Source: a virus. Taken from it: a DNA stretch of 36,930 bases. Numbering within the stretch: the stretch's first letter is position 1; each line of letters opens with the position of its first letter. This document shows positions 1 to 36,930 of this stretch, piece after piece. A program made the translations under genes and the position numbers. The notes beneath the pieces are model-generated. The model was not told the DNA's origin and searched no databases. It saw nothing but the letters and a program-made list of their open reading frames with translations. The stretch covers positions 1 through 36,930 of IMG/VR virus record IMGVR_UViG_3300044491_001694; one strand, given 5' to 3'.

Positions 1-1172
1 GAACTTGCACCTGTTAAGTTAAGACTTACATTAGATGTCCATGAATTTGTTGCATTACGCCATAAAAACTCTTTTGAACCATTGGAAGATGCTACTGTTA
101 TCCCTGCTTGATCAACTCCGGTGTCATCTAATAATGTACTGTCGTCACCTTTTGCAAGTTCGATACTTTTATCTCTTACCAATAATGTTTGTACATCAAT
201 ACTAGTAGTATCACCATCAATAATTAAGTCTCCTGCAACACGCATGTTGCCACCAACATCTAATGTTTGTGTTGGACTTGTATTATAGATACCAATTCTA
301 TTGTTAGCAGAATCGATTGTCATTGCATCAGTTTTACCAGTACTAGTAGTCATTCTAAATGTATAGTTTTGATTACTAACATTGTTTTCGTTTACAACAC
401 CTTCTGATGTTACTTTAACAACGTTGTTATCTGTAAGTCCTACTGTAAGTCCGTTATTGTTTCTAACTGTTAATGCACCTGATGTTGCATCATCTGAGTC
501 ACTAGCAAGGAACTGTGCCGCTGTTCTTGATATATTATTACTATCAACTAGTGCTGATGTTCTTGATGCTGTACCAGCAAAAATAAAGTCTGCATCAATT
601 GTATTAAATCCTTTAACAACATTACCTGTAAAGCCTGCAATAGTGTCAACGTTTTGCGGAGTAAATCCTATCTTACTCCATAATCCAACAAATGTTCCGC
701 CTACCCAATATTTTACAATAGTTCTACTTGTACCTGTGTTATCTAGTACAGTAATAACTTCAGGTCCTGACTTTCCTTGGAAAGCATTGTAAATTGGTCC
801 TGCTAATTCTAAATCCGTGCCGTCAAAAAAGTAAAGTTGATTAGCATCATTGTTAATCCACATATCACCTGCAACCATTGTAGGTTGAGTAGGTTGCACA
901 ATAGGTCCACCACCTGTTGTCCAGTCAGTGCCTGTGTAAACTTTTAGTCTACTATTTGATGTATCCCACCAAATTTGTCCTGCAAGCGGATTAGCTGGAG
1001 AAGAAGCGTTAGCAAAATTTTCTAACATCTTAACAAAGTTTTCGTTTATGCTTTCGCCAAATCCTGTATAGTTTTTACCAATTAGTGTGATATCAGTAGT
1101 TGCTACGTCAATCTGCCCATCTGCTAGGTTAACAAGTAATGCGCCGCTAGTCTTATTAATTTGATATGCCAT
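1..1172 (-). CDS. Tail-fibre-like structural protein, N-terminal part (runs off left edge)
   Basis: An open frame starts at the ATG at 1172-1170 (MAYQINKTSGALLVN...) and stays open for 390 codons to the left edge, so the C-terminus is missing. The first 90 or so residues match the layout of the next gene upstream: an INENFVKMLENFAN segment, then GQIWWDTS and a LKVYTGTDW motif. The two genes are therefore tandem paralogues. Further on, around residues 290-330, comes a segment ending SPTQTLDVGGNMRVAGDL, typical of beta-structured phage fibre shafts. The start lies one base after the stop of the preceding gene (TAATATG), so translation is probably coupled. It is likely a fibre or fibre-adaptor subunit attached to the baseplate. 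The family is inferred from the paralogue, which has a tail-collar domain; whether this copy has one lies outside the window. Confidence 0.8.
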   Translation of the reverse strand, partial: MAYQINKTSGALLVNLADGQIDVATTDITLIGKNYTGFGESINENFVKMLENFANASSPANPLAGQIWWDTSNSRLKVYTGTDWTTGGGPIVQPTQPTMVAGDMWINNDANQLYFFDGTDLELAGPIYNAFQGKSGPEVITVLDNTGTSRTIVKYWVGGTFVGLWSKIGFTPQNVDTIAGFTGNVVKGFNTIDADFIFAGTASRTSALVDSNNISRTAAQFLASDSDDATSGALTVRNNNGLTVGLTDNNVVKVTSEGVVNENNVSNQNYTFRMTTSTGKTDAMTIDSANNRIGIYNTSPTQTLDVGGNMRVAGDLIIDGDTTSIDVQTLLVRDKSIELAKGDDSTLLDDTGVDQAGITVASSNGSKEFLWRNATNSWTSNVSLNLTGAS

Positions 1173-1173
1173 A

Positions 1174-3255
1174 TTAGCCCCCTACTCCTGTATAGATAAT
1201 ATATTTGACTGTTAAGAACGGATTCATAACATTATACGGAGTTCCAAGTTCTGTAATATCAAACGTTTCAAATTCTTCTAGTCCTGTATTACTATTATAA
1301 ACAATGTTTCTTCTGTTAAGTAGTCCACCACTTGAAGTTCTTGCTTGACCTGCGCCTGATCCTGTTGGTGCATCATATGGAATAGTGTCAGCATCTTGTT
1401 GTATGCCACTATCATCAAGTATTACATAGAACTGAGCACCTTTTGGTGATCTTAAATCATGTTCGTGTTCCGGTAAGTTTTTAACATCAATTGCTCTGCT
1501 TTCAACACCTGATGCTAGTCCTACTGTATCAGCGTTAACGTCTGTAACTCTGTTTGCACTTGAACCGCCCATGTTATCAGCACCTAATGCAAATCTACCT
1601 CTAAAGTCTGGTAGACCAAAGAACCCTGATGTAACTTGGCTTTGGTCTTTAAATTGATATTGTATAGTATTGTATAAGCTCAAGTAGTCAGCAATTCTAA
1701 CTTCTGTTCCGTCACATAATGCCCAACCTGCTGGAACATTAACTCCACCAAACGGTACAATAGTACCAATTGGAATTACTGGCACACTACTTACTAATGC
1801 CGCTTGTGAAATCTTAAACACACCTGTATCATTACCTGAAATCCTGTTGATAATAATTTCATCATCATTGTTAGGTGTTGTAGCAAGTGTTTTGTTAGCA
1901 ATAAATGTATTACTAATTGCTGTGTTAAATGTTTTTGTAGTTCCGCCAACTTGACCATCAAATGTAATTTGATTTGAACTTACATCTCCTGTGAGTTGGA
2001 ATGTTGATGCACTTGTTAATTTATTAGCATTTGTTGAACCACCTGTAACTGTACCTGTAATGTTACCAATTAAATTACCTCTAAATTCAACTGCATGTAC
2101 TGCCGACCAACGGTTGGTGCTTGTACCTAATGAATATGTTTGTGTTGATATAGGTGTTACTGATCCAACTGTACTTGATCCTGCAACATTTAAATCTGTA
2201 CCAACAAATAATTTTTTAGCAATACCAACGCCGCCGCTAATTTTAACCGCTCCAGTTCCAATACTTGCACTGTCTGTTGTACCTTGTACAATTAAATTTG
2301 CACTTGTTTGTATTGAACCTGCTACATCTAATGCTTCTGCTGGTGATAATGTATTAATACCAACTTTTTCAGTTGAGTCAATTCTAATTACGTTTGCTTG
2401 TACACCTAAGTTATTAACCTTAAAGTCAATTGGTGCACCCGATGTTAAGTTAGTGACAACACCCGATGTACCTTGTACATCAAATGTAACAACAGCATCT
2501 TGTCCTACTTGTATACCTGAGTTATTACTAATTGTTAATTTTTGTGATGATGTACTTGCAACATCTGATCTTAAAAAGTTACTTGCCGCAACGCTTGCAC
2601 CTGCAACAACTAAGTTTTCTGCTTTTTCGCTTGTACCAAGATATTTTGCTACACCATCTCCACCTATGTTTGCTGTAGACAAATTAAGTCCTGGTTGAAT
2701 AATTGTAAATCCTGATATTGTTGTCTTAGGTTGGAATGTTCTTGTTGAATAGATTGCTATCGGCGCACCACCTACTTCTAGTTGTAGAATAGTATAAAGT
2801 ACTTCGTCTTTACCTGTAACAACAACTGGCTTTGCACCTGTTAATAATCCATCACTATATTCTGGACCAACTAGTGTCCAACCACTACCTGTAAAAATAT
2901 ACAACTGATTGTTGTCTGTATCTGACCAAAGGTCACCTTGTAATGCGTTTGCAACGTCTGGTGCATTATTTCCTTTTTTAAGTCCACTAGCGTTAACCCA
3001 ACCTGTACCATCGTACAGTTTAAGTGTGTCAACTCCTGTTGAACTATCATACCACAACTGTCCTTGAATTGGACTTCTTGGTGCTGTAGTATTTGCAAAA
3101 TTTTCTAATTGCTTTAAAAAGTTTTCGGCAATAACTGACCCATAACTAGTAGTGTTACGTCCAGGAATATCTAGACTTGTTTGCTGATTAATTGTACTAT
3201 CTTCAATTGAGATAGTTCCCTTGTTAGTGTCTGAGTAGTTAATTGTGTATGCCAT
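1174..3255 (-). CDS. Tail-collar-domain fibre protein
   Basis: The 693-residue protein has three parts. Residues 1-130 hold the N-terminal module shared with the next gene (AENFLKQLENFAN, GQLWYDSS, LKLYDGTGW and a second copy-like LWSDTDNNQLYIFTGSGW). Residues about 180-480 are repetitive, Thr/Ser/Gly/Asn-rich shaft sequence (for example AVKISGGVGIAKKLFVG). From about residue 495 comes a phage tail-collar domain, recognisable from PIGTIVPFGG, AGWALCDG and FGLPDFRGRFALGADN, with a PEHEH segment near the end. Tail-collar domains occur in T4 gp12 short tail fibres and in many adhesins, so a role in host binding at the baseplate rim is likely. The start overlaps the upstream stop as TAATG. By order it sits where T4 has genes 10-12, but I cannot assign gp12 orthology from sequence alone. 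Confidence 0.85.
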   Translation of the reverse strand: MAYTINYSDTNKGTISIEDSTINQQTSLDIPGRNTTSYGSVIAENFLKQLENFANTTAPRSPIQGQLWYDSSTGVDTLKLYDGTGWVNASGLKKGNNAPDVANALQGDLWSDTDNNQLYIFTGSGWTLVGPEYSDGLLTGAKPVVVTGKDEVLYTILQLEVGGAPIAIYSTRTFQPKTTISGFTIIQPGLNLSTANIGGDGVAKYLGTSEKAENLVVAGASVAASNFLRSDVASTSSQKLTISNNSGIQVGQDAVVTFDVQGTSGVVTNLTSGAPIDFKVNNLGVQANVIRIDSTEKVGINTLSPAEALDVAGSIQTSANLIVQGTTDSASIGTGAVKISGGVGIAKKLFVGTDLNVAGSSTVGSVTPISTQTYSLGTSTNRWSAVHAVEFRGNLIGNITGTVTGGSTNANKLTSASTFQLTGDVSSNQITFDGQVGGTTKTFNTAISNTFIANKTLATTPNNDDEIIINRISGNDTGVFKISQAALVSSVPVIPIGTIVPFGGVNVPAGWALCDGTEVRIADYLSLYNTIQYQFKDQSQVTSGFFGLPDFRGRFALGADNMGGSSANRVTDVNADTVGLASGVESRAIDVKNLPEHEHDLRSPKGAQFYVILDDSGIQQDADTIPYDAPTGSGAGQARTSSGGLLNRRNIVYNSNTGLEEFETFDITELGTPYNVMNPFLTVKYIIYTGVGG

Positions 3256-3866
3256 TATTCGTTAAACCCCGATAAACTTTGTACACGCACAGTATAATCA
3301 ATTTGAATAAGTCTATTCAAACTCTTTTGTACTGGGTGGAAAATTACATGTGTTAACAGTTTACCTTGTGCTGATGGGCTATAACTTACTAAGCCTAATT
3401 CGTCAAACACATATGAACTATTAGCGTCTGTTGCGTTATCAACAGCATCTTGTCCTGAAGGTTCACCATAGTCAAGCAAACAACTAACAACAATATCTGT
3501 ATAGTTAGTACCACTTACGTGTCTTGATTCAATCTTATTTCTTGCAGGATCTGTATTATTAACGCTTCTATCATCAACAACTTTAATAAATGTTTGGTTA
3601 TAAAGACTAGCATTAGTACCTGTACTGTTAGGTGTTAGGTATGTAATAATTCCAGTAGGGTCAATACTAGTTCCTCCGTTGCCAAACGCCATTTGATAGA
3701 TAGTACCTTGTCCTGCATTAGCTAAACTTTCTGCAAGCGAAATACTCATGTTTTCATAGTGGATAGCATTACGTTTATCGACTATAATTTCGCCCGTTTC
3801 AGGGTTAGAAATTTTAATATGTCCTTGGAGCATTACTCCGTTTTCTTCTTTTATGTTGTCAATCAT
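3255..3866 (-). CDS. Unrecognised virion-operon protein, 203 aa
   Basis: I do not recognise the family. The protein begins MIDNIKEENGVMLQGHIKI with a KISNPETGEIIVDKRN stretch. It has a middle AFGNGGTSIDPTG segment and a C-terminal part rich in beta-prone residues (LLTHVIFHPVQKS, IQIDYTVRVQS). There is no signal peptide, membrane segment or cysteine cluster. It lies between the giant baseplate-region gene and the collar fibre, with a 20-base gap upstream and a TAATG overlap downstream, so it is almost certainly a late structural or assembly protein, perhaps a connector between baseplate and fibres. The upstream gap holds a late-promoter-like ATAAATAC and a modest ribosome site (AAAGG). Confidence 0.75.
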   Translation of the reverse strand: MIDNIKEENGVMLQGHIKISNPETGEIIVDKRNAIHYENMSISLAESLANAGQGTIYQMAFGNGGTSIDPTGIITYLTPNSTGTNASLYNQTFIKVVDDRSVNNTDPARNKIESRHVSGTNYTDIVVSCLLDYGEPSGQDAVDNATDANSSYVFDELGLVSYSPSAQGKLLTHVIFHPVQKSLNRLIQIDYTVRVQSLSGFNE

Positions 3867-3882
3867 ACCTTTGTCCTATACT

Positions 3883-3890
3883 GTATTTAT
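3883..3890 (-). promoter_or_regulatory. Possible late promoter element (ATAAATAC)
   Basis: Read on the minus strand, ATAAATAC overlaps the stop codon of the giant gene and lies 17 bases before the ATG of the 203-residue protein. It resembles the T4-type late -10 box TATAAATA used with gp55. The spacing leaves little leader but still room for the AAAGG ribosome site. The stop codon TAA forms part of the match, so chance is possible. Confidence 0.35.
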
Positions 3891-6800
3891 TTGGGTAGCT
3901 CCACCTTTTCCGCCTTAAAGAAACGTGCTACCAAACTTTCCGCATCATTAAGTGAAATTCCTGGGTCTGACCAGCGTTTTCCTTGTCTTCTAACAATTTT
4001 TACTTTTACACCAACTGCTGGTGTATTTAACAAAGTTACACTTGCTGTTGTTCCGTCCACTGAAAACTCTGCTGGCGCTGTTTTATCAGCTTCAGGAGAG
4101 TCTTGATCAAGTGTTGGATCAAACATTTGTATTGCATTTTTGCGTAATCTCTTGCCTGCAACGAATACTTCAAACTCATTTACGCTTGTAGGCGTAAATG
4201 CTAGAGGAAATACTGTAGTAGATCCGTCACCTATTTGCTCATCTATAATAGTTTGATCCGCATATGGTGCTGTTTGTATCGATCCTTGATTGTATATATC
4301 ACTACCTGCTTCATGCACACTTGCAACTCCTGTTCCTAGTGTTCCTCTTTGTATTTGACGTAATACATTGCCTTGTTTAATTAGGAATTCAATACGCTCA
4401 CCATTTATAAACAAAATACCAGGTATACTACTGTTTTTATCAGGAGTGCTAATAGTAGTAGCATCGTCTAATAAAATTTCTTTATCAAACGTATGCAGAT
4501 CTTTTGCAAGTTTTAATGGCGCAACATCACCTAGTCTCTTGTAAATATTTCTATTTAAAATATCTTTGAATTGACTAAATCCAAACTTAGGTGTAATTTC
4601 ACCTTGTGAACTAAACTGTATAACTTCAATTACATCATTGTCTGCAAATGACCCGTTATACTTTAAGAAGTTTTTATCATCTGTTAATTTATAATCAACA
4701 CTAGGTGTTTGTAATATACCGTTAATTGTTAGCCAAACGTACTGTGCATCAATAGCAGGGTATCTAAGTTTTACTAATCCTGCTTTAATATGATTAAACT
4801 GTATATGGTCTTCTGTTCCTACAGCAATTACACTTCTTGCAACAACATCAAAATTCTGTCTTTCAAAATCCATACTATCGTGTTTATTAAATGTGTACAC
4901 TGTAAGTTTTTCGCCATCTGCTGGTGCTGTGTTAAGCTGTAAATTTGCACCACTATCTACCCAAGTTAGATTAGAGTTTATAGTTTGTACATCACCAAAT
5001 GCATAATCTCCATCTGTTCTTATGTAAACCTCTAATACATCACCATCTCGACCAATTCCTGGCTCAAGTATAATACTACTGTTCGCAGGACGAAGATTAT
5101 ATTCAACTGCAATAGTAAGTTCTTTACCATTAAGTAATATTAAAATGTCTTTAGACTGGAAACTTCCAATTGGTGATTGCCATATTTCTAAGAAATATTC
5201 TCTTTGTGCCGGTGTACAATTAAATGATTGATTGTATCCAGGATTTAGAATTTTATTTCCTTGTTTAACAATTACGTTGTGACTGTTTGGTTTTGCACTG
5301 TATGGTGTTTTATTTAATGTGAATACTTTTGTACTTCCGTCACCTGTAAATTCTGATGTTTCTATTTTACTAAATGAATCTACTGATGTGTATATTGCAA
5401 AATTAATTACACTATTGTCTGGTGGAGCAACACCAAACACAATCATTGCTTTCGGGTCTTCGTCTGTACTATCACCAGTAGAAGTAATTACTGACTCAAC
5501 TGCTTCGCCATTAACTGTAGCATAATAATCTAAATCTTTAGTGTAATGTATTTTTGTTACATAAGCAGTTGTACTTCCGTCACCTCTGAATTCACTTTGT
5601 TCAATTGCATTCTTACCATTACCACTAATACAAATAATATTAACATCTTGATTTGCAGTAGGTGTTGTATTAAGTTTGATTGTTTTATTTCTATAATCTA
5701 CAGTATATAAAGACTGTGCTAATATTGTGTCATTAAGTTTAACAATTAAACCTTCTTTGTTTTGTGGTTGAATACCAAACTCAAATGTTCCATCAATACC
5801 ATTTGTTCTATAAGAATTACTTGATAATATACTACCTCCATCTTTAGGTCTATGGAATACTTTGATATCAACAGTATCTAATACTTGTCCAGGTACTTGT
5901 TCTTCAGGTCCTTTTGATGTTGTTGGACTTATAAAATCGTCACCATCTACAATAATTTCTTCCGGATTAATACCTCTTGCTGTACTAAATGCAAAATCGC
6001 CGCCTGATAGTACAGTATCGTATGATCTTGGATCTGGTAAGAAAGAACCGTCTGACGTTGTTTTTCTAAATACTAATATATCTCCTGATCCGGTTGGAAT
6101 AGATTCTTCGTCTAATATAATAATATCACTTGCTAGATCTCCGGCATCGTCATACAATGCAACTCCTGTTTGTCCTGCACCTGTAATACTTTGCATAACT
6201 GCATTTGTATTAGTAACAGGATTTGCTGTACCAAAATTTGGATCGTCTAATCTAACACCGTTTTTATAAACGTTATAAACTGTGTTCGCTACTAACGGAC
6301 TAGCAAAATTTAGTACTCGTGTACTATCATCGCCAATTTGGAAAACTTCATCTTCAAATGTTGTATCAAATGTGTCATAGGTTGTTGTAAACCATTCATC
6401 TGAATCCCATCCAGTTCCAGTACCAAAATCAAAGCTACTAACTTCAACTCCGCCATAGTCAATACCATCTAATAATTGTGAAAGATCATTTCCGTACATT
6501 CCTGTAGTCGGATTGTAGTATAAATTAATTCTATCCTGTGCTTGCAATAACTCAGGTGCTTTGTTATATTTAATTACAACTGTTTTTCCTACTGCAAGTG
6601 CATTAGTAAATGTAATACGACCGTATGTTCTTGTATAGCCTTTAGTAGTATCTTCAATATTACTAAATGCATACTCACTACGTAATGATTCTAGCCCATC
6701 AACTGTAACTGTAATTTGTGTTGACTTTAACTGCATAGGCCATTTTAAATTAAAGATCTGTTGATCAATCGTTGATGTAAATGTTTGTGTTTCATTTAAT

Positions 6801-9800
6801 GTTTGGAACAAATATGTTCCTGTAACTCTATCAAACTTACACCTAATGTGAGTTGATTTTGCTTTGCCGCCTCCGAGTATTGGACTTAGTCTAGCAACTG
6901 TTCCGGTATCGCCAATAGAACCAGAAACTTGTATAGTTGGTCTTGTTAAATATCCACTACCTGTATTTGTAACTTTAACACTTGTTACTTTGCCACCTGT
7001 ACCAATAAATGCTTCTGCTGTTGCACCTGTTCCGCCGCCGCCACTAATAATAATCTTTGGAGGTGTTTGATATCCACTACCTGGATTAGCAATACTAAAA
7101 GATGTAACTTCAAAACCTACATTGTCTATCCAATGCTTGCTTGGATAATTTTGTATATCCGAAACTCCAGGTACTATTTGTCCATTTATAACTTTTACAC
7201 TTTGTGGAATAATTTTTCCTGCCTGCTCATCATAATACGGTGCAAGATCAAAATCAGTAATTACGTTACTTGCTGGATCAACCTTTTCGTAAGAACTTAG
7301 ATATTCTCTAATTTTAGTTTTGTAAGGTTTCATTTCTTCAACATATTCTTGATAACTTGGCAAGCTATCATTTTGGAATGTAACTTTTTGTTCTAATTCA
7401 CCAATATTATGTTTTGCTTTTACAAAACTAGTTTTAAACGCCCAATCAACATTAGGTTGCTCTGTAAATACATAACGTACACTTGCAAAGAATAATTCGT
7501 TCCAGTGAACTGCAAGATTATCAATAAAGATATCTGATTTTAATATTTCAAGTATTTTTCTAAATTCAGTATTTGGTTCTGTGTCATAGAATATTTTATC
7601 AAAACTAGCGCCATCAAATGCAGTATTACTAGAATTAACATCATAAAGGCTGTTTAAAAATTCTATAGTTCCGTTTTGTCTACCTATAGTCTCATAGCTT
7701 AATGTGTAATCCTGTGTATCCAGGTTGGCAATCTTTCTTAGTAATAACCAACCACCTGTTCCTACACTATTAATCTTAATAATGTCTCCGATTTGATCAT
7801 CAAGTGCATAAATTTCATAGCTAGAATCAATAGTATGGTTAATAAAAGTAAATTGGTTGTAATTTGTTGCATACCAGTCTTTGTACTTCCAATATAGATT
7901 GATATCATAACTTTGTGTAAGTGTTCTTAAATATTCTGTACCATTCCATTGATAAACACTCCATTTGCTACCAATAGTTTCGTCACTTTTAACAAGGACT
8001 GCAAATTTTCTTACTGCTATTGATACATTACTTGTATAATCTCTACCACCATTAACGATAGTTACGTTTGAAATCGCACCATTAGCATCAAGTGCAAGAG
8101 TAAGCACTGCTCCGGTGCCTCCTGTATCTGATATAGTGTAGGTTGGTGTAGAAATATATCCTTGTCCACCATCATTAATTAATACATTTATAATAACACC
8201 GTTTTCAACTTCTAATGTTAAACTAGCAGGTTTAACTCTAGCAACACTAACAAACCTTATTTCAGCATAACTATCAGATGTTGTATCAAAAATTCCTGTT
8301 GCTACTGTAGGTTGAGGATCAAATCCGGTTAATTTAGTTAAATCAAAATCATCAACAATTAAGTTCTTACTTAATGTATTATTTGCTCTTTCAATAAATT
8401 GCTTACGTGCTTCTGTTCTATTAATAAACCAACTCTGTCTCGGTTCGTTTAATGATCCATATTTTTCTTTGATAGGTAAATTTAAATCAGGAACAGGTCT
8501 GTCATTTCTGTCAAATCCTACTAAACTATCAAACCATTTCTGTTCTATTTGTCTATTAGGAATACTTGTTTCAAGACCGTCACTAATTAATTGATATTCT
8601 AAATGTACAGGTTGTTGTTGATTTTCTATAGTCCACCAATTAAAACTAATTGCTGTGCTTTTGTTTTCAATAAACGACTTACAGTTATAAATTGCAAATC
8701 TATTAGAACCCAAAGGTGCAACAAATCTATAACCCATGTCCATCGGAATAGTAATATAATTAATTACATCAGAACATGTTACTACTCTGTTTTCAACCTG
8801 CGGTAATGTTGATTTGTTAAACACCCAATAATAATAGTAATTAGTGAATGTTTCAGAAGTTTCACTATATCTACGTCTAACACTGTAAACACTATCTCCA
8901 TATTTAGTAGTGCCACTAACTCCTTGTTTTATTCCGGATTCAGTTCCAACTAAGTCATCCCATTCACTTGGTAGTAACTTAGATTCTACCCATTCATACA
9001 CTTCTACTCTTGTTCCTGGAAATATTGCATTAAAGTTTGCTGTAGATTCGCTTATAGATCCTTGATGATAATTTATAAACTTAGCACTATCTATATCCCA
9101 CCATAGTTTACCAATCCATTCTGTACTAGTATAGTTTAAGGTATCTGCTGTAATTGTTGCATCTGTAGATACTGAATATCTTGCAGGGTCATAACTTGTT
9201 TTAAAAGATATTTCTTGTTCTGCAGGACCTGCAATTTTTCCTTGGATAGGATCTATATAATCTAAATATGTAAGTAAGCCGTTTGTTTCTTTGTTGTACA
9301 AATATAACCCTTTTAACTTACTTGTGTCTACTGGTAAAACTGGTTCTCTTTTGACTTTCCAAGATGTTGTATTAGCTGGTTTGCGGAATTCTGCAACTAA
9401 TCCTTTATCAAGCACACTACTATTTGGTACTTGTTGTTTAGGCAAGCCAATATACACATGATTTTTATTAACTAGCATTCTATTACCAAAATCTTGTGTA
9501 TCTAAATCATATGTAAAGTTTTGACTGTACAATAATGTATTGTTAATAGTTTCATATAAACTTACAACACCACTTCCTTGATCAATTGTTTGGAATACTG
9601 TTGAATTATTATCGAAAGATGTTGGTAGAGGATTTACAGAAGACTGCTTATCTAGTATATATTGTTCACCTGTTTTCAAATCTTTAAAGGTATCAAAGGA
9701 AGTAGAACTTATCATACTGCCGCCGCGTGATGCAACTGCTAATGTGTTTCCATCAAAGTCAATTTTTGAACCAAACTGTATATTTGATTCTTTACTAATT

Positions 9801-12800
9801 GGACGTAATGTCTGTGAATATACAAATGTATTACCACTCTGTATGTAAAGATAAACTGCTCCGCCGTCATCAACTAAATCACTATTTAATGGTGCACCAA
9901 TTGCTATCTTTCTACCATCTTCTGATACTGCTATTGTTGATCCATAGTCTTCAGTTAGATTAAAAGGTTCTAATATTTGCGAATACTCATAACTTGAACC
10001 GTTAAGTCTGTATACTACAACTTTTCTATTTGCAATACTACTGTCTAATCCTAAAGACACTCCGCCTGATTCAATTTCATATACACTTGTATATGCTGAA
10101 TTAGCAATTAATACTTCTCCTTTTGAACTTACATCAAAATCAGATGCAAATGCTTCTAAGTTTGCTTGTTCTAGTGTACTTTCTACCAGTGAATAATTTG
10201 TATCGTTAGGAACATAACCTAATAGATCTAATCCGCTAGTTTGTGCCGTCCATTGGTTAACATTGAACACGCCGGGTATTAAGTTAGTATTAGCTTTATA
10301 GATTGTTTCACCAAATCTTACATATTCGTTTTCAAAATATGTAGCTGAGATTTTAAAATTACCCCTATAATTTTGTTGTACAGATAATGCCCAGTCCTCT
10401 GTAGAATTTTTATTTACAAAATATACTCTACCTTGGTTATGTTCTGTGCCATCACCTTCAGCATGAATATACAATTTGTAACTACTAGAATCTGGTTGTA
10501 CAAATTTTAGTTTTGTTCCTAGCTTACGATTATTTGCACTATTAGGAACAGTGTAATAATTAATTAATTGGTATGTTACACCTTGAAGTTGATAAATTGC
10601 AAATGTACCTTGCTCGTCAAGTCCTGTACTATATCCTTCAGCAACAACAGGAATATTATACTGCCTTTTCCAATCTAAGTTAATACTAGACGGAGGGTTT
10701 GCTGTGTCAGTAATACCTTGAATAGTATTTGACGAATAAATCCAGTACTCTAAATCGTTTAGATAATTTGTTCCACCTACTACTACCGGAATATTGCTTC
10801 CTGAATCAAAAACTAAAATTGGACCTGATATACTGTTTTCCATTTTTGCTGAATTAATAGGTCCAATAGTTCGTACAGTCGAATCATTTTCAATAAATGT
10901 TGCATTTGAATTAACACCAAAGTCTGATCCTACTGCCCAATTTCCGTTTCTATTTTTGACATAAATTTTTGCAGTAGCAAAGGATCTTTCAATATATGCA
11001 ATTTCAGCTGTTGAACTTGTTGCAGTATCTGTTAATATATCTCCAACGGTTGGAATAAAAGGATCTCCATTAAGATCAAAATTTGTCAATCTAACTTCTA
11101 CATAACCATTCCATATATCTGCAACAGTATGTTGTGTATTGTTAATGTACGTTGATTCAAGACCTATTGCTGTTGGGTTTTGAACTAATCCGTTAACTCT
11201 AATTGTGTTTAGCCAAAGTCTTGTTTTATCACCTACTGTAATGCTGTTTCCATGAGCTAATGGTGTTCTAACCCACCACTTGCTATCAAGAACTTGTATA
11301 TTACTTTGACCTTGTATGTGAGATAATATACCTATTTCTGATACTTTAGTTGGATTAGATAGGTTTTGTAATTGTTTTGTATCCAATATATTACTAAAGT
11401 AAGGATTATTAATAATATTATCTTCTAATGTAATATCTTGGATTACAAGATTAGCATTTGTTTCAGTAAGGTTACTGCTTGTAAATGTACTTCCTACATT
11501 AACTAACCACCAACCTGTATGGTAGTTATCAGTAATTTGTAATGATTCTACATAGTCACCAACTAGAATGCCGTCTGCATAAATTTTTCCTGTACCTTGG
11601 AATGAGCCATTTACGTTTTTAATGTAAACAGTCATTTCATTTTCATTATTGGTTCTTCTATATGCTATTGTAGCTCTGCAAGTATCAGTAGTAATTTCTG
11701 CGCCAGCATTAGGAACACTTAATGTACTTTGAATATGAACAATATGTTGTACTTTGTCAACAATAGTATGGTTACCATTTATAAGAGATTCAGTTAGTGT
11801 ACTATCTCCGTTAAATGGTTGAATACCTGTTTGATTAGAAGTAGTATATTTGTTCCATTTAAGAGTTAAAATGTCGCCTGACTTAGTTCCTTCAAATTGT
11901 TCTTTTTCTGCTCTAACTAAAATATGATCTGTATCCGAATCAGCACCTAATGTATAGTCACCACGTACAATATATTCTATAGTTGGATAAGTTTGTGTAG
12001 TTGCATCATAATCATCTTCTTTTGCTTGTGCATTAGATGAATGGTTACTATAAATTTGTAAAGCATCTGCTTCAACATTTCTATCAGCTTTCCATAACTG
12101 CTCAGAATATAAAACAATATCTCCTTGCGTATATGAAACACTATTATTATAGTCGCCTTTTAATTTACTCTTAACATTTGAAGCATGTGGCGAACCAATT
12201 GCAAGATATTTGCCATCTGGACTTATTGCAACACTTTGTCCAAAGCCTCCATTTGAATCAAACAAAAATGCTTGTTCGTCAATTTGTTGTAAGAATCCGT
12301 ATTCAGTATTATCACTTGGTCTTTGATAAACATAAACACTACCATTTAAATCTTTAGGAGCAGTAATTGCAATACGGTTGTTATCACTTGTTACACTAAA
12401 TGCTGTACCAAAGTCTTTTTCAGTAGAGTCGAGCAATCCGGCCGCAGTATTAACAATATTAGGTTTTAATTCGAATATCTTGTTATTACTTAATACAGTC
12501 CATTTTCCGGTATCATCATCGTCAACCCAAAGTGTATTATTTAAATTTGAAATAGTAAGGCTATCGTTTGCTTGTGCTAATGTTGGAAGCCTTGCTGTTT
12601 TAAATTGTGTTATGTAACCATTAACATCTGCATCGTCTTGGGTTGCTTCTATGTCTTCGCCAACAGTTGATTCTAAAGTAATAACATCTAGAGAAACACT
12701 ATCTACTTTATAATATCCGTCAGTGTTACTAGAAATATCATTAATCCCAATTATTTCGCCTTTAGTAAAATCTGCTGATTTGTCAACTGTAATTGTAAAT

Positions 12801-15800
12801 TTATTAGATTGGCTTTCAGTTACCTTAGTAATTCTAAAATCTGTTGCTACTAATTTATAAACGCCCCAAGTCTGCTGGGATCTATCTGTTGCTGTCCAAA
12901 TATAAGTGTTTGTAGTAACATTTGTTTGGGTTAACAGAGAGTCATAAGATACTAAACTTAAACTAACATCGGAAGGATTAACATATCCTGCTGTCTTAGT
13001 ATAGCTGTTAGCTTCATTAAAATATTTTGTAACTAAAGGTTTATGATCATAGTCTTTACTCTTTACATATATATTATTTCTATCTAATCTATAAATTAAA
13101 GTAGTGTCTTGCGGATTAATAGTATCCACAAGTTCAACCTGTTGTGGTTCTTGTCTATACTTACTTTCATCTAAAACAATATCAAAGTGGTCTTCGCCTG
13201 TAGATGCACCATAACGTCCTACACGCACTGCCCATTCTTCGTAAAACTCTAAACTATCTTTATTTGCACTTCCTAATTTATCAAATAATTTAGTTAAAAC
13301 GTTTTTTGTACCTTTATCCTGGATTGCTCCTTGATAAAACTTATACTGACTAACATCATCATTAATAATATTTTCAAGATACTTACGTTTTTGATATCCA
13401 GTTAAATGCTGTGCAAGTTTTTGTTGTTCAACATCAAAGTTATCAGAATCTAAATCATAAAAATCTGAAAACTGTTTTGCTTTATAATCAAAGTTTGGTA
13501 ATAATTGTTGCTCTGGTTTTTCGTTCAACAATACCCATCCTGCTTCTTGGAATATTTCTGTTCCTGAAATATTTCTAGATGCTACATAATAATATTGTTT
13601 GTTCTTAACTAATGATCCTATTTTATAATCTTGCCAAGCGGCCCATTCGGTAGCGACTGCATCATCAAATATAAAACCTGGAATATTATAAGAACCGTTC
13701 CAATCATCTGAGCGATATCCTTTTACTTTGATTCTTTCTTGTCTATAACCTTGAGCTCTGTTATAAATCACATCTCCAAATACAGTTTTGTTATCAATAA
13801 CAATAGCATGCTCGTGTTGAACTAATGGAATTTTAAGATGATAGATACCGTCATCAGTGTTCTTTACAAAAATTCCAAAATCGTTTGTGTTGTCACGTTC
13901 TGTTGTTGCAAAGTCTGCTAACAATCTTTTTCCATCCGCTTTTAATAAACTATAATCATAAAAGTTGTCATATATGTCATCAACTACCGAATATGGTCTT
14001 GTAAAGGTAATTTGTCTTGCACTAGGACTTAAAGTTAGTATAGTTTCAGCTTCCCAATTTTGTGTAGTCCAGAATAAAAATTCTTTTGCACTAAGACTCC
14101 AATTTTCAATTTCTTCAATATCTTGATTGAAGGAATCAAATTTAAACCCTGTTGCTATAAGATATCTTTGATATCCCATCATAAGATCAACAACGTCTTG
14201 TTTATCTCTGAATAATGTACCGTATGGCATCTCTTGTAAGGTTGTGTCAAAGTTAGTAGAAAGATATGCTGATGCCCCACCTTCTTCAGGAAGCTCTGCT
14301 AGTTTCTGAAAATTATCTTGATTAAAATTGTCACTTGATGTGTGTGATATTTTTACTCTATAATAATTATCAGACAATTCAACAATTTGTCCTACTTCGT
14401 ATAATTTATCTTCTGTCCATGTTAAAAAGTTTTCACTAATTCCACCTACATTTATCACACGATCGTTGTTTTTTCTTATAACAGGATAATATTTAAATAC
14501 AGGATTATCTTTGTCGTATCCTTTAATAATATATCCTGAAGCAGTAATCTCAATAATCATTCCGCTATATGATATTACTTCTGTTGGTATGCTTTTTGTT
14601 AATTGAATTTTATAGTTTTCTTCAGGAACAAAAACATTACCCTGATTTGTAGGAGTTCTTGCATCTAGTATCAATCTAAATTTAGACTTTTGTGTAAATC
14701 CACCTATTTTAGATCCTAGCTTATTTTGAACTGATGTAAGATTAGTTTTGTAATTAATAAATCTAAGAGTATCATTTTCTACAAGATAGCCTTGCATATA
14801 ATTTACAATACCTGCTGTGAATACTCTTTCACTATCAGTAGTACTATTAGGAAATTTAAGTTGGTTTAATTCAATACGTTTACTTGTATCTTTGTAAACC
14901 AATTGTCCTGCTCCGTTACGTACAATTCTACTTCTATCAAAAGCTAGTCCAAAAAACTGTGCTGGCTGATTTAATGCCCATGATATCATTAAACTGAATG
15001 GATAATGTGAGCTTCGACGCCAAGCAGTTTCTACAGGAGCTTCGTCACCAAATGTAAATTCGTAATTATAAGTTGTAGTAATATTACCTTGAGAATATCC
15101 TGTTTCGTTTGGTGCTAAAAGATTACCATTAGCATCAACTGGAATATATTTGTAAATATCTTCATTTTTATATTTGTTTCTATAAGTTACTTTAGATCCA
15201 GATTTTCCTCTAACAATGCCTTTTGATAAATCTTCCCAAAGTAATAAATTATTACTTGTATAAGGAGCTGGTCCATATTCGGTGTCAAACCAATTAGGTT
15301 TTTCTTTAAATCCAAGTATTTCCCATGGATGACTATGCGGTCTATCTGTATTATAAAAATCTTTATATACCGATCTCCAAAAGCCTGTTAGCGGTTGAGC
15401 ATAAGGATCGCTTGCCGCGCCGTAATAATATGTAAAGCCATTGCCTGGAGTATAATATGTATTAGATACATAATCAGGTGTTCCAACAGTTTCTAACCAA
15501 CTGTTAAATTCTGAAATCATTGTTTTCGAAATTTGCTTTCTTGTAAATCCTGTAACTCTTTTTTTGCTAGGAATGTAATCAGTAATGTCTAAAATGTTTT
15601 CATCGTAAGGTTGTTTTAAATTATTATAAATTCTTTTTTCAATATCTAATAAAAGATTATCTCTAAAGTCTCCAAAACATCTCCATAAACTTCCGTCATG
15701 TCCTTGTAGCATTGCTCTTGCATTTGGATATTCATCTATTAATTGTGTATCATTAGTGGCATGATTCATAGTTCCACTAGGCATATAAAACAAAGTATTA

Positions 15801-18800
15801 GATCCTGCAAAAATATGTACGTGAGCTAATCCTGATCCACCATTTCTTATATCTTCTTGCTGTGCTGAAACTTCATCAGTAAACAAAGGATAGAACCAAC
15901 CAACTTTGCCTTTATATGAAGCTGTTGTTGCTTCGTCTCTGCCATATATCTTATAAGGACCTGTCGAGTCTGTTGGTGTTTTAACATAAGTGTCGTCTAA
16001 AAATATTTCTGGGGTGAACTTAGGATATAATCCTAACTTAGTAGGTGTTGGTGGTATCCAACAACCATCTGTTGTAATAAACTCATATACATCTAGTACG
16101 TCACCACCTGTTGGTGCATTTAATAATGTTAAAAATCCGTCTGTACTAACTGTATAATCTTTGTTGATCGTTAGCTGTTTTTCATTTAGGTATACTAGTA
16201 CTGCTTTATCAGATAATGATGTAAAGTCAATACCACGTGTTAGGCTAAAAATTGTTTGTGACGAATCTTCAATGTTATGTGTTACTTTAGTGTCTCCCCC
16301 GTGGGCTATCATATCACTAAAATAAAATGCATCTTTGTTAGTTTTGCTTGAGTTAAGTTCTGTTAGAACCTTATCTACATGTACTTTATCATTCCCTTCA
16401 AACCCAAGTTCGTTAGCTATTCTTAAAAATTCTCTTTTGAACTTAATATATTCAATAGCAGAGTATTTCATAGCTTCAATAGCATCATAATCTTTGTCAG
16501 TAATATTAACTAAAGCAAGATTGACTGGTCCACTATGTTGTACAAATTTTAATCCATACTTTGCTGAATTACCAAGATCTCTTAGATTACTAACTCCTGG
16601 AAATGTGCCTTTAAATCCAGCAACATTATCAACTATACTATCAACATGATCTAATACTTCTCCTAGTGTAAAAGTTGTAACATTTTCGTTCTGTGGATTT
16701 TTCTCAAAGTTAATTGGAAATTCATAAAATCCTACATTTGGTCTTTTTGGCGAACTTGATGTAGTTTTTAAAACTAATTTATCATCAACTACTAAGTTTG
16801 TATTAAATGTAACATATGCGTAATTGTTAACTCTATTAATAGTATAATCAACACCGTCACGCTTTCGAACACTGTTTACATAAACTTTAACGTCTAAATC
16901 ATTTAAGTTTCCGCTATTATTATAAACATCGATAATAAAATTGTTTGTTCTAGCACCAACTGTTTCTTGTTTAACAACAGGCTGTGTAGACTTTGTTAGT
17001 GCCTTTGTCCAACCTGAAACATTTGTAAATGTTGTTCTATCAGTATACTTTCTTAATAATGCAGTGTCTGTACTAACAGTAAGTACATCAGTTAGTACAT
17101 CATATTGATAAGTGTCTAACAATAGATTAAAATCAAAAACAATATCACCACTGTTTTCTATCGTTCTATAGCTTAATGGAAATCCTAGTTCTGTATCGTT
17201 TGCACCTGTACCAACTTTATAACTAAAAATTTTATTTCCAGAAAATGTACTAGAATCTAATGTAGATAGCTGTGCACCTGCATCGTTATATAAATCAAAT
17301 AAAGGTTGCTGATTAACTTTAGTCTTGTCTTGTGTTTGTTTCCAAGTAGTACCATTGTAATAAAAGATTTTACCTTTATAATTTGTACCTGCTTTTACTA
17401 GTACTGTTTCGTTTGTTTGCGGAACTGCATCTGTACTTTCTTTAAGAGCAAGTTGTAGATTTCCGTTTTGACTAATAAAATTAACTTCGTAAATTTTACC
17501 TGCAACAAAGCTATCAGGATCTGCTGTGAACAACACACGCATACCTTTTACTAATTCTACTCCGTCAACAAAATAACCAACTTGGCCTTCGATATCCGAA
17601 AACACATCTTTAGTAACTGTATCAACTAAGTCGACTGAAGTTTTTGATTGTGTTCCAAAATTATAAAGTTTTAATCCTGCATTAAATTCAATAATTGGTC
17701 TTGTAGCTCTATAATTCTGATCTAAAACTACAGGAACATTATTAATTTTTGCAATATTTTCAATTACACTTTTATGTGTCCATTTGTTATAACGTGACCA
17801 TTGATTTCCGTCTTTGGATGCTCTATTAATAACAATATAATCTTTTAATGTAGCATATGATGTTGCATCACCAAAAGGTAATGAACTAAATCCTTGTGCG
17901 TCAAACGCAGAAGCAACATCTGACAAGTAGTCAGCAGTAATAACAAGATCGTCTTCTGAAATTAATTTAATTGATTCTCCAACACCTTCGACATACCAAT
18001 TACCTTCACCATATTTGGCTGGTGTAATTTGTCCATAAAACTTTACCTTCATGCCATTTGTTAATTCATAACCATTTTGCATAGTATAAGTTTTTTTACC
18101 AATAACTTCGTCACCTACATTAAGTTGTGTATTATCTCTAATATCTTTTATAATAATAAGTCCTGATGTTTCAATATCATTTCCATTCGTATAATATAAA
18201 GTATCAGGTGATTCTAAATCAATTGTCCACGTTATTGTGCCTTGTTCAACCTTTTGTTGACTTACTCCTATATTATATAAATTTGTGTCGTCACTTATTT
18301 CAGTACTAGTTCTAATACTAAAAGGCATGTCAACAGCATTAATATCAAAATTATACGTTTGTCCTCTATATAAAGTTAATGTAGGATTGCTTACTTTATT
18401 TTCGTCGCTAAAAATATAACTGTTGTTATCAACATTATCTTGTCGATTAACTGCAAAGGTACTAGTAATATTCCTTGCACTTCCATAAACAGGAACTTCG
18501 TCCGGTCCAGCTGGTAGCCAATAGTATTCTCTAAAATTTACAAACTTATCCCAATTAATATGTGGTTGCCATGCATAGTATTCTTGTGAGCTATACTTGC
18601 TATGATCGATATTATCTGCATTTCTAATTGAACTTGCGTTTATATAATCTCTATAATCTCTATAAAATGTAATGTTGTCTAAATTGTCTGTTACTGTCGC
18701 AACAGGTTCTAATTGATAATTTTCTCTACTAGTAGATACATCACTTATGTAATTGTCCGAAGCTTTAAATGCCTTTGCATCTTTACGACCAATAAATCCA

Positions 18801-18955
18801 TCAACCTTTTCAATAACACCAGGTTGCATCATCTGGTCTAGTGTACTACTTAAAAATTTCTTATTCGCTGTAGTTCGAAAATATCTTGGTAATAAATCAG
18901 CTGATTTTCTTTTTGCGTTATTCCCTGTTGGGATTGGGCTTTCATCCTGTGCCAT
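3887..18955 (-). CDS. Giant baseplate/tail structural protein, 5022 aa
   Basis: One uninterrupted frame of 5,022 codons, some 40% of the window. It starts at the TAATG overlap with the gp6 stop, behind a GGAGGATA ribosome site. The N-terminal 160 residues are rich in Tyr, Trp and Asp (YYAWQPHINWDKF, FREYYWLPAGPD). Around residues 2180-2260 and 2940-3160 are FG-GAP-like beta-propeller blades (FGQSVAISPDGKYLAIGSP; YGSTIAVSEDGRKIAIGAP). Glycine-rich repeats with GGQGY or GSGY cores lie near residues 3585-3645 and 3950-4010. From about 4090 to the end are repeated short units of the GDGSTTVF / GDGSTKVF kind followed by beta strands. There is no transmembrane segment. T4 has genes 7-10 at this place, so the protein may replace several wedge or fibre-base proteins; that is inference. 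I cannot assign it to a named family. The ORF itself is certain, the role moderately so. Confidence 0.85.
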   Translation of the reverse strand: MAQDESPIPTGNNAKRKSADLLPRYFRTTANKKFLSSTLDQMMQPGVIEKVDGFIGRKDAKAFKASDNYISDVSTSRENYQLEPVATVTDNLDNITFYRDYRDYINASSIRNADNIDHSKYSSQEYYAWQPHINWDKFVNFREYYWLPAGPDEVPVYGSARNITSTFAVNRQDNVDNNSYIFSDENKVSNPTLTLYRGQTYNFDINAVDMPFSIRTSTEISDDTNLYNIGVSQQKVEQGTITWTIDLESPDTLYYTNGNDIETSGLIIIKDIRDNTQLNVGDEVIGKKTYTMQNGYELTNGMKVKFYGQITPAKYGEGNWYVEGVGESIKLISEDDLVITADYLSDVASAFDAQGFSSLPFGDATSYATLKDYIVINRASKDGNQWSRYNKWTHKSVIENIAKINNVPVVLDQNYRATRPIIEFNAGLKLYNFGTQSKTSVDLVDTVTKDVFSDIEGQVGYFVDGVELVKGMRVLFTADPDSFVAGKIYEVNFISQNGNLQLALKESTDAVPQTNETVLVKAGTNYKGKIFYYNGTTWKQTQDKTKVNQQPLFDLYNDAGAQLSTLDSSTFSGNKIFSYKVGTGANDTELGFPLSYRTIENSGDIVFDFNLLLDTYQYDVLTDVLTVSTDTALLRKYTDRTTFTNVSGWTKALTKSTQPVVKQETVGARTNNFIIDVYNNSGNLNDLDVKVYVNSVRKRDGVDYTINRVNNYAYVTFNTNLVVDDKLVLKTTSSSPKRPNVGFYEFPINFEKNPQNENVTTFTLGEVLDHVDSIVDNVAGFKGTFPGVSNLRDLGNSAKYGLKFVQHSGPVNLALVNITDKDYDAIEAMKYSAIEYIKFKREFLRIANELGFEGNDKVHVDKVLTELNSSKTNKDAFYFSDMIAHGGDTKVTHNIEDSSQTIFSLTRGIDFTSLSDKAVLVYLNEKQLTINKDYTVSTDGFLTLLNAPTGGDVLDVYEFITTDGCWIPPTPTKLGLYPKFTPEIFLDDTYVKTPTDSTGPYKIYGRDEATTASYKGKVGWFYPLFTDEVSAQQEDIRNGGSGLAHVHIFAGSNTLFYMPSGTMNHATNDTQLIDEYPNARAMLQGHDGSLWRCFGDFRDNLLLDIEKRIYNNLKQPYDENILDITDYIPSKKRVTGFTRKQISKTMISEFNSWLETVGTPDYVSNTYYTPGNGFTYYYGAASDPYAQPLTGFWRSVYKDFYNTDRPHSHPWEILGFKEKPNWFDTEYGPAPYTSNNLLLWEDLSKGIVRGKSGSKVTYRNKYKNEDIYKYIPVDANGNLLAPNETGYSQGNITTTYNYEFTFGDEAPVETAWRRSSHYPFSLMISWALNQPAQFFGLAFDRSRIVRNGAGQLVYKDTSKRIELNQLKFPNSTTDSERVFTAGIVNYMQGYLVENDTLRFINYKTNLTSVQNKLGSKIGGFTQKSKFRLILDARTPTNQGNVFVPEENYKIQLTKSIPTEVISYSGMIIEITASGYIIKGYDKDNPVFKYYPVIRKNNDRVINVGGISENFLTWTEDKLYEVGQIVELSDNYYRVKISHTSSDNFNQDNFQKLAELPEEGGASAYLSTNFDTTLQEMPYGTLFRDKQDVVDLMMGYQRYLIATGFKFDSFNQDIEEIENWSLSAKEFLFWTTQNWEAETILTLSPSARQITFTRPYSVVDDIYDNFYDYSLLKADGKRLLADFATTERDNTNDFGIFVKNTDDGIYHLKIPLVQHEHAIVIDNKTVFGDVIYNRAQGYRQERIKVKGYRSDDWNGSYNIPGFIFDDAVATEWAAWQDYKIGSLVKNKQYYYVASRNISGTEIFQEAGWVLLNEKPEQQLLPNFDYKAKQFSDFYDLDSDNFDVEQQKLAQHLTGYQKRKYLENIINDDVSQYKFYQGAIQDKGTKNVLTKLFDKLGSANKDSLEFYEEWAVRVGRYGASTGEDHFDIVLDESKYRQEPQQVELVDTINPQDTTLIYRLDRNNIYVKSKDYDHKPLVTKYFNEANSYTKTAGYVNPSDVSLSLVSYDSLLTQTNVTTNTYIWTATDRSQQTWGVYKLVATDFRITKVTESQSNKFTITVDKSADFTKGEIIGINDISSNTDGYYKVDSVSLDVITLESTVGEDIEATQDDADVNGYITQFKTARLPTLAQANDSLTISNLNNTLWVDDDDTGKWTVLSNNKIFELKPNIVNTAAGLLDSTEKDFGTAFSVTSDNNRIAITAPKDLNGSVYVYQRPSDNTEYGFLQQIDEQAFLFDSNGGFGQSVAISPDGKYLAIGSPHASNVKSKLKGDYNNSVSYTQGDIVLYSEQLWKADRNVEADALQIYSNHSSNAQAKEDDYDATTQTYPTIEYIVRGDYTLGADSDTDHILVRAEKEQFEGTKSGDILTLKWNKYTTSNQTGIQPFNGDSTLTESLINGNHTIVDKVQHIVHIQSTLSVPNAGAEITTDTCRATIAYRRTNNENEMTVYIKNVNGSFQGTGKIYADGILVGDYVESLQITDNYHTGWWLVNVGSTFTSSNLTETNANLVIQDITLEDNIINNPYFSNILDTKQLQNLSNPTKVSEIGILSHIQGQSNIQVLDSKWWVRTPLAHGNSITVGDKTRLWLNTIRVNGLVQNPTAIGLESTYINNTQHTVADIWNGYVEVRLTNFDLNGDPFIPTVGDILTDTATSSTAEIAYIERSFATAKIYVKNRNGNWAVGSDFGVNSNATFIENDSTVRTIGPINSAKMENSISGPILVFDSGSNIPVVVGGTNYLNDLEYWIYSSNTIQGITDTANPPSSINLDWKRQYNIPVVAEGYSTGLDEQGTFAIYQLQGVTYQLINYYTVPNSANNRKLGTKLKFVQPDSSSYKLYIHAEGDGTEHNQGRVYFVNKNSTEDWALSVQQNYRGNFKISATYFENEYVRFGETIYKANTNLIPGVFNVNQWTAQTSGLDLLGYVPNDTNYSLVESTLEQANLEAFASDFDVSSKGEVLIANSAYTSVYEIESGGVSLGLDSSIANRKVVVYRLNGSSYEYSQILEPFNLTEDYGSTIAVSEDGRKIAIGAPLNSDLVDDGGAVYLYIQSGNTFVYSQTLRPISKESNIQFGSKIDFDGNTLAVASRGGSMISSTSFDTFKDLKTGEQYILDKQSSVNPLPTSFDNNSTVFQTIDQGSGVVSLYETINNTLLYSQNFTYDLDTQDFGNRMLVNKNHVYIGLPKQQVPNSSVLDKGLVAEFRKPANTTSWKVKREPVLPVDTSKLKGLYLYNKETNGLLTYLDYIDPIQGKIAGPAEQEISFKTSYDPARYSVSTDATITADTLNYTSTEWIGKLWWDIDSAKFINYHQGSISESTANFNAIFPGTRVEVYEWVESKLLPSEWDDLVGTESGIKQGVSGTTKYGDSVYSVRRRYSETSETFTNYYYYWVFNKSTLPQVENRVVTCSDVINYITIPMDMGYRFVAPLGSNRFAIYNCKSFIENKSTAISFNWWTIENQQQPVHLEYQLISDGLETSIPNRQIEQKWFDSLVGFDRNDRPVPDLNLPIKEKYGSLNEPRQSWFINRTEARKQFIERANNTLSKNLIVDDFDLTKLTGFDPQPTVATGIFDTTSDSYAEIRFVSVARVKPASLTLEVENGVIINVLINDGGQGYISTPTYTISDTGGTGAVLTLALDANGAISNVTIVNGGRDYTSNVSIAVRKFAVLVKSDETIGSKWSVYQWNGTEYLRTLTQSYDINLYWKYKDWYATNYNQFTFINHTIDSSYEIYALDDQIGDIIKINSVGTGGWLLLRKIANLDTQDYTLSYETIGRQNGTIEFLNSLYDVNSSNTAFDGASFDKIFYDTEPNTEFRKILEILKSDIFIDNLAVHWNELFFASVRYVFTEQPNVDWAFKTSFVKAKHNIGELEQKVTFQNDSLPSYQEYVEEMKPYKTKIREYLSSYEKVDPASNVITDFDLAPYYDEQAGKIIPQSVKVINGQIVPGVSDIQNYPSKHWIDNVGFEVTSFSIANPGSGYQTPPKIIISGGGGTGATAEAFIGTGGKVTSVKVTNTGSGYLTRPTIQVSGSIGDTGTVARLSPILGGGKAKSTHIRCKFDRVTGTYLFQTLNETQTFTSTIDQQIFNLKWPMQLKSTQITVTVDGLESLRSEYAFSNIEDTTKGYTRTYGRITFTNALAVGKTVVIKYNKAPELLQAQDRINLYYNPTTGMYGNDLSQLLDGIDYGGVEVSSFDFGTGTGWDSDEWFTTTYDTFDTTFEDEVFQIGDDSTRVLNFASPLVANTVYNVYKNGVRLDDPNFGTANPVTNTNAVMQSITGAGQTGVALYDDAGDLASDIIILDEESIPTGSGDILVFRKTTSDGSFLPDPRSYDTVLSGGDFAFSTARGINPEEIIVDGDDFISPTTSKGPEEQVPGQVLDTVDIKVFHRPKDGGSILSSNSYRTNGIDGTFEFGIQPQNKEGLIVKLNDTILAQSLYTVDYRNKTIKLNTTPTANQDVNIICISGNGKNAIEQSEFRGDGSTTAYVTKIHYTKDLDYYATVNGEAVESVITSTGDSTDEDPKAMIVFGVAPPDNSVINFAIYTSVDSFSKIETSEFTGDGSTKVFTLNKTPYSAKPNSHNVIVKQGNKILNPGYNQSFNCTPAQREYFLEIWQSPIGSFQSKDILILLNGKELTIAVEYNLRPANSSIILEPGIGRDGDVLEVYIRTDGDYAFGDVQTINSNLTWVDSGANLQLNTAPADGEKLTVYTFNKHDSMDFERQNFDVVARSVIAVGTEDHIQFNHIKAGLVKLRYPAIDAQYVWLTINGILQTPSVDYKLTDDKNFLKYNGSFADNDVIEVIQFSSQGEITPKFGFSQFKDILNRNIYKRLGDVAPLKLAKDLHTFDKEILLDDATTISTPDKNSSIPGILFINGERIEFLIKQGNVLRQIQRGTLGTGVASVHEAGSDIYNQGSIQTAPYADQTIIDEQIGDGSTTVFPLAFTPTSVNEFEVFVAGKRLRKNAIQMFDPTLDQDSPEADKTAPAEFSVDGTTASVTLLNTPAVGVKVKIVRRQGKRWSDPGISLNDAESLVARFFKAEKVELPK

Positions 18956-21900
18956 TAGTAACCATATCCTCCGCCGCTTCCGCTACTTCCGCTTGAACTG
19001 CTACTACTGCTACTGCTTGTACTGTTTGAACTAGTAGTTGTTGTGCTTGTAGTTGTTAATGCTTGACTTCTAATACCTGTATTAGTTGTACCTGTTGATG
19101 TTATTACATTACCTGATGCTTGAATTCTTGAAGCTGTAACACTGTCAATAATCTCAACGTCATCAACTGTTGCATCATTAATAAAAAGTTCATTGTTTTC
19201 TGCTTTTACTTCGTATAAACTACCAAAGCCTTGTGAGGCTTGTTTTGGAACAAGTAAAATATTAACAGCATTAGGTGCTATACTATTCATTATATATGTT
19301 ACTAATTCAGTAAAGTGAAAAGAATCACCAAAGTTCCAGTTTTGTAAACCAAAGAATTTATTAATTGCACTGATAACGTCTGTTTTTAATTCATTACCGT
19401 TTACAACTTCACCTGCGTTTGGTACAATTTTAAAAGTTGCTTGTAAAGTATCTTGTGCATGTACACCAAATAAAGGTTTATATTGCACCGAATGATATAT
19501 TACTTCGTCACTAATTGATTTGTACTCGTTAATTTGTCCGCCATAGTTTTGAAATAGTTCATCTGAACTAGGAGGTAACGGCATAGTTTCTATTGCTCCT
19601 CTAAGATACTTTCTAAAGTTTATATCATATGCTCTAGTTAACATATATACATCGATTATATTACTTGCACTAGGATCAATTCTATTGCTTTGATCTGCAC
19701 TATGTACATATTGGAATTTAAGATCTGATCTTCCAACATATGCTTTATAATCTGATGTAATACTAAGAAGATTATTATTTAAAATTTTAAAATTATCATT
19801 ATCTATTATATAAAAAATTTGTCCATCAGTGTATTGGCTGTATGCACCTATTTCAGTTTCTGTTGCAACAACATTAATAGAACTTCCTTTGCTATAATAA
19901 TTGTATTTGCTAAATCCTTGATCTGACGATTCTTTCTTTAAGAAAATATATTTTGTTGCAGAATTTGTTTGTGGTGCTACTACATTATCAAATATATCTG
20001 GATCGTCTACACTTCCGTCATCGTTTAAGTCAAAGAAGCTAACTTCAACTTTTTTACTATTGATATATCCGTCTGCATTTGTAAATTCTTTTACTATTTC
20101 CCAATTAATATCATTATTAAATGCGTTGAGAGAATCTGGTTGAGTATTAAAATTCATAATAGCAATTTTGTCTTTAACTAATTGCCCTGTTTGCGAATCG
20201 TATATTTTGCTTTGTCCGTCAAAGTAAAAACTTAATTCTTTATCACTTTCAAATATGTAACGTAATCCTCTATTTGTAATGGTATACTTTTCGCCGTTAG
20301 TTTCAAATAGTATTAGCCAACTAGAGTCTAACTGGTTATTTGTAACATCACCTGTTTTACCGTTACTAAACACATCTACTGTATTCAAATTTTCATTAAT
20401 TATTACTCGCCAATTTCGATTAACTTGGTCGTAACGTAGTCCAAATGTTTTGTATGCAAATACCTGATCAATAATCTGTGATCTAACATCTGCTGAAATG
20501 TCTTTTACTATCTTAGGTTTAACTTCTTCTAGTACACTGTTAGAAGGTAAAATTTCATTAAACACAATTGATCCTGCACCTGTTACACTATCAATACTTG
20601 TTCCTGCACCATTAACACTAATAACTTTTACCCACTTGTATGAGCTTGCGCCTTTTGCACTTGAGCTACTTGTAAGTTCGCCATCACCAATAAAGTAGAA
20701 CCCTGCCGGAGGTTTAAATTTAAGTAAAGCACCAGCTTCTACATATTTTAAAGAACCTCCAGTAAATGTACCTACTTGATAAGCAACATCACTAATATTC
20801 TGAAGCAAACCTGTTGAACTATTTGTAGTTTTTGTTGCCTGTTTCCATTTTGCATTAAGATCACTAACAATAATTTTAGCATAGTTGCCAAAGTAAAAAT
20901 TACTTATTGCTCTATTTTTAATAATTGGTAATATTGTATTTTCAATAGTGCCTTCAATATCTGTTTGGGTTGAAAAGGTAAACGATGTTTTACGTTCGTA
21001 AGATTCTCTGTAAAGTATACCATCTGATCCGTAAAGATTTGTACTAGAGTATTTTCCAGTTACATCTTTAAGATCAAAATATCTGCTAATTCCGCTAGTT
21101 GTTCTGTTTGTTGATTTTACTTTAATAATTTCTTGGTTAGTTGTTAAAGGAACAATATTATAGTCTTCACCTGTAACCATTCTATTTTGTGTGTAATAAG
21201 TTTGCGGAGCATTTGATTTAATACTAGCTGTAGATTCACTAGTAGTTGCATTATTTACAGCTTGTTTAAGTTCAAGTCCTATTGTTAATGTTTCTGATGT
21301 TCCTGCTTTACTTGTGTATGGTAAACTAATTGTAATACCTGATAAATCTTCTGGGGCTATATTAATTACTCTATTATTACTAGTTCTATAATAGACTCTA
21401 AATGAACCATTAGGTAAATTTCCAAATGTACCGTCTGCAAATACTAAACTAATTTCATCATTATTTCTAGTTTGTACAACATAATAATCTTTAATATTTT
21501 TAACTAGACTATTATAAATTGCATTATTACCTTCAGTTGAATTAACCTTTGTCCAAATTTTATTTGCTATACCTGATGTATCTAATTGATATAGCCAAAC
21601 ATCAGTATCATTAATATCTTGTGCTTCAACTGCAATTTTTTGATTTGCTGAAGGAGAATTAATAGTAAATTCGTTAGATTGCATTTTACCTTGTCTGAAG
21701 TGTAAAAAATATCCTGAATTAGAACTGTTAGATCCTCGACCGTCTTCTCTATATAAAAATGCTAAACTTGTTCCAGGAACTGGATTTTCTTCAATAATAT
21801 TATTCAAGTCAGTATCTATACCGGTTGATACAACTTCAAATTGTGTAGGAAGTCCGTTTACGCCTTTAGTAAATCCAAATATCGGAACATCATCTTGTCC

Positions 21901-22473
21901 ACCATTTATTCTATATTGCTGTGTAAGCACTCCATTAATTACTTTACTTACTGATGGTTTACCTATAGTTCCATTTTGCGGAAGTGATGCATTAAGTACA
22001 CGTCTAAATTGTTCTGCCCAGTTACTGTTACTAGGATCGTTCCAAATTATTGTTTGCTCAGATAGATTGCTACCGTTACTATCAACAAGAGATTCTGTAG
22101 TACTTACTGTCTCAAATTTAAGTAGTCCGTTTGCCGCTTGATTACGTCTAGGATTATATGATAGCATGCGAGCTAAACGAAGAACTGATTCTCTACGTTC
22201 TGCTAATTCTAAAAAGTTTTCTCTTGCGTTTAAATCGACTCTATAACTAATATTTTGTCCTAAGAACGCAATCATATCAATTAAGGCAAGATATTCCGAT
22301 GTATCAATGTAATCGTTAAAATCTTCTGGGTAATTTTGACGCAGATATGTGATCATTGAGCGTCTTAATGAATCAAAATCGTAGCTACGAAACTCCGCAT
22401 TGCGGTAGCTTTGATATACTTTTGTCCAATCTTCTGCAAGTAGCAGTCTGTTTTGTCTGTCGGTTGATGACAT
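18955..22473 (-). CDS. 6: Baseplate wedge protein, gp6-like
   Basis: The 1,172-residue product has the N-terminal pattern of T4-like gp6: YRNAEFRSYDFDSLRRSM, then NYPEDFNDYIDTSEYLALI, then an Arg-rich helix near residues 80-110 (NARENFLELAERRESVLR). The C-terminal third contains segments such as RAYDINFRKYLRGAIETMP and NWNFGDSFHFTELVTYIMN, as expected for a baseplate-J-like fold. gp6 forms the ring that ties baseplate wedges together. At 1,172 residues it is far longer than T4 gp6 (about 660), with extra sequence in the middle. The last 40 or so residues are a low-complexity Thr/Ser tract followed by Gly/Ser and ending GGGYGY. An AAGGA ribosome site precedes the ATG at 22473. The stop shares its last base with the start of the giant gene. 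Confidence 0.9.
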   Translation of the reverse strand: MSSTDRQNRLLLAEDWTKVYQSYRNAEFRSYDFDSLRRSMITYLRQNYPEDFNDYIDTSEYLALIDMIAFLGQNISYRVDLNARENFLELAERRESVLRLARMLSYNPRRNQAANGLLKFETVSTTESLVDSNGSNLSEQTIIWNDPSNSNWAEQFRRVLNASLPQNGTIGKPSVSKVINGVLTQQYRINGGQDDVPIFGFTKGVNGLPTQFEVVSTGIDTDLNNIIEENPVPGTSLAFLYREDGRGSNSSNSGYFLHFRQGKMQSNEFTINSPSANQKIAVEAQDINDTDVWLYQLDTSGIANKIWTKVNSTEGNNAIYNSLVKNIKDYYVVQTRNNDEISLVFADGTFGNLPNGSFRVYYRTSNNRVINIAPEDLSGITISLPYTSKAGTSETLTIGLELKQAVNNATTSESTASIKSNAPQTYYTQNRMVTGEDYNIVPLTTNQEIIKVKSTNRTTSGISRYFDLKDVTGKYSSTNLYGSDGILYRESYERKTSFTFSTQTDIEGTIENTILPIIKNRAISNFYFGNYAKIIVSDLNAKWKQATKTTNSSTGLLQNISDVAYQVGTFTGGSLKYVEAGALLKFKPPAGFYFIGDGELTSSSSAKGASSYKWVKVISVNGAGTSIDSVTGAGSIVFNEILPSNSVLEEVKPKIVKDISADVRSQIIDQVFAYKTFGLRYDQVNRNWRVIINENLNTVDVFSNGKTGDVTNNQLDSSWLILFETNGEKYTITNRGLRYIFESDKELSFYFDGQSKIYDSQTGQLVKDKIAIMNFNTQPDSLNAFNNDINWEIVKEFTNADGYINSKKVEVSFFDLNDDGSVDDPDIFDNVVAPQTNSATKYIFLKKESSDQGFSKYNYYSKGSSINVVATETEIGAYSQYTDGQIFYIIDNDNFKILNNNLLSITSDYKAYVGRSDLKFQYVHSADQSNRIDPSASNIIDVYMLTRAYDINFRKYLRGAIETMPLPPSSDELFQNYGGQINEYKSISDEVIYHSVQYKPLFGVHAQDTLQATFKIVPNAGEVVNGNELKTDVISAINKFFGLQNWNFGDSFHFTELVTYIMNSIAPNAVNILLVPKQASQGFGSLYEVKAENNELFINDATVDDVEIIDSVTASRIQASGNVITSTGTTNTGIRSQALTTTSTTTTSSNSTSSSSSSSSSGSSGSGGGYGY

Positions 22474-22500
22474 TGATTATCCTTCTTAATGCTCTACGTT

Positions 22501-22508
22501 GTATTTAT
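22501..22508 (-). promoter_or_regulatory. Possible late promoter element upstream of gp6 (ATAAATAC)
   Basis: The 65-base gap between gp25 and gp6 is the largest inside the late operon and carries ATAAATAC on the minus strand, within ATAATAAATACAAC, 27 bases before the gp6 ATG. That spacing suits a T4-type late -10 box followed by a short leader with an AAGGA site. Of the ATAAATAC copies in the operon this has the most convincing position. Confidence 0.5.
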
Positions 22509-22538
22509 TATAAATGATAATACTAGTAGTTAATTCTA

Positions 22539-22973
22539 TCACGTCAGACCAACATTTTTATCAAACTGTAACCTTAATTGTTCACTAATATTGTAGTCTA
22601 AGTATGTTATTGTACATTCAATCTGTAGTCCACTTTCAAATTCAGATACTTGTACTGATGATGCTCTTGTTCTAGGATCATAGTTTACAATATTTGTAAC
22701 ATTTGTTGTAATTGCATCTTTAAGTTCTGTTGTCAATGGTTCAAATATCGCGTCCCAAATAATGCAACCAAATGTAGGATCGGACACTTTTTCGCCTTGT
22801 CTGATATTAAAATGATTTAATAAATTTTGTTTAATAAGTGCAACATCAAATTGCTGAAACGAAGTGTTTTCAGCATTAACAGTACTAAACCCTCTATATG
22901 CTTTTTGCTTAACAGGAGGTTTTGATTGTTTTTGTGATGCTACTTTAATTGTTTTATATAAATCGTTTGCCAT
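22539..22973 (-). CDS. 25: Baseplate wedge protein, gp25-like
   Basis: The 144-residue protein matches the GPW/gp25 family. A basic N-terminal arm (residues 1-35) is followed by the diagnostic core: LLNHFNIRQGEKVSDPTFG, then IWDAIFEPLT, then IVNYDPRTR and paired strands ending CTITYLDYNISEQL. gp25 joins gp53 and gp6 in the baseplate inner ring and helps start sheath assembly. T4 gp25 is about 132 residues, so the length is normal. The gene lies between the PAAR tip gene (8-base gap) and gp6, as expected of a spike-to-wedge order. The ATG at 22973 has no obvious Shine-Dalgarno sequence, so translation probably depends on the gene before it. Confidence 0.92.
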   Translation of the reverse strand: MANDLYKTIKVASQKQSKPPVKQKAYRGFSTVNAENTSFQQFDVALIKQNLLNHFNIRQGEKVSDPTFGCIIWDAIFEPLTTELKDAITTNVTNIVNYDPRTRASSVQVSEFESGLQIECTITYLDYNISEQLRLQFDKNVGLT

Positions 22974-22977
22974 AATA

Positions 22978-22985
22978 GTATTTAT
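22978..22985 (-). promoter_or_regulatory. ATAAATAC motif at the PAAR/gp25 junction
   Basis: The same eight bases found before gp6 and before the 203-residue gene overlap the PAAR stop codon here, but only four bases separate them from the gp25 ATG. A transcript starting 6-7 bases downstream would be almost leaderless, so promoter activity for gp25 is doubtful. It is listed because it repeats an operon-wide pattern. Confidence 0.2.
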
Positions 22986-23293
22986 TCGTTTGCAAACACT
23001 GTGGTTTGTGTTGTACTTTTAACTTCAGCACTACAACTATAAGTGTCTCCAATCCTTGCTATTTCTTTGTCATTAGCAAATACGTTAGGACTATGTGTTA
23101 CTATTTCAGTAGAATAAACTGGTGGACAATGTGTATGTGGTTCATTGAGATCGTCTTTTCTATGGATACCGTGTCCAACTACAAATACATCAGCACTGCC
23201 TGTTTCTGTTAATATGTCTCCTGGAGCAACACAAATAGCATGTACTGTGTTAACTATATCTCCTGATCCTTTTGTTCTAGCTATTAATGGCAT
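22982..23293 (-). CDS. PAAR-like spike tip protein
   Basis: The 103-residue protein has the pattern of PAAR-repeat spike tips: repeated short beta segments with Gly turns (VHAICVAPGD, DVFVVGHGIH), a metal-ligand-like cluster PHTHCPP near residues 52-58, and a closing VFANDKEIARIGDTYSC that fits the usual 'V..N.....R.GD..SC' ending. PAAR proteins (T4 gp5.4) cap the central spike and sharpen the tip that pierces the outer membrane, often with a bound metal ion. The start overlaps the gp5 stop as TAATG. This fits one tip per gp5 trimer, made through coupled translation. Metal ligands are inferred from the His/Cys content, not proven. Confidence 0.85.
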   Translation of the reverse strand: MPLIARTKGSGDIVNTVHAICVAPGDILTETGSADVFVVGHGIHRKDDLNEPHTHCPPVYSTEIVTHSPNVFANDKEIARIGDTYSCSAEVKSTTQTTVFANE

Positions 23294-26073
23294 TATTGTA
23301 CCTGCGATGTTCCTGCACCTTTATCTATAGGTGTCGTTGTTGTTAGACTTGCTAATGGTGTTAGTTCATCGTTAATAATTTTTTGATAGAATCCTTTTCC
23401 TAAGCCAATTCTACTTGCTGTGTTTGATCCGTCTGCTGGCTCTGCATAACCAACTGCCTTTTTAAATTCAGAGCCTAATGCATTAAAATCTGTACTTGTC
23501 CAAGTAACACTTTTGCTCTTTAAATATGCTACTGCAACTTTTGTTGCTACTTCAGGATCATTTGCCATGTCTGCATTATTGTAAATATCAACTCCTGCTA
23601 GTCTGCCATATCTTTTATAGTTGTCTGTTCCTGTAATTTGTATGAGTCCTCTACCTCTGTATCTAAACCCATCTCCAGTTTCTGGAGGACCGTTACCCAT
23701 TCTGTTTCCGTATACTGAATTTGCTATAGCCGGTGGACCACCTGCAACAAGTGCTTCAGCTCTACGTCTGCCTACATCTCCGCCAAATCTATTTGGCCAA
23801 ACCCGCTGTAGGCTTGATACTCTATAGTTCATGTTTTCTGATCTTGGTTCGAAGTTACATTCTTTTTGTATTTGAGCACATGCCATTGCAACTGCATGAG
23901 CATTTTGCGTTTTCCATAAAACAGGATCAAGTCCTAAACCTTTAATAAGTTCGCTTAAAAAGAAACGTTGCATATCGTCAACAGGTACTGGATCTGCTGG
24001 TTGTTTGCCTGCTAGGTTATCTGTATTCTTAGTAGGAACTACATCGGCGTTAAAAGGTTCTTTTACACGCTCGCCTGTTACTGGATCCTGGATGTATGCA
24101 TCTTGTGCATTGTAGATACCTGATGTTTCTGAATAGTCTGGTATATCACTATCTTTGTCAATTTGTGGTGCTTGTGATCTAACCTCTGGTGACGGTGCTT
24201 CGATACTTGCAGTCGCACTAGGAGTATGTCCTTGTGGATTAATATTTTCGTGACCGTCCCAAGGTTCGTGTCTTGGAATACGTCTTGGTCTAGTAGCTGT
24301 GGCCGCAACACTTGCCCTAAGTGCATCTGCTGTAACCCTTAAAGGGCTTCCAGTAGAGTCATTTATAATTACTCCGTCTTTATCTAAAACTTGATCACCG
24401 TCGTCAACTACTTGATTTGTAGCAGGTTTAGTAAAGGTATCACCGATTGAATCTGCTGTATCTGAAGGATCTGGAACTTGTGCCGGACTGTTCATGTGTA
24501 TTTCTGAAGCCTGCTCTCTGTGTACATCAACTGATAAAATTTGTGTTTTACCTCCAGCATCTAATTTATTATCAGTGGCACTTTTAATTTGTGTGTTAGC
24601 GCCACTTGTAAATTTATTATCGCCTACAGTATTCAAATTAAATGCACCATTTACAGTTTGTCTATAATCACCAACTACTTTACTGTGCAAGTTTGCATTT
24701 ATAGCAATATGTCCATCTTGGCTAACTTGTAAATTATAATCTCCACTAATAGTAGAACGCTGTGTTCCTTTAATTTGTATATCTTGATCACTACCTACTG
24801 CAACTGTATGGTTATCTCCTGTCCATTCATTTTTATCTTTACCAACAAATGTTGTTTCGTTTTTATTTGTTTTTACATCTCTGTCATTATTAACCATTAA
24901 CTTATAATTACGTCCTGCTGTAAAGTTAATATCTTTACCAGACTCAATGTTTATATCTCTGTCAGCTTTAATATTAAGATCTGTTTCTGTTCTTAGGTTA
25001 ATACTATCTTGTGCATACACATCAATTTTACCATTTGACGTTAGTTCGATCCATGCTGTACCATTTGCATTACCAATATAAATTAAATCTTCTGTATTAT
25101 GCAATAGAATTTGATGGCCTGTTCTTGAGCGTAATCTAATATGTTCGTTAAAAGGTAATGTCCTATCAGCTTTGCTAACATTTTTCGGAGTGTTTTCTAC
25201 GTCATAATATGTTGCTGGGTTTTCTTTAGCAATACCCATTCTAAGAATACTAGGATCACCGTCGTCCATTGTAAATGCAGATCCACCTAGTCTACTTCTA
25301 AAATAATCTACCTGACTTTCTTGCTCTCCGTATTTTCCTTTAGGTGCTCCGTCACGTTTATCTAAAGGTCCAGGTGTATTCCATCCATATACTGTATTTG
25401 GGATATCTCTTCTTGAACTTGTAGTTGTTAAACCTCTTATAATATCTTGTTCTAACCCTTGTTTTGCCAATGTTAAAGACATCATAGGATTAAGAGGTCT
25501 CGGAAATTTATCCGGATTATTCCCTCTTCGTTGATCTAAAGGTCCTGACGCATTAGAAGGTATTGTTTTATTAAACTCTCCTGTAGGTAAACTCTTGTTT
25601 TTGAAATCTGCTATAATGTTATCTTGAACAATATTACTTGGTTTATCTGCAGGATATCCTCCAGGAACCATATTGTTCATATATTCGTCTTGTACACATC
25701 CTATCCAATACCCTTGATTACTTCTACCTTCTGCAAACATAACAAGAACTTTAGTCCCTGGATCAGGTGGTACTGCCCAAAAACCGTAGCTTTGTTGTGT
25801 TGAATAATAATCGTTATTCTTTCCGTTGCTAGATAAATTAGTAACACCATAAAATGGCATACAATATCTAACAGTAAATAGTTGTCCTGCTGTATCTCTA
25901 TCATTACCAGATAATACATCTGATAATAATTCTACTCTTAATGACCCTTGTCGTTTTGTGTCAAGATGATTAACAACTCTAGCTAAATGAGGTCCAGGTG
26001 GTATTGCCGCACCACCTGCGCCTGATGATCTTTTTACTTGATTATAAGACTTTATTTCTTCGTCCATACTCAT
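23293..26073 (-). CDS. 5: Baseplate central spike gp5 with C-terminal GH19 lysozyme/chitinase domain
   Basis: Starting at the ATG at 26073 the protein has 926 residues. A longer reading from a TTG at 26106 is possible, but the ATG has a TAATG overlap and an AGAGG ribosome site. Residues 25-150 are the OB-fold of gp5/VgrG proteins (PHLARVVNHLDT, YGFWAVPPDPGTKVLVMF, GYWIGCVQDEYMNN). Residues about 315-515 are a beta-helix needle of short repeats (ADRDINIESGKDINFTAG). A 180-residue Pro/Asp-rich linker follows. Residues 701-905 are a glycoside hydrolase 19 domain, with the likely catalytic Glu at 738 (AQIQKEC) and the family signature FRYRGRGLIQITG. It probably cuts peptidoglycan during tail penetration. 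In T4 the lysozyme domain lies between OB-fold and needle; here the cell-wall enzyme is of another family and sits at the end. Confidence 0.9.
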   Translation of the reverse strand: MSMDEEIKSYNQVKRSSGAGGAAIPPGPHLARVVNHLDTKRQGSLRVELLSDVLSGNDRDTAGQLFTVRYCMPFYGVTNLSSNGKNNDYYSTQQSYGFWAVPPDPGTKVLVMFAEGRSNQGYWIGCVQDEYMNNMVPGGYPADKPSNIVQDNIIADFKNKSLPTGEFNKTIPSNASGPLDQRRGNNPDKFPRPLNPMMSLTLAKQGLEQDIIRGLTTTSSRRDIPNTVYGWNTPGPLDKRDGAPKGKYGEQESQVDYFRSRLGGSAFTMDDGDPSILRMGIAKENPATYYDVENTPKNVSKADRTLPFNEHIRLRSRTGHQILLHNTEDLIYIGNANGTAWIELTSNGKIDVYAQDSINLRTETDLNIKADRDINIESGKDINFTAGRNYKLMVNNDRDVKTNKNETTFVGKDKNEWTGDNHTVAVGSDQDIQIKGTQRSTISGDYNLQVSQDGHIAINANLHSKVVGDYRQTVNGAFNLNTVGDNKFTSGANTQIKSATDNKLDAGGKTQILSVDVHREQASEIHMNSPAQVPDPSDTADSIGDTFTKPATNQVVDDGDQVLDKDGVIINDSTGSPLRVTADALRASVAATATRPRRIPRHEPWDGHENINPQGHTPSATASIEAPSPEVRSQAPQIDKDSDIPDYSETSGIYNAQDAYIQDPVTGERVKEPFNADVVPTKNTDNLAGKQPADPVPVDDMQRFFLSELIKGLGLDPVLWKTQNAHAVAMACAQIQKECNFEPRSENMNYRVSSLQRVWPNRFGGDVGRRRAEALVAGGPPAIANSVYGNRMGNGPPETGDGFRYRGRGLIQITGTDNYKRYGRLAGVDIYNNADMANDPEVATKVAVAYLKSKSVTWTSTDFNALGSEFKKAVGYAEPADGSNTASRIGLGKGFYQKIINDELTPLASLTTTTPIDKGAGTSQVQ

Positions 26074-29000
26074 TATTGTATACCTCTTTGACTTGGTGGT
26101 ACCCAATTACTGCTTAAATCTGCTGTTGGGTCTGTTGTAGTAGTTACTGATTGATCTGCACCTTTAGCAATCTCCGCTGTTTTTGCATTGTTTACTGTAT
26201 CGCTAGAATATGTACTGTTTGCTCTGTTTTGTCTTAATATTGCATCGTCGTATGAAGAATGTGGAGATCTTGTTGCTCCACCATCAATACCAGCAACAGA
26301 TGCTCCAGTTGCTTTTTTCTGTACAGGAGTTTTTTCAGTTGGTGGTTTTCTGTTTTTCCATGCTTTTTGTAATTGAGCCGCATCTTGCCTTGTTAAGCCT
26401 GCCTTAGTAATTTCATCAGCAGAAAGAACATCATCATATGTTTTACCATCTTCTGATTGGTTAGCTAACGCAAATCGATATACATCTGATTCTTTACCAT
26501 AATCGACTTCGATTTGTTTCAAATACTGTGATCTGTTATTTTGTATTTCTGTTGATGTAAGTTGAGGAGTTCCTCCTGCATCTTTCTTTTTCCAATTTTG
26601 TCGTTTGACTAATTCTAATTCTTGTGTAAATATATTTCCTTCAAATCTACTTCTAACAATATTGATAAAATATAATCCATTAAAATTAGATACGCCAACC
26701 GATGGACCGTTCATTAGATATCCTCCTGTTTCATCGTTGATATCAATAGGTGTGTTGAAATTTAAAAGTATATCAACTTGCCCGCTTTGGTGATTAATGG
26801 TTCCGTCCTCTTTAACATTTAAAAAAGTACTATCTTCTGATCTATAGTTGCCTACTCCACTATCTGAAATATAAAAAGGATCTCCTAGAATTTTTAAATT
26901 TAATGTAACTAAGTCAACATCACTTTTTACAAGTGCTTCGTTAAACTGTCTAGCTATTTTAAGTTCAGGTGATTCTGTAACCGCTCCTGCTGTTATTGAA
27001 TCTCCCGAATTAATGTTTTTTCCCACTGAAGATATTTCTCCAAAATCATCAACTTGTGCTTTTGCACTTCCTCCTAAAGTAGCAACAGATGATGGCTTAG
27101 TATTAGATTTAAATGAAGGGTCGTTACTAGCTGATCTATTACCCATATCCATTGCAACTGCTTTGTAAAATGCATTATCAAATTTAATCGAGAATTCCAT
27201 AATATCGGTATTTCTTCCGGTATACATATAGTTGTATGCTTTAGGTGCTTCTTCTACTAATTTTTTATATCCTGGAGGCGGGTCATTAGGCATTTGGAAG
27301 AAAGATGAGTTTACTTTGTACGGCACTACTTTGTAAACAAATATTTTAGGCATCCTACCATTAACTGCTTCTGCTTCTGGATCTTCTATTATGTAACATG
27401 AAGATTCAATTCTAAACCAGTTAATCTGTCCTGACTTATCTTCTAATGCGGCTGATGTAAGTTGTTGGCCAAAGCTACTTAATAAAACTAATTCTTCAAT
27501 TACTCTTTGAATCTTGGTTCCTTTTCTAAATTGTATTGTACGATTTCCTGGTACAATAGTAGTTGGGCCTCTATCAAAATTTGTTGTCTCTTCGTTTAAT
27601 ACAAATTTACCTCCAGCAAAAGGAGAGTCTCCGCCTCTTAATGCTTCTCCTGGATCTATTTTTTGTTTTCCTATTGCGTTTACACCGTTTTGTTTTGAAG
27701 AAACTGCTTGCTTTATAGATTCGCTTAAATTGCCTCGTTTTACACTATATCCTAAGATTCCATCAATATATCCTTTCATGATGTCGTCACCTGTTTGGGT
27801 TGGGTCGTCAGCAATAAGTGATTGTTCATAAAAACTTTTCCAATTTTTGGAAGCTCCAAAGCCTCCTCGATCAAATACAGCTTGATAGTTAATTCCTTCT
27901 CTAACGTCATAATCACCTGTTAGTGCTTTTCCGGATTTTTTATCTTGGCCAAGTCTTCGGGCTAGTGCTTTGCTAGAATTATCATTAGGAAAACAAATAA
28001 TATATTCGTCTTGCTCAACTTTTGGATCTTTATTCTTTTGCCCTTTTAACAAATGAGTGTTAATATGTGTTGCGACACTGTTGACACCTGTTTGGCAAAT
28101 TTCTTCTAAGTCATCTCCCGATACTGTTATGTCAACTGGAAGAGATTGAATTTGATCTGAAAAAACACTCTCATTATACGGAGCTGTTGTTACTGTATAA
28201 AATGACCCTTCGGTATCAACATCAAATACTATGTTAACAAGTTGTACACATAGCTGTTTTTTTGATGCGGCGATTGCAGGTCTTGTACGTTCAACATCTT
28301 GATGTCCAACAAAGTCTATTTGTAATAACCAAGGTGCTTCAAGATAATTATTGTATCCTGCATTTTTTGCCGCTCGATATAAAGTTTCTAAAAATTGTCC
28401 CATGCTGTACGGTTCCCGTACAGTAAAATCAAGATTATGAAAATTAGTATGGCGAGATTTTCTATTTGGTGCTATTGATTCTTCAATATTAACACTATCA
28501 ATATAATATTCTGTATCTATGTTATATTGTTGTTCTGAAGAGGTTCTTGGTTTTTGTTTAGCGGTTAACCCACCTGATGATTTAAAAACATATTGACCAT
28601 CTGCAATACCATTTGTTCTATAAGTTCTATCAGGAAAATTTAATTCTTGAGGACTAAGGCATCCAAAACTAAAAAGATTATTATATGATGCAAAATCATG
28701 TAGTATGTTGGGCATTGGTAATTGTTCTGGATTATCACGTGCTTTTTCCATTGCTTCGGCAACATAATTTTCCTGCGGTGCTTTATACAACATTGCTTCA
28801 GGTGCGGCATTAATAAAATCTTGTGCAGTAGGTCCTCCTGTATCACCAACTGTTGCAGAGCTTTTAGAATCAGCACTTTGACCTTCAGGAACAATTTTTA
28901 TTCCTGAAAAGAATTTATTGTTTGCAAAGATAGGAGGCATTTTTCCATCTTTGGCGGCGTTGCCGTTAGTTTCATACATGTCAGCAAGACCATGTAGTCC

Positions 29001-29189
29001 TGCTTTACGCATAAACTTTAGAGCTTCTTCAGGATCACCTTCTGCTTGAGTAGTTTTTTGAGGCTGTTTAGGAGTTCTTGCGCCGTATTCTCCTGCACGT
29101 TCTTTATCAGTGAACCCATCTTTCCTAACTATATTATTACTCGCTATGAGGGTTTTGCCTGTTAAAGGATCTGTTCGGAAGGTTGTCAT
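26073..29189 (-). CDS. Large putative baseplate hub protein
   Basis: The 1,038-residue protein is cytosolic, with no membrane segment. It lies between gp53 and gp5, where a hub protein binding the spike would be expected. Residues about 150-420 include beta-rich stretches (NIEESIAPNRKSRHTNFHN; LLQIDFVGHQDVERTRP). Residues about 815-885 have DGTINHQSGQVDILLNFNT, FNGLYFINIVRSRFEGN and a FTQELELVKRQNW strand, a layout seen near the ends of T4-like hub and gp27-like proteins. The last 150 residues are polar, Ser/Thr/Lys-rich and probably flexible. T4 gp27 has about 390 residues, so if it is the gp27 counterpart it has gained much sequence. I infer hub function from position. A good AGGAG site precedes the ATG at 29189, which abuts the gp53 stop directly. 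Its own stop overlaps the gp5 start as TAATG. Confidence 0.7.
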   Translation of the reverse strand: MTTFRTDPLTGKTLIASNNIVRKDGFTDKERAGEYGARTPKQPQKTTQAEGDPEEALKFMRKAGLHGLADMYETNGNAAKDGKMPPIFANNKFFSGIKIVPEGQSADSKSSATVGDTGGPTAQDFINAAPEAMLYKAPQENYVAEAMEKARDNPEQLPMPNILHDFASYNNLFSFGCLSPQELNFPDRTYRTNGIADGQYVFKSSGGLTAKQKPRTSSEQQYNIDTEYYIDSVNIEESIAPNRKSRHTNFHNLDFTVREPYSMGQFLETLYRAAKNAGYNNYLEAPWLLQIDFVGHQDVERTRPAIAASKKQLCVQLVNIVFDVDTEGSFYTVTTAPYNESVFSDQIQSLPVDITVSGDDLEEICQTGVNSVATHINTHLLKGQKNKDPKVEQDEYIICFPNDNSSKALARRLGQDKKSGKALTGDYDVREGINYQAVFDRGGFGASKNWKSFYEQSLIADDPTQTGDDIMKGYIDGILGYSVKRGNLSESIKQAVSSKQNGVNAIGKQKIDPGEALRGGDSPFAGGKFVLNEETTNFDRGPTTIVPGNRTIQFRKGTKIQRVIEELVLLSSFGQQLTSAALEDKSGQINWFRIESSCYIIEDPEAEAVNGRMPKIFVYKVVPYKVNSSFFQMPNDPPPGYKKLVEEAPKAYNYMYTGRNTDIMEFSIKFDNAFYKAVAMDMGNRSASNDPSFKSNTKPSSVATLGGSAKAQVDDFGEISSVGKNINSGDSITAGAVTESPELKIARQFNEALVKSDVDLVTLNLKILGDPFYISDSGVGNYRSEDSTFLNVKEDGTINHQSGQVDILLNFNTPIDINDETGGYLMNGPSVGVSNFNGLYFINIVRSRFEGNIFTQELELVKRQNWKKKDAGGTPQLTSTEIQNNRSQYLKQIEVDYGKESDVYRFALANQSEDGKTYDDVLSADEITKAGLTRQDAAQLQKAWKNRKPPTEKTPVQKKATGASVAGIDGGATRSPHSSYDDAILRQNRANSTYSSDTVNNAKTAEIAKGADQSVTTTTDPTADLSSNWVPPSQRGIQ
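26074..26095 (-). promoter_or_regulatory. Ribosome binding site that decides the gp5 start
   Basis: On the minus strand, AAAGAGG followed by TATACAATA leads into the ATG at 26073. This favours that ATG over the in-frame TTG at 26106, which would lie inside the preceding gene. The TAATG stop/start overlap used at four other boundaries in this operon supports the same choice. Confidence 0.6.
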
Positions 29190-29483
29190 TTAAACTCCTA
29201 ATGTTTCTTTAACACGCTCAGGATCAGGTAGATAAATTTGTACTCCTGGTATCATGTCGTATACTGGATCCTCAATTACATCTAAATTACGTTGTGCAAA
29301 TATCCACCAAAGTCTATTGTCTCCGTACATATCATAAGCTAATAGATCTGGTCGATTTGCATATTGAGGCTCAATAGTATATAACGGATCATCAGCATAT
29401 GCTGGCACAGGTCTGATATCTAAAATATCTAACGTACCTCTTGGTGTTACTCCGGTAATTAAATATGGACTACTATTGCTCAT
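29190..29483 (-). CDS. 53: Baseplate wedge protein, gp53-like
   Basis: A 97-residue protein. The core NRPDLLAYDMYGDNRLWWI, followed by FAQRNLDVIEDP and a PGVQIYLP strand, is the recognisable gp53 / LysM-like pattern of T4-like wedge proteins. T4 gp53 is about 196 residues, so this is a short form reduced to the conserved domain. gp53 clips neighbouring wedges together through contacts with gp6, gp7 and gp25. The start overlaps the stop of the upstream tube-cap gene (TAATG) and its stop directly abuts the next ATG. It is therefore translated as part of a continuous relay. Confidence 0.85.
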   Translation of the reverse strand: MSNSSPYLITGVTPRGTLDILDIRPVPAYADDPLYTIEPQYANRPDLLAYDMYGDNRLWWIFAQRNLDVIEDPVYDMIPGVQIYLPDPERVKETLGV

Positions 29484-30406
29484 TAAATGTATCCTTTTCC
29501 TAAATCATTGCCTGTAACAAAATTTCTATAATTAAATTTATTTTGTTTATCTCTACTGTAAATAGGTTGTACAGTAATAGAAAATTGTGATTCTGCCGGT
29601 GCCCAACCAAATCTAGTAGTATTGCCGCCGAAATCCACAGGACTAATCTCGCCTGGTTGAAAATTACAAGAAACATAATCTACTTCATTTGGCATATCAA
29701 CTGTAAAGTTTGTAATAATTACTGGAACATTATTAAAAACATAATCTCCATAACCGTTTAATTTGCAAATTGGTGGCGGAGCCCCACTACTAAAAGTACC
29801 AAAGTCCATTTTAGTCATTGCTCTTAAATAATGTAAACAAGCTGTCCAGTACTTTGCCTCTAAACTGTTCTGGCAATAAAATTGTCCTACTATTGTCATT
29901 TGATCCACACTTGAGTTCTGATACGCATAGAACGGATAATTATTATGTATAGGTGAAATATTATTGTAATTTGCAGAGTGACTTACAATAATTGTAGGTG
30001 TATATGGAAATACCATATGTCCGTCACCTTCTAAACGAAGAGGGGTTAATAGTCCTGAACCAGACTGCCCTTTTAACGCTTTTGGAACAGATAATTTGAC
30101 ACGCCAATCTTTTTCTTCTAATTCGGTAGTAAATGAAGCAGACTGTTTTGCTTGGAAATCAGGCTTGCCTTTTCCTGGCAAATTCTTACTGCGTAAATCA
30201 GACATAAGATTGCCGGCGTCTTCAGAAATTCCATTAAAAATGTCTTGGCCAATTTTTTTGGCGCCTGCTACAGCGTCGGATATAAAACCCGGAGCATTAC
30301 CACTACTAACATTTTGTCCTGGTGCGTTAAATCCTTTTGGAGGAACCTTAGTTCCCATGTTAACACCACCTTTAGATATGATTCCGTCTTTAAAATATGT
30401 GGTCAT
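29483..30406 (-). CDS. 48: Baseplate tail-tube cap/initiator protein, gp48- or gp54-like
   Basis: The 307-residue protein is the first gene of the minus-strand late operon. Its N-terminal 90 residues are Gly/Asn/Ala-rich and probably flexible. The folded part begins near residue 95 (EEKDWRVKLSVPKALKG). It continues with FPYTPTIIVSHSANYNN, then NYPFYAYQNSSVDQM and TIVGQFYCQNSLEAKYWTA, followed by FNNVPVIITNFTVDMPNEV. This combination is typical of the gp48/gp54 tube-initiator family of T4-like phages, which forms the platform on which the tail tube grows. Length (T4 gp48 about 364, gp54 about 320) does not separate the two, so the symbol is a best guess. A strong AGGAGA ribosome site lies 10-15 bases before the ATG. 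Confidence 0.7.
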   Translation of the reverse strand: MTTYFKDGIISKGGVNMGTKVPPKGFNAPGQNVSSGNAPGFISDAVAGAKKIGQDIFNGISEDAGNLMSDLRSKNLPGKGKPDFQAKQSASFTTELEEKDWRVKLSVPKALKGQSGSGLLTPLRLEGDGHMVFPYTPTIIVSHSANYNNISPIHNNYPFYAYQNSSVDQMTIVGQFYCQNSLEAKYWTACLHYLRAMTKMDFGTFSSGAPPPICKLNGYGDYVFNNVPVIITNFTVDMPNEVDYVSCNFQPGEISPVDFGGNTTRFGWAPAESQFSITVQPIYSRDKQNKFNYRNFVTGNDLGKGYI

Positions 30407-30427
30407 AATTAATTGTCTCCTATATGC

Positions 30428-30437
30428 ATTATTTAGT
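30428..30437 (-). promoter_or_regulatory. Possible late promoter element at the head of the late operon (CTAAATAATG)
   Basis: The minus strand reads CTAAATAATGCATATAGGAG before the first late gene, 21 bases from its ATG. TAAATA matches six of the eight bases of the T4-type late box, and the distance to the AGGAGA ribosome site is right for a short leader. It overlaps by one base the -35 box of the divergent early promoter, so early and late transcription might compete here. Confidence 0.45.
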
Positions 30438-30465
30438 TGACTTTATTAACAGAGTAGTTTATAAT
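30437..30465 (+). promoter_or_regulatory. Early sigma-70-type promoter upstream of gp55
   Basis: TTGACT at 30437-30442 and TATAAT at 30460-30465 are separated by exactly 17 bases, five of six and six of six matches to the host consensus. A CGGAG ribosome site follows at 30478-30482 just before the ATG at 30488. The promoter should be read by unmodified host polymerase early in infection. Confidence 0.8.
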
Positions 30466-30487
30466 ATAACAAACAATCGGAGAAAAT

Positions 30488-31336
30488 ATGAATAAACGTG
30501 TAAATTATCTAAACAACAAGGATATTTTAAAGGAAATACACAAATCAAAGACTACATTCTGTAGTTATGTTGATCCTGAGTATGGCCAATATGATATAAT
30601 CCTGCCAGAAATTGGTAAAATTAATATTAGAACAATAGCTGAAGCAAAACGCAATAAAGCAAAACGCTTACAGCAACAAGACTTTGAAGCCGCAAAATTA
30701 GCAGGCAAAAGAGTAAAACTTGCTGAATTCGAAATTGACTATCGAAAGATACAAAAAGATGAATTAGTATTTAGAATTATGACATTTGATCATATTCCAG
30801 AAGAACCTGGTCGAAAAAAGAATCCTAAAACACCTGCAGACCATAAAGTTAAGTTAAACTTTCCTCCGTTTCAACATTACAAATTTGATGAAAAAGATGC
30901 ATTACTTTGTGTAGGCAAAAGTCACTGGGAAGGTGGAATGGAAAATGGTTACTTTAATAAAGCACATGGTAAAGCAACTAACAAACTTGCTTTGATGTGG
31001 ATGAAGTTATGTGATAGATATGCAACAAGAGGTAATGTTCGTGGATACACATACAATGACGAAATGCGTGGACAAGCAATATTACAGTTAGCACAAATTG
31101 GACTACAGTTTGATGAATCAAAATCAAACAATCCGTTTGCTTATTATACTGCGGCAGTAACAAATTCATTTGTAAGAGTTATTAATATTGAAAAACGCAA
31201 TCAAAATATTAGAGATGATATTTTAGAAATGAATAATATGAATCCTAGTTATACTAGACAAGCACAAGGCGAATGGGATCGTGTTAAAACACAAGACGCT
31301 AAAGCACCTGTACCAAATCCGTCCAAAAACACTTGA
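30488..31336 (+). CDS. 55: Late-transcription sigma factor, gp55-like
   Basis: The 282-residue protein starts MNKRVNYLNNKDIL, like the N-terminal helix of T4 gp55. Residues about 160-245 are a sigma-70 region-2-like domain: TNKLALMWMKLC, GYTYNDEMRGQAILQL, then the strongly conserved GLQFDESKSNNPFAYYTAA and FVRVINIEKRNQNIRDD. gp55 directs host RNA polymerase to TATAAATA late promoters. T4 gp55 has 185 residues. The extra length lies mainly between residues 25 and 158, a Lys/Arg-rich segment with no recognised domain. I recall cyanophage gp55 proteins having a similar long form. The T4 C-terminal hydrophobic/acidic sliding-clamp motif is not evident; the protein ends PNPSKNT. First gene of the plus-strand operon, with its own early promoter. 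Confidence 0.88.
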   Translation: MNKRVNYLNNKDILKEIHKSKTTFCSYVDPEYGQYDIILPEIGKINIRTIAEAKRNKAKRLQQQDFEAAKLAGKRVKLAEFEIDYRKIQKDELVFRIMTFDHIPEEPGRKKNPKTPADHKVKLNFPPFQHYKFDEKDALLCVGKSHWEGGMENGYFNKAHGKATNKLALMWMKLCDRYATRGNVRGYTYNDEMRGQAILQLAQIGLQFDESKSNNPFAYYTAAVTNSFVRVINIEKRNQNIRDDILEMNNMNPSYTRQAQGEWDRVKTQDAKAPVPNPSKNT

Positions 31337-31361
31337 CTTACATCAAAATATAAAGTATAAT
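31333..31361 (+). promoter_or_regulatory. Early sigma-70-type promoter upstream of gp47
   Basis: TTGACT at 31333-31338 overlaps the gp55 stop codon and TATAAT lies at 31356-31361, again with a 17-base spacer. Both hexamers are identical to those of the promoter before gp55. An AGGAG ribosome site at 31371-31375 precedes the gp47 ATG. The promoter would give gp47/gp46 expression independent of gp55. Confidence 0.8.
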
Positions 31362-31380
31362 ATACAAAACAGGAGTATGA

Positions 31381-32391
31381 ATGTTTAAAAAAGCGGCGGT
31401 GTTTACAGATATTCACCTAGGACTGAAGTCTAACAGTAGACTACACCTACAAGATTGTGAAGACTTTGTAGATTGGTTTATTGAACAAGCAAAAGCTAAC
31501 GGTTGTGAAACCGGTATCTTTTGTGGTGACTGGCATCACAATAGAAATACAATTAATGTACAAACACTAGATGCAACTACACGTTGTCTAGAAAAGTTAG
31601 GTGCGGCATTTGATAAGTTTTACTTCTTTGCAGGTAACCACGATTTGTACTACAAAGACAAACGCGATGTTTACAGTGTAGAGTTTGGTAAACACATTCC
31701 AGGTATTACATATGTAGACGAAATATTAGTTGAAGATGATGTTGCATTAGTTCCTTGGCTTGTCGGTGAAGAATGGAAGAAGATTAGTAGCATAAAAACA
31801 AAATATATGTTTGGTCACTTTGAACTGCCTAGTTTCTATATGAACGCAATGGTGCAAATGCCTGATCACGGTGAACTAAAAGCTGAACATTTCAAACATC
31901 AAGATTATGTGTTTAGTGGACATTTCCACAAACGTCAAGTACAAGGTGCAGTACACTATATGGGTAATGCTTTTCCACACAACTATGCAGATGCATGGGA
32001 TGATAAACGTGGAATGATGATACTTGATAAAGAAAATAACAAAGAACCACAATATATTGATTGGTTAGACTGTCCTAAGTATCGAACAGTTAAACTAAGT
32101 CAATTACTAGACGAAAAAGACAAACTACTTAAAAACAAAATGTATCTTAGAGTAACTCTTGATCTTCCAATTAGTTATGAAGAAGCAAGTTTTATTAAAG
32201 AAACATTTATCAATGAATATGATTGCAGAGAAATTACACTAATTCCTAGTCAGCAAGACGAAGAAATACACACAGACATCGATATTAGTACATTTGAAAG
32301 TGTGGATGAAATTGTTACTAAAGAAATTACTGCATTGGATACACAAAACTACGACAAGAAGTTACTATTAGGAATATATGACGAACTATGA
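31381..32391 (+). CDS. 47: Recombination endonuclease subunit gp47 (Mre11/SbcD-like)
   Basis: The 336-residue protein carries all core metallophosphoesterase motifs of the Mre11 family: DIH at residues 10-12, GDWHH at 49-53, GNHD at 85-88, FGHFE at 144-148 and GHFH at 180-183. The length agrees with T4 gp47 (339). With gp46 it forms the nuclease that resects double-strand ends for recombination-dependent replication and helps degrade host DNA. The stop overlaps the gp46 start by four bases (ATGA), as usual for a subunit pair made in fixed ratio. It is preceded by its own consensus promoter and AGGAG ribosome site. Confidence 0.95.
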   Translation: MFKKAAVFTDIHLGLKSNSRLHLQDCEDFVDWFIEQAKANGCETGIFCGDWHHNRNTINVQTLDATTRCLEKLGAAFDKFYFFAGNHDLYYKDKRDVYSVEFGKHIPGITYVDEILVEDDVALVPWLVGEEWKKISSIKTKYMFGHFELPSFYMNAMVQMPDHGELKAEHFKHQDYVFSGHFHKRQVQGAVHYMGNAFPHNYADAWDDKRGMMILDKENNKEPQYIDWLDCPKYRTVKLSQLLDEKDKLLKNKMYLRVTLDLPISYEEASFIKETFINEYDCREITLIPSQQDEEIHTDIDISTFESVDEIVTKEITALDTQNYDKKLLLGIYDEL

Positions 32392-34163
32392 TTAAGATAA
32401 AAAGTTTAACCGTTAAGAACTTCATGAGTGTGGGTAATCAAACCCAAGCAGTTGATTTTGATAAGCAACAATTAACACTTGTGTTAGGAGAAAACCTTGA
32501 CCAAGGTGGTGACGACAGTGGATCACGTAATGGTACAGGTAAGACTACTATTATAAATGCACTAAGTTATGCCCTTTACGGGCTTGCTTTAACAAATATT
32601 AAGCGTAATAACTTAATTAATAAAACTAACAACAAAGGTATGTTAGTTACACTCTCTTTTGAAAAAGATGGACGAGATTATAAGATTGAAAGAGGACGTG
32701 GTCCTAATGTATTAAAGTTTTATGTAGATGGACAAGAACAAGAAATGACAGATGAGTCGCAAGGCGATTCACGTAAAACACAAGAAGACATTATAAGTCT
32801 ATTAGGTATGTCACACAATATGTTTAAGCATATTGTTGCACTAAACACATATACAGAACCGTTCTTAAGTATGCGTGTGAACGATCAAAAGGATATTATT
32901 GAGCAGTTACTTGGTATTACAATACTTTCTGAAAAAGCAGAAGTACTAAAAGATAAAGTAAGGCAAACACGAGAAGCAATTACAGACGAAACTGCTCGTA
33001 TAAATGCTATCGAATCTAGTAATGCACGTATTGGTGAAACTGTACGTAGTTTGCAAACAAAACAAAGTGTATGGAATACAAAACAAAAAGAAGACATTGC
33101 TAAACTAGAACAATCAATTGACGAGTTAGAACACTTAGATGTAGAAAATGAATTAGATAAACACGAACAACTGTCTAGTTGGGAAGAAAAAAATAATGCT
33201 ATTTTGGCTCTTAAAAAAGAATTAAGCACACTAGAGCCAGCACTAGTACGTGCAGACAATTCTGTAGAAAAAGCAAAAAAAGACGCAGAAAACTTAGATC
33301 AAGGAACATGTCATACTTGTGGACAAGAGCTACATGACGAGAAAAAACAAGAACTTGCAGTTAAAAAGAAAAAAGAACTTGAGGATGCTATAGCATATCA
33401 AAAAGAAGTAGGGGATAAAGTTTTAGATGTAACAACGTCACTTAGTGACATTGGAGATATCAACGGCAAGCCTACAACGTTCTATGAAACTCTTAAAGAA
33501 GTATACGATCATAAACAAAATGTATCACAACTACAAGAAGCATTAAGTCGTGCAAAGACAGAAGTTGATCCTTATCAAGAACAGATTGATGAATTAAACA
33601 CAACTGCTATTCAAGAAATTAACTGGGATACAGTAAACAACTTAACAAGTTTAAAAGACCATCAAGACTTTATGTTAAAACTGCTTACAAACAAAGACAG
33701 TTTTATTCGTAAAAAGATTATTGATCAGAATTTAGCATATCTAAACAATAGGCTTACTAACTATCTTGATAAACTTGGATTACCACATAGTGTTGTATTC
33801 CAAAACGACTTGTCAGTTGAAATTACACAATTAGGACAAGAGTTAGATTTTGATAATTTGTCAAGAGGTGAGCGTAACAGACTTATACTTGGTATGAGCT
33901 TTGCATTCCGTGATGTTTGGGAAAGTTTATATCAAAATATCAATCTATTGTTTATTGATGAGTTGATTGATTCAGGTATGGATACTAGCGGAGTTGAAAA
34001 CAGTTTGGCTATTCTAAAGAAAATGGGTAGAGAAAGACAGAAAAATGTATATCTTATATCCCATAAAGATGAACTAGTAGGAAGAGTAACACACGTTCTC
34101 AAAGTAATAAAGGAAAATGGCTTTACATCATATGAGAACGATGTAGAAATACACAATGAATGA
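32388..34163 (+). CDS. 46: Recombination endonuclease subunit gp46 (Rad50/SbcC-like ATPase)
   Basis: The 591-residue SMC-like ATPase has an N-terminal Walker A at residues 45-53 (SRNGTGKTT, Lys52). Long coiled-coil arms span about 180-305 and 315-405, on either side of a zinc-hook CHTC with Cys308 and Cys311. The C-terminal head has an ABC signature LSRGERNR at 491-498, Walker B LLFIDEL at 520-526 and the switch His559 (LISHKDE). T4 gp46 is about 560 residues. ATP binding by the heads drives DNA tethering and gp47 nuclease activity. Translation starts inside the end of gp47. No damage or missing motif is visible. Confidence 0.95.
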   Translation: MIKIKSLTVKNFMSVGNQTQAVDFDKQQLTLVLGENLDQGGDDSGSRNGTGKTTIINALSYALYGLALTNIKRNNLINKTNNKGMLVTLSFEKDGRDYKIERGRGPNVLKFYVDGQEQEMTDESQGDSRKTQEDIISLLGMSHNMFKHIVALNTYTEPFLSMRVNDQKDIIEQLLGITILSEKAEVLKDKVRQTREAITDETARINAIESSNARIGETVRSLQTKQSVWNTKQKEDIAKLEQSIDELEHLDVENELDKHEQLSSWEEKNNAILALKKELSTLEPALVRADNSVEKAKKDAENLDQGTCHTCGQELHDEKKQELAVKKKKELEDAIAYQKEVGDKVLDVTTSLSDIGDINGKPTTFYETLKEVYDHKQNVSQLQEALSRAKTEVDPYQEQIDELNTTAIQEINWDTVNNLTSLKDHQDFMLKLLTNKDSFIRKKIIDQNLAYLNNRLTNYLDKLGLPHSVVFQNDLSVEITQLGQELDFDNLSRGERNRLILGMSFAFRDVWESLYQNINLLFIDELIDSGMDTSGVENSLAILKKMGRERQKNVYLISHKDELVGRVTHVLKVIKENGFTSYENDVEIHNE

Positions 34164-34356
34164 CGATACACACGATAAATTGACCAAGGCATATATGGCA
34201 TATTTTAAGGCAAACGAGAAATTTGAGGCCCGTAATTCTGTACGAACACATAGAGAAAGCAGAAAATGGTTACGAGAGATACGTAGCCTAGCTAAACAGC
34301 GTATGGACGAAATACATCACAAGCATAATTCCAAGAAAGAGGCCCCAGATACATAG
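34156..34356 (+). CDS. Small charged protein, 66 aa, unknown function
   Basis: The ORF overlaps the end of gp46 by eight bases, as expected for a coupled operon gene. The protein is predicted mostly helical and very charged: a first helix (KLTKAYMAYFKANEKFEAR), then an Arg-rich segment (RTHRESRKWLREIRSLAKQR) and a His/Lys-rich end. There is no membrane segment or cysteine. Small proteins of this kind after gp46 seem familiar from marine T4-like phages, but I cannot name a function. The basic helix would suit nucleic acid or gp46/47 binding, which is speculation. Confidence 0.7.
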   Translation: MNDDTHDKLTKAYMAYFKANEKFEARNSVRTHRESRKWLREIRSLAKQRMDEIHHKHNSKKEAPDT

Positions 34357-34374
34357 GCAACGGTAAGTACCAAT

Positions 34375-34797
34375 ATGCAATGGACTTATCAAGGTGAAAA
34401 TGTAGAAGAAATACCTGACGGTGTAGAAGCATTTGTCTACTTGATAACAAATAAAGTCAATGGCATGAAGTACGTAGGCAAGAAACTAGCAAAATTCAAA
34501 ACAACCAAGCCACCGCTAAAAGGCAAAAAAAATAAAAGACGTGGAACAAAAGAATCAGACTGGAGAGATTACTGGGGATCCAGCGATAGACTACAGGCTG
34601 ATGTTACACAACTAGGCGAAGACAAGTTTACTAGAGAAATATTACATTATTGTCCAAGCAGAGGCATTGCAAGTTACTTAGAGGCACGAGAACAGTTTGA
34701 ACGCAGAGTACTAGAAACAGATGATTACTACAACGGTATCATTAATGTACGTGTAGGCGGTTCAAAAATTCTAAAAGAACACTTAAAAACATTATAG
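34375..34797 (+). CDS. GIY-YIG-like nuclease, 140 aa
   Basis: Residues 19-38 hold the family core in variant form: FVYLITNKVNGMKYVGKK, where VY takes the place of IY in GIY and YVG that of YIG, with the usual ten residues between. Further on are WRDYWGSSDRL (candidate catalytic Arg) and a helix with LEAREQFERRVL (candidate catalytic Glu). The protein ends with an INVRVGG segment. Similar ORFs in marine T4-like phages are called Seg-like homing endonucleases, but there is no DNA-binding module beyond a Lys-rich stretch at about 42-56, so a general phage nuclease role like T4 endonuclease II is also possible. It lies 18 bases after the preceding gene and just before the structured noncoding region. 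Confidence 0.75.
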   Translation: MQWTYQGENVEEIPDGVEAFVYLITNKVNGMKYVGKKLAKFKTTKPPLKGKKNKRRGTKESDWRDYWGSSDRLQADVTQLGEDKFTREILHYCPSRGIASYLEAREQFERRVLETDDYYNGIINVRVGGSKILKEHLKTL

Positions 34798-35171
34798 GCA
34801 AGCCAATACAGCACATAAGGATAGCGGGCCAGATCGATAATTCCGCTGTGAAAAGGGTGGCGTGAGAACCACACACGAAACATATTGATTCATACGAACC
34901 ATAACGATCAATATAGGCTAGTTGCTGTTAGCCAAGAACCACAATGTTCATAAAAACTCTTTGCAATAGGAACGAAGCGAGAGGTAGCGTAAGCGATGTC
35001 GACGTAGGTTGGGAAAGGTCAGAGCCCATTGAACAGTGAAAACACCTACTTCCGAATCTCGGCTGTGACGAACTCACATGAAGTGTCAAGATTAGATGGA
35101 ACCAGTTAGTAGGTTCCGTCTGACTGAAACAATCTACATGAAGCAATTACAATATCACTAAAGTGATATTG
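34798..35171 (+). ncRNA. Candidate structured noncoding RNA, about 370 nt
   Basis: This stretch follows the nuclease gene and holds no convincing ORF, yet has many short helices by eye. AGCGG 34823-34827 pairs with 34843-34847, and GTGG 34857-34860 with 34869-34872. TATTGAT 34883-34889 pairs with 34907-34913, and GGCTA 34916-34920 with 34929-34933. GTAGGT 35004-35009 pairs with 35044-35049, enclosing TGGG/CCCA (35010-35013, 35025-35028). TTCC plus AATCT (35050-35059) pair with AGATT and GGAA (35089-35101), enclosing TGTGA/TCACA. GGAACC 35098-35103 pairs with 35112-35117 and would compete with the GGAA pairing. It ends at a 9-bp stem-loop at 35150-35171. GC content looks higher than in the flanking genes. 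Strand is assumed from the upstream operon. It matches no RNA class I can recognise. The helices were found by inspection, not calculated. Confidence 0.5.
35150..35171 (+). terminator. Stem-loop, probable terminator or RNA 3' end
   Basis: CAATATCAC (35150-35158), loop TAAA and GTGATATTG (35163-35171) form a perfect 9-bp hairpin, followed by CTTTAATT. The T tract is short, so it may be a partial terminator or an RNA-stabilising 3' hairpin. It would end the gp55-gp47-gp46-nuclease transcript and the candidate RNA. Confidence 0.55.
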
Positions 35172-35337
35172 CTTTAATTCATATCTATTGCTTTAATCAA
35201 AACGAAGTGTATAGTTTGAGCGTTAGCGAAAACAATTTGTTACGAAGTAACAAATCTTAGTTGTTCTTATAGATCATCCACATTAATACTACTGTTAAAA
35301 CTAAAAAATAGAATATAGGCGAACACATAGGAGTTAT
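35172..35337. other. Noncoding AT-rich spacer with a hairpin and a repeat of an RNA-region motif
   Basis: No credible ORF. It contains ACGAAGTG followed by AGCGTTAGCGA (about 35202-35229), which echoes ACGAAGCG ... AGCGTAAGCGA at about 34972-34996. It also holds a perfect 9-bp hairpin (35235-35255). The rest, to the stop of the small minus-strand gene, shows nothing recognisable. Confidence 0.4.
35235..35255. terminator. Hairpin, possible bidirectional terminator
   Basis: ATTTGTTAC, loop GAA, GTAACAAAT is a perfect 9-bp stem. On the plus strand CTTAGTTGTTCTT follows; on the minus strand the flank is TGTTTTCG. It lies downstream of both the plus-strand nuclease/RNA region and the 61-residue minus-strand gene, where a two-way stop would be useful. 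Confidence 0.4.
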
Positions 35338-35523
35338 TTAGTGAAGATCAGGATCTCTTCCAAAACCTGACTTAACACTACTGACTTCGAATGATTCGTA
35401 TCTGAGCTGTAGATGAGGATGTGTATCACGCATTGTTTCTATATATTGCTGTACTTCGTCAATACTGTTTACAATATCAATCTCATTATTGAGATTGTCT
35501 AGTATTCGATATCTTGTAATCAT
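35338..35523 (-). CDS. Small protein, 61 aa, unknown function (GFGRDPDLH ending)
   Basis: The 61-residue protein starts MITRYRILDNLNNEID, has a helix IDEVQQYIETMRDTH, then a strand LQLRYESFEV, and ends KSGFGRDPDLH. The pattern strand-helix-strand is compact and soluble. The ending looks familiar to me from small conserved proteins of marine T4-like phages, which is why I accept this short ORF; no function is known to me. It stands alone on the minus strand between plus-strand genes, divergent from the late gene at 35589. A TTAAATAA box lies only a few bases before its ATG, too close for a normal promoter plus ribosome site. Confidence 0.6.
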   Translation of the reverse strand: MITRYRILDNLNNEIDIVNSIDEVQQYIETMRDTHPHLQLRYESFEVSSVKSGFGRDPDLH

Positions 35524-35559
35524 GTAGAGTTATTTAATAAGTATTTTTGAGTTAAAAAG

Positions 35560-35567
35560 TATAAATA
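35560..35567 (+). promoter_or_regulatory. T4-type late promoter (TATAAATA)
   Basis: TATAAATA exactly matches the late promoter -10 box recognised by gp55-bearing polymerase in T4. It lies 21 bases before the ATG at 35589 with a CGGGAG ribosome site between. It is the best late promoter in the window and places the following gene in the late, virion-related class. Confidence 0.8.
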
Positions 35568-35588
35568 TAATTAATCGGGAGCTAAACT

Positions 35589-36338
35589 ATGAAAGTATAC
35601 GACATTTTAACAGAATCTAAAAAAGAAGAACAAATTGATGAGTTATCACCAGTTCGTTGGGCAAAAGCTAAGATGGGCAATAAAAGTGCTCAATTAGATA
35701 TTGAAATTGACAAAGAAGTTAAAGACATCTATAAAGATTTCGTAGCAGTAGTTAAACAAGATCCAAAGCAAAAAGGCATGACTGTAGATAGTATATCAAA
35801 CTTTTTAGCGGCCAAAGGATTTGCAAATAGTCCAAAAGAAGTAAAAGCATATATCAAACAAGATATGAGCCTAATGAAAAAACTAGGTAAAGGTATTGTT
35901 AAAGGCACTAAAGCTACAATTGATACAGCAAAAGACGTAGCTGGTGCGGCTAAGTCCGGAGCAAGTGCAGTAGTAGGTGCGGCTAAGAAACTTGCTAGAG
36001 CTCCTGCTAAATCAGGACTAGCGCCTGATCCTCGTCAAGGCGAATTAGATTTAAACAGTATGTATAACGAATCACTTTTATTAGAAGCAGAACTATCAGG
36101 TTCTGAAGTTAAGAAAGTTATCAAACGTTTTGTACAGCAAGGTTTCCAAAAACAACTAGGTGGAAGACTTAATAAAAGTTCATATGGTGATCAAGGTTCA
36201 AGTAAAGCACCTGCTCAAAGTAATACTAAAGCAGATGCAAAGACAATGGCTACACCAACTATGGACATTGATAGTGCAATTAAGTTTCTACAATCAAACG
36301 GTTATAAAGTAACAAAGACTAAAAAAGCAACTGCTTAA
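35589..36338 (+). CDS. Putative packaged internal head (or prohead core) protein
   Basis: The 249-residue Lys/Ala-rich protein begins MKVYDILTESK. This resembles the 10-residue capsid-targeting peptide of T4 internal proteins (MKTYQEFIAE), including the (L/I)-X-E pattern cut by prohead protease gp21, here LTE at residues 7-9. Further possible sites are IDE (16-18) and LLE (164-166). Residues about 100-145 form an Ala/Gly/Lys-rich helical segment (GTKATIDTAKDVAGAAKSG), suited to binding DNA or membranes, and the C-terminal part is flexible and basic with a closing small helical unit. The late promoter at 35560 fits a virion protein. The family itself is not recognised; the internal-protein role is inferred from the N-terminus, charge and promoter. 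Confidence 0.6.
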   Translation: MKVYDILTESKKEEQIDELSPVRWAKAKMGNKSAQLDIEIDKEVKDIYKDFVAVVKQDPKQKGMTVDSISNFLAAKGFANSPKEVKAYIKQDMSLMKKLGKGIVKGTKATIDTAKDVAGAAKSGASAVVGAAKKLARAPAKSGLAPDPRQGELDLNSMYNESLLLEAELSGSEVKKVIKRFVQQGFQKQLGGRLNKSSYGDQGSSKAPAQSNTKADAKTMATPTMDIDSAIKFLQSNGYKVTKTKKATA

Positions 36339-36367
36339 TCCTACCAAAAAGGTTGCTGAATTTTTTT
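36326..36367. terminator. Weak bidirectional terminator between convergent genes
   Basis: AGCAAC (36326-36331) pairs with GTTGCT (36352-36357) and is followed by GAA and seven T on the plus strand. On the minus strand the same stem is followed by a run of six T (36321-36326 are A on the plus strand). It spans the two stop codons of the convergent genes, which are two bases apart. The 20-base loop makes it weak. Confidence 0.4.
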
Positions 36368-36554
36368 AGCAGTATCTAAATTATCTTTAATTAATTGATT
36401 TATTATTTCTCTATCTTCAATGGATAGGTCATAACATTCGGTGATTGATAATCCACCTCTCATCCACCATACTAATTTGTATAGAGATGATTTAAGTTCT
36501 TTGACCTCTCCTTCAAGAATCTTAACCTCGTCTAGGATTTTTTCGAGGCTCCAT
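36341..36554 (-). pseudogene. 51: gp51-like baseplate hub assembly protein, apparently frameshifted near the start
   Basis: A frame ending at the TAG at 36341-36343 encodes a coiled-coil start (KILDEVKILEGEVKELKSSL) then YKLVWWMRGGLSITECYDL and a helical end finishing QQPFW, the pattern I associate with short gp51-like hub assembly proteins of marine T4-like phages. No ATG, GTG or TTG opens this frame before residue 30. An ATG at 36554-36552, 11 bases after the gp26 stop, is in another frame and meets TAA after ten codons. The two frames join if the A6 run (T at 36538-36543) had five A, giving MEPRKILDEVK... of 70 residues. This could be a sequencing error, a true mutation, or slippage at A6. 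Without repair only a 40-residue product from 36463 is possible. gp51 identity is moderately sure. Confidence 0.55.
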
Positions 36555-36564
36555 GTTAAGATTC

Positions 36565-36930
36565 TTAGCCGAAAAAATTTGACTGATCAAACTGAACTGG
36601 AACTTGATATGTTTTTGGAGCACCAGCCGCAAGTTCTTCATCAGTTGCAGTAACATCTAAAGGTGCTTGAGTAAACTTATCTTTTTGATTTTTGATATGA
36701 TCTTCAATTCCGTTATAAACTGAAGCTTCACAGTTTTCTAAGAATTCTCTAATGTATTTTGCATTAACTACAGCTTCATCTGAGTCATCTGGCTGTATTG
36801 CAACTACACTATTAATAACAACATTGAGATTAATTTCAGTTAGGTTTTTAAAACTTGCTTGAAATCTTTCTAATTTCTCTTTGTCGTCTATGCTATCATT
36901 GTTTACAATAGCAAAGATTCGTTGTTGTTC
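36565..36930 (-). CDS. 26: gp26-like baseplate hub protein, C-terminal part (runs off right edge)
   Basis: An open frame runs from the right edge to the TAA at 36567-36565, giving 121 residues without the start. The visible part has an EKLERFQASFKNLTEINLN helix, IQPDDSDEAV, a helix KYIREFLENCEASVYNGIE, and an end PVQFDQSNFFG. The T4 baseplate hub family (gp26-like) of marine phages ends with a very similar 'PV.FD.SNFFG' in my memory, and the gp51-like ORF directly after it supports the call. Its expected role is baseplate hub assembly or structure. The missing N-terminus prevents checking domain completeness. Confidence 0.65.
   Translation of the reverse strand, partial: EQQRIFAIVNNDSIDDKEKLERFQASFKNLTEINLNVVINSVVAIQPDDSDEAVVNAKYIREFLENCEASVYNGIEDHIKNQKDKFTQAPLDVTATDEELAAGAPKTYQVPVQFDQSNFFG

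Follow-up and report, generated by a model that had tools for sequence, protein, structure and literature searches.

A covarying, pseudoknotted RNA of aquatic phages with twin direct repeats, probably distantly related to EGFOA

Introduction

Among catalogued RNAs, EGFOA (RF02955), a phage-borne non-coding RNA with no known function, seems to be closest to the RNA described here. It reportedly stems from a 2017 paper; our literature search turned up no paper on EGFOA and none describing the present RNA. Multi-seed sRNAs such as LhrC and RsaE carry repeated identical short pairing motifs, as do the repeats R1 and R2 reported below, but these sRNAs are small and lack the pseudoknotted core found here. 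HEARO and omegaRNA, which work with IscB, are likewise structured RNAs beside a nuclease gene; here, however, the nuclease is of the GIY-YIG type and dispensable, and no Rfam model of that kind matches. GOLLD and ROOL, too, occur in phages and bacteria and are large and ornate, but they are larger than the present RNA, which their Rfam models do not match. They form homo-oligomers (PMC12286853).

Locus and extent of the RNA

The window is a viral stretch of 36,930 nucleotides (IMG/VR record IMGVR_UViG_3300044491_001694). Around the RNA, its + strand carries genes for a late sigma factor, SbcD/gp47 and SbcC/gp46, a 66-aa ORF and a SegE-type GIY-YIG endonuclease ORF (34375-34797; Pfam PF19835, 3e-33). 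This is followed by a gap of 540 bases (34798-35337), past which the minus strand bears a conserved 61-aa ORF (35338-35523) and then a baseplate-hub gene, assigned from relatives since the window contains only its end. For gp46 and the hub, the nearest cultured relatives are jumbo phages (Phosso, Atu_ph07 and the PA5oct group), and relatives of the window include contigs of up to 268 kb.

The preliminary description had called the gap non-coding and less AT-rich than its neighbours, and both hold: we found no coding signal, and a GC content of 0.40-0.445 versus about 0.28-0.37 in the neighbouring sequence. It had also proposed folding energy as a check. The gap does fold better than shuffled sequence (z = -2.34; 2 of 100 shuffles equally good), and the core alone gives z = -1.65, a modest value that would be expected if the real fold contains pseudoknots that the folding program cannot model. 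By itself the folding energy offers modest support and is not decisive; decisive support comes from the covariation among homologues presented below. Taken together, the gap almost certainly holds a real structured-RNA gene.

The minimum extent of this gene, on the + strand as are all its features below, is predicted at 34798-35175 from homology in more than 200 contigs, covariation and a terminator-like stem-loop at 35150-35171. The latter is the clear 3' stem-loop already noted in the preliminary description. The RNA probably continues beyond 35171, as two further hairpins recur in relatives, a conserved one (GTTTGAGCG...GCGAAAAC) at 35214-35233 and another of terminator-like form at 35235-35255; the transcript likely extends to about 35258. 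The region 35214-35255 combines a short-stem motif, GAGCG-NNA-GCGA, with a terminator-like hairpin, and this combination lies downstream of nearly all such RNAs. In a few relatives a near-perfect sigma-70-like promoter sequence, mostly TTGACA-N17-TATACT, is located between the GIY-YIG gene and the RNA.

Fold and covariation

The fold model is based on a MAFFT alignment (A1) of 76 homologues with 5' domains of types A and B, which supports helices PA, PB, PD, PE, PF, PG and PJ and one long-range pair, 34976-35125. The 5' strand of PA (34946-34950) pairs with 35030-35034 and crosses PD as a pseudoknot; both sides change in all five of its pairs, with up to 10 compensatory branches and up to four pair types per position (UA, AU, CG and GC across the helix). 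PB pairs 34957-34964 with 34977-34983 and has an invariant GGAACGA in its loop, and a small hairpin, PC (34987-34994), marks the place where relatives insert 0 to about 100 nt. PD (35004-35009 with 35044-35049) encloses hairpin PE (35010-35013 with 35025-35028), so that the two span 35004-35049, and the loop GGUCAGAG in this region is nearly invariant. A second pseudoknot, PF (35018-35021 with 35121-35124), crosses PE; PF is itself a predicted, invariant helix, and the single pair 34976-35125 beside it covaries. Being invariant, PF and most of PD/PE are plausible as predicted pairings. Helix PJ joins 35061, 35062, 35064 and 35065 to 35134, 35133, 35131 and 35130, respectively; it is paired in 98.7% of cells with one double-sided pair, and R1 lies within it and R2 after it.

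Hairpin PG (GATGGAACC/GGTTCCGTC, 35095-35120) is paired in 99.4% of cells, with CG to UA changes in 4. A mutually exclusive pairing had been suggested here, in which GGAA either takes part in the GGAACC/GGUUCC hairpin or pairs with UUCC at 35050-35053. The hairpin covaries and stands, but UUCC is invariant, so the alternative has no support from the alignment. A switch operating through GGAA/UUCC showed no covariation and was rejected.

Covariation in related phages, the principal check proposed for the preliminary description's structured RNA, was borne out. In the 39-pair model with its two pseudoknots, 98.9% of cells are paired across the 76 homologues, a percentage biased upward since the model was partly read from the same sequences; the weight is therefore carried by the double-sided changes (173 versus 43 in shuffled alignments, 0 of 500 as high) and by the slid controls, which gave 2-41. 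A model-free count found 18 column pairs with at least five compensatory branches, and 0 in tree-keeping simulations. We applied this compensatory-branch count and a pair counter in place of the standard covariation score. Run with a pooled null, that score yielded no more than 2 pairs at E < 0.05, in our opinion owing to a null inflated by the variable insert. Covarying pairs include 79 G-U and 4 A-C combinations, so selection is acting on the fold of the + strand RNA.

Homologues and relationship to EGFOA

More than 200 contigs of IMG/VR have close homologues at the same locus, and many of these contigs come from large uncultured phages (up to 268 kb). Of the loci retrieved by searching with gp46 or GIY-YIG, most bear this element or a related one, and the invariant core was matched in at least 120 stretches. 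Many phages keep the RNA, marine ones and apparently freshwater ones. Across the family the 5' domain is of one of four types, A-D; the window has type A (GGAUAGCGGGCCAG..., 34818-34940), and relatives have types B, C or D in its place. C/D RNAs have another core at the same locus, a GGCUCUGAGAAAAAGCAACC hairpin followed by an H-type pseudoknot, which covaries too (110-111 with 143-144 and 131-134 with 150-153; 16 in the compensatory-branch test versus 0.6 in simulations). More diverged forms follow the GIY-YIG gene in loci L012 and L276. Of the nuclease-bearing contigs retrieved through gp46, 33 of 60 break off inside the element, no more than 400 bases past the GIY-YIG match, in contrast to 1 of about 60 that stops in the 500 bases ahead of gp46; this is probably because near-identical copies in co-occurring strains break the assembly.

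The preliminary description's unrecognised RNA is indeed absent from Rfam: in scans with the whole of Rfam 15, no family matched at its gathering cut-off, matches at E values up to 10 looked like noise, and the covariance models of HEARO, GOLLD, ROOL, manA and wcaG did not match. Neither ARAGORN nor Rfam matched a tRNA or tmRNA, and a blastn search of 50,697 cultured phage records returned no homologue of the RNA. The equivalent gap of Atu_ph07 contains short ORFs and gave no match with the family profiles.

The EGFOA model gives no match at any of these RNAs at its gathering cut-off of 37.7 bits. Several features nevertheless suggest kinship, a resemblance read by eye in a few sequences. The loop of a G-rich/C-rich hairpin in EGFOA is able to pair with a CCGUC-UAG segment, and freshwater C/D RNAs have CCGUUGG/CUAAC alike; A/B RNAs differ in that the partner of the hairpin loop is 3' and invariant, whereas in EGFOA it is the upstream CCGU segment. 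When true EGFOA members in viral contigs are read beyond the 108-nt model, repeats appear around a hairpin, a module that lies outside the Rfam model. It is clear in one member (L466), where UAAAGGGUCAG occurs twice as an 11-nt repeat, plausible in L471 (AACUC-GGC / ACAAUCU-GGC, with anchors as in the window), and weak in L473, L477 and Phosso. EGFOA members may therefore share the 3' module of the present RNAs, although they have another core sequence and other neighbours (terminase and pol III). The cultured jumbo phage Phosso carries, in a gap of roughly 900 nt between SbcC and the hub, an EGFOA-like RNA whose sub-threshold match scores 29 bits, with E = 0.0046 for the region and 4.8e-4 for the genome. 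The two thus appear to be linked in architecture, in their repeat module and, by way of Phosso, in synteny; as the EGFOA model fails on these RNAs, we file them near EGFOA and not as members. The new class of phage RNA that had been proposed is accordingly a new family, but probably one with a distant relative in Rfam EGFOA, and so not without kin.

Two observations concern these relatives themselves. In Sinorhizobium phage Phosso, a highly structured and unannotated gap of roughly 900 nt with a sub-threshold EGFOA match (229779-230699; L459:3780-4700) is flanked by genes for a Holliday-junction resolvase and RNase HI. What appears to be a terminase large-subunit gene directly follows a true EGFOA RNA in L466 (659-783) and in L472.

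Direct repeats R1 and R2

Two direct repeats of 7-8 nt, R1 (35076-35083) and R2 (35136-35143), both ACATGAAG in the window, flank the 3' hairpin. R1 follows CUC, and R2 follows UCU and is placed just ahead of the terminator-like hairpin. The repeats are the same within one RNA and differ among phages. Among 93 A/B RNAs, 91 have two copies that agree across 7 nt, with 7 joint and 2 one-sided changes; R is nearly constant there (ACATGAA in most), so its variation is thin. An identical 7-mer or longer was present in 126 of 130 C/D RNAs, and the nonredundant ones have 24 distinct R strings (ACAUGAU, GAAUAAU, UCGUGAU, GGAUAAU and others). A RAU core is partly conserved in the repeats. As C/D repeats were detected through identity itself, we constructed a control from chimeras of two C/D RNAs with unlike R, of which 14 of 547 (2.6%) scored as repeat-bearing.

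The flanks are C..G for R1 and U..A for R2 in 48 of 80 RNAs. These differences are transitions (C/U and G/A), as they should be if G-U wobble lets both copies pair with a single RNA partner. No complement of R was found inside the RNA (6.43 for its own R versus 6.39 for foreign R), so R1 and R2 are not kissing sites of the GOLLD/ROOL sort. Complements showed no clear enrichment within 6 kb of flanking sequence and occurred at chance level in the window; in seven large phage contigs no trans partner was evident, with self matches and scattered matches only. R1 and R2 are the strongest functional clue to this RNA, and the least explained. The preliminary description did not include the co-varying repeats or the pseudoknots, nor how broad the family is, nor the jumbo-phage kinship of gp46 and the hub.

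Proposed function

Given a fold under selection, wide spread and two identical co-varying repeats, the best explanation, which we put forward tentatively, is an RNA that acts in trans and has its recognition element in duplicate. A stable, pseudoknotted RNA of about 380-460 nt would be transcribed from the + strand after gp47, gp46 and the GIY-YIG gene, in some relatives from what appears to be its own promoter-like site. Its scaffold would present a pair of seeds, R1 and R2, each placed directly 3' of a helix and both pairing with the same partner in trans. That partner would most likely be a rapidly evolving RNA of the host or of a rival phage, and a change in it would require both copies to change. 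It is conceivable, though rather doubtful, that these RNAs form a large phage superfamily of which EGFOA is one branch, with a re-writable address of 7-8 nt written twice on a pseudoknotted scaffold and evolving against a target in the host or a rival that itself changes. If so, this would be a natural programmable RNA.

That many aquatic phages keep a complex RNA missing from databases implies an important function in very abundant aquatic entities. The co-varying repeats make this function testable, by asking what R binds; if EGFOA is kin, they would be the first mechanistic handle on that class, with cultured Phosso as the laboratory entry.

Equal repeats would also be accounted for by a protein of changing specificity. 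R1 and R2 would then be two sites for one RNA-binding protein, and the RNA a sponge or scaffold. This agrees with the failure to find a complementary partner and with the partly conserved RAU core, but more than 20 distinct strings are many for protein recognition, and the C/U and G/A flanks suit base pairing; we consider it unlikely.

The RNA could also be a cofactor or guide of the adjoining GIY-YIG nuclease, as omegaRNA is for IscB/TnpB. The nuclease gene is directly upstream of all A/B RNAs with enough upstream sequence, even when gp46 is distant, and neighbours 120 of 141 C/D RNAs. However, six loci (L312, L348, L355, L377, L384 and L394) have the RNA without GIY-YIG, with unrelated genes upstream of it and the same hub gene on its other side. 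Three whole contigs of 43-63 kb have the RNA and no GIY-YIG gene, and cultured Melnitz, phiN3 and S-SRM01 have GIY-YIG relatives without such an RNA gap. The nuclease is moreover 73-82% identical in most, yet R varies freely. The obligate linkage to one nuclease that marks RNA-guided nucleases was not seen across the loci: GIY-YIG is a frequent neighbour and no obligate partner, and the link that holds more generally is synteny at the end of the hub gene, since RNAs without GIY-YIG lie beside the same hub gene. A nuclease cofactor is thus quite improbable.

A switch, or a cis-acting 3' UTR element that terminates or stabilises the gp46/GIY-YIG mRNA, would suit the position at the 3' end of an operon and the terminator-like hairpins at the end of the RNA. 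We judge this distinctly improbable, as the RNA is also found behind unrelated genes, promoter-like sites occur between gene and RNA, and the pseudoknots and invariant core exceed what a terminator requires. The switch that had been suggested from the alternative pairings finds no support in an RNA lying 3' of a gene, with a terminator-like hairpin at its end and alternative pairings that do not covary.

Complex pseudoknots and a homing-type nuclease close by could indicate a ribozyme or a mobile intron-like element with GIY-YIG as its homing enzyme. This is very unlikely: no Rfam ribozyme or group I or group II intron model matches, the neighbouring ORFs are intact with no gene interrupted, and the helices do not follow the order of a group I core, with a hairpin between PD5' and PA3' and not between P3' and P7'. 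A DNA-level origin or recombination site, to which the direct repeats and adjoining recombination genes might point, is extremely improbable in view of the G-U over A-C excess among covarying pairs.

Other features of the window

PHROG 447 and many phage records label the SegE-type protein of 34375-34797 'NAD synthetase'; the Pfam SegE_GIY-YIG match (3e-33) indicates that this is a misannotation. The conserved 66-aa ORF between gp46 and GIY-YIG (34156-34356, + strand) and the 61-aa ORF (35338-35523, minus strand), which has homologues of up to 95% identity in many relatives, have no Pfam or PHROG match, and neither has the ORF at 35589-36338, termed a late head gene in the preliminary description. 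In L002, gp46 and GIY-YIG are 99-100% identical to those of the window, yet identity falls to 51% in this last ORF, directly after the RNA; the abrupt change suggests a recombination boundary downstream of the RNA. Elsewhere in the window, a single minus-strand ORF of 5022 aa (3887-18955) probably encodes a tail or adhesion protein.
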